NCBI RefSeq assembly: GCF_014334135.1 | Contig: NZ_CP060497.1 | Coordinates: forward strand, 1,860,001-1,924,000 | Reading direction: 5' to 3' | Source: Olivibacter sp. SDN3 | Lineage (GTDB): Bacteria > Bacteroidota > Bacteroidia > Sphingobacteriales > Sphingobacteriaceae | DNA: 64,000 bases | Shown here: positions 1-64,000 of the stretch, piece after piece | Layout of the letters: every line of letters begins with the position of its first letter | Numbering within the stretch: the stretch's first letter is position 1 | Translations under genes and position numbers: made by a program | Notes under the pieces: model-generated | Told to the model about the DNA's origin: nothing | The model's database searches: none | The model's input: the letters and a program-made list of their open reading frames with translations, nothing else

Positions 1-2
1 TG

Positions 3-167
3 GCCATGAATGTAACCGTTGAAGCGGTGCAAATACACGGTGGTTATGGCTTCGTAAAAGAATACCATGTAGAGCGGCTGATGCGTGATGCAAAAATTAC
101 GCAGATTTATGAGGGAACATCGGAAATTCAGCGCTTGGTAATTTCTCGGTCAATTTTAGACAATTAG
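3..167 (+). CDS. Acyl-CoA dehydrogenase, C-terminal fragment (5' end outside window)
   Basis: The reading frame is open from the window edge and ends with TAG at 165-167. The 54 visible residues contain the hallmark end of the acyl-CoA dehydrogenase fold: IHGGYGF, then [20 protein letters not shown], which in this family contributes to the FAD/substrate pocket and the tetramer interface. The protein would catalyse alpha,beta-dehydrogenation of an acyl-CoA thioester in fatty-acid or branched-chain amino-acid breakdown, passing electrons to ETF. Substrate specificity cannot be judged because the catalytic part lies outside the window. The next gene starts 83 bp downstream on the same strand. 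Confidence 0.93.
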
Positions 168-250
168 ACAGAAAGATTAGTATTTTAGCTCCAAATTTCA
201 CATTTCAGCAAATGTGAATTAGCTTGTTGTTTAATAATTGATCCTGTGTA

Positions 251-1498
251 ATGAATATTTATGGCCGTTTAGTTGTTTTAGGAATCTTAACTTTAGCTTC
301 GTTCACCAATTGCTCAAAACATGCAATTGGATTGAAGAATGGTGTTTGGCGGGGGGTGCTAACCACAGATTCCAGTATAGATATTCCCTTTAACTTTGAA
401 ATATATGATTCTCTAGGCGTGGCACAACTGGCCTTTCTTAACGGTAAGGAAAGGTTAAATATTAATGAGGTAGAAGAAACGGACGACTCTGTGTTTATAA
501 AAACGCCACTCTATGAAAGCGAAATAAGAGCCGCAAAATCGGCAAACGGAATGGAAGGGGTCTGGATAAAACGGCTGCCTGGAGGGTCAACCCAAATGCC
601 CTTTAAAGCGGTTGCTGACAAGGAATATCGTTTTATCGAGCAGACTACGGCAGAAGAGACCATAGATGTTGCCGGAAGATGGTCTGTTCAGTTCTACAGA
701 AACAATAATGTGGATACTACGTTTGCAGTAGGCGAGTTTGAACAAGGTGACGGACAGGTCGATGGTTCTTTTCTTACAACCACGGGAGATTATCGCTTTT
801 TAAGCGGTGTAGTAGATAAAAAGACCTTGATGCTGTCGGGGTTTAGCGGGTCTGGCCCGGTACTGTTCACTGGAGATTTACTGGATAGTCTGAATATCGT
901 GAACGGTAAAATGTACGCCGGACCTTCAAGCGAAGTAAATTGGTCGGCCCGGAGAGACCCAGACGCCATGCTGCCCGATGCCTATAAGATAGCGGGATTG
1001 AAAGCGGGGAACGATCGGATTGATTTTAGTTTTGAGGATTTAGATGGCCAAACTGTTTCATTGAATGATGGGCGGTTTTTAAATAAGGTAGTGGTCGTGC
1101 AGTTTCTGGGCTCCTGGTGCCCAAACTGCATGGATGAAACGGCGTTTCTGGCACCTTTTTATGATAAGTATAAAGAGAAAGGGTTGGAAGTTGTTGGTTT
1201 AGCTTATGAGCGGTATAAGGAACCTGAAAAAGCCAGAGCTGCGGTAACTAACCTCAAAAATAGATTCCGTGTAAACTATCCGCTATTGATTACCGGCTAT
1301 ACCAATGATAAGAAACAAGTAGAGGAGAGTATTCCTTCCCTAGAAAACTTCTCCGCATTCCCCACCACAATTATCATCGATAGAACCGGAGTGGTACGTA
1401 AAATTCATACCGGCTTCAGCGGACCGGCAACGGGAGTACATTATACCAACTATATTGAACAATTCGAAAAGGAGATCAACAGCCTCTTAGCTCAATAA
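251..1498 (+). CDS. TlpA-family thioredoxin-like lipoprotein (thiol-disulfide oxidoreductase)
   Basis: A 415-residue exported protein. The N-terminus has a hydrophobic stretch (LVVLGILTLASF) followed by a cysteine at about residue 20; the lipobox is imperfect, so lipidation is probable but not certain. The middle (about 30-240) is beta-rich, of the kind often found ahead of thioredoxin domains in Bacteroidota. The C-terminal AlkyA/TlpA-type thioredoxin domain (about 255-410) carries the redox motif W-CPNC at 290-293. The family reduces or exchanges disulfides in periplasmic proteins. It lies 4 bp upstream of an M1 aminopeptidase gene, so the two are probably co-transcribed. The link may be only processing of exported proteins; the exact partner is unknown. 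Confidence 0.85.
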   Translation: MNIYGRLVVLGILTLASFTNCSKHAIGLKNGVWRGVLTTDSSIDIPFNFEIYDSLGVAQLAFLNGKERLNINEVEETDDSVFIKTPLYESEIRAAKSANGMEGVWIKRLPGGSTQMPFKAVADKEYRFIEQTTAEETIDVAGRWSVQFYRNNNVDTTFAVGEFEQGDGQVDGSFLTTTGDYRFLSGVVDKKTLMLSGFSGSGPVLFTGDLLDSLNIVNGKMYAGPSSEVNWSARRDPDAMLPDAYKIAGLKAGNDRIDFSFEDLDGQTVSLNDGRFLNKVVVVQFLGSWCPNCMDETAFLAPFYDKYKEKGLEVVGLAYERYKEPEKARAAVTNLKNRFRVNYPLLITGYTNDKKQVEESIPSLENFSAFPTTIIIDRTGVVRKIHTGFSGPATGVHYTNYIEQFEKEINSLLAQ

Positions 1499-1502
1499 AT
1501 TC

Positions 1503-3617
1503 ATGCGTAAACGATTTTTTCTGTTACCAGCATTGGTAGCTCAGCTTATTGCCTTATCATGTACAACTACTCAGCATGTGGCGATGCCACCTGTCACGAT
1601 TCACGCCAATGCTCCTCAAGCCTTCGTCTACCAGGAATCGTACCCTATTAAAACCGCAATAAGACATACGGCACTTGATCTCTCATTTGATTGGGAGCAA
1701 GCACAGGTGCTGGGAAAAGCAACCCTCACCTTACAGCCGCATTTCTATCCGCAGGATACAGTAGTATTAGATGCTAATGGTTTTGAAATCCATGAAATCG
1801 CGCTCATGAAAAGCGATCAGAAGAAACGGTTAGACTTTGTGTACGACGGCAAGAAACTGCGTGTAGCTTTAGATAGAGCATACGATAGAACAGAACAGAT
1901 AAAAATATTTATTGACTATACGGCAAAGCCTAACGACTTAGAAGTAGGTACTGATATTGCTTCTCCTGACGACAGGGGGCTATATTTTATCGAGCCTGAC
2001 ACTGCTGGCACACCACGACAATTATGGACACAGGGAGAAACCGAGTGTAATTCAAGCTGGTTCCCCACAATGAATAACACCATGCTGAAAATGACGCAGG
2101 AGATTACACTGACGGTACCCGATAGCATGGTTACGCTTTCCAATGGCTTGTTGAAAACTTCAGTTAAAAATGATAATGGCACGCGAACAGATACCTGGTT
2201 GCAGGAGAAACAGCATGCACCGTATTTAACGATGATAGCCGCTGGAAATTTTGAAGTATTTAGCGAAAACTGGAAAGGTAAAGAAGTGAGCTACTACATG
2301 GAGCCTGCATACGCTCCGTACGCGCAGATGATCTTTGGAAAGACACCGGAAATGCTCGACTTTTTTTCACAAAAGCTGGGTGTAGAATACCCTTGGGATA
2401 AATATGCGCAAATTGTCGTGCGCAATTTCGTCAGCGGAGCAATGGAAAACACCAGCGCGTCGGTTTTTTTCGATCGCATGAACATGACACCTGCGGAATA
2501 TAAAGACGAAACCTATGAAGATATCATTGCTCACGAACTATTCCATCACTGGTTTGGCGATTTGGTGACGGCAGAGTCTTGGGCAAACTTACCCTTGAAT
2601 GAGTCTTTTGCAACGTACGGGGAATATTTATGGTTAGCACATAAGTATGGTTTGGAAGAAGCTGACATGCACGCGTTGAACGATGTGTTGGCTTATTTAG
2701 CTAAGAAGAAAAACGCTGCGCTAGATGTCGTGCGTTTTGATTATGCCGACAGGGAACAGATGTTCGATGAAGTGTCATATCAAAAAGGAGGACGAATTAT
2801 ACATATGCTTCGTAAAACGGTTGGAGATGAAGCTTTCTTCACAGCCCTGAATCTGTACCTAACTACACATGCTTACCGATCCGTTGAAATACACGACCTC
2901 CGCTTGGCTTTTGAGCAAGTAACCGGGGAAGATCTGAACTGGTTCTTCAACCAATGGTTCCTCGCTTCCGGTCATCCGGAGTTGAGCATAAAAACGCACT
3001 ATAACGATACAACCAAAGAAGTGATTGTAGACTTGGCGCAAAATCAAAATCTAGAAGAAATGCCTCTCTATCGCTTGCCCATGCAGATAGATGTTTATTC
3101 TCCAGATAAAAAAGTTGAGCGCAGGTCAGTGGTATTAACCAAGCAAAATCAAACATTTCGCTTTCCTTCTGCCGAACACCCTACTTTGATTAATGTCGAT
3201 GCCGAGAAGTATTTATTGGCCTATAAAGAGGAAAGTAAAAGTTTGGCCGAATATCGCTTTCAATTTTTTCATGCACCCTTGTTCATGGATCGCTTTGAAG
3301 CGCTCGAAGGGGTGTCTGAAGAGTTAGATCAACCGGATGCAAAGACAGTAATCTCAGCCGCTTTGCAAGACAAAGCGTGGGTCATTCGTTTAATGGCGCT
3401 CGGTAAACTCGAAAAAATGGCTGTGGATGAACAGCAACAAATGTATCAGCAGGTTTGTAATATGGCTTTGGAAGATGATCGCTCTTATGTACGGGCAAGT
3501 GCCGTTTTGTTACTTAGAAGTATATACCAGGGCTTTGACAACGATGAAATATTTAAACAGCTTGCTGATGACGATGCGCCAAGTGTACAGCATGCCCTTA
3601 CGCTCCCCATGGCTTAA
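1503..3617 (+). CDS. M1-family zinc aminopeptidase lipoprotein
   Basis: A 704-residue exported metallopeptidase. The signal peptide ends in a lipobox-like ALSC (Cys20). The peptidase domain has the exopeptidase motif GAMEN at 312-316, the zinc motif HELFH at 344-348 with third ligand Glu367 (HExxH-x18-E), and a likely catalytic Tyr426 in SYQKGG. It would remove N-terminal residues from peptides on the cell surface or in the periplasm. A helical HEAT-like region follows (about 595-700). Many Bacteroidota M1 homologues are about 830-860 residues, so this C-terminus may be shortened, but no continuation is recognisable in any frame after the TAA. It follows the TlpA-like gene by 4 bp, which suggests an operon. 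Confidence 0.93.
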   Translation: MRKRFFLLPALVAQLIALSCTTTQHVAMPPVTIHANAPQAFVYQESYPIKTAIRHTALDLSFDWEQAQVLGKATLTLQPHFYPQDTVVLDANGFEIHEIALMKSDQKKRLDFVYDGKKLRVALDRAYDRTEQIKIFIDYTAKPNDLEVGTDIASPDDRGLYFIEPDTAGTPRQLWTQGETECNSSWFPTMNNTMLKMTQEITLTVPDSMVTLSNGLLKTSVKNDNGTRTDTWLQEKQHAPYLTMIAAGNFEVFSENWKGKEVSYYMEPAYAPYAQMIFGKTPEMLDFFSQKLGVEYPWDKYAQIVVRNFVSGAMENTSASVFFDRMNMTPAEYKDETYEDIIAHELFHHWFGDLVTAESWANLPLNESFATYGEYLWLAHKYGLEEADMHALNDVLAYLAKKKNAALDVVRFDYADREQMFDEVSYQKGGRIIHMLRKTVGDEAFFTALNLYLTTHAYRSVEIHDLRLAFEQVTGEDLNWFFNQWFLASGHPELSIKTHYNDTTKEVIVDLAQNQNLEEMPLYRLPMQIDVYSPDKKVERRSVVLTKQNQTFRFPSAEHPTLINVDAEKYLLAYKEESKSLAEYRFQFFHAPLFMDRFEALEGVSEELDQPDAKTVISAALQDKAWVIRLMALGKLEKMAVDEQQQMYQQVCNMALEDDRSYVRASAVLLLRSIYQGFDNDEIFKQLADDDAPSVQHALTLPMA

Positions 3618-3728
3618 TTTAAGAAAAACACACCGTAACCGTACCCTAAACATCAGTGCATTCTCGAGGGTATATTTTCTTTTTACAACAAAGTCTACTA
3701 AAACTATAGTGATTATAGAAAATATTTA

Positions 3729-3736
3729 TACATTTG
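3729..3736 (+). promoter_or_regulatory. Candidate -7 element (TACATTTG)
   Basis: TACATTTG matches the Bacteroidota -7 consensus TAnnTTTG exactly. It lies about 157 bp upstream of the TonB-dependent receptor start, which would give a long 5' leader of roughly 150 nt. I see no clear TTTG at the -33 position and no known riboswitch consensus in the leader. Confidence 0.4.
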
Positions 3737-3892
3737 CAACAGAAATCAACAATCATGCGTTTGTATGAGCCTAATAGGTTACTTGTTTGACAGATTGTCA
3801 GAAAATACGTACTGCTTGGTGAGATTTCTTTAATGAATAACGGACTTGATAAATGGCCGATATAAGAACTATAAATTAATTAGGTACAAGCA

Positions 3893-6433
3893 ATGAAAAA
3901 AATTTTGCTGTTTTTTTTGCCGGTCTTATGCATCGGAAACAAAGCGTTTGCTCAGAACGAGTTGGAGGGCATAGTCAGAAATGGAGAGGGAAAACCCGTT
4001 ATGCATGCAACCGTGTCAATAAAAGGATCAAATGTTTATACAGTTGCGGATACAGCCGGCCATTTTAATATCGAAACACGCGAGCCTCTGCCCCTGACCT
4101 TATTGATCAAATCGGTCGGATATAAATCGCTGGAAGTACCAGTGGAAACTTTTGAAGCACCATTAGATATCGTTCTGGGAGAAGACAATGTATTGAATGA
4201 AGTGGTGATAACTTCTCGGAGGAGAAAAGAGTTGCTGCAGGATGTCCCTATTCCAATATCCGTGGTTACCGGAGAACTTGCCAACGACGCGGGGGCATTC
4301 AACGTAAACCGTTTAAAGGAAATGGTGCCTTCTGTTCAGCTATATTCGTCTAATCCTCGCAATACCGGCCTAAGTATTCGTGGCTTGGGCACAACCTTTG
4401 GGCTTACCAATGATGGTATTGACCCGGGGGTAGGCTTTTATGTCGACGGTGTCTACTATGCACGTACAGCCGCAACAACACTTGACTTTATCGATGTAGA
4501 ACAGATTGAAGTGTTACGCGGACCGCAAGGTACTTTGTTTGGTAAAAATACCGTTGCCGGAGCATTTAATGTAACAACCAGAAAACCCAGCTTTACACCG
4601 GGCGCTACCTTTGAAACGAGTTTTGGTAACTACGGATTTATTCAGACTAAGGCTTCAGTTACTGGACCCTTAGCAAAAAATGTGGCTGCGCGCTTTTCGT
4701 TTTCGGGTACACAACGTGATGGGTTGCTTTATAATGTAGCCACACAGAAACCAGTTAATGATCTTAACAACTTGGGGCTCCGAGGTCAATTGTTATTTAC
4801 ACCTTCTGATAAGGTGGAAATTATATTGGCAGGAGACTTCACGCGGCAGCGCCCGGATGGCTATGCACAGGTCTTTGCCGGAGTCGCTCCCACGCTACGA
4901 CCTGAATACCGGCAGTTTGAACAGATAATCGCTGATCTGGGTTATGAGCTGCCCAGCAGAAACCCTTTTGATCGACTAATTGACCATGATACCCCATGGC
5001 GCTCTGGTCAGGATTTGGGAGGCGCCTCCGTCAATGTAGATGTGCAGCTGGGCAGCGGTACGCTTACATCGACCACTGCATGGCGCTTTTGGAACTGGGA
5101 CCCCTCAAATGATCGCGATTTTACCGGACTGCAAGGGCTTGCCTTGTCGCAAGCACCCTCTAGGCATGATCAATGGTCGCAGGAAGTGCGCTGGGCAGGA
5201 ACCTTCTCTTCTAAGTTGAGCGGAGTGTTTGGGGTTTTCGCTTTTGGTCAACGGCTTCGGCCCGATCCGGCACATACAGAAGAGGCCGGAAGAGATCAAT
5301 GGCGCTTTTCGCAGGATTCGGAAAGTCCGCTATGGCAAACACCAGGGCTGTTTGAAGGATTTGGCATACGCTCCTATCCTAACCTCAACACGTTTAGCGG
5401 AGCGATTTTTGGTCAACTCGATTGGTCTATTACTGATAGATTGAGCCTGCTGCCCGGTATACGCTTGAATTACGACGATAAAAAGGTGAGTTTCCGTAGG
5501 GAACCTTATGGTGGCCTCGAAACGGATGATCCAGAACTGATTGCCTTGAAAAATTCACTTTATAGTGCGCAGGAATTTGAAGCTGAAATTGACGACACTA
5601 ACCTTTCTGGACAGTTAACCTTGGCCTTTAAAGCCACTGACAAAATCAATACTTTCGCTACCTATTCCACCGGCTTTAAACCGGTGGGCCTCAACTTGGG
5701 CGGATTGCCTAACGCTAACGGCGCCCCTATGGTGGAGCTTGCGGTAATCAGGCCGGAAAGGGTGCGGCATGTTGAAATCGGTATAAAAACATCGCCCACA
5801 CCAAATTCAGCCTTGAACCTAACAGTTTATAATACGGATGTTAAGGATTTTCAGGCACAGGTGCAGGCCGCGGATTTATCGGTTAACAGGGGCTACTTGG
5901 CCAATGCAGAGAAAGTACGCGTACGCGGTGTGGAATTTGATGCGAATGTGCGATTTAATGATTATTTATCTGTATATGGAGCGCTAGCCTATACGGATGG
6001 TAAATTTGTCTCTTTCACCAATGCGCCTCCTCCTCTTGAGGAAACCGGTGGCCCGACATTTAAAGATATATCGGGCGGTCAATTGCCAGGAATATCGAAG
6101 TGGGCTGGCTCTTTGGGTGGAGAGGTAGCGCATCCGGGTAAGTTTTTTGGTAAAGACGGGCAGTTTTTTCTGGCCTTCGATACCTATTATCGCTCATCAT
6201 TTTCATCCAATCCCTCGCCTTCAAGTTACCTGGTTATTGATGGTTACGCGTTGTTAAATGCCCGATTTGGCTTCCGGGTATTAGATCGGATGTCTATTTT
6301 CCTATGGGGGCGAAACTTGCTCGATAAAGATTATTTTGAGCAGCTATTACCTGGAGCAGGAAACACTGGACATTATGCAGCGGTATTGGGTGATCAGCGT
6401 ACCTATGGCGCTACATTACGCTATTCTTTTTAG
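3893..6433 (+). CDS. TonB-dependent outer-membrane receptor with N-terminal CarboxypepD_reg-like domain
   Basis: An 846-residue protein with a signal peptide ending near ...KAFAQ. A carboxypeptidase-regulatory-like beta-sandwich domain follows (about 22-105), typical of Bacteroidota receptors, then a plug domain (about 110-240; IRGLG, VDGVYY, EVLRGPQGTLFGKN) and a 22-strand barrel ending in an aromatic (YSF). It imports a scarce ligand across the outer membrane using TonB energy. The plug resembles receptors annotated for siderophores and related ligands, but the substrate cannot be read from sequence. No SusD partner or ABC transporter is adjacent. It converges with the helicase gene 19 bp downstream, so they share almost no spacer. 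Confidence 0.93.
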   Translation: MKKILLFFLPVLCIGNKAFAQNELEGIVRNGEGKPVMHATVSIKGSNVYTVADTAGHFNIETREPLPLTLLIKSVGYKSLEVPVETFEAPLDIVLGEDNVLNEVVITSRRRKELLQDVPIPISVVTGELANDAGAFNVNRLKEMVPSVQLYSSNPRNTGLSIRGLGTTFGLTNDGIDPGVGFYVDGVYYARTAATTLDFIDVEQIEVLRGPQGTLFGKNTVAGAFNVTTRKPSFTPGATFETSFGNYGFIQTKASVTGPLAKNVAARFSFSGTQRDGLLYNVATQKPVNDLNNLGLRGQLLFTPSDKVEIILAGDFTRQRPDGYAQVFAGVAPTLRPEYRQFEQIIADLGYELPSRNPFDRLIDHDTPWRSGQDLGGASVNVDVQLGSGTLTSTTAWRFWNWDPSNDRDFTGLQGLALSQAPSRHDQWSQEVRWAGTFSSKLSGVFGVFAFGQRLRPDPAHTEEAGRDQWRFSQDSESPLWQTPGLFEGFGIRSYPNLNTFSGAIFGQLDWSITDRLSLLPGIRLNYDDKKVSFRREPYGGLETDDPELIALKNSLYSAQEFEAEIDDTNLSGQLTLAFKATDKINTFATYSTGFKPVGLNLGGLPNANGAPMVELAVIRPERVRHVEIGIKTSPTPNSALNLTVYNTDVKDFQAQVQAADLSVNRGYLANAEKVRVRGVEFDANVRFNDYLSVYGALAYTDGKFVSFTNAPPPLEETGGPTFKDISGGQLPGISKWAGSLGGEVAHPGKFFGKDGQFFLAFDTYYRSSFSSNPSPSSYLVIDGYALLNARFGFRVLDRMSIFLWGRNLLDKDYFEQLLPGAGNTGHYAAVLGDQRTYGATLRYSF

Positions 6434-6452
6434 GATTAAGGTCACGTGCTAT

Positions 6453-8699
6453 TCAGGAATCGGCGGCAGTAGTTTTCTTTTGTTCGGCTGCTGCCCGTAA
6501 TGCCGCTTGGGCTATTCTTATTTCGTGAAACTCAACACGATGATTGAACAACTGCTTGATCTCGGTAATGGTTTTACCGGGATTATCCTGTAGTTTTTGC
6601 ATGATTTGTTCCAGCTTGCTTGTTTGCAGTAACTCAGATGCATCTAATTCAGTTCCTATAAAGGATGTTAGGTGGCTAAGTATCGTGCCCGGTGTCAGGC
6701 TACGTTCCTGTGCAATGGTATCTATGCGCTTCCCTTTTTTAAACAATTCCAAACTCATGCGCTTGGTTTCGCCTTTGCTGCTCTTTTTCTTCGGTAAAGA
6801 TGCTTGAATTGTTTGTGTGGCTACTTGGCGCTGCTGGGCTATTTCACTGATCACATCTTGTATATTACGTCCTTCTAAGATCGCTTGCGTAATCATGGTA
6901 CATTGCTTAATTTGTTCTTTCTTACGTTGATAGCTTATGGATAAGTCCTGTAACTCCTTAAGGTACTTCTTGTTTTTCTTTTTTTGAGACCAAGAGGTAA
7001 TATGTTGTTCCAAAGGAATGATGAGCTCTTGGTCAAGCTGTTCCAGAAACCATGCAGCAGCCTTTTGTGTCCGGTCGTGAATTGCTTCCATAGGCAAGGG
7101 CTGCGCTGATGAGGATTGCTTGTTTAACCAGTTGTTGAATTTCTCGGCTACTTCAAACTGATTATTGCAAGCAGTGGCTATGGCATTGATTTTTTTATAA
7201 GCAAGTGTTTTGTCGGGAATATTTTTAGCCATGAGCTCTCCCTTTAAGCTATTGGTCTCCAGCGTTAGTTTATTCCATAAAAAGGCGTTACTTAAATTAT
7301 GCAATAAATAGACTTCTTGCTCCTGAAGCAGCACATCATCAAGCGAGTCTTCGTCTAAAGCGGCATTGGAAAAAGCAACCACATGTGGGTCGGTCAAAAT
7401 ATTGGCTAACGAGATGGTAGAGCGTAACACCAAACCTTGCAGACTGGTTAGCCTGCTTAACGCTACATAAACCTGTCCTGCTGCAAAACTTGCCCCTGCG
7501 TCAATAACCGCTTTATCAAACGTTAAACCCTGGCTTTTGTGTATGGTAACTGCCCAAGCTAAACGAATAGGATATTGTTTGAACGTGCCTAAAGTTTCCT
7601 CATCGATCTTATCGGCCTGTCGGTCGTAATTATAGCGTAAATTTCGCCATTCTTCCTGCTCCAGCGTGAAGGTGTCTGTCTCTCCGGGAAAACGGACTTT
7701 TATACCCGATCCGTCTTTACTGATCTGTTCAATGATCCCGATTTTGCCATTATAATAACGACGTTCATCTCCTTTATCGTTCTTGATAAACATGATCTGT
7801 GCCCCTTCTTTTAAAAACAAACTACCCTCCGTAGGATACGAACTTTCAGAAAAATCGCCTTTGACCGTTGCCTCAAAACAAAATGCCTTTCCTTCCAGTG
7901 CCTCCAGCTCTTGTCGGTTAATATCGTCGGCTATGCGGTTATGGGAGGTCAGCGTAATATAGGCATCTTCTTTACGGGGAACGAAATCCGAACGGTAATA
8001 TTGGTTCAGCTGTTCCAATGTTGCCTGACCGCATTGATTATGACGAATGTCATTTAAAAGTGAAATGAAGTTTTCATCTTTTTGCCGATAGATTTTCTTA
8101 AGTTCTAACAATACCGGAGGAGCCTCCTGCAGCACATGTGCGTCGAAGAAAAAAGGACTTTTATAGTATTGATATAAAATATATTCGTTGCTTTTTACTA
8201 CGGGGGGAAGCTGGTATAAATCACCGATAAAGAGCATCTGAACTCCGCCAAAAGGTGCAGCATTTCGCCTGGCCCATCGTAAAATAGCATCGATTGCGTC
8301 GAGCGTATCCGCTCTTAACATCGAAACCTCATCAATAACCAAGATATCCAGCTCCTGCAAAAGCGCCCTTCGTTGCTTCGTGAGTTTTACCTTTCCAAAT
8401 AGACGCTGCTTGTTATAGATATGGTGATCGCTTTCATTCCACGCTAAAGGATAATCGGCCAAATACATACCGAAAGGTAAAAAAAACAACGAATGTATAG
8501 TACTTCCCCCGGCATTGATGGCGGCGACTCCCGTAGGAGCAACAACGGCCATTTTTTTATAGGTGTGCGCACGGATATACTTCAAAAAAGTAGTTTTACC
8601 GGTTCCGGCTTTTCCTGTTAGAAAAAGAGGTCTGTTGGTATGATTCACGAAAGATACGGCTTGGGCAAAAGCCTTATTCTGATGATCGAGATTCGACAT
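6453..8699 (-). CDS. PIF1/RecD-like DNA helicase with C-terminal HTH_40 domain
   Basis: A 748-residue superfamily 1 helicase. Walker A is GKAGTGKT (29-36), the PIF1-type motif Ia PTGVAAINAGG lies at 55-65, and Walker B is IDEVSM (Asp123-Glu124). The later motif WAVTIHKSQGLTFD and the VYVALSRLTS box complete the SF1B set. PIF1-like enzymes unwind DNA 5'-3' and help at stalled forks, R-loops or G-quadruplexes. The C-terminal third is helical and lysine-rich. It ends with an HTH_40 region (about 660-740; KGKRIDTIAQERSLTPGTI), a domain also found at the C-terminus of RecQ-like helicases. The target DNA is unknown. Transcription is opposite to the preceding receptor gene. Confidence 0.9.
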   Translation of the reverse strand: MSNLDHQNKAFAQAVSFVNHTNRPLFLTGKAGTGKTTFLKYIRAHTYKKMAVVAPTGVAAINAGGSTIHSLFFLPFGMYLADYPLAWNESDHHIYNKQRLFGKVKLTKQRRALLQELDILVIDEVSMLRADTLDAIDAILRWARRNAAPFGGVQMLFIGDLYQLPPVVKSNEYILYQYYKSPFFFDAHVLQEAPPVLLELKKIYRQKDENFISLLNDIRHNQCGQATLEQLNQYYRSDFVPRKEDAYITLTSHNRIADDINRQELEALEGKAFCFEATVKGDFSESSYPTEGSLFLKEGAQIMFIKNDKGDERRYYNGKIGIIEQISKDGSGIKVRFPGETDTFTLEQEEWRNLRYNYDRQADKIDEETLGTFKQYPIRLAWAVTIHKSQGLTFDKAVIDAGASFAAGQVYVALSRLTSLQGLVLRSTISLANILTDPHVVAFSNAALDEDSLDDVLLQEQEVYLLHNLSNAFLWNKLTLETNSLKGELMAKNIPDKTLAYKKINAIATACNNQFEVAEKFNNWLNKQSSSAQPLPMEAIHDRTQKAAAWFLEQLDQELIIPLEQHITSWSQKKKNKKYLKELQDLSISYQRKKEQIKQCTMITQAILEGRNIQDVISEIAQQRQVATQTIQASLPKKKSSKGETKRMSLELFKKGKRIDTIAQERSLTPGTILSHLTSFIGTELDASELLQTSKLEQIMQKLQDNPGKTITEIKQLFNHRVEFHEIRIAQAALRAAAEQKKTTAADS

Positions 8700-9002
8700 G
8701 ATGATTTTCTATAGTTAACTGAGCACTTAAACCAATTGCGCTAAAAACTTAATGTAAGAAATCTTTTTTGCTTACGAAAACCAAGGTGAAATTGTTTTCT
8801 GTATGCGATTACTTATAGAGCTGTTATTTTATAGTGTTCTTAAGTGCTCCGCAATCTACAAAAAAGGCATATAGTGGCAAAGCCAGCAGAAGTAATTGAA
8901 ATAGTCACTTAAAAAATTGGTCTATCCACGGCACCTTGCTTTCTCGCGAGCTCATGATTGCTGAGCAATTATCGGTTTCTCGTCTGCCATTGAGAATCGC
9001 TT
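8700..9002. other. Intergenic region between helicase and two-component genes
   Basis: About 300 bp of AT-rich sequence without a plausible reading frame. It must contain the promoter of the leftward helicase gene and the end of the leftward kinase transcript. I find no exact -7/-33 pair on the minus strand and no strong terminator hairpin. Confidence 0.5.
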
Positions 9003-10370
9003 TTATAAATGAAATTTTGGAAAAAATAAATAAAAGGTGGTCCCTATATCGGGTGTGGAGCTTACGTCTAGGGTAATGCCATGTAGATCCAATACCTGTT
9101 TCCCAAGATATAAACCAATACCGTGCCCCGGTATTGCCGCGCTCTTAGCTCCCCGGTAAAACAAGTTGAAGATATCTTGCTGATCCGCTGCCTCAATACC
9201 TATACCTTTATCCTTGATAGTAAGGCAAAGCCGTTCTTCATCCTCGTAAAGTTTTATTAAAACAGGCTGGTTGTTGGAAAATTTAAGCGCGTTATCAATG
9301 AGATTACCAATAGCAATCAGGAGCAGTTCTCGGTTCGCCAACACTTCTAAAAGTGCCGGTTTGTTGCGCATCTCTTCCAAATCTATACGCACGATAGCTT
9401 CCGGGTGATGGATGCCGATTTTTTCCAGGAGATCCCAGAGCAGTTCGTCAATTCGCAACTTCATTAATGAAATATTTTTGGAAGCTTCTAATCCCGATAA
9501 CAATAACAAGCCCTCAAGAATGGCTTTGATATGTAACGCATCGTTATGAAGTGCGCGCATCTTTTCTACATATTCGGCGTTGCTCCTATGTTTGGATAGG
9601 GTGACTTCCAGATTGCCTATGATAGAAGCTAAGGGTGTTTTCAATTCATGAGAGGCGTGTTTGAGAAAATTCTGTTGACTCTTAACACCACTTTCTAACC
9701 GGTCTAAAAAGAGATTGAAAGATTCCCTGAGTTCGGTAAGTTCGTCTCTTTCCGTATCGCTCGTCTCCAGTCGCTCGTGTAAATTAGTGGCTGAGATGGT
9801 ATTCACATTGCGGATAAGTCTGGCAAATGGTTTGAATGTTTGTTTAGCTAGCAGGTTGGTAAGTATAAAACTTAAACCTACTCCCAACGCATAAAATAAC
9901 AGCAAATAAAGTCGTAGACGTTTAAGCTGTGAATAACCATCTGCATCAACTGCAGATGCCAATACCACATAGTTGCCTTCATTGTCCTGATAGAAAATCC
10001 CGGAGAATTGCCTCTCCCCGATATCGAAATAAGTAATCTGTTTACGCCTGATACGCTCTAGTATATCAGCATCGATACGGTAATCAAGCGTATCATCTTC
10101 AAAAACCATTCGATTGTTTTCATCAAAAAAACGAATAGATTCATCATGAATCTCTTGATAGCGCTGCTCGATTATTTGGTATTTCTGATCATTTAGCTCA
10201 TCCTTTTCCAGATGAAAAAAAGCTGCAGTTAATGCACTACTTTGTAGTCTTTTATAAAAAGACTGCCGTACATGCTGCTCAAAAAAGAGGTAAGTGCCCA
10301 AGAAGGTGAACCCTAATACAGCGGCAACAATCAAGGTGCTATTCCACGCTAGTTTAAGGCGTATGGTCAT
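9003..10370 (-). CDS. Sensor histidine kinase with HAMP domain (two-component system)
   Basis: A 455-residue membrane kinase. A first transmembrane helix (about 9-31) is followed by an extracytoplasmic sensor region of about 125 residues, a second transmembrane helix (about 155-172), and a HAMP linker. The dimerisation domain has the phosphoacceptor His241 (HASHELKTPLASIIGN). The HATPase_c domain has an N-box (NLIDNALKFS), DKGIGI and GHGIGLYLG. The layout matches CusS/ArlS-like kinases. Its start overlaps the response-regulator stop by 4 bp (ATGA type), so translation is coupled. The stimulus is not evident; no metal efflux genes adjoin it. Confidence 0.93.
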   Translation of the reverse strand: MTIRLKLAWNSTLIVAAVLGFTFLGTYLFFEQHVRQSFYKRLQSSALTAAFFHLEKDELNDQKYQIIEQRYQEIHDESIRFFDENNRMVFEDDTLDYRIDADILERIRRKQITYFDIGERQFSGIFYQDNEGNYVVLASAVDADGYSQLKRLRLYLLLFYALGVGLSFILTNLLAKQTFKPFARLIRNVNTISATNLHERLETSDTERDELTELRESFNLFLDRLESGVKSQQNFLKHASHELKTPLASIIGNLEVTLSKHRSNAEYVEKMRALHNDALHIKAILEGLLLLSGLEASKNISLMKLRIDELLWDLLEKIGIHHPEAIVRIDLEEMRNKPALLEVLANRELLLIAIGNLIDNALKFSNNQPVLIKLYEDEERLCLTIKDKGIGIEAADQQDIFNLFYRGAKSAAIPGHGIGLYLGKQVLDLHGITLDVSSTPDIGTTFYLFFPKFHL

Positions 10371-11056
10371 ACTTCTTTTTTGTGCTTCAATAAATAACCC
10401 CTTCCCTTCACCGTGTGGATGAGTGGGTAATCAAAGCCTTTATCAAGCTTGTTACGTAAATAATTGATGTAAACATCCACCACATTGGTGTGGGTGTTGA
10501 AATGAATATCCCAAACGGCCTCCGCTATCTGGGTTCTGGAAACGACATGCTCCCTGTTTTTCAAGAGATACAATAAGAGTTTATACTCCCTTGGAGAGAG
10601 TATTAAAGTTTTTCCGGCCCGTTTTGCACTCTGTTCGGCAACGTCTACTTCAAGATCAGCATACTTTTGTAGGTCAAGCACACCGTTTTCAAAGGATTTT
10701 CGTCGTAGTTGTGCATGTATTCGAGCCAGCAGTTCGTCAAAATGGAAAGGCTTTCCCAGATAGTCGTCTGCCCCGGCCTGCAAGCCCTTTACCTTTTCTT
10801 CTGTTGTGTCCAACGCACTCAAGATGAGAATAGCAGTAGTGATTTTACGCTGACGTAATACGGTGCATATCTCAAAGCCAGAAATATCCGGCAACATAAT
10901 ATCCAATATAAGGAGATCGAAGTCGGTATCCTGCGTGATAGCCAAGGTTTCATAACCAGTGGAGATACGAGTAACGGAGTACAATTGCTCTTCCAGACCT
11001 TTTTTAATAAATCCAGCTAAGCGGTCGTCATCTTCTACCAATAATATTTTTGTCAT
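10367..11056 (-). CDS. OmpR-family response regulator
   Basis: A 229-residue protein with an N-terminal receiver domain: acidic pocket Glu8-Asp9-Asp10, phosphoacceptor Asp52 in LLILDIMLP, and Lys102 in GKPF. The C-terminal winged-helix DNA-binding domain (about 130-225) includes LSPREYKLLLYLL and HTVKGRGYLL. It is the partner of the overlapping histidine kinase and would activate or repress transcription upon phosphorylation. The 197-bp gap to the divergent cupin gene contains a 5'-AT-rich stretch in which its promoter must lie, but no exact consensus is visible. Confidence 0.94.
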   Translation of the reverse strand: MTKILLVEDDDRLAGFIKKGLEEQLYSVTRISTGYETLAITQDTDFDLLILDIMLPDISGFEICTVLRQRKITTAILILSALDTTEEKVKGLQAGADDYLGKPFHFDELLARIHAQLRRKSFENGVLDLQKYADLEVDVAEQSAKRAGKTLILSPREYKLLLYLLKNREHVVSRTQIAEAVWDIHFNTHTNVVDVYINYLRNKLDKGFDYPLIHTVKGRGYLLKHKKEV

Positions 11057-11253
11057 TCTCTAGCTGCTTGTAATAGGCAAAATAAGAATTTTAATAGCGC
11101 ATTTCAAATTAGATTGTTCTAATATAGCCTGCTTCACGGTAATGCTTCCTTAACCAGGCAAGCTGCGCTCGAGCGCATAAAAGCAAAGAACTAGCGCTAA
11201 AGCCTAACACCTAATCAAAAAAACTCATTATCTTAGCAAAAAAATAAATAAAT

Positions 11254-11754
11254 ATGACAGCGATAGCTAAACAAGAAATATTTGCGGAAATCGAAAAAAA
11301 CTTAAGTAGCCAGGGGTTTACCATTGACAAACAAGATCAAACACGTCCTTGGGGCGGTTTCTTTGTCATCGACGAAAGTCAGGCCCAAAAATTTGCAGAT
11401 ACTTACTTTGATGGGCTAAATGTTCAAGATTTGAAAATTTCGGGAAAATTAAGCCCTAAAATCTTAGTGGTAGCACCTCAGAAACGCTTATCTTGGCAAT
11501 ATCATCACAGACGTGCCGAAATTTGGCAGGTTATTAAAGGTGAAGTAGGTGTTGTAATCAGCGATACAGACGTAGAGAATGAAGTGAAAACCAAAAAGCC
11601 AGGAGACGTAATCAAACTGGAAAAAGGAGAGCGTCATCGTTTGGTAGGTCTTGATGGTTGGGGTATCTTAGCAGAGATCTGGCAGCATACAGATATAGAG
11701 AATCCTTCTGATGAGGAAGATATTGTTCGTGTGCAGGACGATTTTGGACGATAG
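11254..11754 (+). CDS. Cupin-domain protein, mannose-6-phosphate isomerase type II-like
   Basis: A 166-residue single-domain cupin. The first cupin motif carries the metal-ligand set in WQYHHRRAEIWQV. The second motif includes PGDVIKLEKGERHRLVGL. Together these resemble the C-terminal cupin of bifunctional mannose-1-phosphate guanylyltransferase/phosphomannose isomerases. Members are often annotated as phosphoheptose or mannose-6-phosphate isomerase, but the activity of short stand-alone forms is largely unproven. The variant TATCTTAG about 18-25 bp before the start could be a -7 element. It precedes parE by 66 bp on the same strand; a functional link is not obvious. Confidence 0.75.
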   Translation: MTAIAKQEIFAEIEKNLSSQGFTIDKQDQTRPWGGFFVIDESQAQKFADTYFDGLNVQDLKISGKLSPKILVVAPQKRLSWQYHHRRAEIWQVIKGEVGVVISDTDVENEVKTKKPGDVIKLEKGERHRLVGLDGWGILAEIWQHTDIENPSDEEDIVRVQDDFGR

Positions 11755-11820
11755 CAGCTTGTAAGTAGTAGGGTCGTGGAGTAGAAAACAGCTCAACCCG
11801 TAACACATAACAAAGAGTCT

Positions 11821-13695
11821 ATGACAAATTACAACGAAGATAGTATTCGATCACTCGATTGGAAAGAACATATCCGCTTACGTCCGGGGATGTACATCGG
11901 TAAATTAGGAGATGGATCTGCCTATGATGACGGTATATATGTACTGTTAAAGGAAGTGGTGGATAACTCTATCGATGAGTTTGTGATGGGTGCCGGACGA
12001 ACGATCGACATAAATGTTAGCGAGCTCAAAGTTGCTGTTCGTGATTATGGTCGCGGAATACCTATAGGAAGTGTAGTTGATGTGGTGTCTAAAATAAACA
12101 CCGGAGGTAAATACGATAGTAAAGCCTTTCAGAAATCGGTAGGTTTGAACGGGGTGGGTACGAAAGCAGTGAACGCGCTTTCTTCCGCCTTTACCGTACA
12201 GGCATACAGGGCAGGGCGTACCCGTATAGCAGAGTTTAGTAAAGGTGAGCTGCTGCACGATGAAGAAAAGGAAACCACACAGCGCAACGGTACTGCAGTA
12301 AGTTTTATCCCTGATGATACCATTTTCCGGAATTATAAATATCGGCCCGAGTTTGTGGAGAATATGATTTGGAATTATGTTTTCTTGAATGCAGGCTTAA
12401 CCATCAATTTCAATGGGCAAAAATTCATCTCTGAAAATGGTTTGCGTGATCTGTTGGAGCGTAACATTGATGTGGAAGCGATGCGCTACCCTATCATTCA
12501 CCTGAAGGGAGATGATATAGAGGTGGCGATGACTCATGGACAACAGTATGGAGAAGAGTATTACTCTTTCGTCAATGGTCAGCATACTACGCAAGGGGGT
12601 ACTCACCAGGCGGCATTCCGTGAAGCAGTGGTGAAAACCATACGTGAATTTTATAAAAAGGAATTCGATGCAGCAGATATCCGCGCTTCTATTATTGCCG
12701 CAATTGCCATCAAGGTACAAGAACCCGTATTTGAATCGCAAACGAAAACCAAGCTGGGTTCGCAGAGTGTCGGTCCGGAAGGGCCAACCGTGCGTACCTT
12801 TATCAACGACTTTGTAAAGAAGTCTTTAGACGATTACCTGCATAGGCATCAAGATGCTGCAGATGCATTGTTAAAACGTATTTTACAATCCGAGCGGGAA
12901 CGTAAAGACATCGCCGGTATTAAAAAACTGGCTAACGAACGTGCTAAGAAAGCGTCTCTCCATAACCGGAAGTTGCGTGATTGCAAGATTCACTACGATG
13001 ATAAAAATGAACGTAACCAGGAGACCACGCTCTTTATCACGGAGGGTGATTCTGCCAGTGGTTCGATTACAAAATCACGTGATGTGCAAACGCAGGCGGT
13101 ATTCAGCTTAAAAGGTAAACCACTCAATGCATTTGGGCTTACCAAAAAAGTGGTTTACGAAAACGAGGAGTTTAATTTGCTGCAACACGCACTGAATATT
13201 GAGGATGGCTTGGATGGCTTACGTTATAACAATATCGTAATCGCTACAGATGCTGACGTAGATGGGATGCACATTCGCTTATTGCTAATGACATTTTTCT
13301 TACAGTTTTTTCCCGATCTTGTCAAGGCAGGGCACGTTTCGATCTTACAGACGCCTTTATTCAGGGTTAGAAATAAAAAAGAGACAATCTATTGTTACAA
13401 TGACGAAGAAAGGCAGCGAGCAATACTAAAGCTTGGAGGAAAGCCGGAAATTACCCGATTTAAAGGTTTGGGGGAAATTTCTCCTGATGAATTCGGCCTT
13501 TTCATCGGAAAAGATATGCGTTTGGATCCTGTAATCCTTTCTAAAGATCAGAAAATACAGCAGCTGCTAGCCTATTATATGGGTAAAAACACACCCGATC
13601 GACAGAAGCATATCGTCAATAATCTTCGGATCGAGCAAGATGTTTTAGCAGAGGAAGAAGCGTTGAAAGAAAAGAGTTTAAAAGAAGCCGTGTAG
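11821..13695 (+). CDS. parE: DNA topoisomerase IV subunit B
   Basis: A 624-residue type IIA topoisomerase ATPase subunit. The GHKL ATPase domain has VDNSIDE and [11 protein letters not shown]. The transducer domain follows, then the Toprim domain with EGDSASGS (catalytic Glu408) and the metal-binding DADVDGMH. The opening ([20 protein letters not shown]) and the length are typical of Bacteroidota ParE rather than GyrB. Together with the ParC encoded about 11 kb downstream it forms the heterotetramer that decatenates daughter chromosomes. Unlike many bacteria, parE and parC are not adjacent here. purU follows only 9 bp downstream, which suggests co-transcription. Confidence 0.93.
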
Positions 13696-13704
13696 CACAA
13701 GGAA

Positions 13705-14544
13705 ATGGAGCAGACATTAATCCTTATACAGTGCACAGATGCCGTAGGCTTGGTGTCTTCGATAGCGCATGTCGTGGCAGATCATCGGCTTAATATTGTT
13801 ACCATGCGTGAGTATGTGGAAGAGGCTTCCAAGCGCTTTTTTGCGCGTATAGTCTGTACCGGTGAACTGTTGGATGTGCAAAGGCTAACGGCAGAACTGG
13901 CGGGAGCCCTGCCTAAAGGTGCACAGGTGAAGGTTAACCCTCCGAAACAGAAACGCCTAGCGGTTCTGGTTACAAAAGAACCGCACTGTTTGGGAGATAC
14001 GTTGGTCCGCCACTTTTTTAATGTCTTAGGAGCTGAAATATGTTGCGTAATAGGTAATTACGATAATTTGCGTGAATTTACAGAGCGGTTTGATGTACCC
14101 TTTCATTATGTCACGCATGAAGGTAAAAGTAAAGACGATTTTGAGCGTGAACTCCATAAAACTATTTACAGCTATCGTCCGGATTTTGTGGTGTTAGCTA
14201 AGTTCATGCGTATATTGTCTCCTATCTTTGTAGCGCATTACAGTGGGAAGATTGTTAACATCCATCACTCTTTTCTACCGGCTTTTGTCGGCGCAAACCC
14301 TTACCAACAAGCATATACCAGAGGGGTGAAGCTGATCGGTGCCACGGCACATTTTGTAACTGATGATTTGGACGAAGGGCCAATTATTGCGCAAGATATA
14401 AAACCGGTAAATCATACCTATACAGCAAATGATATGAGGAGAGCAGGCAAAGAGATCGAAAAGGCCGTGCTGAACAAGGCTTTATCACTCATCATTGAAG
14501 ATAGGGTGTTTATTACGGGAAATAAAACCGTGGTTTTCGATTAG
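13705..14544 (+). CDS. purU: Formyltetrahydrofolate deformylase
   Basis: A 279-residue enzyme with an N-terminal ACT domain (about 4-80; IQCTDAVGLVSSIAHVVADH) and a C-terminal formyltransferase-fold domain (about 88-275). The latter contains the active-site signature IHHSFLPAFVGANPY and, further on, GATAHFVTDDLDEGPII with the conserved His and Asp. It hydrolyses 10-formyl-THF to THF and formate, balancing one-carbon pools and supplying formate for purine synthesis. The family length is about 280, so it is complete. It sits 9 bp after parE and is probably read from the same message. Confidence 0.95.
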   Translation: MEQTLILIQCTDAVGLVSSIAHVVADHRLNIVTMREYVEEASKRFFARIVCTGELLDVQRLTAELAGALPKGAQVKVNPPKQKRLAVLVTKEPHCLGDTLVRHFFNVLGAEICCVIGNYDNLREFTERFDVPFHYVTHEGKSKDDFERELHKTIYSYRPDFVVLAKFMRILSPIFVAHYSGKIVNIHHSFLPAFVGANPYQQAYTRGVKLIGATAHFVTDDLDEGPIIAQDIKPVNHTYTANDMRRAGKEIEKAVLNKALSLIIEDRVFITGNKTVVFD

Positions 14545-14546
14545 GT

Positions 14547-14637
14547 CATGAGCCGTGTAAAAGTATAGTGTTCAAACCTCCGGTTCCGCTCCTTAGCTAT
14601 ATTATAAGCCTGAAAAGATATGAATAAACCGGCTCAT
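14547..14637 (+). repeat. Inverted repeat in purU 3' spacer
   Basis: Perfect 9-bp arms CATGAGCCG (14547-14555) and CGGCTCATG (14629-14637) flank about 73 nt. It starts 2 nt after the purU stop. There is no U-tract, so a terminator role is doubtful. Confidence 0.4.
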
Positions 14638-14722
14638 GCAAGCTTCATTGCCATAAAAATAAACCGAGTGTAACGAGCTCATTTATTCCATTGAACGCTT
14701 ACGCTCATAAATAATTATTCGA

Positions 14723-15388
14723 ATGAAAAAACTGATAACGATCTGTAGCTTTTTCTTACTGGGAACAATAACTTTCGTCTTTGCACAGCAAAAAGAAAGT
14801 TATCCCTTTGAAAAGGAAATTATCGCATTCAAAAAGCTCGACGCTGCAAAGACACCTGAAAAGAACGGGGTACTCTTTATCGGAAGCTCATCGATCAGGT
14901 TATGGGACGATCTGGAAAAACGATTTTCAGATAAACCCATCATTAAACGAGGGGTAGGAGGTTGTGAATTGTCACATTTCGTTGATCACTATATGGATGC
15001 TATCGTATACCCCTATAAGGCTAGGCAAATATTCGTGTATGCTGGAGAAAATGATATTGTTAATGGTAAAAAACCAAAAGAGGTTGCTGATAATTTCAAA
15101 AAGCTGTGGGAAATGATCCGCGAAAAGCAACCCGATGTCTCCATTTTTTACTTGTCTATAAAGCCAAGCAGCAGCCGTACTGACCTGCAAAGTAAGTTTG
15201 AAAGGACTAATCTTAGGATCAAGAAATTTCTCCGGGGTAAAGCAAACGGAACCTATATAGACCTTGCTTCGGTAGTAGAAGGCCCAGATGGCAAACCAAA
15301 CGATAATTTGTTTGAATCCGATCGTCTACATCTGAACAGCAGAGGTTATGATCGTTGGGAAGTCGTTTTACGGCAGTTTGTGAAGTAA
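14723..15388 (+). CDS. Secreted SGNH/GDSL-family hydrolase
   Basis: A 221-residue protein with a signal peptide (cleavage near TFVFAQQ). Block I is LFIGSSSIRLWDD, with the nucleophile serine in GSSS. Block II is GVGGCELS, supplying the glycine oxyanion residue. Block III is AGENDIVNGKKP, with Asn. Block V is ESDRLHLNSRGY, with catalytic Asp and His. This is the esterase/acetylhydrolase pattern seen in platelet-activating-factor-acetylhydrolase-like enzymes, often acting as deacetylases on carbohydrates. The substrate is unknown. It is an independent unit: 178 bp separate it from purU and a strong terminator follows. Confidence 0.9.
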   Translation: MKKLITICSFFLLGTITFVFAQQKESYPFEKEIIAFKKLDAAKTPEKNGVLFIGSSSIRLWDDLEKRFSDKPIIKRGVGGCELSHFVDHYMDAIVYPYKARQIFVYAGENDIVNGKKPKEVADNFKKLWEMIREKQPDVSIFYLSIKPSSSRTDLQSKFERTNLRIKKFLRGKANGTYIDLASVVEGPDGKPNDNLFESDRLHLNSRGYDRWEVVLRQFVK

Positions 15389-15420
15389 CCGGGGTTTCAC
15401 TATAGCACAGAGTTGATATA

Positions 15421-15454
15421 AACAAAAGCTCGCAATAGGCGAGCTTTTGTTGTT
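15421..15454 (+). terminator. Rho-independent terminator after the SGNH hydrolase gene
   Basis: A perfect 13-bp stem (15421-15433 with 15439-15451) encloses the 5-nt loop AATAG. The descending arm ends in a T-rich run (CTTTTGTTGTT). Because the A-run on the other side mirrors it, it may act on both strands. It cleanly separates the hydrolase gene from the susC region. Confidence 0.9.
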
Positions 15455-15772
15455 ACTGGTACAGCCTTTATCGTTTTATAACGCTATCAAGTTATGTCGC
15501 ACTTAGTAGTTCTTCTGATGAACTAATTGTAAAAAATCCTTCAATTATTGGTGTTTTTCTTAATATTTAGAGGAAGTCATTAGCAATTTATAACTTTTTT
15601 TTGTTTCATAATTTTCTATGCTTATGTTTACAGCCGCCATTTAAATTAAAACCTCATTAGATGATACTACTTAATCAATTTATAGAATCTAATATCTGCT
15701 GCGTAATCAAGATAAACGTAATCTGTACAGTTATAGCCTGCTAAATCATTTTTTTAATAAACACCTACTATT
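15455..15772 (+). other. AT-rich leader/promoter region of the first susC
   Basis: About 318 bp without a gene, strongly AT-rich. It must hold the susC promoter, but no exact TTTG/TAnnTTTG pair stands out. There is no sigma/anti-sigma pair or hybrid two-component regulator nearby that would point to a particular control. Confidence 0.5.
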
Positions 15773-18700
15773 ATGAACATTAATTACAGACCTACTAAAA
15801 AGGTTTTGTTTCCCATGCTGGTGCTTGCACTGGGCTTTTCGCCGAATGTCGGACTAGCAGGGAAATCGGTTGTGGCCGATCCCTTAAAGGCTTCCAGAAC
15901 CTTGAAACAGCAACAACAAACCATTACGGGAAAAGTTAACTCCATGACTGGAAACGAGGGTGTCCCTGGAGTAAGTGTACTCATCAAAGGAACACAGAGA
16001 GGCACTAGTACAGATGGCGATGGCCAATTCAGCTTGGAAAACGTACCTGCCAATGCTACTTTGGTTTTTACGATGGTGGGGTACAAAACCCACGAAGAGC
16101 CTGTGGGCGATCAGACGACCATAACCGTTGTGCTACAAGATGATCTTGCAAATCTAGAGGAGGTCGTTGTGGTGGGGTATGGAACACAGAAGAAAGAAAC
16201 CGTGACAGGTTCGGTAACAACCGTTAGAAGTGAAGAGTTGGTCAAATCGCCTTCATTAAATGTTTCCAATTCATTGGCAGGAAGGTTGCCAGGGGTAATC
16301 GCTACCCAGGCCAGTGGAGAGCCGGGTGCTGATGGTTCCAACTTACAGATCAGAGGAACAAACACCTTGGGAAACAGCAGCCCTTTGGTTGTGATCGATG
16401 GTATACCGGCCAGAACGGGGGGTATCGAACGCTTAAACCCTGCTGACATTGACAACATTTCCGTATTGAAGGATGCCGCAGCGGCAATTTACGGTGCTCG
16501 GGCAGCAAACGGGGTGATTCTTGTAACTACCAAAAGAGGTAAATCGGGTAGGCCGCTTTTATCCTACACGTATAACCAGGGGTTCGCCCAACCTACCGTC
16601 ATTCCAAAATTAACCGACGCCGTCCAGTACGCTGAAATGCGAAATGAATTAGAACTCTTCAAATTGCCGGTGGCAGAGTGGGGAGAGGCGAATGGCGCAT
16701 TGAGAGACCAAGGTAGCTACACACGGCCAAATGGATCCGTGCTTACCGCTCCTTTCTCCCCGGAAGCTTTTCAACTTTTTAGAGATGGTTCAGACCCATG
16801 GGGGCATCCCAATACGGATTGGTACGGCGAAACCTTAAAAACCTTTTCACCACAAAGCCGACACAATGTACAACTTACAGGTGGTTCAGAAAACTTTCAG
16901 TACTTAACCTCCATCGGTTATCAAAATCAAGATGGTTATTACAAAAACTCTGCAACAGGTTATAAACAGTATGATATGCGGATCAATCTTGATGCCAAGA
17001 TAAGTAAGTATATCGACGCGAAAATCGGTGTATTAGGTCGTCAGGAAAACCGCAATTATCCTACGAAATCTGCAGGTACAATCTTTCGGATGCTGATGCG
17101 TGGAAACCCAACGATGCCAGCTTATTGGCCAAATGGTATGCCCGGTCCAGATATCGAAAATGGAGAGAACCCGGTAGTTATCACTACCGATCAAACCGGA
17201 TATGACAGAAATAAACAATACTTCTTTCAAACGAACGGTCAATTGGATATTCAGATTCCATGGGTAGAAGGTCTAAAATTCACGGGTACAGCGGCCATCG
17301 ATAAATTTGTTCGTCAAGGTAAAAGATGGGAAACTCCATGGTATCTATACACTTGGCAGGGAGCTTATGAGGACGATGGTGTGACGCCTGCCCTTGTGCG
17401 GGGGGAACGTGGCTTTCCTGATCCTCGCTTGACGCAGGAGAATGAAGACCAGCTTAATATTATGCTCGGAGGAGTCTTGAACTATGATCGCTCTTTTGGT
17501 GACCATCAATTCAATATCATGGCAGGATTGAATAGAGAAACCATTGATAATGATAATTTCAGTGCCTTTAGAAGGTTCTTCATTTCAAACGCGATTGATT
17601 ATCTGATTGCTGGTGGTGAACGGGAGAAAGACAATAATGGAGGAGCTTGGCAACAAGCGCGGTTAAACTATTTCGGCCGCGTTGGTTATAATTATAAAGA
17701 GAAGTACCTTCTCGAGTTTTTATGGCGCTACGATGGTTCCTATATGTTTCCAAGAGATAGCCGATTTGGTTTCTTCCCAGGAGTGCTTGGAGGATGGCGT
17801 ATTTCCGAAGAGAACTTCTGGAAAGAAAATGTATCCTTTATCAACTACCTAAAATTGAGGGGATCTTGGGGCCGAATGGGTAATGATAATATATACTTCA
17901 ATAATAACTATCAAGAAGGCGATCTATTAGGTGACGATGCCTCCTTGCAGGAATATCAATACTTTTCTACTTATGGCTTTGGTACCTATATCGTAGACGG
18001 ACAGTTGGTAAAATCATTGTACGAATCTCGGGTGCCCAATACGATGGTTACCTGGGAGGTAGCCGATAACTATAATATTGGTTTAGATGGGCAATTGTTC
18101 GATGGAAAAATCAATTTTGAGTTTGACGTATTCATGAACAATCGCTCCAATATCTTGTGGCAACGTAATGCGTCGATTCCGCAGAGCACCGGAATGACAT
18201 TACCTGCGGAAAATATTGGAAGGGTAACAAATCGCGGATGGGAGTTTAACATAGGTTACAATGGTGCAGCAGGCGAGTTTAAATATAATGTTAGTGTTAA
18301 CGGAGGCTATACCAAGAATAAAATCATGTTCTGGGATGAGGCTCCGGGAGCGCCCGAGTGGCAAAGGGCTACCGGAAGAGTGACCGACGCACAGTTGTAT
18401 TATATATATGATGGCGTATTTAGGGATGAAGAGGATATTGCCAATAATACCGTCGACTATAGCGCGGTAACCAATAATATTCGTCCTGGCGATATGAAAT
18501 ATCTCGATTATGATGGCGATGGTAAGATTACTCCTGATGACCGCGTACGGCGAGACAGAAATCGCCAACCGCGATTTCAGGGTGGATTGAATATAGGATT
18601 GCAGTATAAGAACTTTGACCTTACGGTGCTATTTCAAGGAGCAGCCGGAGGTGAGCTGCGTGTAGGAACGGATGAATCAGGCGCTATAGGAAATTACCTT

Positions 18701-19033
18701 CACGAATTTTATGAAAATCGCTGGACGGTAGATAATCCAAGCAGTGAACATCCGCGCATTACCGATAGAAGTGATCAATATTATTCTAATAATAATACCT
18801 ATTGGTTGCAAAGTACTAATTATATCCGCCTTAAAAATTTAGAATTAGGATATACGCTTCCTACCCATCTGGGAGAAAGAGTAGGTATCAGCAACCTACG
18901 GATTTACGCTAGCGGGTTTAATTTACTGACATTTAGTAAGATGAAGGCGTATGATCCGGAATCTACTAACGTATTGGGTCAATACTATCCACAATCCCGT
19001 ATCATTAATATGGGGCTAGCTGTAACCTTTTAA
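15773..19033 (+). CDS. SusC/RagA-family TonB-linked outer-membrane transporter
   Basis: A 1086-residue transporter. The N-terminal signal peptide is followed by a carboxypeptidase-regulatory-like domain (about 50-125; ITGKVNS, VLIKGTQRGTSTD). A TonB-box-like segment EEVVVVGYGTQKK comes next, then the plug (SLAGRLPGV, LQIRGTNTL, DAAAAIYGARAANGVILVTT) and a large barrel ending at AVTF. With the SusD-like lipoprotein encoded 13 bp downstream it forms the lidded uptake complex for oligosaccharides, peptides or other nutrients. No glycoside hydrolase, sulfatase or regulator accompanies the pair, so the ligand is unknown. Confidence 0.96.
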   Translation: MNINYRPTKKVLFPMLVLALGFSPNVGLAGKSVVADPLKASRTLKQQQQTITGKVNSMTGNEGVPGVSVLIKGTQRGTSTDGDGQFSLENVPANATLVFTMVGYKTHEEPVGDQTTITVVLQDDLANLEEVVVVGYGTQKKETVTGSVTTVRSEELVKSPSLNVSNSLAGRLPGVIATQASGEPGADGSNLQIRGTNTLGNSSPLVVIDGIPARTGGIERLNPADIDNISVLKDAAAAIYGARAANGVILVTTKRGKSGRPLLSYTYNQGFAQPTVIPKLTDAVQYAEMRNELELFKLPVAEWGEANGALRDQGSYTRPNGSVLTAPFSPEAFQLFRDGSDPWGHPNTDWYGETLKTFSPQSRHNVQLTGGSENFQYLTSIGYQNQDGYYKNSATGYKQYDMRINLDAKISKYIDAKIGVLGRQENRNYPTKSAGTIFRMLMRGNPTMPAYWPNGMPGPDIENGENPVVITTDQTGYDRNKQYFFQTNGQLDIQIPWVEGLKFTGTAAIDKFVRQGKRWETPWYLYTWQGAYEDDGVTPALVRGERGFPDPRLTQENEDQLNIMLGGVLNYDRSFGDHQFNIMAGLNRETIDNDNFSAFRRFFISNAIDYLIAGGEREKDNNGGAWQQARLNYFGRVGYNYKEKYLLEFLWRYDGSYMFPRDSRFGFFPGVLGGWRISEENFWKENVSFINYLKLRGSWGRMGNDNIYFNNNYQEGDLLGDDASLQEYQYFSTYGFGTYIVDGQLVKSLYESRVPNTMVTWEVADNYNIGLDGQLFDGKINFEFDVFMNNRSNILWQRNASIPQSTGMTLPAENIGRVTNRGWEFNIGYNGAAGEFKYNVSVNGGYTKNKIMFWDEAPGAPEWQRATGRVTDAQLYYIYDGVFRDEEDIANNTVDYSAVTNNIRPGDMKYLDYDGDGKITPDDRVRRDRNRQPRFQGGLNIGLQYKNFDLTVLFQGAAGGELRVGTDESGAIGNYLHEFYENRWTVDNPSSEHPRITDRSDQYYSNNNTYWLQSTNYIRLKNLELGYTLPTHLGERVGISNLRIYASGFNLLTFSKMKAYDPESTNVLGQYYPQSRIINMGLAVTF

Positions 19034-19046
19034 ATAGACTACTATC

Positions 19047-20930
19047 ATGAGAAAAGTAATCAATATATCATCAAAATTGTTCTTTGCGCTGATCATTATG
19101 TTTTCAGCGTGTAAAACAGATTTTTTAGACACCGAACCAATGACTGAGGTTCCGCAAGAGGTCGTTTGGGGTGATGCCGGTTTGGCTGAGGCCTTTGTAC
19201 TGGAAATTTATAACGGACTGGGGCAGGGCGGGCTGGATGAGCAGATGCAGGCATCTTTAACAGATGAATCCATGTTTACGCACCCCGGTCGGGGAATCAA
19301 TACCATTACAGAATCACGAACTAATCCTGCTGATCAAGGCTGGGTGAACAGAACTTATTTGTGGGATTCCTTATATACACGCATAAGGGCATCTAATATT
19401 GCACTTAAGAATCTGGCAGAACCTCAATTTGAGAATGCTAACAATTTAGTGGAACGGTTAAAAGGCGAGTCACATTTCCTCAGAGCTTATTATTATCAGC
19501 AATTGCTACGCTTTTATGGAGGAGTACCACTGATTGATAGGCCGTACGAGTTAGGAGAAGAAGATTATACAGCGCCACGTAGTAGCTATGAAGATTGTGT
19601 TAACTTTATCGTAGCAGATTGTGATACTGCCATAAGCCTGTTGAATGGATTGGGCGCTAGCGGTGGTAGGGCTGGTGATGTGGCCGCCATGGCCTTGAAA
19701 GCCCGTGTGCTGCTGTATGCAGCTAGTGACCTGCATGATGTTCCAACAGCATCTTCTAACTCGTCAACTATTGGTGGTTATAGCAACCAGGAATTGCTCG
19801 GTTATGTAAGTGGGAATAGAGCCGAACGTTGGCAGAAAGCAAAAGATGCTGCTTTAGCGGTAGTCAACCAAATGGCACATGCCTATAAAATGGACTTAAC
19901 GGAGCCGGTAACTCCTGAGGAGGGCACCGATAACTATGTTATTTTATCAACAGGGGGAGGCAGCCGGGCAATATCGGCAGAAGGAGCAATTGACTTGTTG
20001 TTGGCTCGTCAGTTTGTCGACTTAAAAGATGAAGGAGGGAACTATGTTGGGCGTAATAACGGACCGAATGGCTATCACAATTGGGCCGGTAATACCCCTA
20101 TACAAAACTTGGTCGACGATTATGAAATGATCGATGGAACTAGATTTAGCTGGGATAATCCAACGCATAGTTCTGCACCTTATCAGAATCGGGATCCTAG
20201 ATTTTACGCTACCGTGCTGCATGATGGTGCCGATTGGAAGCCCCGTACGGCAGATGTGGCTGGGCGCGATCCTTTCGATCAGATTCAGACTGGCCAATAT
20301 CAGGTGACTACCGCTTCGGGAGGAACCACAACGCAATATGGATTGGATACCAGAAATAGTCCGATCGAAGATTGGAATGGTTCTTATACAGGTTATTACT
20401 TCCGTAAATTTACTGATCCCGATCCTGCAGTTGTTGATCAAAACACCCGGCAATATATTCCTTGGCCCGTTTTGCGATATACCGAAGCGGTATTGAATTA
20501 TGTGGAAGCCTGTATCGAATTAGGTCAGGATGGCGAAGCGAGAAACTGGTTGAATAAAATTCGATTCAGAGCCGGTATGCCTGCTGTTACCGAATCGGGC
20601 GACGCCCTTAGACAACGCTACAGAAACGAGCGAAGGGTAGAATTGGCCTATGAGGAGCATCGCTTTTTTGATGCCCGGAGATGGATGATCGCCCCTACAA
20701 CCTTGGGCCGCAAAATAGGATTAATTCGTATTTTCGGTACCTTACGGGAAGGTGTTCAGGTCAGAACCTATCAATATAATCCTGAAAATTACAATTATAC
20801 TTATACCCCTGCGGAACTCGATCCGGGAATTGAAAATAGGCAATGGTTAGATAAGATGTACTTCATGTGTATCCATAGGGATGAGATTAATAGAAATGGA
20901 CAGCTGGCGCAAAATCCAGGCTACGATTAA
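19047..20930 (+). CDS. SusD/RagB-family nutrient-binding lipoprotein
   Basis: A 627-residue lipoprotein: the signal peptide ends at MFSAC (lipid-attached Cys at about 22) and DFLDTEP follows, as in most SusD proteins. TPR-like helices and the SusD C-terminal pattern are visible: YTEAVLNYVEACIELG, then WLNKIRFRAGMP, then YRNERRVELAYEEHRFFDARRW cut here as ERRVELAYEEHRFFD. It caps the SusC barrel and captures ligand. It lies 13 bp after susC and two hairpins follow, so the pair forms a compact operon. It is longer than many SusD proteins (about 500-580 residues). Confidence 0.95.
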   Translation: MRKVINISSKLFFALIIMFSACKTDFLDTEPMTEVPQEVVWGDAGLAEAFVLEIYNGLGQGGLDEQMQASLTDESMFTHPGRGINTITESRTNPADQGWVNRTYLWDSLYTRIRASNIALKNLAEPQFENANNLVERLKGESHFLRAYYYQQLLRFYGGVPLIDRPYELGEEDYTAPRSSYEDCVNFIVADCDTAISLLNGLGASGGRAGDVAAMALKARVLLYAASDLHDVPTASSNSSTIGGYSNQELLGYVSGNRAERWQKAKDAALAVVNQMAHAYKMDLTEPVTPEEGTDNYVILSTGGGSRAISAEGAIDLLLARQFVDLKDEGGNYVGRNNGPNGYHNWAGNTPIQNLVDDYEMIDGTRFSWDNPTHSSAPYQNRDPRFYATVLHDGADWKPRTADVAGRDPFDQIQTGQYQVTTASGGTTTQYGLDTRNSPIEDWNGSYTGYYFRKFTDPDPAVVDQNTRQYIPWPVLRYTEAVLNYVEACIELGQDGEARNWLNKIRFRAGMPAVTESGDALRQRYRNERRVELAYEEHRFFDARRWMIAPTTLGRKIGLIRIFGTLREGVQVRTYQYNPENYNYTYTPAELDPGIENRQWLDKMYFMCIHRDEINRNGQLAQNPGYD

Positions 20931-20944
20931 GCCGCTTTAACATT

Positions 20945-20990
20945 CAGCCACATTGTCTGATAGGGCATTCTTTACCAAATAATGTGGCTG
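20945..20990 (+). repeat. Hairpin after susD
   Basis: Perfect 10-bp arms CAGCCACATT (20945-20954) and AATGTGGCTG (20981-20990) are separated by 26 nt. It lies 14 bp after the susD stop and directly before a stronger terminator hairpin. It could protect the 3' end of the message. Confidence 0.5.
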
Positions 20991-20994
20991 TTGC

Positions 20995-21047
20995 AGTAGC
21001 CCTAATCGAGTACTTATCGAAAGCTCGGTTAGGGCTACTGGTTTTTT
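20995..21047 (+). terminator. Rho-independent terminator of the first susCD operon
   Basis: A 16-bp stem (20995-21010 with 21024-21039, one G-T wobble) with a 13-nt loop is followed by GGTTTTTTA. This is a strong intrinsic terminator on the plus strand. Confidence 0.88.
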
Positions 21048-21219
21048 ATATCATCCATAAGTGCGACTGTTGACAGAATAACTAATGCAATGCATAACCA
21101 CCTTCTTTATGATGGTGTTTGTAAAGTATATACGGATGATAGGTGAAGCATAGGCGGATGAAGGGGATACTATGAGCAGACTCGAACATACTTGAACAGC
21201 GTTTAAGGATTTTATTTGG

Positions 21220-21240
21220 AAAAGTCCGGAAAAGTCCGGA
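21220..21240 (+). repeat. Short tandem duplication
   Basis: Two adjacent identical copies of the decamer AAAGTCCGGA (21221-21230 and 21231-21240). It lies about 20 bp upstream of the open part of a truncated gene and may mark a small duplication or deletion scar. Confidence 0.5.
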
Positions 21241-21262
21241 GTTCCGTAGAGCAGTAACATAA

Positions 21263-21742
21263 CAGTCTTACAAAAGAAGTACTTATGGGATAAAAAACGA
21301 AACCTTTGTTGCGGTAGGTCATGGCTTAATTACGCCTGATGACCTGGTGATCACTTTCGAAAATGAGGTGAAAGCCGATCAGTTGTACATCACGATAAAC
21401 AATGAAGATAATCGTCCGCTACAGCTAACCAAAGTGGGTGCTTGGCAGAGGAAAAAGGAACTGGTGACTTATCTGGAAGCAGGGAAAAGTTACCAATTAT
21501 TTTTGGGAAAACAAGATGCTGCAGCGCCTTATTACGACCTTAGCTCTGTGGAAGAACGTATAAAAGAAAATATACCCGCTATAACTCTAAAGCCATTTCA
21601 ACAGACTGATCAACCCGATCAGTCTGAACGGGCACACCTGTTTAAGTCCGTATACTGGTTCTGGATAGCATTGATACTCGTCATTGTACTTTTATTATTA
21701 ATGTCTAATGGATTATTGAAGGTGATGAAAAGAAAGAAATAA
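21263..21742 (+). pseudogene. 3' remnant of a DUF3999-type membrane protein gene
   Basis: The frame is open from 21263 (stop TAA at 21260-21262) to TAA at 21740-21742. There is no ATG in its first part, only a GTG at 21347. The encoded text reads like the C-terminal part of DUF3999 proteins: a beta-rich segment with NNEDNRPLQL and VGAWQR, then YLEAGKSYQLFLG, and a final transmembrane helix (WFWIALILVIVLLLL) with a short basic tail. Full DUF3999 proteins are about 400 or more residues with an N-terminal signal peptide, which is missing here. A shortened but expressed protein starting at the GTG is the alternative. It sits directly after the susCD terminator. Confidence 0.6.
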
Positions 21743-21833
21743 GAAAATTCAACGTAATGTCATCATTAATACAGCTTCCCAAACTTTTCTTTTCATTCTT
21801 TAGTTTTACCTAAGAAAATTTAATTGGCAACAA

Positions 21834-22823
21834 ATGGAATATAGAAGAATGGGCCGCACAGGCTTACAGTTAAGTATTTTGTCTTTTGGTTCATGGGTAA
21901 CCTTTGCCCGGCAGGTAGACGATGGGCTCAGTGATCGCTTAATGGGGGTCGCTTACGATGCTGGGATTAATTTTTTTGACAATGCAGAAGTATATTCCCG
22001 TGGCGAATCAGAAAAGATGATGGGACGTGTACTGAAAGCTAAAAATTGGGAACGCAGCTCTTACGTGGTTTCCAGTAAAGTATTCTTTGGATGGAAAGGA
22101 CCAGATAAAAAAACCAATCAGCATGGATTAAGCCGTAAACACATCACCGAAGCCTGCCACGAGGCTTTACAGCGTTTGCAGGTGGAGTACTTGGATCTTT
22201 ACTATTGTCATCGCCCCGATAAAAACGTACCCATCGAAGAGGTGGTGCGCACCATGAACACACTGATTCAACAAGGTAAAATTCTCTATTGGGGAACCAG
22301 CGAATGGAGTGCTGCAGAAATTGTGGAAGCGCATGCGGTGGCTGCAAAGTTGAATCTGGAGCCGCCCGCTGTAGAACAGCCTGAATATAACCTGTTCCAT
22401 CGACAGAAAGTAGAAGTCGATTACCTGCCTATTTTCCGTAACCTCGGTATGGGTACAACCATTTGGAGTCCGCTGGCATCTGGCTTATTGACCGGGAAAT
22501 ATAACGATGGTATTCCGGAAGGATCACGATTGGCACTGGAAGGATATGAATGGTTGAAAGACAAATCTTATACTGCAAAAAAGCTGACCTCCATCAGAAA
22601 TTTAGGACGGTTGGCCAATGATCTCGATACTAGTTTGGCAAGCTTATCCATCGCATGGACGATTGCCAATCCCAACGTCTCCACCGCCATTTTAGGAGCT
22701 ACTAAAGAAAACCAATTGGAAGAAAACCTAAAGGCATTGGAGGTATTACCTAAATTGACACCTGGGAAAATGGCGAAGATTGATGAAATTATGGGAACTA
22801 GGCCATTGTTGCCTGAATATTAA
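21834..22823 (+). CDS. Aldo/keto reductase, voltage-gated K+ channel beta-subunit-like (AKR6-type)
   Basis: A 329-residue TIM-barrel NADPH-dependent oxidoreductase. The catalytic tetrad is visible as Asp49 and Tyr54 (FFDNAEVYSRGE), Lys82 (VVSSKVFFG) and His126 (LYYCHRPD). The cofactor-binding end includes WSPLASGLLTGKYNDGIP and AILGATKENQL. The opening (YRRMGRTGLQLS) and the FFGW segment are typical of the KCNAB-like branch (YghZ relatives), which reduces aldehydes such as methylglyoxal. The physiological substrate is unknown. It stands alone, 91 bp after the gene remnant, and converges with the M28 peptidase. Confidence 0.93.
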   Translation: MEYRRMGRTGLQLSILSFGSWVTFARQVDDGLSDRLMGVAYDAGINFFDNAEVYSRGESEKMMGRVLKAKNWERSSYVVSSKVFFGWKGPDKKTNQHGLSRKHITEACHEALQRLQVEYLDLYYCHRPDKNVPIEEVVRTMNTLIQQGKILYWGTSEWSAAEIVEAHAVAAKLNLEPPAVEQPEYNLFHRQKVEVDYLPIFRNLGMGTTIWSPLASGLLTGKYNDGIPEGSRLALEGYEWLKDKSYTAKKLTSIRNLGRLANDLDTSLASLSIAWTIANPNVSTAILGATKENQLEENLKALEVLPKLTPGKMAKIDEIMGTRPLLPEY

Positions 22824-22840
22824 ACGTGCTAATGGGGTTA

Positions 22841-22880
22841 CCAGTTGTTGCCAGACGTATTACGTCTGACAATAACTAGT
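22841..22880. terminator. Hairpin between convergent genes
   Basis: Arms CCAGTTGTTGCCAGACGTA (22841-22859) and TACGTCTGACAATAACTAG (from 22861) pair with a few mismatches around a very small loop. It lies between the convergent AKR and M28 genes and could end transcription from both sides, though neither side has a strong T-run. Confidence 0.5.
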
Positions 22881-22883
22881 CTG

Positions 22884-24530
22884 CTACCGTTTGTCCCCGG
22901 CAGCCTTAAACTCGGATCCTTCTTTCCATTTCGGGAAAGTGCTTTCCATGCTTAAAGTGTAACCTACGTCAAATAACAAGTGCAGGTCGGCTATAATACC
23001 ATCGAGCTTCCAGGTGTCATCGTATTCATCGCCCGGCTGATGGTATCGACTTTTATTATATTCGGCTTTTTGTGTTTGCCCGAAGTCGGCTCCCTGACCA
23101 ATCACGTCGTCGCCTGTAGCCGGATATAAAGCAGGTACACCTACCTTCGCAAAATTGAAATGGTCTGACCGATAGAACCAGCCATTGGTGAGATCGGCCG
23201 GAGGGGCGGTTATTCTATCTTGCTTTTTAGCCGCTCTTTCAGCATAGTCGTCCATCTCCGATTGCCCCTGGCCCACAATGGTGATGTCGTTGGTTTTGGC
23301 CATAGGCGCCATGGCATCCATGTTAATATTAGCAACGGTTTTGGCTAATGGATAGATCGGATGTGTAGCATAATATTCAGAACCTAATAGGCCCTCTTCT
23401 TCTCCTGTTAGCGCAATGAACAAGATCGACCGTTCAGGGGCGGCAGAGGCGGCTTTAAATCCTTTCGCTATTTCTAACAATCCCGCAACACCGGTGGCAT
23501 TGTCTACCGCACCATTATAAATGGAATCGCCAGCTATAGCCTCACCTATGCCCAAATGATCCCAATGTGCTGAATAGATAATATATTCGTCCGGGCGCTC
23601 AGTCCCTTCTATTTTTGCAACTACATTGTTGGATACCGATTTCTTCGTTTCCTGTTTAATGCTAAGACCAGTTTTAACTCCTAGGTCTACCGCCTTAAAT
23701 CCGGGCTTCTTCGCTTGCTCCAATGCCTGATCAGCTATTCCTGCAAAGGCAAAAAGTTGCTTTGCAGCATCCGCGCTTAACCAACCTTCAAATGCAGCTC
23801 GCGAAGCACCGTTGTCTTCCGTCTGTAAATTGAGTTGTGGCCCGCTCCAACCACTTCTCACCACATGCCATCCGTAGCTGGCAGCGCCTGTATCGTGAAT
23901 GATTAATGCCCCTGTAGCTCCCTGCCGTGCCGCCTCTTCAAACTTATAGGTCCATCGGCCATAATAAGTCATATTTTTGCCCTTGAAGAGGTTTTCGTCA
24001 TAATAACCCGGATCGTTTACCATGACCACCACTGTCTTACCTTTTACATCCAGCCCTTCGTAGTCGTTCCAGTTGAATTCAGGGGCTACAATGCCAAATC
24101 CAGCAAAAACAACTTCCGACGCTTTCACGTCAATGGAAGGCTGCACCCGTCGGCTTCCTAAAACCACTTCGTCAAGGAGCTTAAAGTCAAGTGTCCCTTT
24201 TGGTCCTGTGAATGAAAATACAGAAGGAGGTGCAGAGGTTATCTCTACCATAGGGACTTCTTGAAAAAAGCTATCGCCATTACCGGGAGATAAGCCGACC
24301 TCCGTGAAAGCTCGCTGTAAATAGCGAAGTGTTTTTTCTTCACCCTGGGTAAAAGGTTTTCTACCTTCTAAACTATCATGTGATAGTTCTCTAACATATT
24401 TTTCGAAACCAGCTTCGGTAATGCTTTGTAAAGCAAGGGAGTCTGTTGCCGCTGTATTTTGTTGCTCACTGCTACAGGCAAAAAACACCGGTAGGGCAAA
24501 AGATAATAAGTAGTATAAGGTTCGCTTCAT
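22884..24530 (-). CDS. M28-family zinc aminopeptidase lipoprotein with PA domain
   Basis: A 548-residue exported peptidase. The signal peptide ends in VFFACSS (lipobox Cys at about 19). A protease-associated domain (about 130-290; GATGALIIHDTG) is inserted before the catalytic core. Co-catalytic zinc ligands of M28 are all visible: His in SAHWDHLG, Asp in NGAVDNATG, Glu-Glu in LTGEEEGLLGS, Asp in NINMDAM, and His in YRSDHFNF. It would release N-terminal amino acids from peptides at the cell surface. It has its own transcript, divergent from parC across 137 bp. Confidence 0.94.
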   Translation of the reverse strand: MKRTLYYLLSFALPVFFACSSEQQNTAATDSLALQSITEAGFEKYVRELSHDSLEGRKPFTQGEEKTLRYLQRAFTEVGLSPGNGDSFFQEVPMVEITSAPPSVFSFTGPKGTLDFKLLDEVVLGSRRVQPSIDVKASEVVFAGFGIVAPEFNWNDYEGLDVKGKTVVVMVNDPGYYDENLFKGKNMTYYGRWTYKFEEAARQGATGALIIHDTGAASYGWHVVRSGWSGPQLNLQTEDNGASRAAFEGWLSADAAKQLFAFAGIADQALEQAKKPGFKAVDLGVKTGLSIKQETKKSVSNNVVAKIEGTERPDEYIIYSAHWDHLGIGEAIAGDSIYNGAVDNATGVAGLLEIAKGFKAASAAPERSILFIALTGEEEGLLGSEYYATHPIYPLAKTVANINMDAMAPMAKTNDITIVGQGQSEMDDYAERAAKKQDRITAPPADLTNGWFYRSDHFNFAKVGVPALYPATGDDVIGQGADFGQTQKAEYNKSRYHQPGDEYDDTWKLDGIIADLHLLFDVGYTLSMESTFPKWKEGSEFKAAGDKR

Positions 24531-24667
24531 AATAAAAAAATATGCCTAAATTTATAGGAATATATGCTATGAAACAAATAATGTATTGTTAAAGGCTATT
24601 TAGAATACCAAATTGTTTAGTATTTTTACAGCCATCTCCATACGCAACATAAGGTAATTACTAAAAG

Positions 24668-27403
24668 ATGAGCGAAGAATTAAACAATAACGAGCTTTCC
24701 GGCGATCAGCAAGATGAAGATTTAAGCCATAATCAGAGTACGCCTTTATCCGGACTGTACGAAAATTGGTTTTTAGACTACGCATCGTATGTCATATTGG
24801 ATAGAGCAGTACCGCATATTAATGATGGTTTAAAACCCGTTCAACGACGTATTCTCCATTCATTGAAAGAGATGGACGACGGACGCTTTAACAAAGCCGC
24901 AAATGTCATAGGTAACACCATGAAATATCATCCACACGGAGATGCTTCCATCGGAGATGCCATGGTACAGATCGGACAGAAAAATTTATTGATAGATTGC
25001 CAAGGAAACTGGGGAGACCCAATTACGGGCGATGCAGCTGCGGCTCCACGGTATATCGAAGGACGCTTGAGCAAGTTTGCCAATGATGTAGTCTTTAACC
25101 CTGATACCACCGAATGGCAGTTAAGCTACGATGGACGGAACAAAGAGCCCGTCACCTTTCCCATAAAGTTTCCGTTGCTCTTGGCCCAGGGTGCCGAAGG
25201 CATAGCCGTAGGCCTGGCCACCAAGATCATGCCGCATAATTTTATTGAACTGATTGATGGTTCCATTGAAGTGTTACGAGGTGGACGGCCCAGCTTATTG
25301 CCAGACTTCCCTACAGGAGGTTTAGCCGATGTCTCCGCGTATAATGAAGGTATGCGTGGCGGAAAAGTGAAAGTGAGAGCTCGGATAGAAGAACGTGATA
25401 AGAAAACATTGGCTATTACGGAGATACCTTACGGTACCACTACCGGAGGCCTTATTGATAGCGTGATATCTGCGAATGATAAGGGTAAAATAAAAATTAA
25501 AAAAATAGAAGATAACACGGCGGCAGCTGTAGAAGTTATTGTTCACCTCGCTCCGGGAATTTCCCCTGACGTAACCATTGATGCTTTATACGCCTTTACA
25601 GATTGTGAGGTCTCCATCTCTCCAAATACCTGTGTAATCCGTAAAGAAAAGCCTTATTTTATGAGTGTAAACGATATACTTATCGAGAACACAAAGAATA
25701 CAAGGGCTTTGTTAAAGCTAGAGCTCGAAATTCGCCTGAATGAACTGCAGGAAAAGATATTCTTTAGCTCATTGCTGAAAATATTTATTCAGGAAGGTAT
25801 GTATAAGCATCCTGATTATGAAAATTCAGGGAATTTCGAGGTGGTCGTAGACGTATTAAATCGTTTATTTACACCGTTTTTCGATCAGTTCTATCGGGAG
25901 ATCCTTCCGGAGGATTATAAGAAGCTTATCGACAAACCAATGAGCAGTATCACACGCTTTGATGTGAAGAAGGCAGATGAGCAGATGAAATCACTGGAAA
26001 ACGAGATCAAGGAGGTAAAACATCACTTGAGGCATCTTACAGACTATGCAATCGCCTGGTACGAGAGACTAAAGGAAAAATATGCTAAAGGCCGCGAGCG
26101 TAGAACAGAATTAAGGGTCTTTGAGAAAGTGGAGGCGTCACAAGTTGCCCTCGCAAACGTCAAGTTATACGTAAACCGTGCGGACGGCTTTATCGGTACC
26201 GGCTTGAAAAAGGATGAGTATATAGGTGACTGTTCAGATATTGATGACATCATCACCTTCCTTGAGAATGGTACGTGCCTCGTTACCAAAGTGCAGGACA
26301 AGGTATTTGTTGGAAAAGATATTATCCATGTCGGCGTCTTTAAAAAAGGAGACGAACGTACCGTGTACAATATGGTTTACCGAGATGCCAAAACAGGTGT
26401 TTCTTACGTAAAACGCTTTGCTATTTTAGGGGTAACGCGAGATAAGGTATATGATCTTACAAAAGGTAGCAAAGGGTCAAAAGTGTTGTATTTCACTGCT
26501 AATCCAAATGGAGAAGCAGAGGTTGTTCATGTGCAGCTCAAATCGCACTCCAAGCTACGTAAGCTACAATTTGATCTTGATTTTGCCGATATAGCGATCA
26601 AGGGTAGAGGTTCACAGGGCAACATTGTTAGTAAATATCCTATCAAGAAAATAACGTTTAAGGCTAAAGGGGTGTCTACATTGGCAGGCCGTAAAATATG
26701 GTTCGATGATGTATTGAAGCGCTTAAATGTAGATGGTAGGGGAACCTACCTTGGAGAATTCGATGGAGACGATCGCATATTAGTTGTCATGCCAGACGGT
26801 ACCTATAGCTTGAGCAGCTTTGAGCTCACCAACCATTTCGATCCAAAAATGATCCGGATCGAAAAATATAAACCAGGGCACGTGTATACGGCTGTACATA
26901 TCGACGGAAAATCAGGCAATTATTTAGTGAAGCGTTTCGCTTTCGAGAATACACCGATAGGTAAAAGCACTTCTATCATCAATGATGAAGTGGGCTCAAA
27001 ACTTGTTCTTCTCACAAATGCCGGTACCCCGGTTGTAGAGCTGAAAATTTTAAAAGGTAAAAGTAGAATACAAGAAAGTTTTGAACAAGCGCTCGAAGAA
27101 ATTGTTGATATTAAAGGAATGAAGGCACAGGGCAATCGACTGAGCCAACACGAGATAAAAAAGATTAAATTGCTGAGCGCTGAAGAAGATCTCAGTAAAG
27201 AAATAGCGAAAGAGGAAAAGACAGAAGAAGTTTCCGAAGTATTAGATTCGCAAAGCGATGCTGGTGTAAAAGAAAAAGCGGGTGACGGAGATCAAGGCTC
27301 TTCCGAGCTTGACCAATCGAAAGCACCAAATAAGGTAGATTTTGAAATTACTAATCCAGATGATATCGATATGGAGGATAATGGGCAGCAGTCACTTTTT
27401 TAG
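24668..27403 (+). CDS. parC: DNA topoisomerase IV subunit A
   Basis: A 911-residue type IIA topoisomerase breakage-reunion subunit. The winged-helix/tower region opens with NWFLDYASYVILDRAVPHIN and GLKPVQRRIL. HPHGDASIGDAM is followed by the catalytic Tyr129 (AAAPRYIEGRLS). A coiled-coil/tower segment lies at about 420-480 and a C-terminal beta-pinwheel from about 500. No GyrA-box (QRRGGKG) is visible, which supports ParC over GyrA. After about residue 835 comes an acidic, probably disordered tail of about 75 residues ending in GQQSLF. The final QQSLF resembles a beta-sliding-clamp-binding motif. Its partner is ParE (11821-13695). Confidence 0.94.
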   Translation: MSEELNNNELSGDQQDEDLSHNQSTPLSGLYENWFLDYASYVILDRAVPHINDGLKPVQRRILHSLKEMDDGRFNKAANVIGNTMKYHPHGDASIGDAMVQIGQKNLLIDCQGNWGDPITGDAAAAPRYIEGRLSKFANDVVFNPDTTEWQLSYDGRNKEPVTFPIKFPLLLAQGAEGIAVGLATKIMPHNFIELIDGSIEVLRGGRPSLLPDFPTGGLADVSAYNEGMRGGKVKVRARIEERDKKTLAITEIPYGTTTGGLIDSVISANDKGKIKIKKIEDNTAAAVEVIVHLAPGISPDVTIDALYAFTDCEVSISPNTCVIRKEKPYFMSVNDILIENTKNTRALLKLELEIRLNELQEKIFFSSLLKIFIQEGMYKHPDYENSGNFEVVVDVLNRLFTPFFDQFYREILPEDYKKLIDKPMSSITRFDVKKADEQMKSLENEIKEVKHHLRHLTDYAIAWYERLKEKYAKGRERRTELRVFEKVEASQVALANVKLYVNRADGFIGTGLKKDEYIGDCSDIDDIITFLENGTCLVTKVQDKVFVGKDIIHVGVFKKGDERTVYNMVYRDAKTGVSYVKRFAILGVTRDKVYDLTKGSKGSKVLYFTANPNGEAEVVHVQLKSHSKLRKLQFDLDFADIAIKGRGSQGNIVSKYPIKKITFKAKGVSTLAGRKIWFDDVLKRLNVDGRGTYLGEFDGDDRILVVMPDGTYSLSSFELTNHFDPKMIRIEKYKPGHVYTAVHIDGKSGNYLVKRFAFENTPIGKSTSIINDEVGSKLVLLTNAGTPVVELKILKGKSRIQESFEQALEEIVDIKGMKAQGNRLSQHEIKKIKLLSAEEDLSKEIAKEEKTEEVSEVLDSQSDAGVKEKAGDGDQGSSELDQSKAPNKVDFEITNPDDIDMEDNGQQSLF

Positions 27404-27464
27404 GTTTTTTAATATCTTAGTGGAGAACCAAATGATCGATTATTAACAATTAAACAGAAAGCAT

Positions 27465-27986
27465 ATGAAAGCAACATTTGGCGGGGGCTGCTTTTGGTGT
27501 ACAGAAGTAATTTTTCAACAGTTGGAAGGCGTTAACAAGGTGTTACCCGGATATATGGGAGGGCATACTGAAAATCCAACGTATAAAGAGATCTGCACTG
27601 GTAACACCGGGCATGCAGAAGTTGTGCAAATAGATTATGACCCAGAAATTTTGTCGTATAAAAAACTGCTCGGCATTTTCTTTAAAACGCACGATCCTAC
27701 CACCTTAAACCGCCAGGGCAACGACGTAGGAACACAATACCGATCGGTGGTGTTTTTTCACAATCCCGAGCAGAAATTTGAGGCGGAGACGTTTATTAAT
27801 AAGTTAACTGACGAAAATGTTTTTAACGATTCTATTGTGACTGAGGTAGAAGAAGCGCAGGAATTTTATGAAGCAGAAGATTATCACCATGATTATTTTA
27901 ACAATAATCCAGATAACCCTTACTGTGCAGCGGTGATACAACCAAAGTTGCAGAAGTTTTTACAAAGCCAGGTAGGAGAGTTTTAG
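27465..27986 (+). CDS. msrA: Peptide methionine-(S)-S-oxide reductase A
   Basis: A 173-residue enzyme of normal MsrA length. The active site GGGCFWCTE places the catalytic cysteine at residue 9. GYMGGHTENPTYKEIC and EVVQIDYDP are family signatures, as is DPTTLNRQGNDVGTQYRS. It reduces methionine-S-sulfoxide in oxidised proteins using thioredoxin. There is no signal peptide, so it is cytoplasmic. The variant TATCTTAG (27413-27420), about 45 bp upstream of the start, may serve as a -7 element; a closely similar element precedes the cupin gene. Confidence 0.96.
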   Translation: MKATFGGGCFWCTEVIFQQLEGVNKVLPGYMGGHTENPTYKEICTGNTGHAEVVQIDYDPEILSYKKLLGIFFKTHDPTTLNRQGNDVGTQYRSVVFFHNPEQKFEAETFINKLTDENVFNDSIVTEVEEAQEFYEAEDYHHDYFNNNPDNPYCAAVIQPKLQKFLQSQVGEF

Positions 27987-27998
27987 TTAAAAATGTTG

Positions 27999-28026
27999 GC
28001 ACGACCTGGTACCTATAAGGTCGTGC
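27999..28026 (+). terminator. Hairpin after msrA
   Basis: Perfect 9-bp arms GCACGACCT (27999-28007) and AGGTCGTGC (28018-28026) enclose a 10-nt loop. It begins 12 nt after the msrA stop. No U-tract follows, so it is a weak candidate. Confidence 0.5.
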
Positions 28027-28199
28027 ACCTGTTCTGACAACCTAATAGTCTTCCAAGCAATAACATATAGACTTGCCAATTTTACGCTCATCCTCATCTC
28101 AATAATACTCTTACCTCCTCATTATCAGCCTCTCTTCGTGTTATTTTAACAACGGCCTTAGTTTTTTGAGGGGAAACGTTGTTCTAAATTGAAATATTA

Positions 28200-28231
28200 T
28201 TTGTACTTAATCTAAATAAGCCTTATACTTG
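28200..28231 (+). promoter_or_regulatory. Candidate haem-locus promoter (-33 TTTG / -7 TATACTTG)
   Basis: TTTG at 28200-28203 and TATACTTG at 28224-28231 (one mismatch to TAnnTTTG) are 20 bp apart, as expected of Bacteroidota promoters. A TCTAAAT motif (28211-28217) lies within the spacer, so a bound repressor there would block RNA polymerase. Confidence 0.6.
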
Positions 28232-28238
28232 CCGAGTA

Positions 28239-28260
28239 ATTAATAATGATTCTAAATAAT
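28239..28260 (+). promoter_or_regulatory. Fur-box-like site overlapping the hmuR start
   Basis: The segment 28239-28260 contains an imperfect palindrome around AATGATTCTAAATAAT. Its right arm ATTCTAAATAA is the same heptamer family (TCTAAAT) that recurs at 28183-28189 and 28211-28217. It runs into the ATG at 28259-28261. The pattern resembles AT-rich Fur boxes; assignment to Fur is inference from the haem genes downstream. Confidence 0.5.
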
Positions 28261-30544
28261 GTTGCGATCATTTGGTGTTTGGGCAATAATAATGGGTATA
28301 TACGTACATAGCATAGCACAGCAGGATGAAGCTTTTGTAACTGGTAAGCTTTTGAGCTCAGATGCTAAAGCTGCCCCGAATATCACCGTTTTGGCAAAAG
28401 GTACAAACTACCTTACCCGTACCAATGAACAGGGTATTTACACCTTAAGTCTTCCGGCGGGCTCATATGAGCTGCAATTAAAATGTTTGGGAATTTTAGA
28501 TCAAACAATAGCCATCAAAGTAAAGCCTGCAGAAAAGCTGCAGCTAGATGATATCGTGTTGAAAGCCACCGCCTACGACTTGAACGAAGTGGTGGTAACC
28601 GGTCAATTTGAGCCGCAGTCGCTGAAAAATTCGGTATATCGCATCCGTACCATCGGGCAAGATCAAATTTTGGCTCGAGCTTCGACTTCTGTAGAAAACG
28701 TATTGAATACGGAGTTGGGTATTCGCTTTAGCAATGATATGGCTCTGGGTGAATCTGGAATCGAGCTCATGGGAATGGGCGGAAGAAATGTGAAAGTCAT
28801 GGTAGATGGTTTGCCCATAGTAGACAGAGGTGATTTAGCACAAAGCCTGAGTCAAATAGATATCAATACCATTGAGCGTATAGAGATTGTGGAAGGGCCC
28901 ATGGCAGTAAGTTATGGTACAGATGCCTTAGCAGGAGTGATCAATATCATTACGAAAAAAGTGGAAAGCGACCAATTGCTATTATCGGCGCGCCTACAAG
29001 AGGAAACAATAGCTGAAAACTACGACTTTCTACAAAACGATGGTATCCATAATGCTAATATTAGCGCTTTGTGGGGTAATAAAGGTTGGAAGGCCAGTGT
29101 TTCGGGCAGTAGAAATAATGCAGGCGGTTATGTTGGAGGCGGCTCTGGAGCTATCGATCATTGGATGCCGAAGGATCAATGGTTTGGATCGGGTAGCTTA
29201 GGTTACGGCACGGCCAGATGGGATCTTAATTATCGCTTAGATTATAATAACGAAGATATATTGAATCTGGGAAATTTAAATACCAGCACTTATCGGCAAT
29301 CTCGGGTCAACTACCTTACTGATCGCTGGACACATCAACTCCAAGGAAGATTCATGGCTAATCATCGTTTGTCCTTTAACTTCAGTGGCTCTTATCAGGA
29401 TTATGAACGCCGAACCCGTTCGGTGGTACGGGATTACCGAAATGGTACAACAGAACTTTCCACTAATGCCGGGGCGCAGGATACCGCAACCTTTCTAACT
29501 AGCGTATTAAGGTTAACAGCGCAATACACCGTAGCGGATAATTTTATCTTGCAGCCTGGCTTAGAATACCGATCAGACAAGGGCACCGGACAGCGTATCG
29601 ACGGAGATCCGAGGATTAACGATTATGCTTTCTTTATATCCGGCGAATGGGGATTGACAAGAAATTTATTGATCCGTCCCGGCATGCGATTTATCTATAA
29701 TTCGGTATATGACGCCCCGCCGGTCATTCCTTCTATAAATGCTAAGTGGAGCATAAATGATCAGTTTGATCTGAGGGCTTCCTATGGTCGGGGTTTTCGT
29801 TCCCCTGCTTTACGTGAACTGTATTTCACTTTCTTTGATGCCAATCATGCTGTTGTGGGAAATCCGGATTTAAAAGCAGAACATTCCAATAGCTATCAGG
29901 CCAGTTTGAGCTGGTCGGGTCTGCAGGATGGTACAATGCAATGGATGAGCACCTTAAATGGATTTTATAACGACTTCAACGATCAGATAAACACCGGCAT
30001 AGATCCCAGTCGGCCAACGGTTAATACGTATATTAATATCGATAAATTCCGCACCGCAGGAGGAACCTGGGAAAATAGCTTCTCCTACAAAGAGATTGTA
30101 GCCAAACTGGGGTTCTCCTATATCGGTCGATATAATCGCCTGGCAGATGAAATTGATCATATTCCGAGCATGCGCTGGACACCTGAAGTCAACGCTGTCA
30201 TTAACTATCATATACCGAAATGGAAAGCAGGACTTAATCTTTACTACAAGTTCAACGGACAGCGCATAGGCTTTAATGCCATAGCCGGTGATGACGGTAG
30301 AATAAGTGCCAGAAGGTTTGAAATTCAATCTTACCACACAGCGGATCTTACCTTAAATAAGGTTTTGATGCAAGGTTTGACACTAAGCGGAGGTGTGCGC
30401 AACCTTTTTGATGTAACTACCCTCGATAATACTTCGCTGGGTTCGGGCGGTGCACATGCAACGGATACAGGTCCTATTCCGATCAGCTACGGTAGATCGT
30501 ATTTTCTAGGTTTGAAATATGATATCAATATCCGGAGGCTATAA
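28259..30544 (+). CDS. hmuR: TonB-dependent haem receptor (HmuR-like)
   Basis: A 761-residue outer-membrane receptor. The short signal peptide ends near HSIAQQ. A carboxypeptidase-regulatory-like domain (about 25-105) precedes the plug (about 115-235; GRNVKVMVDGLPI, EIVEGPMAVSYGTDALAGVI). The barrel has the haem-receptor signature: FRSP (513-516, a FRAP-box variant) and NPDL (535-538), with His530 between them, where HemR-type receptors hold a haem-contacting histidine. It would strip haem from host or environmental haemoproteins and pass it to the periplasm. It is first gene of the hmu operon; the next gene, an HmuY-like lipoprotein, follows after 52 bp. Confidence 0.9.
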   Translation: MLRSFGVWAIIMGIYVHSIAQQDEAFVTGKLLSSDAKAAPNITVLAKGTNYLTRTNEQGIYTLSLPAGSYELQLKCLGILDQTIAIKVKPAEKLQLDDIVLKATAYDLNEVVVTGQFEPQSLKNSVYRIRTIGQDQILARASTSVENVLNTELGIRFSNDMALGESGIELMGMGGRNVKVMVDGLPIVDRGDLAQSLSQIDINTIERIEIVEGPMAVSYGTDALAGVINIITKKVESDQLLLSARLQEETIAENYDFLQNDGIHNANISALWGNKGWKASVSGSRNNAGGYVGGGSGAIDHWMPKDQWFGSGSLGYGTARWDLNYRLDYNNEDILNLGNLNTSTYRQSRVNYLTDRWTHQLQGRFMANHRLSFNFSGSYQDYERRTRSVVRDYRNGTTELSTNAGAQDTATFLTSVLRLTAQYTVADNFILQPGLEYRSDKGTGQRIDGDPRINDYAFFISGEWGLTRNLLIRPGMRFIYNSVYDAPPVIPSINAKWSINDQFDLRASYGRGFRSPALRELYFTFFDANHAVVGNPDLKAEHSNSYQASLSWSGLQDGTMQWMSTLNGFYNDFNDQINTGIDPSRPTVNTYINIDKFRTAGGTWENSFSYKEIVAKLGFSYIGRYNRLADEIDHIPSMRWTPEVNAVINYHIPKWKAGLNLYYKFNGQRIGFNAIAGDDGRISARRFEIQSYHTADLTLNKVLMQGLTLSGGVRNLFDVTTLDNTSLGSGGAHATDTGPIPISYGRSYFLGLKYDINIRRL

Positions 30545-30596
30545 CATATACATAAATGCAATACGTAAAACAGGTTTAACCAATAGAAATAATACA

Positions 30597-31637
30597 ATGA
30601 AAAGAATTTACCAAAAAGAGAGCTGGATAGCGTTAGCGCTTATCGTGGCAATGAGTGCTTGCGGAAAAAGCGATGATGTCGCACCTGAGATTCCACCGTC
30701 AGATGGTTCGGTGATGACCTTGGAAGGTGGGGATGGTGGAAATGCAGCAGAAAATGCAGTTTATGTTGATTTTAGCGCAGAAAATCAAGTGCCCGTGAAA
30801 AGGGATTCTTGGGATCTGGCACTTTATACCGGCGATGAATTTCAGGTGAAACTAAATAATATGATTGGCGCGGCCGCCATAGCTACGGGGGAAACCGATT
30901 TAAACGCAGTAAATTCCGAGAACTTTGATATATCAACTTTGGCGGTAGGGCAAGGTCAAGGTACCTTGGATATGATAGATGCTGTTGACGGGTCTATTGA
31001 AGGAACGGTAATTGCACCCATAGCTGAGGACGAAACAGCGAACAAGGTTTATGTTATCAGTACTGCGGGAGGAACAGAAGTCCTGCCGGAAAATGTATAT
31101 AAAGTAAGAGTACTTAGAAGCGACAACGGTGGTTATGCGGTGCAATACGCACAAATTGATGAAAATTCTTTTAACACGATTGAAGTGGAGAAAAATGCAG
31201 ACTACAATTTCAGCTATGCATCGTTTAAAACAGGAGATCTGGTATCTGTAGAGCCAGATAGAACCAACTGGGATATTGTATGGGGATATAGTATGTATTA
31301 TACGGCTAATTTCCCTTATCCTTTTTCTGATTTAGTATTTATTAATCATCTAGGAGGTGTAACAGCAGCAGAAGTATTAGTTGAAGACGGAACATCTTAT
31401 GAAGACTTCGCCGAAAATCACTTGGGTGCAATTACGTGGAGTAATGATATTGATGTAATAGGTTCAAAGTGGCGTGTGACAAGTCCTGAACCAGCGCGAC
31501 GCTTAGAAGATCGCTTTTATGTGATAAAGGATGCAGCAGGCAACGTATATAAGTTAAAATTTAATAGTATGGGACCCGGCGATAGTGGCGAACGTGGCCG
31601 TCCGGAAATCGAATTCCAACTCGTTACGAGAGGATAA
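30597..31637 (+). CDS. hmuY: HmuY-like haem-binding surface lipoprotein
   Basis: I chose the ATG at 30597 (346 residues) over an earlier in-frame ATG at 30519. It gives a proper lipoprotein signal with lipobox VAMSAC (Cys22), and the earlier start would overlap the receptor gene. The mature part is beta-rich and carries HmuY-family features: two W-D motifs (RDSWDLALYTG and TNWDIVWGYSMYYT), and a late segment VIKDAAGNVYKLKFNSM. HmuY proteins act as surface haemophores that hand haem to HmuR. The haem ligands (His or Met) cannot be assigned from sequence alone. It is immediately downstream of the receptor gene. Confidence 0.85.
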   Translation: MKRIYQKESWIALALIVAMSACGKSDDVAPEIPPSDGSVMTLEGGDGGNAAENAVYVDFSAENQVPVKRDSWDLALYTGDEFQVKLNNMIGAAAIATGETDLNAVNSENFDISTLAVGQGQGTLDMIDAVDGSIEGTVIAPIAEDETANKVYVISTAGGTEVLPENVYKVRVLRSDNGGYAVQYAQIDENSFNTIEVEKNADYNFSYASFKTGDLVSVEPDRTNWDIVWGYSMYYTANFPYPFSDLVFINHLGGVTAAEVLVEDGTSYEDFAENHLGAITWSNDIDVIGSKWRVTSPEPARRLEDRFYVIKDAAGNVYKLKFNSMGPGDSGERGRPEIEFQLVTRG

Positions 31638-31677
31638 AGAATTACATGTTTCATGTAGGTTTGGTTGGTTTCAAATA

Positions 31678-31713
31678 TCCGGTCTCGCACCATTGGGAGT
31701 GGTGCAGACCGGA
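31678..31713 (+). terminator. Strong hairpin between hmuY and hmuT
   Basis: Arms of 8 and 6 bp (31678-31685 with 31706-31713; 31687-31692 with 31700-31705), one bulged C, and a 7-nt loop. No U-tract follows. It could be a partial terminator or an mRNA-processing/stability element setting the ratio of surface proteins to transporter. Confidence 0.55.
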
Positions 31714-31943
31714 ATTTGGTAAAACAATGTCTTCCCGATGATCTATTGATGAAAAAACGGAACATAACCTACAAAATCGGCATTCAAAATTTGAAATAGC
31801 ATCTTATCAGTGATTCATGAGCTCGTCGCGGAGCTCCTCGGTTTTGGTTACTTTTCGCGGAAACCTTCGTTAAGGGAAAACATGAATGCCTTTACATATA
31901 AACAATTGATGAAAAAAGTAACATTAATACAGACAATTGACAG
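31714..31943 (+). other. Remainder of the hmuY-hmuT spacer
   Basis: The whole hmuY-hmuT spacer is 306 bp, unusually long for genes of one pathway. After the hairpin it is AT-rich with no reading frame. I find no clear Fur-like box or -7/-33 pair, so hmuTU may depend on readthrough from hmuRY. Confidence 0.45.
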
Positions 31944-32810
31944 ATGAGAAAAATATTTTTTAATATAATCATGCTGCTTTTCGCAGTAACGATTTTTGCC
32001 TGCCGCAGTAGTGATCAGACAACGGGAGATACCCTAGTTGATGATTCTACCCGCATCGTATCCATTAACGGATCGATAACCGAAATTTTGGCAGACCTAG
32101 GTCTGGAAGACCAGATTGTAGGGGTGGATGTTGCCAGTACTTATCCAAAGTCAATTTTGCAGAAGCCAAAAGTAGGGCATAGTACAAAAATTGCTGCAGA
32201 AGGGGTATTAGGGCTCGATCCGGATATCGTAATCGGTATTAACAATGAGGTGAGTTCCGTTATGAAAGATCAATTGACGTCTTCAGGGGTGAAGGTGTTA
32301 CTATTCGATCAAGCGTACTCCGTAGAAGGAACAAAAAGTCTTATTGCCAGCGTCACCGATAGTTTAGGATTTAAACAAAGAGGCGATTCCATCATTCAAG
32401 CACTGGATGCGGATTTAGCGGAGGTAAAGTCGCTGGATGATGCGGCGCCTAAACCAAAGGTATTATTTATCTATGCCCGTGGAACGGGAACCATGATGGT
32501 TGGGGGCGATGACACCCAAGCGGCAAAAGTCATCGAGCTTGCCGGTGGTGAAAATGCGATCACCGGTTTTGCCGACTATAAACCCCTAACGGCCGAAGCG
32601 CTTGTGGCGGCCAACCCTGACGTGATCCTGCTGTTTTCTTCGGGACTGGAAAGCCTGGGGGGAGCAAAAGGCTTATTGGAAGTGCAAGGTGTAAAAGAGA
32701 CCAATGCCGGGAAGAATCAAAAATTTGTTGAAATGGATGGTCAGTTCCTTACCGGCTTCAGTCAACGTTTGGGCAAAGCAGTAAAAGAACTGTCAGAAAA
32801 AATACATTGA
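31944..32810 (+). CDS. hmuT: Haem ABC transporter substrate-binding lipoprotein (HmuT/BtuF family)
   Basis: A 288-residue periplasmic-binding protein tethered by a lipobox (TIFACRSS, Cys20). Class III binding-protein features are clear: RIVSINGSITEILADLGL near the N-terminus, VGVDVASTYP, the connecting long helix, and GGDDTQAAKVIELAGGENAI in the second lobe. The family accepts haem, cobalamin or siderophores; the flanking hmuR, hmuY and hmuS genes favour haem. A YPKS motif (SSTYPKS-type, here STYPKS) lies where HmuT proteins carry the haem-ligating Tyr. The stop codon overlaps the TTG start of the permease gene by 4 bp. Confidence 0.9.
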   Translation: MRKIFFNIIMLLFAVTIFACRSSDQTTGDTLVDDSTRIVSINGSITEILADLGLEDQIVGVDVASTYPKSILQKPKVGHSTKIAAEGVLGLDPDIVIGINNEVSSVMKDQLTSSGVKVLLFDQAYSVEGTKSLIASVTDSLGFKQRGDSIIQALDADLAEVKSLDDAAPKPKVLFIYARGTGTMMVGGDDTQAAKVIELAGGENAITGFADYKPLTAEALVAANPDVILLFSSGLESLGGAKGLLEVQGVKETNAGKNQKFVEMDGQFLTGFSQRLGKAVKELSEKIH

Positions 32811-33844
32811 AAAACTACAGTATCATATTACTTGGATTGGGTGTATTGTTGTTGCTATCAGCTGCATTATCGGTTTGCGTCGGTGCTGTAAAAATTAATG
32901 CCGGAGAGCTGAGATCTTTAGTCGCCTATCGCTTAAGTATAAGCGATGAGATCAATTTTACGAGGCAACAGGAAGCTGTGCTGTTCAGCTTGCGATTACC
33001 GAGAGTGCTATTGGGCATTCTGGTAGGAAGCAGCTTAGCTATAGCAGGGGCCGCTATGCAGGGCCTTTTCAGAAATCCATTGGCTGAACCTGGGTTAATA
33101 GGTATTTCCTCGGGAGCTTCCCTGTTCGCTGTATTGGTGATTGTTTTAGAAGTCAAGTTTTTAACAATAGCTTTTGGTTATCATGCCTTGGCGATAGCCG
33201 CTTTTGCTGGTGCATGTATCACCACTTTTTTGGTCTACAGCGTTGCCAATGTTGGCGGAAAAACAAATATTGCAACTTTATTATTGGTGGGTATTGCCAT
33301 CAATGCACTTGCCGGGTCCTTTACCGGATTGCTAACTTATATGTCAAGTGATGAACAATTGCGCAATATTACTTTCTGGAGTTTAGGCAGTTTGGGAGGA
33401 GCGAGCTGGAAAACGGTGACCAGTATTCTGCCTTTTGTGGTCATCCCACTGATTGGCTTGCCCTTGATAGCTAAACAGCTTAATGCAATAGCCCTTGGAG
33501 AAGCTCAGGCAGGACATATGGGGGTCAATGTGAGCCTCCTGAAGAAGTTGATTATTGTTTTAGCTACCTTGGGTGTAGGAGCATCGGTCGCGGTGTCAGG
33601 TGTGATTGGCTTCGTTGGGTTGGTCGTGCCACATATTTTAAGAATGGCCTTTTCTGCCGATAATCGATTGATAATTCCCGGTTCGGCATTATTGGGAGCT
33701 ACCGTGTTGGTTTTGGCAGATTTAGTGTCCAGGACCTTGGTGGCGCCGGCAGAGCTTCCAATAGGGATATTGACGGCAATGATTGGAACACCCATATTTA
33801 TGTATATCATTTTCAGGGAGCGAAGAAAAAGAAACTGGAATTAA
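32807..33844 (+). CDS. hmuU: FecCD-family haem ABC transporter permease
   Basis: A 345-residue inner-membrane protein with about 10 transmembrane helices. FecCD signatures are RLPRVLLGILVGSSLAIAGA, QGLFRNPLAEPGLIGIS, and GVIGFVGLVVPHI. The start is TTG at 32807 inside TTGA, overlapping the hmuT stop; no ATG lies nearby that would keep the conserved N-terminal helix, so TTG with translational coupling is the best choice. It would form the homodimeric channel through which haem passes to the cytoplasm, driven by HmuV. Confidence 0.92.
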   Translation: MKNYSIILLGLGVLLLLSAALSVCVGAVKINAGELRSLVAYRLSISDEINFTRQQEAVLFSLRLPRVLLGILVGSSLAIAGAAMQGLFRNPLAEPGLIGISSGASLFAVLVIVLEVKFLTIAFGYHALAIAAFAGACITTFLVYSVANVGGKTNIATLLLVGIAINALAGSFTGLLTYMSSDEQLRNITFWSLGSLGGASWKTVTSILPFVVIPLIGLPLIAKQLNAIALGEAQAGHMGVNVSLLKKLIIVLATLGVGASVAVSGVIGFVGLVVPHILRMAFSADNRLIIPGSALLGATVLVLADLVSRTLVAPAELPIGILTAMIGTPIFMYIIFRERRKRNWN

Positions 33845-33882
33845 GTTTTCGTATTTTTTTGATATCCCGAATTTGATTATTA

Positions 33883-33904
33883 ACTTAGAATGATTTTAAA
33901 TAAG
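33883..33904 (+). promoter_or_regulatory. Fur-box-like palindrome upstream of hmuV
   Basis: CTTAGAATGATTTTAAATAA is an imperfect palindrome centred on the G of AATGATT. It matches the element at the hmuR start in layout (…AAT-G-ATT…AAATAA). It lies 47 bp before the hmuV ATG, in the 106-bp hmuU-hmuV gap, and suggests a second iron-controlled promoter for hmuVS. Confidence 0.5.
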
Positions 33905-33950
33905 AGGTTTGTGTGTTGTACATATAATATACGGCTTATTCAAATGTGTC

Positions 33951-34733
33951 ATGATTAAAGTAGAACATTTGTCATATAACGTTGGTAAGAAAGTATTGCT
34001 TCAAGATATCGGCTTCGATGTGCAAGCTGGAGAGCTTTTATCCATAATTGGGGCAAATGGTGCGGGAAAAAGTACCTTACTCAAGTTATTATGTAAAGAT
34101 GGGCAAGCAAGCAGTGGAGAAATTTTCATAAAAGGCAATCCTATCCGAAACTATAAATTGAAGGATTTGTCCAAATTTAGGTCCGTGCTGAGCCAGCATA
34201 ATACGATTTCCGTTTCTTTTACTGTTCATGAGATAGTGATGATGGGACGTTACCCGCATTTTGAACACCAGCCCTCGGCGAATGATATACAGGTGGTGAA
34301 AGCAGCAATGGAGGAAACGGGAGTAACTTCTTTTAGTAACCGGGATTATAATACCCTATCGGGAGGGGAGCAGCAACGGGTACAACTGGCTCGGGTAATT
34401 GCGCAAATCTATGATCAGCCACAAGGGTTGTTATTGCTAGATGAACCAACAAACGGATTGGATCTATTGTATCAGCAGCAGGTTTTGCAATTGGCACGTT
34501 CTTTAGCCAATCGAGGCTTCTGTGTCGTATGTATACTGCATGATATCAATTTTGCTTCCCGTTATTCGGACAAAGTATTATTATTAAAAAATGGACAAAA
34601 AATAGCATTCGGGACACCGATAGAAGTGATCACATGTGATCATATACATGAAGCTTTTAATATTCGGGTTGAATTGATGGCAGGGGAAAATACCCGATGC
34701 CCATTAATTATGCCCAGTGCAATTTTAAACTGA
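33951..34733 (+). CDS. hmuV: Haem ABC transporter ATP-binding protein
   Basis: A 260-residue ABC ATPase when read from the ATG at 33951 (MIKVEHLSYNVG), the standard start for this family. An upstream TTG at 33909 would add 14 residues with no family similarity. Walker A is GANGAGKST (34-42), the Q-loop follows at LSQHN, the signature is LSGGEQQRVQLARV, and Walker B LLLLDEPTNGLD with the H-loop at LHD. It powers haem import through HmuU. hmuS follows 6 bp downstream. Confidence 0.94.
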   Translation: MIKVEHLSYNVGKKVLLQDIGFDVQAGELLSIIGANGAGKSTLLKLLCKDGQASSGEIFIKGNPIRNYKLKDLSKFRSVLSQHNTISVSFTVHEIVMMGRYPHFEHQPSANDIQVVKAAMEETGVTSFSNRDYNTLSGGEQQRVQLARVIAQIYDQPQGLLLLDEPTNGLDLLYQQQVLQLARSLANRGFCVVCILHDINFASRYSDKVLLLKNGQKIAFGTPIEVITCDHIHEAFNIRVELMAGENTRCPLIMPSAILN

Positions 34734-34739
34734 TAAAAA

Positions 34740-35780
34740 ATGGATTCTACAAAAGCGTCTTTAAGAGAAAAGTATAATACATTCAAAACACAACATCCAA
34801 AAGTACGTATACGGGATGCCGCCAAAGAACTTGGTGTAACAGAGGCAGAGCTGGTCGCCGTATCTACAGGCACCATACAGCTCAGAAGGGAAATAGAAGA
34901 GATACTGAAAGAGGTGCCTTCTTTAGGTTATGTGATGGCTTTAACGCGGAATGATTTTGCCGTACACGAGCGGAAGGGCGAATACCGTAAAGTAGGTGTT
35001 AATGGCCATGTTGGCTTGGTCGTGAACCCGGATATCGATTTACGTCTATTCTTAAATGCATGGAAGTTTGCATTTTCGGTAAATGAAAATGGACGGAAAA
35101 GCCTCCAGTTTTTTGGCAAAGACGGGGAGGCTGTCCATAAAATCTACTTGCAAGATCAAAGTAACGAAGAGGCTTATAACCAACTGGTAGCAAACTTCAA
35201 AGCCGAAGATCAGGAGGAATCTTTGGTTATAGAAGATACACCGGGAAAAATGGATGAGAAACCTGACAATGAAATAGATGTCGATGCTTTTAAGGCTGCT
35301 TGGTTGGCTTTAAAAGACACCCATGAATTCCACGGGATGTTACGTAAGTTTGGTGTAACCCGCACGCAGGCTATGCGTTTGGCACCGGATAGGCATACCC
35401 ATAAAATCGACCTCGGTGTGCTGAAAAGTATTTTGGAAGCGGTCTCGGCAAGATCCTTGGAAATTATGGTCTTTATCGGAAATAAAGGTTGTATACAGAT
35501 TCATACCGGGCAGGCAAAACGGCTCTTACAAACAGGTCCTTGGTTCAATGTGCTTGATCCCGAATTCAATATGCATCTTCGGGAAGATGCCATAGAAAAT
35601 ATTTGGGTAGTGAAAAAACCTACAGACGACGGCCATGTAACGAGTATCGAGGCTTATGATGCAGCGGGGGATATTATTGTGCAGTTTTTTGGTAAACGTA
35701 AACCTGGAATTCCTGAGCGGGAGGACTGGAGAAAAGTTATCGCTGACTCCATGAATGCAGATCAGCTTTTGGAAGCTTAA
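34740..35780 (+). CDS. hmuS: HemS/ChuS-type cytoplasmic haem-handling protein
   Basis: A 346-residue soluble protein made of two similar halves (about 1-165 and 180-345), as in HemS/ChuS. Each half has a segment such as SLQFFGKDGEAVHKIYLQD or EIMVFIGNKGCIQIHTGQ, and a later WVVKKPTDDGHVTSIEAYD. Family members bind haem after import and either degrade it or pass it on. It has no signal peptide. The spacing of 6 bp to hmuV and a strong terminator downstream mark it as the last gene of the operon. In Porphyromonas the name hmuS is used for an unrelated CobN-like protein, so the symbol follows the enterobacterial sense. Confidence 0.9.
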   Translation: MDSTKASLREKYNTFKTQHPKVRIRDAAKELGVTEAELVAVSTGTIQLRREIEEILKEVPSLGYVMALTRNDFAVHERKGEYRKVGVNGHVGLVVNPDIDLRLFLNAWKFAFSVNENGRKSLQFFGKDGEAVHKIYLQDQSNEEAYNQLVANFKAEDQEESLVIEDTPGKMDEKPDNEIDVDAFKAAWLALKDTHEFHGMLRKFGVTRTQAMRLAPDRHTHKIDLGVLKSILEAVSARSLEIMVFIGNKGCIQIHTGQAKRLLQTGPWFNVLDPEFNMHLREDAIENIWVVKKPTDDGHVTSIEAYDAAGDIIVQFFGKRKPGIPEREDWRKVIADSMNADQLLEA

Positions 35781-35863
35781 ATTTTTTATCGGCACTACTT
35801 GTAAGCCAGCCGACGTAAGATCCCTATATAGATTGTTTATATAGTTGTTTAGTTTAGTTAGTG

Positions 35864-35899
35864 TAAAGCGGCTGATGCGAATCACCCGCTTTATTTTTT
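35864..35899 (+). terminator. Rho-independent terminator of the haem operon
   Basis: An 8-bp outer stem TAAAGCGG/CCGCTTTA (35864-35871, 35886-35893) and an inner TGA/TCA pair are followed by six T (35894-35899). Confidence 0.88.
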
Positions 35900-35925
35900 G
35901 GAGTGCTAATCGTGAGCGCGTAATA

Positions 35926-35958
35926 ATAACAGGATAGGGAGTAGCCCTATCCTGTTAT
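35926..35958 (-). terminator. Terminator hairpin of the second susCD operon
   Basis: A perfect 14-bp stem (35926-35939 with 35945-35958) with 5-nt loop. On the minus strand it lies 26 bp after the susD stop and is followed by TATTATTA rather than a pure T-run. Confidence 0.75.
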
Positions 35959-35984
35959 GGAAAAATGGTTACATCACGGTAAAT

Positions 35985-37553
35985 TTAATAACCGGGGTTT
36001 TGGTACATCCTTTCGGGATCTAAACGATATTCATCCAATGGAATTGGAAAATAGCGGTCTTTGCCGGAAAAATTATTTAAACTGGCTCTTCCATATTCTG
36101 ATTGTTGTTTTGACCGGAAGAAGGCAGTGAGCTCTTCAATAGTAAAAAAACGTAATAAATCGAACAGACGCTTATGCTCGAAGGCCAATTCGGAACGGCG
36201 CTCATGAAGAATTGCCAACTTTAAGGTAGGGTATTTACTGGTATAGGTGCTTAGCGATTGCATTTCCTGATAAGTCGGGCGTTCCGCTCTCTCCCGTACC
36301 ATATTTAAATAAGTAATGGCCTCTCCATCATTTCCCAGTTCGGCATGGATTTCCGCCAATTGTAAAATAACATCGGCATAGCGCATCAAAACCCAATTGT
36401 TTCCACCAAAACCATTGTCGCCTGCCGCTTCACTCGTGTCGCGGTATTTGGTTACGAACCAATCGCCGACGGATGGCGCGTTGGCAAACTTGACGGTAAA
36501 GTCTTTGCGTAAATCATCCTCTTCATAATCATTCACAAGATCCAGCGATGCACGCATACCTACACCGCTACCCGGCCTTCGCGAATTGATTGTTTCTCCG
36601 GCAGCTTGGCTATTGGCCGCAATACGGGATGAAAAATTTTGATCACCTTGTATATATACAACGGAAAAGATAATTTCCGGACAATTGGCTTGCCGATCCA
36701 CATCAAATACATCGGTGTAGGGAATATCGGCCAAACGGTTGAAGCTACGCATATTATAAGCCGCTGTTAGGTAGGTCCTGGCCTGTTCCAAATGGGATTG
36801 TCTGTCGTCATTGTCTAAGGTTTTGGCCATTGTTAAATAGACTTCGCCTAATAGTGCGTTCGCCGCGGCCTTGGAAACCCTTCCCAGATTACCGCCCGTT
36901 TGTTGCTCGGGGAGCGGACTGCTCACGGCGTCGCTCAGGTCGGCTATAATCTGTTCATAGACCACGGCCTGATTTTCCCTGTAAGTACTGGCCTGTATTT
37001 CTTCCTGTGTGGTTAGCGGCACGGTTACTAAAGGAACGTCCCCCCACTTGCGAACCAAGTGATAATAAAATAGGGCCCTTAAAAACTTGGTTTGGGCACG
37101 GAGCTGTGCTTTCTGGCCTTCATCCGTAAATGGAATGTCTTCCATACGGTCGAGCACAAAATTAGCTCGGGTAATCGACTGGTATAAACCTAACCAATGC
37201 CGTTTTAGGTAAGAATTGCTGGGAAGGATCGAAAAGTCATTAAACTGAAAGGGTTCTCCCGCATTGGATTGATTATCATCCCGGCCACCATCGTCCGAAC
37301 GTTCGTCGGTATACAACCCGCTATTTTCGCTGAGGATATCGTTGTCCCGCAAAGCTTCGTAAATCCCGTTTACATGGTTGACAACATCCGCTTCACTCTG
37401 TATGGCGTCGTTTACACTGGATGCGTTGGGATCACTTTTATCGATAAAGTCTTTACTACAAGCACTGACCATCGTGGCCGCTATCAATAGACAGCACCAT
37501 ATACCTTTTGTCAAAGAAATGCGTGTATTCATTGTGCTATTTAAAAGTTTCAT
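35985..37553 (-). CDS. SusD/RagB-family nutrient-binding lipoprotein
   Basis: A 522-residue lipoprotein (515 if translation starts at the second ATG at 37532, which gives a more compact signal peptide). The lipobox is MVSAC, followed by SKDFIDKSDP. The helical SusD fold shows FLRALFYYHLVRKWGDVPLV, VLMRYADVILQLAEIHAELG, YLNMVRERAERP and HERRSELAFEHKRLFDLLRF, here described by shorter cores FLRALFYYHLVRKWG and LAFEHKRLFDLLR. It captures the ligand above its SusC partner, whose gene ends 11 bp upstream. The adjacent oxidoreductases suggest a carbohydrate-like substrate that is oxidised after uptake. Confidence 0.95.
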   Translation of the reverse strand: MKLLNSTMNTRISLTKGIWCCLLIAATMVSACSKDFIDKSDPNASSVNDAIQSEADVVNHVNGIYEALRDNDILSENSGLYTDERSDDGGRDDNQSNAGEPFQFNDFSILPSNSYLKRHWLGLYQSITRANFVLDRMEDIPFTDEGQKAQLRAQTKFLRALFYYHLVRKWGDVPLVTVPLTTQEEIQASTYRENQAVVYEQIIADLSDAVSSPLPEQQTGGNLGRVSKAAANALLGEVYLTMAKTLDNDDRQSHLEQARTYLTAAYNMRSFNRLADIPYTDVFDVDRQANCPEIIFSVVYIQGDQNFSSRIAANSQAAGETINSRRPGSGVGMRASLDLVNDYEEDDLRKDFTVKFANAPSVGDWFVTKYRDTSEAAGDNGFGGNNWVLMRYADVILQLAEIHAELGNDGEAITYLNMVRERAERPTYQEMQSLSTYTSKYPTLKLAILHERRSELAFEHKRLFDLLRFFTIEELTAFFRSKQQSEYGRASLNNFSGKDRYFPIPLDEYRLDPERMYQNPGY

Positions 37554-37564
37554 TATGCTGCAAA

Positions 37565-40500
37565 TTAAAATGTTAAACGGGCACCTAGATTGAAGGAGCG
37601 TACCAATGGATATTTACCGTAATCTACACCAGGGGTGAGATTTGCCCCATTATTGTAATCTACTTCTGGGTTGTAACCCATATAATCGGTAATCGTAAAA
37701 GGGTTGTTTACACTGGCATATACCCGGATATTTTGAATCGTATTGTTGGTAACAGCCGATAGGTTCGGAATGGTATAACCGACGGAAATATTGGTGCATC
37801 GTAAGAAAGATCCGTCACGTAAATAAAAGGACGATAAACGGGTACTGTTGCTCTGTGTGCCGGCACGGGATGCGCGATAATGTATGCCATCGCCGGGCTG
37901 CGCTTCTGAGCGATATCTGTTCTCCGTTATCGTGTATTGGTTGCCCGATCCTTCCATATTATAGATGTAGTACGATTGACCATCGAGCACATCTGCTCCA
38001 TAAACCCCATTAAAAGCGGCGCTGAAATCCAATCGCTTGTAATTTCCAGATAGCGAAAAACCATAAAAGAAATCGGGATGTGGATTACCAATAATGGTCT
38101 TGTCTTCATCATTTACAATACCATCTCCATTGATGTCGACGAAGTAAAGATCGCCTGGCTTTAACGGGTTACTGGAAGCAGCGGAAGGAGCGATACCCTG
38201 TGCCACACCATCCACCATATCGCTCTCCCTAACCATTCCAGCCACCTGGAAACCATAAAACATCCCTATCGGAGAACCCTGTTCAGTAATATGGGTAATG
38301 TACTGCCTTTCGGCGCCCATGGAAAGGATGGTATTGGCTCCGCCCATGTCCAAAACCTTATTGCGATTAAGCGAAAAATTACCGCTTAAATTTAAATTGA
38401 AGTCTTGCTGCTGAATCACACGTCCGTCCACTTGCAGGTCAAAACCCCGGTTACGCACGGCGGCGTTCCGGAGGTTGGTGAGCCAGGACTCGGATCCCGA
38501 TAAAGATGGAATCGGCTGATTGAACAATAGGTCGTAAGAGCGACTGTTGTAATAGTTACCGATGACAGATAAGCGGCCATTTAGCAATGCCAAGTCTAAG
38601 CCGATATTTACCTGCGAGGTTGTTTCCCAACCCAGGGCGGGGTCGCGTACCGCTCCGGGAAGTGTTCCGGTAACTACCGTACCATTATTGCCAAACACTA
38701 CTCCCACCGGATTGCCCAAGGTTTGCTGATAATTATAGTTACCGATATTATTATTACCGCTTAAGCCCCAGCTGGCCCTGAATTTAACAGTAGAACCAGC
38801 TCCCAGCCAGTCATCATAAAAATCTTCATTGGAAATCGTCCAGCCACCGGAAACAGATGGGAAGGTACCCCAGCGGTTGAGTGGTCCGAAACGGGAAGAA
38901 CCATCGGTACGGAACGATGCTGTTAAAAAGTAGCGGTCGCCATAACTGTAAATTGCCCGGGCGAAATAAGAAATTAGTGTCCATTCGGCCTTTCCGGTAT
39001 TGTTTAAGCCCCCCATCCCTGCAGTATTACGGTTTAAGAAGAAATCATTTGGATCGGTGCCGCCTCCAGTGATTTCCTGGATACGATCGTGTTCAAAACC
39101 TCTTGCCGAAACACTCAGCATATCATTAGTAGTCTGTTGTACGCTGTATCCGGCCAATGCCGTTAGGTTGTGCTGTTTCCAATTTTTCTGGTAGTTCAGT
39201 GTGAACTCTGCCAATTTATCGAGATAATTGGTCTGTCTGGCCGTGGCAAGCGCATTGTTAATCGCTTGCGGTGAATACGGTGGATAGATGCCATTACTTA
39301 AGCTGGTTGGCCGGTAATATTCGTATTTTTCATTATTCGTTTGTAAACCTAGGTTCGCCTTAAAGGATAGTTCGGGCATGAAGTTATAGATCCCGTAGGC
39401 ATTGTAGGTCCCCCGGGTTCCCTTCCGTGTGATGTTCATTTCCCTTGCCAGGGCTACAGGATTCTCAATTTGTTGAAAGGCGAAGTTGTTTGATAGAGCC
39501 GCCATCTCATTTTTTGCCAGGCCGCCATCAGGGAGGTAAGCTGGAAAAATAGGTGCATAGACTAAGGCGCCCATGATCGGACCTTGATTAAAGCGGCCTT
39601 CTTCTACCTCCTGATTATCGATATTGGTAATGAAAACATTTGCTCCAACTTTTATCCGATCATTGATCTGCGCATCCACATTGCTTCTAAAATTGATGCG
39701 CTTTTGACCAGTGGAGGTAATGATTCCGGGCTGATCCTGATAGCTTCCACTGATAAAATACCTCGCCTTATCGTTCCCGCCGGTAAAGGATAGGTTGTGC
39801 CTTTGGAAGACAGCGTTGCGGTAAAGCTCATCTTGCCAGTCGGTATCATATTGTGGTGTGATCATGCGTTGATTAGCGAAATCATACAGCTCTTCCGGAA
39901 TGCTTACCGACGAAGCGTTACCTACCCGGCCTACCCGGGTGGCATTGTCATCGCTGAACATGGCATCGTTCCAGGTACCTCCTGTATTTAACACCAAGTC
40001 TTTATAGGCCTCGTTATGCCCATCAATGTGTAACTGAGCAAATTGAGAGGCGTTTAACAAATCTACTTTTTTCGCCAGTTGGTCGATACCCGCTTGGTAA
40101 TCGTAAACCATACGCATGCTGGCTTCCCTACCTTTTTTAGTGGTGATCAGAATAACTCCGCCGGCAGCACGTGAACCATAGATGGCGGCCGATGCCGCAT
40201 CTTTCAATACATTGATGGATTCAATATCATTGGGGTTAATGAAGAGGTCGTTACCTGCGGGATAACCATCTATCACGTATAAGGGGTCAGTTCCGGCATT
40301 AATAGAGCCTACCCCCCTTACCCTAACTTTTGGTGTTACGTAGGGAGCACCGCTTACTTGTGAAATCTCTACCCCGGCAACTTTACCTACCAAACCCTGC
40401 CCGAGATTTGGTGCATTAACATTAATTTCTTCAGCCTTCACACTGGAAATAGAACCGGTAAGATCGCTCCTTCGTAAAGATTGATAGCCCACAAGTACCA

Positions 40501-40897
40501 CCTCGTCCAGCTGGTTGGGCGCGTCCTGTAAAATTACCGTCAATGGCGAACCGTCTTCGGGTACTGTGACTTCTTGCTCTGCATAACCGACATAGGTAAA
40601 CACTAAAATAGCTCCCGGGCTTGCCTGTAAACGGAACTCACCATTTTCATTGGTGGTGGCGCCATTTTGAGGCCGACTCTTTTCTCTTACACTGACGCCC
40701 GGAATAGGAATTTGTGTTGCGTCAAGTACTTGTCCGTTTATCTCCTGTTGTGACGGAGGGATTTGCTCGCTGTTCAAGGGGAATGGCTTTTCGGCCATTA
40801 ATGGATTAGCCATAACGACGCCCAATAACAGCAAGAATACTTTGGAAAAACTGAATCGTTTTTTTGATCCTTTTGTCAATCGTTGTAAAAAATACAT
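37565..40897 (-). CDS. SusC/RagA-family TonB-linked outer-membrane transporter
   Basis: A 1110-residue transporter. A basic N-terminus and signal peptide (ending near NPLMA) are followed by a carboxypeptidase-regulatory-like domain (about 50-125; INGQVLDATQIPIPGV). The TonB-box-like DEVVLVGYQSLRRSDL and the plug (GLVGKVAGVEISQ, VRVRGVGSINAGTDPLYV, DAASAAIYGSRAAGGVILIT) come next. The barrel ends at GARLTF. It forms the import complex with the SusD-like protein 11 bp downstream. It is only distantly similar to the first SusC in this window, so the two pairs probably serve different ligands. Confidence 0.96.
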   Translation of the reverse strand: MYFLQRLTKGSKKRFSFSKVFLLLLGVVMANPLMAEKPFPLNSEQIPPSQQEINGQVLDATQIPIPGVSVREKSRPQNGATTNENGEFRLQASPGAILVFTYVGYAEQEVTVPEDGSPLTVILQDAPNQLDEVVLVGYQSLRRSDLTGSISSVKAEEINVNAPNLGQGLVGKVAGVEISQVSGAPYVTPKVRVRGVGSINAGTDPLYVIDGYPAGNDLFINPNDIESINVLKDAASAAIYGSRAAGGVILITTKKGREASMRMVYDYQAGIDQLAKKVDLLNASQFAQLHIDGHNEAYKDLVLNTGGTWNDAMFSDDNATRVGRVGNASSVSIPEELYDFANQRMITPQYDTDWQDELYRNAVFQRHNLSFTGGNDKARYFISGSYQDQPGIITSTGQKRINFRSNVDAQINDRIKVGANVFITNIDNQEVEEGRFNQGPIMGALVYAPIFPAYLPDGGLAKNEMAALSNNFAFQQIENPVALAREMNITRKGTRGTYNAYGIYNFMPELSFKANLGLQTNNEKYEYYRPTSLSNGIYPPYSPQAINNALATARQTNYLDKLAEFTLNYQKNWKQHNLTALAGYSVQQTTNDMLSVSARGFEHDRIQEITGGGTDPNDFFLNRNTAGMGGLNNTGKAEWTLISYFARAIYSYGDRYFLTASFRTDGSSRFGPLNRWGTFPSVSGGWTISNEDFYDDWLGAGSTVKFRASWGLSGNNNIGNYNYQQTLGNPVGVVFGNNGTVVTGTLPGAVRDPALGWETTSQVNIGLDLALLNGRLSVIGNYYNSRSYDLLFNQPIPSLSGSESWLTNLRNAAVRNRGFDLQVDGRVIQQQDFNLNLSGNFSLNRNKVLDMGGANTILSMGAERQYITHITEQGSPIGMFYGFQVAGMVRESDMVDGVAQGIAPSAASSNPLKPGDLYFVDINGDGIVNDEDKTIIGNPHPDFFYGFSLSGNYKRLDFSAAFNGVYGADVLDGQSYYIYNMEGSGNQYTITENRYRSEAQPGDGIHYRASRAGTQSNSTRLSSFYLRDGSFLRCTNISVGYTIPNLSAVTNNTIQNIRVYASVNNPFTITDYMGYNPEVDYNNGANLTPGVDYGKYPLVRSFNLGARLTF

Positions 40898-41052
40898 ATC
40901 AAATTGCTTTGCTCATTGTTGATTAAAAGTGTATGTTGTACACTGAAGTAGTTGCTGGCAAAGCTGTCTATTTGATATGACCTAAAGATTATAGTTTTAT
41001 TAATTTAATGTGTTTCTCCTTAAATTTTTTTAACATATAGAGGTTTTGTCCA

Positions 41053-42759
41053 CTATAGATGGCGCCAATTTGTTTCTATCCCTTCGTGATGTAAAAAATG
41101 CTGAAAATCTGTCAATAGCTTGGGATTTTCGCGAATGGCTCTAAGCGGAACTTTTTTCTCGTGTGCATATGTTGTTAATAATCCAACAGCCTCTCCAATA
41201 CTCCATTCTACGGGATGTAATCGATAACAGCCGTTAGTAATATGTGTGGTGCCTATATTCTTATTCGCAGGTAATAGGTTTTTCATCCGTATGGGCAACA
41301 GCGCTCCTAAAGGAATTTGAAAGGGTAATGAGGAGAAGTCAATGTAATTATTTCCTCCAGAACTAGGGTGTAAATCGATATGATAATAGCCAATGCCCAC
41401 ACTGTCATAGAAGGGAGCAGCTTTTTTATGATCCCGTCTGCCCGTAACCAAAGCCCTGTTCTCTGCTCCTACATGTTCTTCCAACACGGTAAATAACGCT
41501 TTTATACGTCTCGACTCCCGCACGTAAGGGTATTTTGCCAGTCCATATGATGTGCCCATAATATCTCCGCGAAGTCGAAGCCCCGGCCACCCTTCACCAC
41601 CATCAGGTCGAGGAGCAGTCGTTTGCAACCAATAGAATAACGACAGGCTGAGTTGTTTAGCGGCATCAACGTGTTTTTTAAATATTTCGGTGTCTACGTC
41701 AATTAAATTGCCTAGAAAATAATCATTTTGTGGCCAGTTCATTACGGTAATATCACCGGCATAAGTACCGGGTAAGAAATTATGTCGATTGATAAGCTTA
41801 CGGTAATTCCACAGGTTGAGGCAATCACCGGTTTGAACGCCCTCGGGATGAAAGCCTAGCCTGCTTGGCTCTAGTGTACGTGGGCTGGAATAAGCAAGGT
41901 CGAGCAGCTTTCCCGACCACGGTGGGCTTAGCTCTGGCACAAAATCGCGCCAGAGGTGGTAATCCCGCGGCTGATCGATCACGTGGTTTTCACCGGGAGT
42001 GTAATCCATCGCTAAACACATCGTAAAAGCCTGTTGATTTTCGGGATCACCCGTTTCAGGCGCATGTAGTTCTTTTGTTTCCTTTTTTGGTTCTACCCCT
42101 TTCACATATGCCGTACCACTTAATGGCAGTAAATCGCCAAGCTCTGTTGCATCAACAAAATAAGAACCCTGTAATACTAACTCGTTTGTTTCGTCGGTAT
42201 GTCTAACGGTTATAGCCATAACCTGATCAACATTGACGTCGGCCTTTACCGCTTTATGTTGCATTAATAAGGTCAACTTGCCTGAACTGATATAAGGTGC
42301 CAGCATTTCTGTTAATATGGCTAGCGCCACCGTGGGTTCGTGGCATAAACGGGAGACTGATCCATCACCGGGGTTGAGATGTTTCCTGCCTTTGGCATCT
42401 GCTGTTAAAGGATAGTTCCTTCGATAGTACTCTCGCACGCTACCCCTGAAATGTTGATACGAGCAGGGAGCACCATGAGTCTCTATCCACTGGTGCTCAT
42501 CCGGGGGAACACCTTGTTGGCTTGTTTGCCCTCCCAGCCAGTCAGTTTCTTCTGTTAAGATGACCTGCTGCCCGTTGCGAAGCGCAGCAAGAGCTGCAGC
42601 GCAACCTCCAAGTCCTCCTCCAATAATAACAGTATCTGCCTTGATTTCGCCCCTTTTTTCTTTGGTTTGCAGGAGGAAGTTGTTCAAAGTTAGAGATGGA
42701 GAAGCAGCCAGGCAACCGGTGCTCACAGTTATATCGGTAATAAACTTTCTTCTATTCAT
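41053..42759 (-). CDS. Exported FAD-dependent oxidoreductase (FAD_oxidored family)
   Basis: A 568-residue flavoprotein. The N-terminus has a twin-arginine-like start (NRRKFITD) and a hydrophobic stretch, so Tat export is likely. The dinucleotide-binding motif is VIIGGGLGGCAAALAAL (about 45-61), followed by EETDWLGGQTSQQG, characteristic of the FAD_oxidored Pfam group. The segment ATELGDLLPLSG lies in mid-protein. These proteins are common in Bacteroidota nutrient loci, but their reactions are largely uncharacterised. It lies 155 bp upstream of susC on the same strand and 46 bp downstream of the DUF2905 gene, so it may belong to the same locus. Confidence 0.85.
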   Translation of the reverse strand: MNRRKFITDITVSTGCLAASPSLTLNNFLLQTKEKRGEIKADTVIIGGGLGGCAAALAALRNGQQVILTEETDWLGGQTSQQGVPPDEHQWIETHGAPCSYQHFRGSVREYYRRNYPLTADAKGRKHLNPGDGSVSRLCHEPTVALAILTEMLAPYISSGKLTLLMQHKAVKADVNVDQVMAITVRHTDETNELVLQGSYFVDATELGDLLPLSGTAYVKGVEPKKETKELHAPETGDPENQQAFTMCLAMDYTPGENHVIDQPRDYHLWRDFVPELSPPWSGKLLDLAYSSPRTLEPSRLGFHPEGVQTGDCLNLWNYRKLINRHNFLPGTYAGDITVMNWPQNDYFLGNLIDVDTEIFKKHVDAAKQLSLSLFYWLQTTAPRPDGGEGWPGLRLRGDIMGTSYGLAKYPYVRESRRIKALFTVLEEHVGAENRALVTGRRDHKKAAPFYDSVGIGYYHIDLHPSSGGNNYIDFSSLPFQIPLGALLPIRMKNLLPANKNIGTTHITNGCYRLHPVEWSIGEAVGLLTTYAHEKKVPLRAIRENPKLLTDFQHFLHHEGIETNWRHL

Positions 42760-42805
42760 CTTCTTTTACGCAATCGAAATATATTCTTGGGAGCTTTGTT
42801 GGCGA

Positions 42806-43027
42806 TCAAAAGAATTTTCTAAAGATCCATAGCAATAAACTGATCACCCCACTAAGGATTAACATACTCACAATGGGAGCATACAGATTAAACCCTGGCT
42901 TTACTATCTTAATATCACCGGGAAGCCGACCAAACCACTTGAAATAATTGCCGGCAAAATAGATGACTACACCAATTAGCATGATCATGCCGCCACCTAT
43001 AATCATCATTTTTGCTATTTCCTTCAT
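42806..43027 (-). CDS. DUF2905 family small membrane protein
   Basis: A 73-residue protein with two transmembrane helices (about 8-27 and 48-67). The loop between them contains FGRLPGDIKI, the conserved core of DUF2905. Function is unknown. Such proteins occur widely in bacteria, often in unrelated neighbourhoods. It lies between the GMC oxidoreductase (33 bp) and the FAD oxidoreductase (46 bp), all leftward, so it is probably co-transcribed without necessarily sharing their role. Confidence 0.9.
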   Translation of the reverse strand: MKEIAKMMIIGGGMIMLIGVVIYFAGNYFKWFGRLPGDIKIVKPGFNLYAPIVSMLILSGVISLLLWIFRKFF

Positions 43028-43060
43028 ATCTTACGGTTTCTTTTACATATTTAATTACTG

Positions 43061-44773
43061 CTAAACAGAGCCGTCTTGCTTCCGCATAGCATTTACGGCA
43101 TAGTTTACTGCTCGTGCGGTAAGTGCCATATAAGTGAGCGACGGGTTTTGATTACCTGTGGAGGTCATACAAGCACCGTCTGTAACAAATACATTTTTGC
43201 AGGTATGCAGTTGATTCCAAGCGTTGAGTAGGGAGGTTTTTGGATCGTGCCCCATACGTACACCACCCATTTCATGTATATCCAAGCCGGGGGCATCTTG
43301 CCGGTCAACCGTTGTTATTGATTGGCATCCCGATTTTTCCAGCATTTCCGTGCCTTGAGCTAGGAAATCATGCATTAGTTTTACGTCATTTTCCGTATAA
43401 TCAACAGCGGTAATGAGCTGTGGAACTCCCCAAGGGTCTTTTTGGTCGGAACTGAGTCGAACATGGTTTTCATAACGTGGAACGGTTTCTCCCTGCATCA
43501 TCATGAATACTTGCCAGGGGCCTGCTTCAGATAGACGCTCTTTCAGTGTTTCGCCAATTCCATCAACAGGGTGTTGCCAGCCGCTTCGGGTGGCGTTGAA
43601 AGCAACCATATACCCCCTCAGAAAATCGGTTTCCTGTCGAAAAACATTTCGGAAGGAGGGCATGAAAATACTGGTTGGGCGTCTACCATAATAATAACGA
43701 TCGTTAAGACCTTCAAAGGAAGCGGTAATGTTTCCGCGATAATTGTGAAAAGCGATGTAACGACCAAGCAACCCATTGTCATTGCCTAAACCATTGGGGA
43801 AGCGAGCGGATTTGGAGTTTAGCAAAATCAGATTGGTATTGAGCGCAGAAGCATTCACAAATATAATCCGCGCATAGTATTCCTTGACTTCCTTGGTGAT
43901 TCGGTGCATGGTACGTACCCCTACCGCTCTTTTTTTATGTTCATTGTACAGGATGGCGTGTACCACCTGGTCAGCTTGTAGGTCGAGATTGCCGGTTGCC
44001 TTTGCCCAGGGTATGGTGGATGCATTGGAGCTGAAGTAGGCACCAAAAGGACAGCCTCGGTGGCAGAGATGACGTGCCATACATTGGCCACGACTTTGTT
44101 TAACATGTAAGGCTTGCGGTTTGGTTAGGTGGGCACATCGACCAATGATCACATGTCGTTCCGGGTAGTGGGCTATAACCTCTCTTTTGATGTGTTCCTC
44201 CAGTGCATTCATTTCAAAAGCAGGTAATACCTCACTGTCGGGCAGGTTGGGGATGTTGTCGCGAGTTCCACTGATACCGATAAACTTTTCGACATAGCTA
44301 TACCATGGTGCCAGGTCGCGATAGCGAATGGGCCAATCAACTGCAAAACCGTCCCTGGCTGGCGCCTCAAATTCATAATCACTCCACCGCTGTGTTTGCC
44401 GTGCCCACAGCAACGACTTGCCACCGACCTGATAGCCCCGGATCCAGTCAAAGGGTTTTTCCTGGATATAAGGATGTTCCTGATCTTTGACGAAAAACTG
44501 CTGGGTAGCATCATCAAAAGCGTAACATCGGGAAACAATGGGGTTGGCCATCTGCATTTCTCGAGGAAGCGCTCCTCTGTGCGTGAACTCCCACGGACTC
44601 AACATGGCTGTTGGGTAATCGTCAATATGTTCAACCATAGGGCCACGTTCCAAAACCAATGTTTTTAATCCTTTATCACACAGTTCTTTGGCTGCCCAGC
44701 CACCGCTAATTCCGGATCCGATAACAATGGCGTCGTAGCTTGCTTGTTCTTTTCCTTTCCCGCTAATGTGCAT
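43061..44773 (-). CDS. GMC-family FAD oxidoreductase
   Basis: A 570-residue flavoenzyme. The FAD-binding motif is IVIGSGISGGWAAKEL (about 16-31), followed by LVLERG. RGYQVGGKSLLWARQTQRW is a GMC signature. The C-terminal end has HEMGGVRMGHDPKTS and VTDGACMTSTGNQNPSLTYM, which hold the catalytic His and Asn. The layout matches the large subunit of sugar/gluconate and glucoside-3-dehydrogenases. These usually pair with a small Tat-exported subunit 3, which I do not find next to the gene. It has no signal peptide of its own. It is the first gene of the leftward group leading into susCD. Confidence 0.88.
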   Translation of the reverse strand: MHISGKGKEQASYDAIVIGSGISGGWAAKELCDKGLKTLVLERGPMVEHIDDYPTAMLSPWEFTHRGALPREMQMANPIVSRCYAFDDATQQFFVKDQEHPYIQEKPFDWIRGYQVGGKSLLWARQTQRWSDYEFEAPARDGFAVDWPIRYRDLAPWYSYVEKFIGISGTRDNIPNLPDSEVLPAFEMNALEEHIKREVIAHYPERHVIIGRCAHLTKPQALHVKQSRGQCMARHLCHRGCPFGAYFSSNASTIPWAKATGNLDLQADQVVHAILYNEHKKRAVGVRTMHRITKEVKEYYARIIFVNASALNTNLILLNSKSARFPNGLGNDNGLLGRYIAFHNYRGNITASFEGLNDRYYYGRRPTSIFMPSFRNVFRQETDFLRGYMVAFNATRSGWQHPVDGIGETLKERLSEAGPWQVFMMMQGETVPRYENHVRLSSDQKDPWGVPQLITAVDYTENDVKLMHDFLAQGTEMLEKSGCQSITTVDRQDAPGLDIHEMGGVRMGHDPKTSLLNAWNQLHTCKNVFVTDGACMTSTGNQNPSLTYMALTARAVNYAVNAMRKQDGSV

Positions 44774-45055
44774 TTTACGTTGTTCCTTTCTTTATAAGTC
44801 CTCACAAGTTATCGAATTCTGTTAATGTTTGATAATAATCGCTTAGATTCCTTTGAATATCGTGAGCGGAATTCTCCCAATTGTTCTGGTATTAGATCGC
44901 TAGGGAACCATTAAAACCTTTTTTTAGCTCTGAGCGTATTTGCTGAAAGCTGACTGGTAGGAAAAGAATCAATGTTCTTTCATTTTCATATGAAAGCTCT
45001 ATGGGAAGTATTAGGTTATTGGTAAAAGAACAGTAAGCCTAAAAATAGCGAAATG
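44774..45055. other. Intergenic region upstream of the GMC gene
   Basis: About 280 bp of AT-rich DNA (323 bp counted to the next gene). It contains a 7-bp palindrome, CTTTCAT (44977-44983) with ATGAAAG (44990-44996), and must hold the GMC promoter on the minus strand. No exact -7 element is seen. Confidence 0.45.
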
Positions 45056-45083
45056 AAAAAATAGGCGTGACCTCCTATTTTTA
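45056..45083 (-). terminator. Terminator of the 45-residue membrane protein gene
   Basis: A 9-bp stem (45057-45065 with 45074-45082) with 8-nt loop. Read on the minus strand it ends in TTTTTT, a good intrinsic terminator 14 bp after the stop. Confidence 0.8.
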
Positions 45084-45096
45084 TGGTAAAAAAGTA

Positions 45097-45234
45097 TTAC
45101 TTCAATACCCAATACCCGAGAAGAAGCCATACAATCCCTTTCAGCAAAAAGAAAAGGAAACCCCAGAAGCCGACGCGTTTCAGCCAAAGAATGACTTTGC
45201 TTTTCGAAGGATTTTCCTGGTTTTCTGTGGGCAT
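45097..45234 (-). CDS. 45-residue single-pass membrane microprotein, DUF6728-like
   Basis: A short frame from ATG (45234) to TAA (45097) encodes 45 residues. A polar N-terminus (MPTENQENPSKSK) precedes VILWLKRVGFWGF and a hydrophobic helix (LFFLLKGIVWLLLGYW). Aromatic residues and lysines are evenly spaced, as in small conserved proteins of Sphingobacteriaceae that I recognise as DUF6728; the family name is from memory. A terminator lies 14 bp downstream, supporting a real gene. An overlapping plus-strand frame (45067-45372) has no family character. Function is unknown; an inner-membrane location is likely. Confidence 0.75.
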   Translation of the reverse strand: MPTENQENPSKSKVILWLKRVGFWGFLFFLLKGIVWLLLGYWVLK

Positions 45235-45423
45235 ATACGCAAATTAATTAATAAGCTTATTTTAAATGTTATCCTCCAAGTACGCCTTTATGCTATCACT
45301 CTTTGGTTATGTAGCAGCTCAGCTACGCGTCCAAAAAGGAGCTTCCATTGCGAGAAAGACACATCAATTTAGATTGCTTTTTGAGCAAACTCCTGTAGTA
45401 ACGTAAAAATAAGTAAAAATATT

Positions 45424-46074
45424 TTACTTGATCTCAATGGTGCCTATATATACGCTATCCGAACTGTGATTACTGCCATCGGTAGCAAAAAAAGCGAGAT
45501 AGGTATGAAAAATATCTCCACGTTTAAATTTGGCATTCGGCAAATAAAGTCTATCTTCCCCGCTTTCCCGAAAATTACCGGAAGTATGAAAGTTAAGCAT
45601 CCTATCAAAATCTGTTATGAGCAGTAACGCTCTGTCTAGGCCATGCTCATTTTCTGATTTCCCCCTATATGCCCAACGGAATAAAACCTGATCATTTTCC
45701 TCTAGTGTGACGCTGGTTTCTCTAGGAGGTGCTAAGATGCCGCCACTCATCATGAATTTTTCTGGGATAATACGATAACCGGCATCGTCCTCGGTAACAG
45801 CGTTTTTGATATTATAGGACATTGCTACATTATGGCCGGTGCGATTCGGAGAGTGATTCATGAAACCCATTCTCACAAGTGGTACAATAGAGCTTAACAC
45901 GTCTTGCATGAAGCGAAATTTCGATCGTTGCTTGGCTTGCCCGGCAGTTGGTTTCCGGCTGCGGTTAATTCGTGGTAAACTTCGTATATAATCAATACCC
46001 TTCCATTTACAGAAGACCACATTGCCTACTTTTCCGGAGACAGGGCCATTTACACCGTTGATTACTTTTCCCAT
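45424..46074 (-). CDS. DUF6266 family protein
   Basis: A 216-residue protein when read from the ATG at 46074; an ATG further upstream (46131) would add 19 residues without family character. The opening MGKVINGVNGPVSGKVG and the following VVFCKWKGIDYIRSLP are hallmarks of DUF6266, as is RSRKPTAGQAKQRSKF. The C-terminal half is beta-rich (LFRWAYRG, DRALLLITDFD). Function is unknown. Members are numerous and scattered in Sphingobacteriaceae genomes. There is no signal peptide. It stands alone with 189 bp on one side and about 500 bp on the other. Confidence 0.85.
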   Translation of the reverse strand: MGKVINGVNGPVSGKVGNVVFCKWKGIDYIRSLPRINRSRKPTAGQAKQRSKFRFMQDVLSSIVPLVRMGFMNHSPNRTGHNVAMSYNIKNAVTEDDAGYRIIPEKFMMSGGILAPPRETSVTLEENDQVLFRWAYRGKSENEHGLDRALLLITDFDRMLNFHTSGNFRESGEDRLYLPNAKFKRGDIFHTYLAFFATDGSNHSSDSVYIGTIEIK

Positions 46075-46578
46075 AATACTATTATTTATCCGATACCTAA
46101 TTTGTTCTAAGTATATACAAATTCTGAACAACTTCCAAATTAAGTCTGAAAATGAATATATATTTTTAAAATAAAAAAGGGACTTTAGTCGCTTTTATCC
46201 GAATAAGGTCCGAACAAAACCCTATTAATATCTGAATAAAACCCTATTTAATATTGAAATTAATGGTCAATTGGTCAGTAGTAGATTCGGAGCACCACGA
46301 AGCATGTCCCGGAAATTTAAGCATGAAGAATATTTTTCTTAAGTATTATTACGAAGTGTGGAAGGGGTTCTTCCTGGTTTAACTAGATTTCTGGCGTCTA
46401 TATGCTTTCCAATAGGTTGATCAATCTTTTCAAAGTTAATGTACACCTTGCGATGAGTATATCTGAATGTGATAGCAAATCATCAACTGACGACGCAAGC
46501 AGAAATAAGCATTATTCGTTATTTTTTGCAGATGTCCATATTCCGTAGGGGGAAGGACGCTGATTTTAACGCATGACA
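46075..46578. other. Gene-poor region upstream of the DUF6266 gene
   Basis: About 500 bp, strongly AT-rich and without a plausible frame of its own. It contains a pair of imperfect tandem repeats (46209-46253). It must hold the DUF6266 promoter. The composition is lower in GC than the neighbouring genes by eye. Confidence 0.5.
46209..46253. repeat. Imperfect tandem repeat, unit 22-23 bp
   Basis: Copy 1 (46209-46230) and copy 2 (46231-46253) share TC(C/T)GAA(C/T)AAAACCCTATT and an AT-rich end. A further partial unit, TCCGAATAAGG, precedes them at 46198-46208. Confidence 0.6.
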
Positions 46579-47496
46579 TCAACTTCTAAATTTACCGAAT
46601 ACACCGAGGGGTAACTTATTTCCAGTGGTAGCCTGTAAATAAAGTTCTCCGGTCTCTAGATTTCTCACCTGTGGGAAAGCTCCTTTAATCAGGTTTTCCA
46701 CAATAACAGAAGAGAAACCCAGTGAGTAAGTGTTTAAAATCAAAAAATGCTCTTTAGGGTCTAGCAGCTGCACCACATCGTTCATCATCTCGCTGATATG
46801 ATCTTCCAATTTCCATTTTTCACCTTTGGGACCATGGCCGTAAGCGGGAGGGTCTAAAATGATACCATTGTATTTATTACCACGTTTTAATTCGCGCTTA
46901 ACAAATTTTAATGCGTCTTCTACCACCCACCTAATATCTTTCAATCCAGATAATTCCTGGTTTTCGTTTGCCCAGGTAACTACCTGTTTAATGGAATCGA
47001 CATGTGTGGTGTCTGCACCGGCCGCTTGCGCAACTAAGGATGCACCACCTGTGTATGCAAATAAGTTAAGGACCTTGGGTCGTGGTATTTGAAAGGACTT
47101 GATGGTAGATGAAATATAATCCCAGTTAACGGCCTGCTCGGGAAAAATGCCCACATGTTTGAAAGCCGTTAGGCCTAAACGGAATTTGATGGAAATTTCG
47201 GGGTTTTTATAACTTATATGCCATCTATCTGCTATTTTATGGCTTTTTTTTAACCAGTCGCCGCTGGTAGCCGAACGACCTTTAAAACGAATATGATGTT
47301 TTTTGATCCACTCGCTTTCAGGAAGGGTTTTAGGCCACACCGCTTGAGGCTCCGGCCGGATCAACAGAAGATCACCAAAACGTTCCAGTTTCTCGAAGTC
47401 GCCGCAATCGATCAATTCGTAGTCTTTCCAATATTGAGGAGTAAGTAATTGTATAGTGTTGGATGTGTATGTCAAAATCTTGAAAATTTTGGACAA
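46579..47496 (-). CDS. Class I SAM-dependent methyltransferase, RlmI/RlmK-like (probable 23S rRNA)
   Basis: A 305-residue protein. An N-terminal region (about 1-115) with TGVFPEQ-like substrate-domain text (here HVGIFPEQAVNWDY) precedes the Rossmann core. Motif I is VLNLFAYTGGASLVAQAAGA, motif II includes HVDSIKQVV, and motif IV is ILDPPAYGHGPKGEKW. These match the Methyltrans_SAM family (RlmI, 23S rRNA m5C1962), although the usual N-terminal PUA domain is absent. The RNA target is therefore uncertain. It lies 25 bp downstream of mlaF and may be read from the same message. Confidence 0.83.
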   Translation of the reverse strand: MSKIFKILTYTSNTIQLLTPQYWKDYELIDCGDFEKLERFGDLLLIRPEPQAVWPKTLPESEWIKKHHIRFKGRSATSGDWLKKSHKIADRWHISYKNPEISIKFRLGLTAFKHVGIFPEQAVNWDYISSTIKSFQIPRPKVLNLFAYTGGASLVAQAAGADTTHVDSIKQVVTWANENQELSGLKDIRWVVEDALKFVKRELKRGNKYNGIILDPPAYGHGPKGEKWKLEDHISEMMNDVVQLLDPKEHFLILNTYSLGFSSVIVENLIKGAFPQVRNLETGELYLQATTGNKLPLGVFGKFRS

Positions 47497-47521
47497 AGAT
47501 AGCCTTTTTAGTTGTTTTTAT

Positions 47522-48274
47522 TTAAAAGCTCTCCTTGGCAATTTTCATAAACGGACTGGCGAAAACAAAGTCATTTAGTTCATCCACATCGGTGTGGGCA
47601 ATCTCTTTATTGGAGCCTTCCCATTTCTTCTCGCCTTGATAAAGAAAAAGAATATACTGTCCAATGCCCATAACCGAGTTCATATCGTGCGTCACTATGA
47701 TCGTGGTGGTTTTATATTCCTCTGTAATATCTTGGATAAGCTCATCTATCACAATAGAGGTACGGGGATCTAAACCGGAGTTGGGCTCATCACAAAAGAG
47801 GTATTTTGGAGTCATGGCTATGGCACGCGCAATCCCAACCCTCTTCTTCATACCTCCTGATAGTTCCGCAGGGAATAACTTGTTTCTTCCTTCCAGGTTA
47901 ACTCTTTCCAGGCAGAAATTGGCACGATCTATCCGTTCGCTTTTACTCATGTCACTGAACATCTGTAGAGGAAAAGTAATGTTTTCTTCTACGGTCATGG
48001 AGTCGAACAGTGCTGAATTTTGAAAAAGCATACCGATTTCTTTTCTTATAGGTATACGATCTTCAAAGTTCAACCGGGTAAAATCCTGATCGCGATATAC
48101 CACCTTTCCCTTATTAGGTTCGTGCAAACCCACCATACATTTTAACAGCGTACTTTTGCCAGATCCGGAACCGCCGATGATTAAGCTGATTTTACCTGCT
48201 TCAAACGTGGCCGATATGCCTTTAAGCACTTCGTTATCCCCGAAAGATTTGTATATATCTTTTATTTCTATCAT
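47522..48274 (-). CDS. mlaF: Mla-type ABC transporter ATP-binding protein
   Basis: A 250-residue ABC ATPase. Walker A is GGSGSGKST (34-42), the Q-loop is MLFQNSALFDSMTVEENI, and the signature is LSGGMKKRVGIARA, with the MKKR characteristic of MlaF/MCE ATPases. Walker B is LFCDEPNSGLDP and the H-loop THDMNSV. With MlaE it forms the inner-membrane motor for phospholipid transport between inner and outer membranes. No MCE (MlaD), MlaC or MlaB gene is adjacent, so the remaining parts must be encoded elsewhere. It is 86 bp after mlaE. Confidence 0.92.
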   Translation of the reverse strand: MIEIKDIYKSFGDNEVLKGISATFEAGKISLIIGGSGSGKSTLLKCMVGLHEPNKGKVVYRDQDFTRLNFEDRIPIRKEIGMLFQNSALFDSMTVEENITFPLQMFSDMSKSERIDRANFCLERVNLEGRNKLFPAELSGGMKKRVGIARAIAMTPKYLFCDEPNSGLDPRTSIVIDELIQDITEEYKTTTIIVTHDMNSVMGIGQYILFLYQGEKKWEGSNKEIAHTDVDELNDFVFASPFMKIAKESF

Positions 48275-48360
48275 TGTTATCGCGATTTACCTTTATCCGA
48301 TATACTCAGATTTTTATTTTCAAAATGGATACCTTTACAAGCTAGCAATTAAATTATAGC

Positions 48361-49095
48361 CTAAAGCATTAGTGCCGTAATTACGTAGTCGGCCGCCAGT
48401 ATGGTGATACAGCTCACTACTACGCTTTTGGTGCTGGCCTGGCCTACTTCAAGTGCCCCTCCCTTTACATAAAAACCCTGATAAGCGGAGATCGTGGTGA
48501 TGATAAAACCAAAAACGAAAGCCTTTACAAGAGCAACCGCAACGGTATAGCCGTTAAAGTCGCCCGTTATACCCATGATATAGTCAGCAGGAGTAACAGC
48601 ACCGGATAAGGCTCCGCCAACCAGTCCGCCACTTAATGCCAAAAAGATAGATAGTATAACGAGTAGGGGTACCATGGTTATTCCGGCCAATATTTTGGGC
48701 AAAATCAAATATCCCGGAGCATTGATTCCCATGATTTCCAACGCATCGATCTGCTCAGTTACCCGCATGGAACCAATCTGCGATGAGATCGACGATCCCA
48801 CTTTACCTGCTAAAACCAATGCAGATATCGTTGGACTTAACTCTAAAATACTGGAGTCGCGGTTAATTTGGCCAATAATCGAATTTGGAATGAGGTCTGA
48901 AACAAGTTGGAAGGCGATCTGCATGGTCATTACCGCACCAATAAATGTGGATATAATACCTACTAATCCTAAAGAGCCTACACCTATACTATTCATTTCA
49001 TGCATAATCTCTTTCCAATAGATGCTGAACTTCTCTGGTTTTTTAAAAACCGCTTTTAATAATAAGAGGTATTTGCCGAAACTTGTAAAAAACAT
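48361..49095 (-). CDS. mlaE: MlaE-family lipid ABC transporter permease
   Basis: A 244-residue protein with an amphipathic N-terminal helix and about five transmembrane helices. Family signatures are FIGAVMTMQIAFQL, the core RVTEQIDALEIMGINAPGYL, and the C-terminal VVVSCITILAADYVIT. It is the permease of an MCE-type system that keeps outer-membrane lipid asymmetry. The order mlaE-mlaF on the minus strand, with other Mla genes missing, is common in Bacteroidota. Confidence 0.94.
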   Translation of the reverse strand: MFFTSFGKYLLLLKAVFKKPEKFSIYWKEIMHEMNSIGVGSLGLVGIISTFIGAVMTMQIAFQLVSDLIPNSIIGQINRDSSILELSPTISALVLAGKVGSSISSQIGSMRVTEQIDALEIMGINAPGYLILPKILAGITMVPLLVILSIFLALSGGLVGGALSGAVTPADYIMGITGDFNGYTVAVALVKAFVFGFIITTISAYQGFYVKGGALEVGQASTKSVVVSCITILAADYVITALML

Positions 49096-49295
49096 AAAGT
49101 TATAATCAAGATCATTATATGGTTACCAAAATAGATAAATTGCTTGGCATTCACGAATACCAAGCAAACAAATTTTGAGTAAATATTTTTTCACTATTAA
49201 ATACATTAAAGGTGTCTGAACTACCTTTGACGGCTTGGCAATGTTGTTAACACCACCACCGTTGCTCTCAAACAGAAATAGAAACAGCAATTTGA

Positions 49296-49303
49296 TATAT
49301 TTG
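49296..49303 (+). promoter_or_regulatory. Candidate -7 element (TATATTTG)
   Basis: An exact match to TAnnTTTG located 48 bp upstream of the SDR gene start. No good -33 TTTG is seen at the expected distance. Confidence 0.45.
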
Positions 49304-49350
49304 TTTGCTAATGAGTAAGAGGCTTGGACTGCAACAACAAATAATCAATA

Positions 49351-50085
49351 ATGGTTAAAAATATGTCGAATTCAATAAAAGGGCGTTATGCTCTGATAAC
49401 GGGCGCTACAAGGGGTATAGGACGGAGTATAACAGCTATGCTTGCGAAGGAAGGGTGTAACCTGATGATAGCTGCTAGAGGAGAAAAGGACTTGAAACAG
49501 TTAAGAAATGAGCTTATTAACTCATATCCCGAATGCATGATAAAATATTTTGTAGTTGATTGTGGTGATCAGGAACAGGTGAAGGAATTGGCGGAGGCTG
49601 CAGCAAATTTTTCTGCCACTATTGATATCCTTATAAATAATGTGGGCCTATTTAATCCATCGAGTTTTTTGGAAGAAAGTGAAACCACATTTGCCGATCA
49701 TATGGCTGTAAACGTGTTCTGTACACACTACCTGTCGGTTTTTTTCGGCAGAAAAATGTGTAAGAAAAAAGCCGGTCACATATTTAACGTGGGTTCGGTT
49801 GCTGGGAAAATGCCTTTTGCGAAGGCAGCCTCATATAGTGTAACAAAATATGCCGTACACGGTCTAACTACTGTATTGAGGCAAGAGTTTGGCGCATATG
49901 GTGTGAAGGTGACAGAAATTATTCCAGGTTCAACGTATACTTCCTCCTGGGAGGGGATTGCAATTCCGGAAGAGCGCTTTGTTGCGGTAGATGATATTGC
50001 GGCGTCTGTTCGTGCTTGCCTACAGATGAGTGCAGGCGCCAATGTGGATGAAATAGTAATCAGACCTGTTTACGGCGAGATATAG
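49351..50085 (+). CDS. Short-chain dehydrogenase/reductase
   Basis: A 244-residue classical SDR. The cofactor motif TGATRGIG lies at 17-24, NNVG (Asn-Ala-Gly variant) in mid-protein, and the active site Tyr162-x3-Lys166 (YSVTK). A conserved serine is at VGSVAG. It oxidises or reduces a hydroxyl/keto group with NAD(P)H; the substrate is unknown. An alternative start four codons downstream (49363) is possible. It is followed closely by the PspC gene, but a functional link is not obvious. Confidence 0.92.
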   Translation: MVKNMSNSIKGRYALITGATRGIGRSITAMLAKEGCNLMIAARGEKDLKQLRNELINSYPECMIKYFVVDCGDQEQVKELAEAAANFSATIDILINNVGLFNPSSFLEESETTFADHMAVNVFCTHYLSVFFGRKMCKKKAGHIFNVGSVAGKMPFAKAASYSVTKYAVHGLTTVLRQEFGAYGVKVTEIIPGSTYTSSWEGIAIPEERFVAVDDIAASVRACLQMSAGANVDEIVIRPVYGEI

Positions 50086-50150
50086 TCAGCGCATTTGTAA
50101 GCGTGGCAGAAGGAGATAAAAACAGGGGCGTAAAAATAAAAACCGAGGTT

Positions 50151-50687
50151 ATGGAAAAAGAACTTAGACGGAATGAACAGGAGGGCATGATAGGTGGCGT
50201 CTGTGCGGGTTTGGCAGAATATGTTGATATTGACAAAACCTGGGTCAGATTGCTGTTTATCTTAAGCATATTTTTGGGCTTCTCCGGTTTTGGTATTGTA
50301 GGGCCAATTATTTATGTGGTCATGTGGGCTGTCCTCCCCAAAAAACCTTTTGTGTTTCCGGATATTTCCGGAGAAGCTTTTAATCAGGAAACACCGGTAG
50401 CCCCAGAGACTTATGATAGGGAAAAAACACCTTATCAAAATGTGAAAAATAAAAGGGACAGCGATAAAAGGCTTGCCGGAATTATTTTGTTGGTAATAGG
50501 TGCTTTTTTGCTCATTATTCAATTGGATATTATCACCTGGACAGAAATTATGCGCGTATGGCCCGTAGTATTTGTGGTTTTGGGAATTTTCACTATTTCG
50601 ACGTCCTTTGAGCGACGGAAGGTTGCTGAAGACCGGAGGGAGTATACCATAGAGGGCGACGAAGAGGAAGCTACAGAAGAGATATAA
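50151..50687 (+). CDS. PspC-domain membrane protein
   Basis: A 178-residue protein when read from the ATG at 50151, which gives the usual PspC opening (MEKELRRNEQEGMIGGVCAG). A GTG at 50103 in the same frame would add 16 hydrophilic residues with no family match. The PspC domain (about 3-65) has GLAEYVDIDKTWVRLLFIL and VMWAVLPKK. A second hydrophobic part (about 105-155) looks like two more helices of DUF5668-like type. PspC proteins sense or respond to membrane stress. It is followed by a LiaF-like gene and an RDD-domain gene, all in the same direction. Confidence 0.88.
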   Translation: MEKELRRNEQEGMIGGVCAGLAEYVDIDKTWVRLLFILSIFLGFSGFGIVGPIIYVVMWAVLPKKPFVFPDISGEAFNQETPVAPETYDREKTPYQNVKNKRDSDKRLAGIILLVIGAFLLIIQLDIITWTEIMRVWPVVFVVLGIFTISTSFERRKVAEDRREYTIEGDEEEATEEI

Positions 50688-50768
50688 AAAATAAGGAGAC
50701 GGTAGCCATTGAGGTTGAAAGCCTTATACTAAAATAATAGCCATTTTACGATAATTAAAAAAATTGAG

Positions 50769-51707
50769 ATGAAAAGAGATAGATTAAACTGGGGCCTGGT
50801 ACTGTTGTTCATTGGCGTCATGTGGTTGCTGAGCAACTTTGGAGTAGTGACCTTTTACTGGTCGAGTTTATGGCGTTTTTGGCCAATATTTCTCATCATT
50901 ATTGGTGTTAACCTATTGGTGCCACGACATGGGTACGGTAATATTATTTCTGTTATTGCAACTATTGGAGCCTTGGTTTTTATCGGTTATCAATCTTCAA
51001 GGCCTACCAGTAGCTGGAAAGAAGGATCGGTTTGGCGTAATTTGGATGAAGGAGAAGATGATGGGGATGGTGTAGAACGGAGGGCCGATTTTGTTACGGC
51101 CTTTGAGGAGCAAGTGAAGGAAGTTAACTTGGAGATCAAAGGAGGAGCAGTTGAATATAATGTTGGCGGCGAAACGGACGAGCTGTTTAAAGCAGAAACT
51201 AAAAGTAACTTCGCCGGTCATGTACTGCAGAGCTCTACTAGGGATTCTATCGCAGATTTATCTTTTCGGATGAAGAATACCAAAGGCAGAAAATGGAATT
51301 TGCGGAATAATGGGGAGAATGAGGCGAAAATGTATCTTAATACCAATCCCATTTGGAACATAAAGGCAGAAGTTGGGGCTGGGGCCATTGATTTTGACCT
51401 GAGTAGGTACAAGGTTAGAAAATTGACATTCAAAGGGGGGGCTGCATCCTTCGAAACGAAACTGGGAATGCCATTGGAGTCGTCGGAAATTTTTGTAGAG
51501 TCAGGGGTAGCAAGTATTGAAATAGCCATACCTCAGGCAGCAGCCTGTCGGATTCAGGTGGAATCAGGACTGTCTTCAAAGGATTTTCCCGGATTTACGA
51601 AGCGGGATGATGGCTCATACGCAACAGCAGATTTTGATCAGGCATCTAATAAATATTTGATCAACTTAAAAGGTGGGTTGAGTTCGTTTTCCGTTGAACG
51701 CTACTAG
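50769..51707 (+). CDS. LiaF-like membrane protein with DUF5668 domain
   Basis: A 312-residue protein. Three N-terminal helices include LNWGLVLLFIGVMWLLSNFG and the conserved WRFWPIFLIIIGVNLL, which is the DUF5668/LiaF transmembrane module. After an acidic linker (about 90-115) the C-terminal part (about 120-310) is a beta-helix-like domain with regularly spaced hydrophobics (FKGGAASFETKLG, VESGVASIEI, VESGLSSKDF). In Firmicutes LiaF controls a cell-envelope stress kinase; here the role is likely related but unproven. It lies 81 bp after PspC and 9 bp before the RDD gene. Confidence 0.82.
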   Translation: MKRDRLNWGLVLLFIGVMWLLSNFGVVTFYWSSLWRFWPIFLIIIGVNLLVPRHGYGNIISVIATIGALVFIGYQSSRPTSSWKEGSVWRNLDEGEDDGDGVERRADFVTAFEEQVKEVNLEIKGGAVEYNVGGETDELFKAETKSNFAGHVLQSSTRDSIADLSFRMKNTKGRKWNLRNNGENEAKMYLNTNPIWNIKAEVGAGAIDFDLSRYKVRKLTFKGGAASFETKLGMPLESSEIFVESGVASIEIAIPQAAACRIQVESGLSSKDFPGFTKRDDGSYATADFDQASNKYLINLKGGLSSFSVERY

Positions 51708-51716
51708 CTGCGGATC

Positions 51717-52334
51717 ATGTATTATTATATTGTAAAAGGCGGAAAGCCTGAAGGCCCTTTTCAATTGGAAGACCTGAAAAGTATGGGGCTCTCGGGTACC
51801 GATTTTGTGAAACCTGAGGGTTATGACGACTACAAGGAACTCCGTGAGCTACCCGATCTTTGCCAAGAGCTTGGTGTACGGCATGAGCGCGCTGCTCCCC
51901 AATATTATGCCACTTTGGACGTCCGATTGCTTGCGGCAGCTATCGATTATTTTTTTGCGTTTATCATTTACTGTTTGGCGGCGCTGGCGGTTTTAATAAA
52001 GGTTGATGACGGCAGCGCTCAGGGAAAGGAAGAGCAGTGGATGATGCTCGTATTTGGCTTAGGCCTTATTCCTATTGTTAAGTTCTTAGTCAACGTAATT
52101 GCAGAAGGATCCAGACTGAATGCTTCACCAGGCAAATTGCTGTTACAGATCAGGGTAACCGATATGCAGGGTAATCCCATTGGCCTTGGAAGGTCATTTC
52201 TGCGGAATGTAGCGAAGATTACCTGCGTAATTACTTTTGGGATCGGATATCTAACGGGGTTTTTCGACCGGAAGCAACAGTGTTTTCATGATAAAATAGC
52301 CAAAACCTTGGTTATAAAAGGACGTTTGATCTAA
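51717..52334 (+). CDS. GYF_2-RDD domain membrane protein
   Basis: A 205-residue protein with an N-terminal GYF_2 domain (about 1-50; YYYIVKGGKPEGPFQLEDL) and a C-terminal RDD domain (about 62-200). The RDD part has a conserved Arg-Asp pair variant in LDVRLLAAAIDYFFAF and transmembrane helices, ending with FFDRKQQCFHDKIAKTLVI, a typical RDD finish. RDD proteins have been linked to ion or small-molecule transport; GYF-type domains bind peptides. It is probably co-transcribed with the PspC and LiaF-like genes and may form part of a membrane-stress group. Confidence 0.88.
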   Translation: MYYYIVKGGKPEGPFQLEDLKSMGLSGTDFVKPEGYDDYKELRELPDLCQELGVRHERAAPQYYATLDVRLLAAAIDYFFAFIIYCLAALAVLIKVDDGSAQGKEEQWMMLVFGLGLIPIVKFLVNVIAEGSRLNASPGKLLLQIRVTDMQGNPIGLGRSFLRNVAKITCVITFGIGYLTGFFDRKQQCFHDKIAKTLVIKGRLI

Positions 52335-52430
52335 ACCGTCTAAAATTTCTTTTGTATTTTACATAAATCAGACAAAGCATAAGATGTTGATATTCATTAT
52401 TTTATGTGTTGTCGCTGGGTGCCCTTTCTG

Positions 52431-52464
52431 TTAAACATTTGTTTAAATTAAACGTTTGTTTAAT
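52431..52464 (+). promoter_or_regulatory. Doubled palindromic operator for the TetR regulator
   Basis: Two near-identical palindromes lie end to end: TTAAAC-ATTT-GTTTAA (52431-52446) and ATTAAAC-GTTT-GTTTAAT (52447-52464), with centres 17 bp apart. They overlap both elements of the candidate promoter and lie 23 bp upstream of the TetR start, as expected of an autorepressor. Confidence 0.8.
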
Positions 52465-52468
52465 TTTG
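52438..52468 (+). promoter_or_regulatory. Promoter of the TetR-TolC-EmrAB operon
   Basis: -33 TTTG (52438-52441) and -7 TAATTTTG (52461-52468) are 19 bp apart. Both match Bacteroidota consensus exactly. Each lies within an operator palindrome. Confidence 0.8.
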
Positions 52469-52486
52469 CGCAGCAATTACAAAAAA

Positions 52487-53128
52487 ATGAAAACATACAG
52501 CGATAAACAGCTTCAGATCATGGATATTGCCTTACGGCTTTTTGCCGATCATGGATATGATAAAACATCCGTACGTGACATTGCACAGGAGGCAGGCGTT
52601 AACGTGGCTATGGTGTCTTATTATTTCGGATCGAAGGATAAGCTATTGGAAGCATTATTTATCAATCATTTTGCTTTCATTACCAGTACACTTGAAAATA
52701 TTCTACATGAAAAAACAAGCAGTGCTTTTGAAAAAGTAGAAAAAATAATCGACGTGTTTATTGATACCCTGTATAGCAGACAGCTGTTCAATCAGCTTAT
52801 GATGCGTGAGGCAAGCATCTTGAAAGAAGGGCCGCTTTTTGAGATGATCCTGGAGATGAAAACAAAAAATCGAAAATTGGTGGAGCGTGCGGTTAAGAGC
52901 GGACAGCGGCTGGGCGTTTTTCGAAAGGATGTGAATGTTTTTTTCCTTTCTTCCGTATTGATCGGCAGCGTTAATCAGATGTTGGCCAACTGTCGATATG
53001 AAGCCCGGAGCAATAAACTGGAAGGCGCAGCAAAAGATAACTTTAAAAAGGAAGGTCTGTCGATCTTAAGGGTGCATCTCAAAAGAATGTTTATCGCGTA
53101 TCTCACATTCGACGAATCCCATAAATAA
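52487..53128 (+). CDS. TetR/AcrR-family transcriptional repressor
   Basis: A 213-residue protein from the ATG at 52487; starts further upstream (from 52406) would be inside the operator and promoter. The N-terminal HTH is classical: IMDIALRLFADHGYDKTSV, RDIAQEAGVNVAMVSYYFGS, and KDKLLEALF. The C-terminal domain is an all-helical ligand pocket without specific similarity that I recognise. It probably represses its own operon until an exported drug or metabolite binds. TolC follows 10 bp downstream. Confidence 0.93.
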   Translation: MKTYSDKQLQIMDIALRLFADHGYDKTSVRDIAQEAGVNVAMVSYYFGSKDKLLEALFINHFAFITSTLENILHEKTSSAFEKVEKIIDVFIDTLYSRQLFNQLMMREASILKEGPLFEMILEMKTKNRKLVERAVKSGQRLGVFRKDVNVFFLSSVLIGSVNQMLANCRYEARSNKLEGAAKDNFKKEGLSILRVHLKRMFIAYLTFDESHK

Positions 53129-53138
53129 GAAAAACAAC

Positions 53139-54509
53139 ATGAGAAATTGTATTCATAAACGTAGCAATTATTTTTTGTTAGGTGTCTGTCTCCTGTGGCT
53201 GTTTGCAGGAACAGCCTTCGGACAGGAGCAAAAATCACTTTCCTTGCGGGAGGCTATAGGGCTGAGCGTTAACCATAACAGATCACTCAAAGTGAGTAAA
53301 AGTAAAGTAGAGCAGGCCGTGGCTTCTTTGCGTGAGGCTAAAGATAACCGTCTGCCGGATATCGATGTCTCTGGGCAATATATGCGCTTGAACCGTCCAA
53401 ATGTGAATCTCAAATTGCAACAGCCGGATACACAGGAACCGGGGAGCGGAGCAATGGACGACGCACCTGATATTAGTCAGGCGATGTTTGGTATGGCTAC
53501 AGCCAGTTTGCCGATTTTTTCTGGTGGAAGGATCAACAATGGCATCGCTTCGGCGAAATACCTCGAAACTGCAGCTACGCTGGATGCTGAGCGCAACAGG
53601 CAAGAGGTTGTTCAGAATACCATTGCTGCTTATTATAATCTTTACAAAGCCCAGGCAGCGGTGAATCTGGTAAAAGAGAATCTGGAGATTTCGAGGCAGC
53701 GGGTGAAAGATTTTGCCGGTATGGAGGCTAATGGTTTAGTGGCACGCAATGATTTGCTTAAGGTGCAGTTACAGGAAAGTAATCTGGAGCTGGCTTTGCT
53801 CGAAGCAGAGAATAATGCTGCAATAACCAATTTTAATTTTGATTTGATGCTCGGCCTGGAAGAGCATACCAAACTGCTATTGGATACTACCGACCTGTCG
53901 CAACTTCCGGCGGCCAGCACTTTGGCAGCATGGGAAACATCAGCTCTAAATGAGCGATCGGATTTTAAGGCTGTAGCGAAACGGCAGGAAGCCGCACATG
54001 CTGGAGTTAAGGTTGCCAAGGGGGCTTATTATCCAACACTTGCGCTTTCAGCTGGTTATGTTGGCATTAATGTGCCACATGCCCTTACCGTTACCAATGC
54101 CGTCAATGTAGGCGCTGGCCTAAGTTATAATATAGCCTCCCTTTATAAAGCAGGCGCGAAAATAAAGCAGGCGAAGGCAGAGGAAGATCAACTTGCGTTA
54201 GATCGGGAGCAATTAAGTGATGCGATCAAAAGCGATATACATAAAGCGTATCAAGATTATAATCAACGCTTAAAACAGATCCAAGTGTATGAAAAAGCGG
54301 TGGAGCAGGCCAATGAGAATTATCGCATTACGAAGAATAAGTACGACAATAGTCTGGCAACGACCACCGATCTTTTAGATGCGGATGTTGCCCGGTTGCA
54401 GGCTAATATCGATTATACCTACGCGAAGGCGGATGCCGTAGTGGCCTACAACAAGCTCTTTGAAAGTGCCGGCATAAGTAATGAGACTTACGCCACAGAC
54501 GATATATAG
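53139..54509 (+). CDS. TolC-family outer-membrane efflux protein
   Basis: A 456-residue protein with a signal peptide (cleavage near AFGQEQ). It has two tandem OEP repeats (about 30-240 and 255-445) rich in long coiled-coil helices. SLREAIGLSVNHNRSLKV begins repeat 1 and the NPA/AD-type turn includes ALNERSDFKAV. Repeat 2 includes YNLFDASLYKAGAKI-like text (YNIASLYKAGAKIKQA). It forms the trimeric outer-membrane channel for the EmrAB pump encoded downstream. The gene starts 10 bp after the TetR gene and 38 bp before emrA. Confidence 0.94.
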   Translation: MRNCIHKRSNYFLLGVCLLWLFAGTAFGQEQKSLSLREAIGLSVNHNRSLKVSKSKVEQAVASLREAKDNRLPDIDVSGQYMRLNRPNVNLKLQQPDTQEPGSGAMDDAPDISQAMFGMATASLPIFSGGRINNGIASAKYLETAATLDAERNRQEVVQNTIAAYYNLYKAQAAVNLVKENLEISRQRVKDFAGMEANGLVARNDLLKVQLQESNLELALLEAENNAAITNFNFDLMLGLEEHTKLLLDTTDLSQLPAASTLAAWETSALNERSDFKAVAKRQEAAHAGVKVAKGAYYPTLALSAGYVGINVPHALTVTNAVNVGAGLSYNIASLYKAGAKIKQAKAEEDQLALDREQLSDAIKSDIHKAYQDYNQRLKQIQVYEKAVEQANENYRITKNKYDNSLATTTDLLDADVARLQANIDYTYAKADAVVAYNKLFESAGISNETYATDDI

Positions 54510-54547
54510 ATAGAAGATTTAAATGACCTAGCGATTTTATATAAAAA

Positions 54548-55657
54548 ATGGAAACAAATAATCAAACAACAGTAAATACACCGGAAAAGAAATCGGGCAA
54601 TAAAGGTTTTGCTATAGTTTTTGCGTTGTTGATCCTTATAGGAGGAACGTATGGGGTGATTAAATACCTCCATGCACAGCAACACGAGGAAACCGATGAT
54701 GCTCAAGTAGTGTCCACGATCAGTCCGGTCATTCCGCGTGTATCTGGCTATATCAAGGACGTGCGTGTGAAAGACAATCAACAGGTGCGCAAAGGCGATA
54801 CCTTAGTGATACTTGACAATCGGGATTTTATGGTCTCGCTGGCACAAGCAGAGGCTGGTTTAGCCTCTGCTAAGAGCAACGCGCATGTAGCGGGGGCAGG
54901 CATTCAGGTGGCACAGGCAAACATTCATACTTCCGAGGTGAATATTGGAACGGTAGAAGCGCAGATCGAATCGGCGAAAGTGAATTTATGGCGTGCCGAG
55001 AAAGATTTTGAGCGTTACGGGAATTTGATAAAAGATCATAGCATTACGCAGCAGCAGTATGAGGAAGCCTTAGCTAATAAGCAGTTGGCAGAAAAGCAAT
55101 TGGCTATCTTGGAAACTCAGCGACAGTCGGCCGATCGTCAAGCAAAAGCAATCAGCACACAGAAAGCAGTGAGCACTGGTCAGGTATCGGTGGCCGACGC
55201 AACTATTAAACAACGGGAGGCTGAGGTCGAATCGGCACAGCTGAGCTTATCGTATACCGTGATAACCGCAGCTATCGATGGCCAGGTGGGTAAGGTAAAT
55301 CTGCAGCCGGGACAGTACCTCGCTGCAGGACAATCGTTGTTCAGTATTGTTCCCTTAGATGAAAAATGGGTGATCGCTAATTTCAAGGAGACGCAGTTAA
55401 CGAGAATGGAATTGGGGCAGAAGGTATCGATTACCGTAGACGCATACCCAGACGTAGCGCTGGAAGGTACCGTGGTTTCCTTCTCGCCCGCAACCGGAGC
55501 CATACAGTCCCTACTTCCCCCGGATAATGCTTCAGGAAATTTCGTTAAGGTCGTGCAAAGGATACCGGTAAGAATCGATTTTGAGGAGGGACATGACCCG
55601 GCATTTATGGCTAAACTCCGTACAGGGATGAATGTACTGGTGGATGTACACCTCTAA
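54548..55657 (+). CDS. emrA: HlyD/EmrA-family membrane fusion protein
   Basis: A 369-residue periplasmic adaptor. One N-terminal transmembrane helix (about 18-38; FAIVFALLILIGGTYGVI) anchors it. The lipoyl half-motifs are ETDDAQVVSTISPVIPRVSG and DGQVGKVNLQPGQYLAAG, and a long coiled-coil hairpin lies between them (about 90-225). The beta-barrel end includes EKWVIANFKETQLTRMELGQ. It bridges EmrB in the inner membrane to the TolC-like channel. Its position between tolC-like and emrB-like genes is that of a tripartite pump operon. Confidence 0.94.
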   Translation: METNNQTTVNTPEKKSGNKGFAIVFALLILIGGTYGVIKYLHAQQHEETDDAQVVSTISPVIPRVSGYIKDVRVKDNQQVRKGDTLVILDNRDFMVSLAQAEAGLASAKSNAHVAGAGIQVAQANIHTSEVNIGTVEAQIESAKVNLWRAEKDFERYGNLIKDHSITQQQYEEALANKQLAEKQLAILETQRQSADRQAKAISTQKAVSTGQVSVADATIKQREAEVESAQLSLSYTVITAAIDGQVGKVNLQPGQYLAAGQSLFSIVPLDEKWVIANFKETQLTRMELGQKVSITVDAYPDVALEGTVVSFSPATGAIQSLLPPDNASGNFVKVVQRIPVRIDFEEGHDPAFMAKLRTGMNVLVDVHL

Positions 55658-55759
55658 GCAAATACATTTTGTGCATATCGCTACATCGGGTATTCGTGGC
55701 CTATTGTTTAGACGGCTATTAGGGATGCGTAAAGTTTAGGGAGCGAAATAAAATAAATT

Positions 55760-57331
55760 ATGGAACAGAATTCATTGGTAGAATACGGTTTTCGAAGAGC
55801 GATAATTACGATTACAGCTATTTTATGTGCCTTATTGGAAATCGTAGATACCACCATTATAAATGTGGCGCTTAACGAGATGCGTGGAAACTTGGGGGCT
55901 ACACTCAGTGAAATAGGTTGGGTAATTACAGCCTATGCTATCGGTAACGTTATTGTGGTGCCATTGACCAGCTTTTTTTCGGAGCAGTTTGGTAGGCGTA
56001 ATTATTTTGCGGCATCCGTTATTTTATTTACGGTATGTTCTTTTTTATGCGGTAATGCGAATACGATGTGGGAGCTCATTCTCTTCCGGTTTTTGCAGGG
56101 TGTGGGTGGGGGTGCTTTATTGGTAACCTCGCAAACCATCATCACCGAGGTTTTCCCGGTAGAAAAGCGGGGAATGGCACAGGCGCTCTATGGGCTAGGC
56201 GTGATTGTCGGACCGACATTGGGGCCGCCGCTTGGAGGATATATTGTGGAAAATTACAGTTGGCCCTATATTTTTTACATCAATATTCCCATCGGAATCA
56301 TTGCCGTGATGCTTACCTTAAAGTTTATCAAAAGTCCGAAATACGGCGAAAAGAAATCGGCCAGTCAAATCGATTGGTGGGGAATAGCCTTTTTGGCGGC
56401 TGCGGTTGGTTCGCTGCAGTTTGTACTGGAGCGAGGGCAAGAAGAAGACTGGTTTAATGACAGTATGATTTTGGCTCTGTCGGTAATATGTGTGCTGAGT
56501 ATTTATCTTTTTGTTTGGCGGGAACTTACCTGTAAAAACCCTATTGTAGAGCTCCGGGTATTGAAAAATGGTAATTTACGTGTCGGTACCGTACTATCCT
56601 TTATTCTCGGTTTTGGTTTGTACGGTTCTACGTTTATCATCCCGCTATATACACAGAACTCCTTGGGCTGGACGGCCTATCAGGCCGGTCTACTCATGGT
56701 GCCGGCATCTTTGATGACCGCCTTCATGATGCCTATCATAGGACAGGCCATTCAGCGGGGAGTAAAGCAAAAATATCTGGCCGCAACCGGTATGTTCCTG
56801 TTTTTTCTTTTTTGTATTTGGGGGTATAAAATTTTGACGCCCGATACCGGAGAGGATGCTTTCTTTTGGATGCTCATGTTGCGCGGCGTCGCAATGAGTT
56901 TATTGTTTATACCGGTTTCAACCTTGTCTTTATCCACCCTAAGTGGTAAAGAGATCGGACAGGGCGCGGCATTTACCGGCATGATGCGTCAATTGGGTGG
57001 TTCATTTGGTATTGCATTGATTACTACTTTTATGAGTAGACGTAACGCTTTACATCGAAGTGATTTAATTGGACATATTAGCCCAGATAACCCCATGTTT
57101 CAGCAAAAGTACCAGGGGTTGATCGCTAATTTTATGCAACATGGAATGGCTCCCAATCAAGCAAAGACTGCGGCATTGAAAGCTTTGGATGGGTCGATCA
57201 CCGGGCAAGCGGCAGTGCTGTCCTATATGGATGTATTTTTGTATATCGGTTTGGCATTTCTAATCTGCGTACCATTTATCCTAATGTTAAAAAACGCAAA
57301 GGGAAAAGTAGAAGTGGCGGGGGCACATTGA
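55760..57331 (+). CDS. emrB: EmrB/QacA-type MFS drug:H+ antiporter (DHA2 family)
   Basis: A 523-residue permease with 14 predicted transmembrane helices. The DHA2 motif LEIVDTTIINVALNEMRGNL is in helix 1, GWVITAYAIGNVIVVPLTSF in helix 2, and motif A-like SEQFGRRNYF after it. Motif C is GLGVIVGPTLGPPLGGYIVE. It exports lipophilic compounds in exchange for protons, here through EmrA and the TolC-like channel. It lies 102 bp after emrA. The inducer/substrate is unknown. Confidence 0.94.
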   Translation: MEQNSLVEYGFRRAIITITAILCALLEIVDTTIINVALNEMRGNLGATLSEIGWVITAYAIGNVIVVPLTSFFSEQFGRRNYFAASVILFTVCSFLCGNANTMWELILFRFLQGVGGGALLVTSQTIITEVFPVEKRGMAQALYGLGVIVGPTLGPPLGGYIVENYSWPYIFYINIPIGIIAVMLTLKFIKSPKYGEKKSASQIDWWGIAFLAAAVGSLQFVLERGQEEDWFNDSMILALSVICVLSIYLFVWRELTCKNPIVELRVLKNGNLRVGTVLSFILGFGLYGSTFIIPLYTQNSLGWTAYQAGLLMVPASLMTAFMMPIIGQAIQRGVKQKYLAATGMFLFFLFCIWGYKILTPDTGEDAFFWMLMLRGVAMSLLFIPVSTLSLSTLSGKEIGQGAAFTGMMRQLGGSFGIALITTFMSRRNALHRSDLIGHISPDNPMFQQKYQGLIANFMQHGMAPNQAKTAALKALDGSITGQAAVLSYMDVFLYIGLAFLICVPFILMLKNAKGKVEVAGAH

Positions 57332-57373
57332 TGTTAAAAAATGTTAATCCATCCATTTAATAAATTAAATCCA

Positions 57374-57381
57374 TAACTTTG
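57374..57381 (+). promoter_or_regulatory. Candidate -7 element (TAACTTTG)
   Basis: An exact TAnnTTTG match 25 bp before the first FKBP gene, suggesting that the FKBP pair is transcribed separately from the efflux operon. No clear -33 TTTG. Confidence 0.5.
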
Positions 57382-57405
57382 TAAAACGCTTAGCCGTGAT
57401 TTAAT

Positions 57406-58035
57406 ATGAAAGGAATCTATACCTGTGTGTTAACCATTCTTTTGGGCATTATCATCGTATCTTGTAATAAGGACGATGTAGATGTATATGATCAGCAGGC
57501 TATTCTTGAACGGGAAGCCTCTATGCTATCTGCTTATATCACAGCGCAGGGCTTGTCTGATTCTGCAGAATTACATCAACAAACCGGTATTTGGTATGTG
57601 CTCAAAGATCCGGGAGAAGGTGATTTTAATTATCTAGATACCAGTGATAATACCGGGGAGAGCCAGTTGGCAAATGCACAGATCTTGGTAAAGTACACCG
57701 GAAAATTGCTCGATGGGACAGTATTTGATGAAAATTTAAACCCAGATACAACAGACGCCAATAATGGTTATTTTAACTTGTTACCAACTCAGACGCAGCC
57801 CGGAGTGATCACTGCTTGGCAGATTGCTTTTTATCCTGCAAAGATTGGCGAGCATGAGATAGGTGGACTGCTGGAGACAGGTTTGCAGAAAGGAGCGAAA
57901 ATAAGAATTATTACACCCTCTCCTTATGCTTATAGAAATCAACCCAATGCGGATATACCGGCAAATTCCCCTTTGGATTTTGATATCGAGGTGCTTGATA
58001 TAAAAAAGTCTCCTGACCAGAATAACGTGAATTAA
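57406..58035 (+). CDS. FKBP-type peptidyl-prolyl isomerase lipoprotein
   Basis: A 209-residue lipoprotein (lipobox IIVSCNKD, Cys20). The FKBP domain (about 85-205) includes VKYTGKLLDGTVFDEN, then GVITAWQIAFYPAKIGEHE and the C-terminal core KIRIITPSPYAYRNQ and LDFDIEVLDI. It probably assists folding of exported or outer-membrane proteins by proline cis-trans isomerisation. A second FKBP-like lipoprotein gene follows 56 bp downstream, and the two may form an operon. Confidence 0.9.
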   Translation: MKGIYTCVLTILLGIIIVSCNKDDVDVYDQQAILEREASMLSAYITAQGLSDSAELHQQTGIWYVLKDPGEGDFNYLDTSDNTGESQLANAQILVKYTGKLLDGTVFDENLNPDTTDANNGYFNLLPTQTQPGVITAWQIAFYPAKIGEHEIGGLLETGLQKGAKIRIITPSPYAYRNQPNADIPANSPLDFDIEVLDIKKSPDQNNVN

Positions 58036-58091
58036 AATTGTCGATTTTTACAAAATGACACTTTAAAATAAAAAATAACATTATATCGTAA

Positions 58092-59048
58092 ATGATCTCT
58101 CCCCTTAAAAAATTAGCTGTTGGCTGTTTATTGGTTTTGACGGTATTCGCTGCTTGTAATAAGCAAGAATATCAAAGCGTAGAAGCGTTGGATGCACAAA
58201 ATATTGAAGCTTATATCCAAGCTAATAATTTGAATGTGCAGCCCCTAGGAAATACGGGAATGTACTACCAGGTTGTAGAAGAAGGAAAAGGCGCTGAACT
58301 TGACTACACAGGCAGATACCCCATCGTATATACGGTAAAATCGCTCGATGGCTCTTATAATGTAGCAGACACCTTTTCTGCCTCTAATCGCTACATGGAC
58401 TATTTAGGTTATTTTTTAGGATCATCACCGCAGGGATCCAGTGCCGCAGCGTCACCTAATTATCAGGAAATTTTCGAGAGAGACGAAGGTTTAAAGCATA
58501 TTCTTCGTAACGTACTGCAAAAAGCTGATGGAAAGGTTCGGGTGCTCATTCCGTCAAGATTATTGAACTACGGCCCTAACGGGAATGACGACTTAGGCAT
58601 ACCCCCCAATGCATCCATGGATTATGTGTTACACGTAATTGATAGTGCCAGTATGCCTGCTTATGAAGATGCCTCTATTCGTAAACGTATTGAAGCGCTC
58701 GGATTGAATCTGGAAGAATATGAAACAACCGAAAGCGGTATCTATTATCATATTAGTGAACAAGGAACTGGTGATCCGATTACGGTGGATTCCACTGTAA
58801 CCGTTGCGTATGCCCTTACATTATTTAATGGTAATGATATTGAACGCTCTGACTCAGCTAGTTTTGCTCTAACGGGACTTATTCCTGCTTGGAGGGAAGT
58901 TGTGCCTAAGTTAAACAAGGGCGGGGAAGTCCGTTTTTTTTCGCCTTCTAAAAGTGCCTATGGTTATGCTGGAGGGAACATTCCGTTTAGTCCACTGGAG
59001 TTCAGTATTACCGTCCGAGACGACAGTAGCAGTGATGAGGACGAATAG
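58092..59048 (+). CDS. Lipoprotein with two FKBP-like domains
   Basis: A 318-residue lipoprotein (lipobox VFAACNK, Cys22). The first FKBP-like region (about 50-190) has YQVVEEGKGAELDYTGRYP and RVLIPSRLLNYG, but the usual aromatic active-site residues are poorly kept. The second (about 210-312) has YYHISEQGTGDPITVDSTV, VTVAYALTLFNG and RFFSPSKSAYGYAGG. The protein ends in an acidic run (DDSSSDEDE). It is probably a duplicated periplasmic folding factor, with at least one domain possibly inactive. Its stop is 1 bp from the stop of the convergent photolyase gene. Confidence 0.82.
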   Translation: MISPLKKLAVGCLLVLTVFAACNKQEYQSVEALDAQNIEAYIQANNLNVQPLGNTGMYYQVVEEGKGAELDYTGRYPIVYTVKSLDGSYNVADTFSASNRYMDYLGYFLGSSPQGSSAAASPNYQEIFERDEGLKHILRNVLQKADGKVRVLIPSRLLNYGPNGNDDLGIPPNASMDYVLHVIDSASMPAYEDASIRKRIEALGLNLEEYETTESGIYYHISEQGTGDPITVDSTVTVAYALTLFNGNDIERSDSASFALTGLIPAWREVVPKLNKGGEVRFFSPSKSAYGYAGGNIPFSPLEFSITVRDDSSSDEDE

Positions 59049-59049
59049 T

Positions 59050-60363
59050 TTAAAGCTCATCGTTCAAAGCATGTTTATATACTTCCAAAGCCCGTTCGCG
59101 GGCTTTTTTATGTTCCACGATGGGCTTCGGATATTTAAATGGGTCATCAAATTCAGGTACCCAGCGTTTTATATACTCCAGATTCGGGTCAAATTTCTTT
59201 TGCTGTAATTCAGGGTTGAATACCCGAAAATAGGGCGCCGCATCGGTTCCCGACCCTGCGGCCCATTGCCAGTTGCCCACATTACTGCTCTGCTCGTAAT
59301 CCTGTAACTTCCGCGCAAAATAGGCTTCACCCCAACGCCAATCGATCAATAGATGCTTGCAAAGGAAGCTTGCGACGACCATTCTTACCCGGTTATGCAT
59401 AAATCCAGTTTCATTCAGCTGGCGCATTCCGGCGTCTACCAAAGGGTACCCGGTTTGCCCGGCACACCAGGTTTCGAATTCTTTTTCATCATTGCGCCAT
59501 CGGATGCCGTCATAGGCTTTTTTGAAGGCTTTATGGGTCGTATGAGGGAAATGCCATAGAATCATCATAAAAAACTCTCGCCAGACGAGCTCATCGAGCC
59601 AGGTTTTTTCTTTCGCCTGCAGGGCCTCCTGAACCAATCGACGGATACTTACCGTGCCAAAACGCAGATGTAAACTCATTCGGCTGGTACCATGTTCATC
59701 CGACGGTATATCCCGGGTTTCGCTGTAACTTTCCATCACACCCTTATAGTGCTTATCAGGGAAAGCCTGAGACGTAGCTTCAAAACCGAGGGATTTCAAA
59801 GATGGGAGTGCTTGCCTGTATGTGTGATAGCTACCGTCAGAAGCCGATAAGATATGGTAATCCTGGTTATCCAGTTGTGCATACCATTTGTTCTTATAGG
59901 GTGTGTAAACGGTATAGGGTGTGCCGTCAGCCTTTAGGAGCTCATTCTTTTCAAAAATCACCTGATCTTTGAAGGTAAATACTCCCAAACCTTCTTTAGT
60001 TAAAAAGTCATTAATTCGTTGATCTCGCTCTCTGGCGTAAGGTTCGTAATCGTGATTATAATAAACAGCCGCAGGCTCGAAATCCTGTATAATCTTCTTC
60101 CATGCGATCTCGGGTCTATCGTGATATATTGCAATAGCCGTGTGATGTCTTTTTAATTGCTGGTTAAGGGTTCCTAACTGCTGGTGGATAAAGGCGACCC
60201 GGGCATCATCGCTGTCTTCCAGTTTAGACAGGATGTTGTGGTCAAAAATAAAAACGGGTTGCACACGACGGCCACTGGTTAGTGCATGAACAAGAGCTGC
60301 ATTGTCATTTAGCCTCAGGTCCCGACGAAACCAGTGGATGGCTATCTCATTCTTTTTGCTCAT
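59050..60363 (-). CDS. phrB: Deoxyribodipyrimidine photolyase (CPD class I-type)
   Basis: A 437-residue flavoprotein. The N-terminal photolyase domain (antenna-chromophore region) starts IHWFRRDLRLNDNAALVHAL. The C-terminal FAD domain includes WLDELVWREFFMMILW, TGYPLVDAGMRQLNETGFMHN and the finishing QWAAGSGTDAAPYFRVFNP, typical of class I CPD photolyases. It repairs UV-induced cyclobutane pyrimidine dimers using blue light. Its start overlaps the upstream epimerase gene by 17 bp. A perfect terminator for the opposite strand lies in its last 60 nt. Confidence 0.94.
   Translation of the reverse strand: MSKKNEIAIHWFRRDLRLNDNAALVHALTSGRRVQPVFIFDHNILSKLEDSDDARVAFIHQQLGTLNQQLKRHHTAIAIYHDRPEIAWKKIIQDFEPAAVYYNHDYEPYARERDQRINDFLTKEGLGVFTFKDQVIFEKNELLKADGTPYTVYTPYKNKWYAQLDNQDYHILSASDGSYHTYRQALPSLKSLGFEATSQAFPDKHYKGVMESYSETRDIPSDEHGTSRMSLHLRFGTVSIRRLVQEALQAKEKTWLDELVWREFFMMILWHFPHTTHKAFKKAYDGIRWRNDEKEFETWCAGQTGYPLVDAGMRQLNETGFMHNRVRMVVASFLCKHLLIDWRWGEAYFARKLQDYEQSSNVGNWQWAAGSGTDAAPYFRVFNPELQQKKFDPNLEYIKRWVPEFDDPFKYPKPIVEHKKARERALEVYKHALNDEL
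59087..59109 (+). terminator. Rho-independent terminator of the FKBP genes, inside phrB
   Basis: The 8-bp stem AAAGCCCG/CGGGCTTT with a TTCG tetraloop (59087-59106) is followed by a run of six T (59104-59109). It terminates the plus-strand FKBP message while encoding part of the photolyase C-terminus on the other strand. Confidence 0.88.
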
Positions 60364-61279
60364 CTTCTGCAGGCTTTATATATATATTGGTTAAAGCTTC
60401 CCGGATAGTAGGATACTTGAACTTAAATCCTGCGTTGCTTATACGTTCGGCGGATACCCTAGTGCTGTGTAGAAGTAGATCACTCATTTTTCCCATAATG
60501 GAACGAATAAGGAAGGCTGGCACAGGTGGCGCCCATAGCGGTTTCTTAAGGGTTTTTGCCAACGCCCGATTGAGCGTTTTATTGGTGATGGTTTCGGGAG
60601 CTACCATATTATAGACGCCACGGAGCCCTTCGTGTTCCAAAGCAAAAATATACATGGCCACAGCGTCTTCTAGGTGAATCCATGGCGTGTATTGTCTGCC
60701 GTTGCCCAATTTTGCGCCAAGGCCTAGCTTAACGGGTTTCGCCATTAATGGAAGAGCCCCGTCTTCTTTGCTTAAAATAATACCACTCCTTAACGATACT
60801 GTGCGGATACCGTAAGAGGCCGCTTGTGAAACAACTTGTTCCCAAGCGAGGCAGGTTTGGCCTAAAAAGTCATCTGAAGGTACGCGCTCTTCCGTTAACA
60901 ATTCGTCGCCACGATTACCATAATAACCTGTGGCTGATGCAGAAATTACCGTTTTTACCCGGTGGGGCGTCGATTGCAATAACTGGTAGATGAGCTGAAT
61001 ACTGTCTGTTCTGCTTTTTAGAATATTTATCCGCACATTTTTGCTCCATGGTTTTTTTGCGATACCTGCTCCAGCTAGATGGATAATGGCTTCTACATCG
61101 GTGATACAGGATTTATCTATCGCGCCTTCTTCCAGATCCCATGTAAAATAACTGACAGACGATGTGTTGCTTTTGGCTTTTCGCGTTAATGCATGTATGG
61201 TATATCCTTTACTTACTAATGCTGCTATCAATGCTTCTCCTACCATGCCACTGGCACCTGTAACTAGTATTTTATTCAT
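60347..61279 (-). CDS. TIGR01777-family NAD(P)-dependent epimerase
   Basis: A 310-residue atypical SDR. The cofactor motif is VTGASGMVGEALIAAL (about 6-21), followed by IIHLAGAGIAKKPWS, the TIGR01777 signature, and ASATGYYGNRGDELLTE with the Tyr active-site variant. The C-terminal DUF1731 region includes PPVPAFLIRSIMGKMSDLLL. The family is widespread, with few members assigned a reaction. It overlaps phrB by 17 bp, so the two are translationally coupled and probably co-regulated, suggesting a light-linked role. Confidence 0.92.
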   Translation of the reverse strand: MNKILVTGASGMVGEALIAALVSKGYTIHALTRKAKSNTSSVSYFTWDLEEGAIDKSCITDVEAIIHLAGAGIAKKPWSKNVRINILKSRTDSIQLIYQLLQSTPHRVKTVISASATGYYGNRGDELLTEERVPSDDFLGQTCLAWEQVVSQAASYGIRTVSLRSGIILSKEDGALPLMAKPVKLGLGAKLGNGRQYTPWIHLEDAVAMYIFALEHEGLRGVYNMVAPETITNKTLNRALAKTLKKPLWAPPVPAFLIRSIMGKMSDLLLHSTRVSAERISNAGFKFKYPTIREALTNIYIKPAEDEQKE

Positions 61280-61345
61280 TTCGACAATTTTGTAATAAAG
61301 TAAAGCTTTTTATATATGACGGTGGACAATGGTTAAATGATACAA

Positions 61346-62215
61346 TCAATCGTTAAGTGCTTCCTTTAATGCTTCTTCGAATGTTAAGCATTCGTGTGGA
61401 AAGAGATCATGAATATGGTTGTTTTCACATAAAAGGTCTCCTGTGATATGTTGGCCGAATGCCCGCGCCGTTGATACGTTGATACCCGTAGTAAGGCTGA
61501 TAAATATGGCCGATAAGCGATTGTTAAAGCTAGGTAATGTGATGATCGGACGCTTTAATCGGCGTAACTTCAAATAAGCGCTCAACATATCCCTGTAACT
61601 CAAAATGTCGGGTCCGCCTAAATCAAAGTTCTGATTAAATGCTGCCGGGTTGAGTGTGATAAAATTGAGATAAGTGAGCAGATCATGTAATGCGATGGGT
61701 TGTGCCCGCATCTTCACTAAGCGTTTATTGGTGAAAATAAAAAACTTCGACGAGATTTTTTTCATCATTTCCATAAGAATAGAACCCTTGCCTATGATGT
61801 TGCTAACCCGAACAATAGTATAGGAGATGTAGCTGTCTATCAAAATTTGCTGCACATCTTTTATAAAAGGGGTTCGGAGCCGGGTAATATAGATGAGTTG
61901 TTGGCTATTGGTTCTCCTGGCCTGTTTGATGAAATTCGTCAATGACAGCAACTCCAGGTTTTTGTATTGCTCGTTCCATTCTGCCGAATCTTGGCTCAGA
62001 TATATGGCTACATCCATATGCTCGTTGATGGATGGATGGTACTTCTCCCGAAGTAGATCGCCTTTTATAACGAAAAGGTTTGGACGAGTTTCCGTGGTGT
62101 TTAGGAAATGTTTATCATTACGTACTAAACAAGAAATCTGGTATCCTTCATCTGCTAAATGTAAAGCAAGTCTTTTCCCTAAATAATTGTTTAATCCAGC
62201 AATTAGTGTATTCAT
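61346..62215 (-). CDS. NAD(P)-binding NmrA-like SDR protein
   Basis: A 289-residue extended-SDR protein. The Rossmann motif is IAGLNNYLGKRLALHLADEG (a variant GxxxxxG). QLIYITRLRT and YTIVRVSNIIGKGS match the NmrA-like/complex-I-assembly type. A catalytic YxxxK is not obvious, so it may bind NAD(P) for sensing or assembly rather than catalysis. The C-terminus (FEEALKEAL) is typical. It lies 66 bp upstream of the epimerase and divergent from the cryptochrome gene. Confidence 0.83.
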   Translation of the reverse strand: MNTLIAGLNNYLGKRLALHLADEGYQISCLVRNDKHFLNTTETRPNLFVIKGDLLREKYHPSINEHMDVAIYLSQDSAEWNEQYKNLELLSLTNFIKQARRTNSQQLIYITRLRTPFIKDVQQILIDSYISYTIVRVSNIIGKGSILMEMMKKISSKFFIFTNKRLVKMRAQPIALHDLLTYLNFITLNPAAFNQNFDLGGPDILSYRDMLSAYLKLRRLKRPIITLPSFNNRLSAIFISLTTGINVSTARAFGQHITGDLLCENNHIHDLFPHECLTFEEALKEALND

Positions 62216-62243
62216 TTTCGCTTGGCCTATGTCACTTGTATAC

Positions 62244-62253
62244 TACAATTGTA
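62244..62253. repeat. Palindrome TACAATTGTA in divergent spacer
   Basis: A perfect 10-bp palindrome 29 bp before the SDR gene. It could be an operator for the leftward genes, but palindromes of this length also arise by chance in AT-rich DNA. Confidence 0.35.
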
Positions 62254-62390
62254 TTGTTCTTTCTGTTTAATTAAAAGTGAATTTTTTGCAATAGTAAGCA
62301 TTTATGACTGGGGAGGCGAAAGAAGAGGCATAAAATGTTGTTTGAACATTTGTTAGAATAGTGTAAAGCTTCGTTTTTAGTAGGTAAAAC

Positions 62391-62423
62391 TTTGTTTTAT
62401 GCGGCTAAAAACCAGTATATTTG
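62391..62423 (+). promoter_or_regulatory. Promoter of the DASH cryptochrome gene
   Basis: -33 TTTG (62391-62394) and -7 TATATTTG (62416-62423) are 21 bp apart and match the Bacteroidota consensus exactly. The start codon is 25 bp downstream. Confidence 0.72.
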
Positions 62424-62448
62424 AGGTTAATATTTCCCTGTATTAAGA

Positions 62449-63753
62449 ATGAATAAAGATACAATCCTTGTTTGGTTCAGAAATGATCTTCGTGTGCGCG
62501 ATAACGAGATATTGTGGCAAGCGATAGAACGGGCAGACAAGGTGGTTCCTGTATACATATTTGATCCCCGAAATTTTGGTTATTTGACGAATGGTTTGCA
62601 AAAGACGGGTGTTTTACGCGCAAAGTTTATCTTGGAAAGTGTGAGTGATCTGCGCACTTCTTTGCGTGCACGTGGAGGCGATTTATTGGTAACTACGGGC
62701 CACCCGGAAGAGTTGTTGCCCGATTTAGCCACCCAGTATGACGTTAAGGAGGTGTATCACCACAGGGAAGTGGCAGAAGAGGAAACGAATATTTCTACCC
62801 TGGTAGAAGAAGCTCTTTGGCGCAAGAGACTCAACTTGAAGCACTTTATCGGGCATACGCTTTATCATAAAGAAGACCTACCCTTTCCTATTAAAGATAT
62901 TCCTGATGCTTTTTCGACTTTTCGAAAGAAAATTGAAAGAGAGACGGCTATCCGTCCCAGCTTGGGTGTTCCCGAGACCATTACCCTTCCAGATGATTTT
63001 GTATCTGATGATGAATTGCCAAGTCTACGCGACTTGGGGTTTGGTGATGCTGAAATGGCTTTAGCGAGGCAATCTGCCTTCACAGGGGGTGAAAGCGCAG
63101 CTATCGAGCAGCTTCAGGCGGTCATTGCTGAAGAACCCTGTGCATTAAGTGAAAAAATGGGTGCAGACAATGGGACGATTTTGTCTCCTTGGATTGCCAT
63201 GGGGTGTTTGTCGGCCCACACCGTTTATCATACCGTAAAACGCTATGAAGATCAGAGGCTTTCTAAAAAAACGGCATCAACCATTATACAGGGGCTGTTA
63301 TGGCGCGATTATTTCCGTTTTATGTTTAAAAAATATGGAAATCGGTTTTTTACGACCAATGGCTTTTCAGCAACGCCTATCAATCGATCGCCTGAACAGA
63401 CACCTGCGTTTGAGGCTTGGAAAAAGGGTGAAACAGGGAACGATCTGGTAGACGCAGCAATGCGGCAGCTTAATGAGGTTGGCTTTATGCCTCACGCAGC
63501 CAGAGCTTTAGTAGCTCATTATTTAGTGGAGGACTTGGGTCTTAGCCATTTGCTTGGTGCCGCTTACTTTGAAGATAAATTGATTGATTACGGCCCTTCT
63601 TCCAACTATGGTAACTGGGCTCATATAGCGGGAGCAGGGAGTAGTTTGAAAGATAACGGCATTAAAGATGTAAAAAAAATGCAGGCAGCTTTTGATCCGA
63701 AAGGGGACTATGTAAAACGTTGGCTTTTTAAACAGAAAACACCCGTAAGCTAA
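62449..63753 (+). CDS. DASH-family cryptochrome/photolyase
   Basis: A 434-residue flavoprotein. It opens LVWFRNDLRVRDNEILWQAI. The DASH character is seen in GVLRAKFILESVSDLRTSLR, VYHHREVAEEE, and FSTFRKKIERETAIRPSL, which differ from the neighbouring PhrB. The FAD domain includes LLWRDYFRFMFKKYG, NDLVDAAMRQLNEVGFMPH and YGPSSNYGNWAHIAGAGSS. DASH cryptochromes repair CPDs in single-stranded DNA and may signal light. The length is slightly short of the usual 430-500 range with no C-terminal extension. It is transcribed away from the SDR/epimerase/phrB genes. Confidence 0.93.
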   Translation: MNKDTILVWFRNDLRVRDNEILWQAIERADKVVPVYIFDPRNFGYLTNGLQKTGVLRAKFILESVSDLRTSLRARGGDLLVTTGHPEELLPDLATQYDVKEVYHHREVAEEETNISTLVEEALWRKRLNLKHFIGHTLYHKEDLPFPIKDIPDAFSTFRKKIERETAIRPSLGVPETITLPDDFVSDDELPSLRDLGFGDAEMALARQSAFTGGESAAIEQLQAVIAEEPCALSEKMGADNGTILSPWIAMGCLSAHTVYHTVKRYEDQRLSKKTASTIIQGLLWRDYFRFMFKKYGNRFFTTNGFSATPINRSPEQTPAFEAWKKGETGNDLVDAAMRQLNEVGFMPHAARALVAHYLVEDLGLSHLLGAAYFEDKLIDYGPSSNYGNWAHIAGAGSSLKDNGIKDVKKMQAAFDPKGDYVKRWLFKQKTPVS

Positions 63754-63875
63754 ACATAAGCCCCGCTGTTTTGTTGAGCATAATGAGAACAAATCAATAG
63801 AAGAGAAAGACGCTAAAATTTTTATGCTGACTTATAAATAAATGTGATTTAATGTGCATTACATCAGATATTTTA

Positions 63876-63883
63876 TAACTTTG
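63876..63883 (+). promoter_or_regulatory. Candidate -7 element of sucA (TAACTTTG)
   Basis: An exact TAnnTTTG match 25 bp before the start codon; the -33 region is not clear. Confidence 0.55.
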
Positions 63884-63907
63884 TCAGCACATCGTATTAA
63901 AAAGTAA

Positions 63908-64000
63908 ATGGACAGATTTTCATATCTTAGTAACGCAGACTCAAGTTACGTAGAATCGCTGTATAAAGCGTATAAAGAGGACCCTGATTCGGTCGATTTC
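63908..64000 (+). CDS. sucA: 2-oxoglutarate dehydrogenase E1 component, N-terminal fragment (3' end outside window)
   Basis: Thirty-one residues are visible. The opening MDRFSYLSNADSSYVESLY and the following YKEDPDSVDF match the N-terminal helix of OdhA/SucA E1 subunits, which anchors E1 to E2 in the 2-oxoglutarate dehydrogenase complex. The full protein (about 900 or more residues) would be a thiamine-diphosphate-dependent decarboxylase of the TCA cycle. sucB is expected downstream, outside the window. Confidence 0.85.
   Translation, partial: MDRFSYLSNADSSYVESLYKAYKEDPDSVDF

Follow-up and report, generated by a model that had tools for sequence, protein, structure and literature searches.

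The locus studied here, in Olivibacter sp. SDN3, raises the question of whether a receptor and surface haemophore of Bacteroidota type and an inner importer with a HemS protein form one haem acquisition pathway, and how the two came to stand together. We analyzed a stretch of 64,000 nucleotides (contig NZ_CP060497.1, positions 1,860,001 to 1,924,000), referred to as the window, in which an earlier note had described six genes at 28259-35780 in pathway order. All six ORFs were found there in that order on the forward strand (Table 1). Their products are a TonB-dependent receptor (R), an HmuY lipoprotein (Y), a haem-type binding lipoprotein (T), a FecCD permease (U), a haem ABC ATPase (V) and a two-domain HemS (S), with Pfam matches bearing out both HmuY (PF14064) and the HemS-type final gene. 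The start of hmuY is probably the ATG at 30597 rather than 30519, because the longer ORF overlaps the receptor gene. These genes are a real and probably functional haem-capture set serving this Bacteroidota bacterium with haem as an iron source, and we are confident, short of certainty, that they form a haem-iron acquisition operon under Fur regulation, belonging to a Sphingobacteriaceae bacterium and composed of an outer and an inner unit. Two features of the locus are less ordinary: its haem-capture protein is doubled, and its outer-membrane half is swapped as a cassette in some relatives.

Table 1. Features of the haem locus, in window coordinates.
Feature	Position	Strand	Details
Weaker copy of Fur-type palindrome	28199..28217	+	4 mismatches to ATTTAGAATNATTCTAAAT; overlaps -33 element
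Bacteroidota-type promoter pattern	28200..28231	+	TTTG 28200-28203, 20 nt, TATACTTG 28224-28231
Fur-type box ATTAATAATGATTCTAAAT	28239..28257	+	2 mismatches; ends one base before receptor ATG
hmuR-like TonB-dependent receptor, 761 aa	28259..30544	+	CarboxypepD-like N-terminal extension; cassette A receptor
Receptor motif	FRSP 29795-29806; His530 codon 29846-29848; NPDL 29861-29872	+	inside receptor gene; FRSP at residue 513, NPDL at residue 535
hmuY, 346 aa lipoprotein (Cys22)	30597..31637	+	two predicted tandem HmuY repeats
First HmuY repeat	30750..31139	+	PF14064 match, 36.6 bits (cut-off 27)
Second HmuY repeat	31125..31616	+	PF14064 match, 45.2 bits (cut-off 27)
Strong RNA hairpin	31671..31719	+	after hmuY, before hmuT; predicted folding
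hmuT-like haem-binding lipoprotein (predicted), 288 aa	31944..32810	+	Pfam Peripla_BP_2
hmuU-like FecCD permease, 345 aa	32807..33844	+	TTG start overlapping hmuT stop
hmuV haem ABC ATPase	33951..34733	+	start 33948 or 33951
hemS/hmuS-type cytoplasmic haem protein, 346 aa	34740..35780	+	two HemS domains

For the inner unit, Pfam assigned T to Peripla_BP_2, U to FecCD and V to ABC_tran, and HmuV exceeded the curated NCBIfam cut-off for haem ABC ATPases (NF010068; 300.7 vs 261 bits). By sequence, the closest solved relatives were the binding proteins 5gj3 and 5b58 and HmuT 3md9 for HmuT, the haemin permeases 5b57 and 4g1u for HmuU, and HmuV 4g1u_C for HmuV; being nearest to solved haem importers, the three proteins correspond to a Yersinia-type HmuTUV importer. 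The sixth product matched HemS (4.7e-79) and ChuX_HutX, and its best solved relatives by sequence were the haemin-degrading factor 4imh followed by HemS 2j0p. It has the two HemS/ChuX domains and the axial His of the HemS/ChuS/PhuS group. This residue, His195, corresponds to position 196 of 2j0p (numbers counted along the alignment) and, together with Arg102, is invariant in 8/8 aligned sequences; we take both residues to have a haem role.

The earlier note had regarded the locus as a Bacteroidota haemophore joined to an enterobacterial-type module. The gene combination was indeed present, but it turned out not to be an unusual chimera. In an even phylum sample of 345 genomes, 33 had a HemS scoring above the cut-off (G279, locus L095, was excluded, with a HemS under the cut-off), and 29 of these 33, window included, had HmuY in the stretch fetched around HemS (28/32 without the window). 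Among the 32 sampled loci other than the window, 31 had T, U and V all lying no more than 7 kb from HemS. The order R-Y-T-U-V-S, defined as none of the six being interposed and ignoring other intervening genes, was observed in 14 of these 32 loci and in 45 of 80 named loci (the best 80 of 593 confirmed). The two sets overlap slightly (L173 repeats L090 and L171 repeats L074), and seven of the 80 named loci were shorter than 14 kb, which lowers their R and HmuY counts. In some Chryseobacterium loci, V and S were separated by about 0.7 kb. Given these frequencies, finding HmuY with hmuTUV-hemS is not odd: the combination is unusual beside the textbook Porphyromonas system and common in the phylum. 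A recent joining of an imported enterobacterial hmuTUV-hemS cluster to a native hmuRY could still be read from the best solved relatives of T, U, V and S, which are presumably all proteobacterial proteins, though the PDB contains few others. Against it, TUVS accompanies HmuY across the phylum sample, the G+C content of the locus resembles that of the remainder of the window, and the window HemS falls in a six-row Sphingobacteriaceae clade (support 100/99). This HemS shares 65% identity with that of Parapedobacter luteus, 46% with 4imh and 37% with 2j0p, the Yersinia HemS; the last two are the only non-phylum sequences in the tree. Since HemS groups with Sphingobacteriaceae, the data do not support recent import from enterobacteria, and we consider such a chimera highly improbable.

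Separate histories of the RY and TUVS genes, which the earlier note had envisaged, were supported, in the form of exchange among Bacteroidota. Two types of R-Y cassette, A and B, whose receptors are about 25% identical, alternate ahead of the TUVS core and have been exchanged within Bacteroidota, but they mostly follow the core. On a TUVS tree of 57 rows hand-picked from 113, which gave long-branch warnings, the A/B label of 48 rows requires at least 7 changes, and cassette A requires 8 changes vs 18.4 in shuffles (0/500 as low). With cassettes so strongly clustered on the core tree, exchange is the exception and co-inheritance the rule. In Parapedobacter, for which a tree was built from 21 of the 57 hand-picked rows, P. 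luteus and P. indicus form sister branches on the core tree (support 99/97). These two species share the upstream flank (74%) and the region from T to S (72%) with no R-Y match, and their receptors are 25.5% identical, compared with 56% between the window and P. luteus; the R-Y cassette was exchanged inside conserved flanks. An AU test of a single TUVS clade uniting the window with P. luteus and Sphingobacterium CZ-2 (p 3e-7) is taken as supporting only, because the grouping was named after tree inspection and contains one long branch. A whole-genome PF14064 search (E 0.001) returned no HmuY in P. indicus and only another gene in P. tibetensis. The inner unit forms a stable core, in front of which the receptor-haemophore pair behaves as a cassette, exchanged on several occasions.

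The HmuY of the window matched PF14064 in two stretches (E 7e-23, 81.9 bits vs a gathering score of 27), each of which exceeds the cut-off alone; another listing gave only the second repeat for this genome. The protein is predicted to be a tandem of two HmuY repeats, mainly from these two Pfam stretches, because hhalign between the halves reaches just 65.6% probability over 49 columns. Against the short HmuYs of cassette B, hhalign gave 87.2% over 58 columns for the first half and 97.2% over 113 for the second. A structure model (pLDDT 90.1) compared with solved structures (VIA list) placed eight HmuY-type entries on top (Z 12.4-14.3, rmsd 2.6-3.6, 134-158 residues), which assigns the protein to the HmuY fold. 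Foldseek also ranked HmuY first, with low TM-scores by query (0.15-0.25), and a single-sequence phmmer search of the PDB gave chance matches only. As modelled, the two repeats are perhaps interlocked by strands; in a strand-swapped reading, the N-terminal strand would complete the second repeat. The Cys22 of the putative lipoprotein signal is invariant in 32/32 aligned HmuYs. Repeat 2, the only one aligned and with poorly aligning loops, has no His or Met at the positions aligned with the haem ligands His134 and His166 of 3h8t, and no His or Met column reached 60% in the 32 aligned HmuYs, start Met excepted. Haem binding by the window HmuY is therefore putative. A His/Met pair coordinating the haem iron is not universal in the HmuY family, and some HmuYs are described as binding the protoporphyrin ring without iron coordination (PMC12106395). 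The tandem, perhaps interlocked fold and the lack of a conserved His/Met pair would also suit an accessory lipoprotein of the receptor, with one or both repeats turned structural. Yet both repeats are over the HmuY family cut-off and 32/32 aligned relatives match the family as whole proteins, so that we hold this role to be unlikely and favor a haemophore.

The receptor showed Plug, TonB barrel and CarboxypepD-like N-terminal extension domains in a Pfam profile search. The FRSP and NPDL boxes with His530 between them, as previously noted, were all confirmed, placing it among receptors with FRAP/NPNL-type boxes and an intervening His. The His530 column contained His in 52/52 cassette A receptor rows, two of which duplicate the genome of another row, and Tyr in 30/30 aligned cassette B rows (read by eye); an FR[SA]P or NRFP type box was likewise present in all 52 cassette A rows. 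These counts omit three of 85 loci (L064, L114 and L148), each below 60 bits. The L148 receptor is truncated by the contig end and probably belongs to cassette A. The window receptor fell far below the cut-offs of curated haem receptor models (TIGR01785, 140.1 vs 316.85; TIGR01786, 146.8 vs 323.75), and its haem specificity is therefore deduced from motif and context. Together with the failure to see the known His/Met ligands in the alignment and the iron-independent porphyrin binding of some HmuYs, these low scores would fit an R-HmuY pair whose substrate is not free haem (but another porphyrin, or haem bound to a special carrier), with TUVS alone as the true haem module. The conserved His530 and boxes of cassette A argue against this, as does the haem importer that adjoins the cassette in almost every one of these loci (all of them selected for HemS), and we find it improbable. 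In the haem operon that we prefer, HmuY would capture haem at the cell surface and pass it to the receptor, which would import it using the FRSP-His530-NPDL loop; the lipoprotein HmuT would then hand it to the HmuUV importer, and HemS would take it in the cytoplasm before transferring or degrading it. We offer more tentatively, as a possibility, that Bacteroidota combine a fixed TUV-HemS core with interchangeable R-haemophore cassettes and that the window HmuY is a fused strand-swapped pair binding haem without a His/Met pair. If so, cassette exchange would alter the haem source and leave the inner pathway unchanged.

With regard to regulation, the classical Fur box had no match in the window at up to 3 mismatches. 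A Bacteroidota-type palindrome was then spotted by eye and tested on 85 loci and shuffles. With a consensus composed after viewing the window and with the named scan contributing 57 of the 85 loci (many being from Chryseobacterium), a Fur-type box with up to 3 mismatches was located at the receptor start in 68/85 loci vs 2/1700 shuffles; upstream of hmuT, it was found in only 2/107 loci. Its presence at the promoter would place the operon in the Fur regulon, and we infer Fur control. Bacteroidota promoters have the consensus TAnnTTTG, to which TATACTTG has one mismatch; the whole pattern occurred in 20/85 loci vs 156/1700 shuffles (about 8/85 expected), which is weak alone. Scans of 27900-36100 yielded no excess over shuffles for sigma-70 promoters (16 vs 18.7) or terminators (9 vs 7.3), and no Rfam family reached its gathering threshold in the window. 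The region 31638-31740 folds at -37.1 kcal/mol (z -4.12; 0/200 shuffles equally stable), while an ungapped repeat finder listed no hairpin at 31671-31719. This hairpin 3' of hmuY is a possible processing or attenuation point ahead of hmuT.

As in hmuYRSTUV of Porphyromonas and Bacteroides, an HmuY lipoprotein adjoins a TonB-dependent receptor, but in the window HmuY is doubled and comes after the receptor. The earlier note was also right to separate the two systems by their HmuS: the passages available describe a CobN-like de-chelatase (PMC13227078, PMC12106395, PMC12583661), an ExbB-like HmuU and HmuT/HmuV that are not this importer (PMC13227078, PMC12106395), whereas the window has an ABC importer with HemS as sixth gene. 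No CobN-like HmuS was found in the operon, and the one CobN-like gene detected lies elsewhere in the genome. The Yersinia hmuRSTUV/hemRSTUV system shares the families of the receptor, binding protein, permease, ATPase and HemS and, to our knowledge, has no HmuY; the window binding protein, unlike that of Yersinia, is a lipoprotein. The Yersinia order is given as RSTUV in PMC12106395, compared with RYTUVS here. In Flavobacterium psychrophilum, an iron-regulated operon encodes the receptor HfpR and the HmuY protein HfpY, which is reported to bind one haem; HfpR, with an extended L7 loop and a partial motif, resembles cassette B, and BfpR (FRAP/NxxL, His, N-terminal extension) resembles the cassette A receptor. 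Unlike in the window, only hfpR and hfpY of the Hmu system are reported in that species, with a DoxX-family gene between them. For Riemerella anatipestifer, the passages at hand report hmuY and hmuR as Fur-regulated, print ATTTAGAATTATCCTAAAT-type boxes, which resemble that of the window, for other receptor genes, and report no TUV-HemS linkage, in contrast to the window. HmuYs of Cytophagia, Flavobacteria and Sphingobacteria form two clades, attributed to an ancient duplication, in a phylogeny whose consulted passages make no mention of tandem HmuY or a TUV-HemS core (PMC3699645), and hmuY/hmuR exchange has been proposed for Porphyromonas (PMC12106395). Neither the HmuY-TUV-HemS arrangement nor tandem HmuY was described in the text passages of the literature searched. 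From these passages, published HmuY work centers on anaerobes that live with a host and have an HmuS of the CobN type, and on pathogens of fish and ducks. A version that is widespread and combines an ABC importer, HemS, a doubled haemophore and exchanged receptor cassettes offers a natural comparison both for HmuY's own contribution and for how the haem source could shift with cytoplasmic steps untouched. Elsewhere in the Olivibacter genome, ferrochelatase and haem oxygenase-like genes accompany the CobN-like gene, so other haem routes may exist.

All six ORFs that the earlier note assigned to a haem-uptake operon were found at their described places, and Pfam, NCBIfam and PDB sequence searches returned the expected family for each gene. 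The receptor scored far under the curated cut-offs of the NCBIfam haem-receptor models; it carries, as described, FRSP at 513, His530 and NPDL at 535. The only PF14064 gene in the complete 6.12 Mb genome is the HmuY gene of the window.

Probable haem-uptake genes, putative control elements and a CobN-like chelatase gene of Olivibacter sp. SDN3
Feature	Position	Strand	Remark
Weaker box copy	28199-28217		ATTTAGAATNATTCTAAAT-like, in the window
Fur-type box	28239-28257		ATTTAGAATNATTCTAAAT match in the window
Receptor (R)	28259-30544	+	ORF
HmuY (Y)	30519-31637	+	ORF; likely start 30597
Binding lipoprotein (T)	31944-32810	+	ORF
Permease (U)	32807-33844	+	ORF
ATPase (V)	(about 33951)-34733	+	ORF
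HemS (S)	34740-35780	+	ORF
CobN-like chelatase	G000:C1:5591179-5594319	-	1325 aa; outside the window, same genome

Of 345 genomes drawn evenly across the phylum, 119 had an HmuY match and 34 a HemS match; 33 of the HemS matches passed the cut-off. HemS surroundings were taken from the 33 matched genomes besides that of the window, and one genome with HemS below the cut-off (G279) was dropped, leaving 32 loci. T, U and V lay within 7 kb of HemS in 31 of these loci; the order was R-Y-T-U-V-S, with none of the six genes in between, in 14 and S-T-U-V in 10. Among the named loci (best 80 of 593 confirmed), 73 have T-U-V-S, 45 have the order R-Y-T-U-V-S and 59 contain some HmuY. The genera represented include Parapedobacter, Pedobacter, Chryseobacterium, Hymenobacter, Mucilaginibacter and Sphingobacterium, and the Dyadobacter loci have TUVS with R and Y absent. 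Because of these counts, a haemophore with an ABC importer and HemS is the usual arrangement in HemS-bearing members of the phylum. HmuY lies within the fetched stretch in 28/32 sampled loci. In the HemS tree, the window falls inside a six-row Sphingobacteriaceae clade (support 100/99), while L123, a locus from the same family, is placed outside it. The window HemS is 65% identical to that of Parapedobacter luteus, 46% to the haemin-degrading factor 4imh and 37% to the HemS structure 2j0p. The original observation is sound and the system itself ordinary and widespread; the value of the locus lies in its doubled HmuY and in cassette exchange.

Splitting 85 loci with HmuY-paired receptors by bit score against the window's receptor gave cassette A (>150 bits, 52 rows including the window) and cassette B (the remaining 33, ≤103 bits), whose receptors are distantly related (about 25% identity in Parapedobacter). 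By eye in the alignment, position 530 is His in 52/52 cassette A receptors and Tyr in all 30 aligned cassette B receptors, the latter with FKAP-like boxes and a longer loop. A similar contrast is seen in Flavobacterium psychrophilum where, according to PMC9331221, BfpR has an N-terminal extension and retains the motif and His, whereas HfpR has a partial motif and an extended L7 loop. Cassette A HmuYs are 325-487 aa long; those of cassette B are <260 aa in 25/33 loci and 354-425 aa in the other 8. Of the 25 short B HmuYs, 17 have a His within the stretch that aligns with the region around His166 of the solved HmuY structure 3h8t (by eye, via two alignments). Among the 32 A-type HmuYs aligned, no column other than the start Met reaches 60% His or Met. 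Two HmuY clades within Cytophagia, Flavobacteria and Sphingobacteria were reported in PMC3699645.

The proposed phylogenetic check on separate histories of RY and TUVS was run and revealed cassette exchange. Across 48 rows of the TUVS tree, no fewer than 7 changes of the A/B label are required. Since the A label is strongly clustered on this tree (8 changes vs 18.4 in shuffles, 0/500 as low), the cassettes mostly travel with the core. A tree of 21 rows pairs P. luteus (A) with P. indicus (B) as sisters (support 99/97) and places P. tibetensis (B) outside this pair (100/100). The DNA of P. indicus and P. luteus shows a clean R-Y exchange: the upstream flank is common to both at 74%, a 72-bp stretch at 83% holds the promoter and ends at the receptor start, R-Y gives no blastn match at E 1e-10, and 72% identity resumes early in hmuT and runs through HemS. 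Proteins T, U, V and S are 73-87% identical among the three species; R is 84% identical between P. indicus and P. tibetensis, 25-26% between either and P. luteus, and 56% between P. luteus and the window. The HmuY label is weaker for P. indicus (23.9) and P. tibetensis (26.6) because their scores are slightly below the Pfam cut-off of 27. Transfer of hmuY/hmuR was proposed earlier for Porphyromonas (PMC12106395).

Two stretches of the window's HmuY match the Pfam HmuY family, and all 32 aligned relatives match it too when taken whole. An AlphaFold2 model of the whole protein (pLDDT 90.1, pTM 0.85) aligned with eight HmuY-type entries at Z 12.4-14.3, model residues 34-345 spanning 35-216 of the 3h8t chain. 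The C-terminal half alone also folds confidently (pLDDT 92.6) and reached Z 7.5-8.3 over 110-121 residues, a shorter model lowering Z anyway; 3h8t was matched only from residue 62 onward. Foldseek TM-scores were low for both models, and the C-terminal half had no Foldseek match below E 0.001. On one reading of the models, the N-terminal strand may complete the second barrel, giving interlocked repeats. Doubling may have more than one origin, since two-domain HmuYs of 354-357 aa also accompany cassette B receptors (L079, L085, L086 and L087, group f23).

In the region from 250 nt ahead of the receptor ORF to its first 30 nt, ATTTAGAATNATTCTAAAT, a consensus composed after inspecting the window, occurred with ≤3 mismatches in 68/85 loci vs 2/1700 shuffled regions. 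It agrees with Riemerella anatipestifer Fur boxes as given in PMC5609570 and PMC10986502. A Bacteroidota-type promoter pattern was weakly enriched (20/85 loci, about 8 expected), and in 17 of these 20 the box sat at either of two adjacent offsets. A strong hairpin (z -4.1) follows hmuY and is perhaps comparable to the mRNA structures between P. gingivalis hmu genes reported in PMC12106395.

A ferrochelatase gene, a 188-aa haem oxygenase-like gene and the CobN-like gene, whose product may be either a cobalamin enzyme or a de-chelatase of the HmuS type, are present elsewhere in the genome. The bacterium would therefore probably use haem for its iron rather than need it as a cofactor. The window also holds a DUF6266 protein gene at 45424-46131 (- strand, 4.4e-30).

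Further HmuY-like genes were seen in relatives. In five Mucilaginibacter and Pedobacter steynii loci (L113, L116, L123, L128, L139) a cassette B receptor stands next to two adjoining HmuY genes, about 220 and 250 aa long, on the strand opposite to TUVS; three of these loci (L116, L123, L139) have an additional 183-185 aa HmuY-like gene ahead of T. A second long HmuY-like gene, divergent and upstream of R, was present in L069, L071-L073, L076 and 18/80 named loci (Chryseobacterium; best 80 of 593). Copies that the end of the locus does not truncate are 412-435 aa long. By eye the gene has a signal-peptide-like start and no lipobox Cys; its product is possibly a secreted haemophore using the common control region. 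P. luteus (L180) and P. tibetensis (L181) carry a 170-aa HmuY-like gene; a receptor is absent from the fetched 3.4 kb around it, and its neighbours are, by eye, apparent ribosomal protein L19 and amidohydrolase genes.
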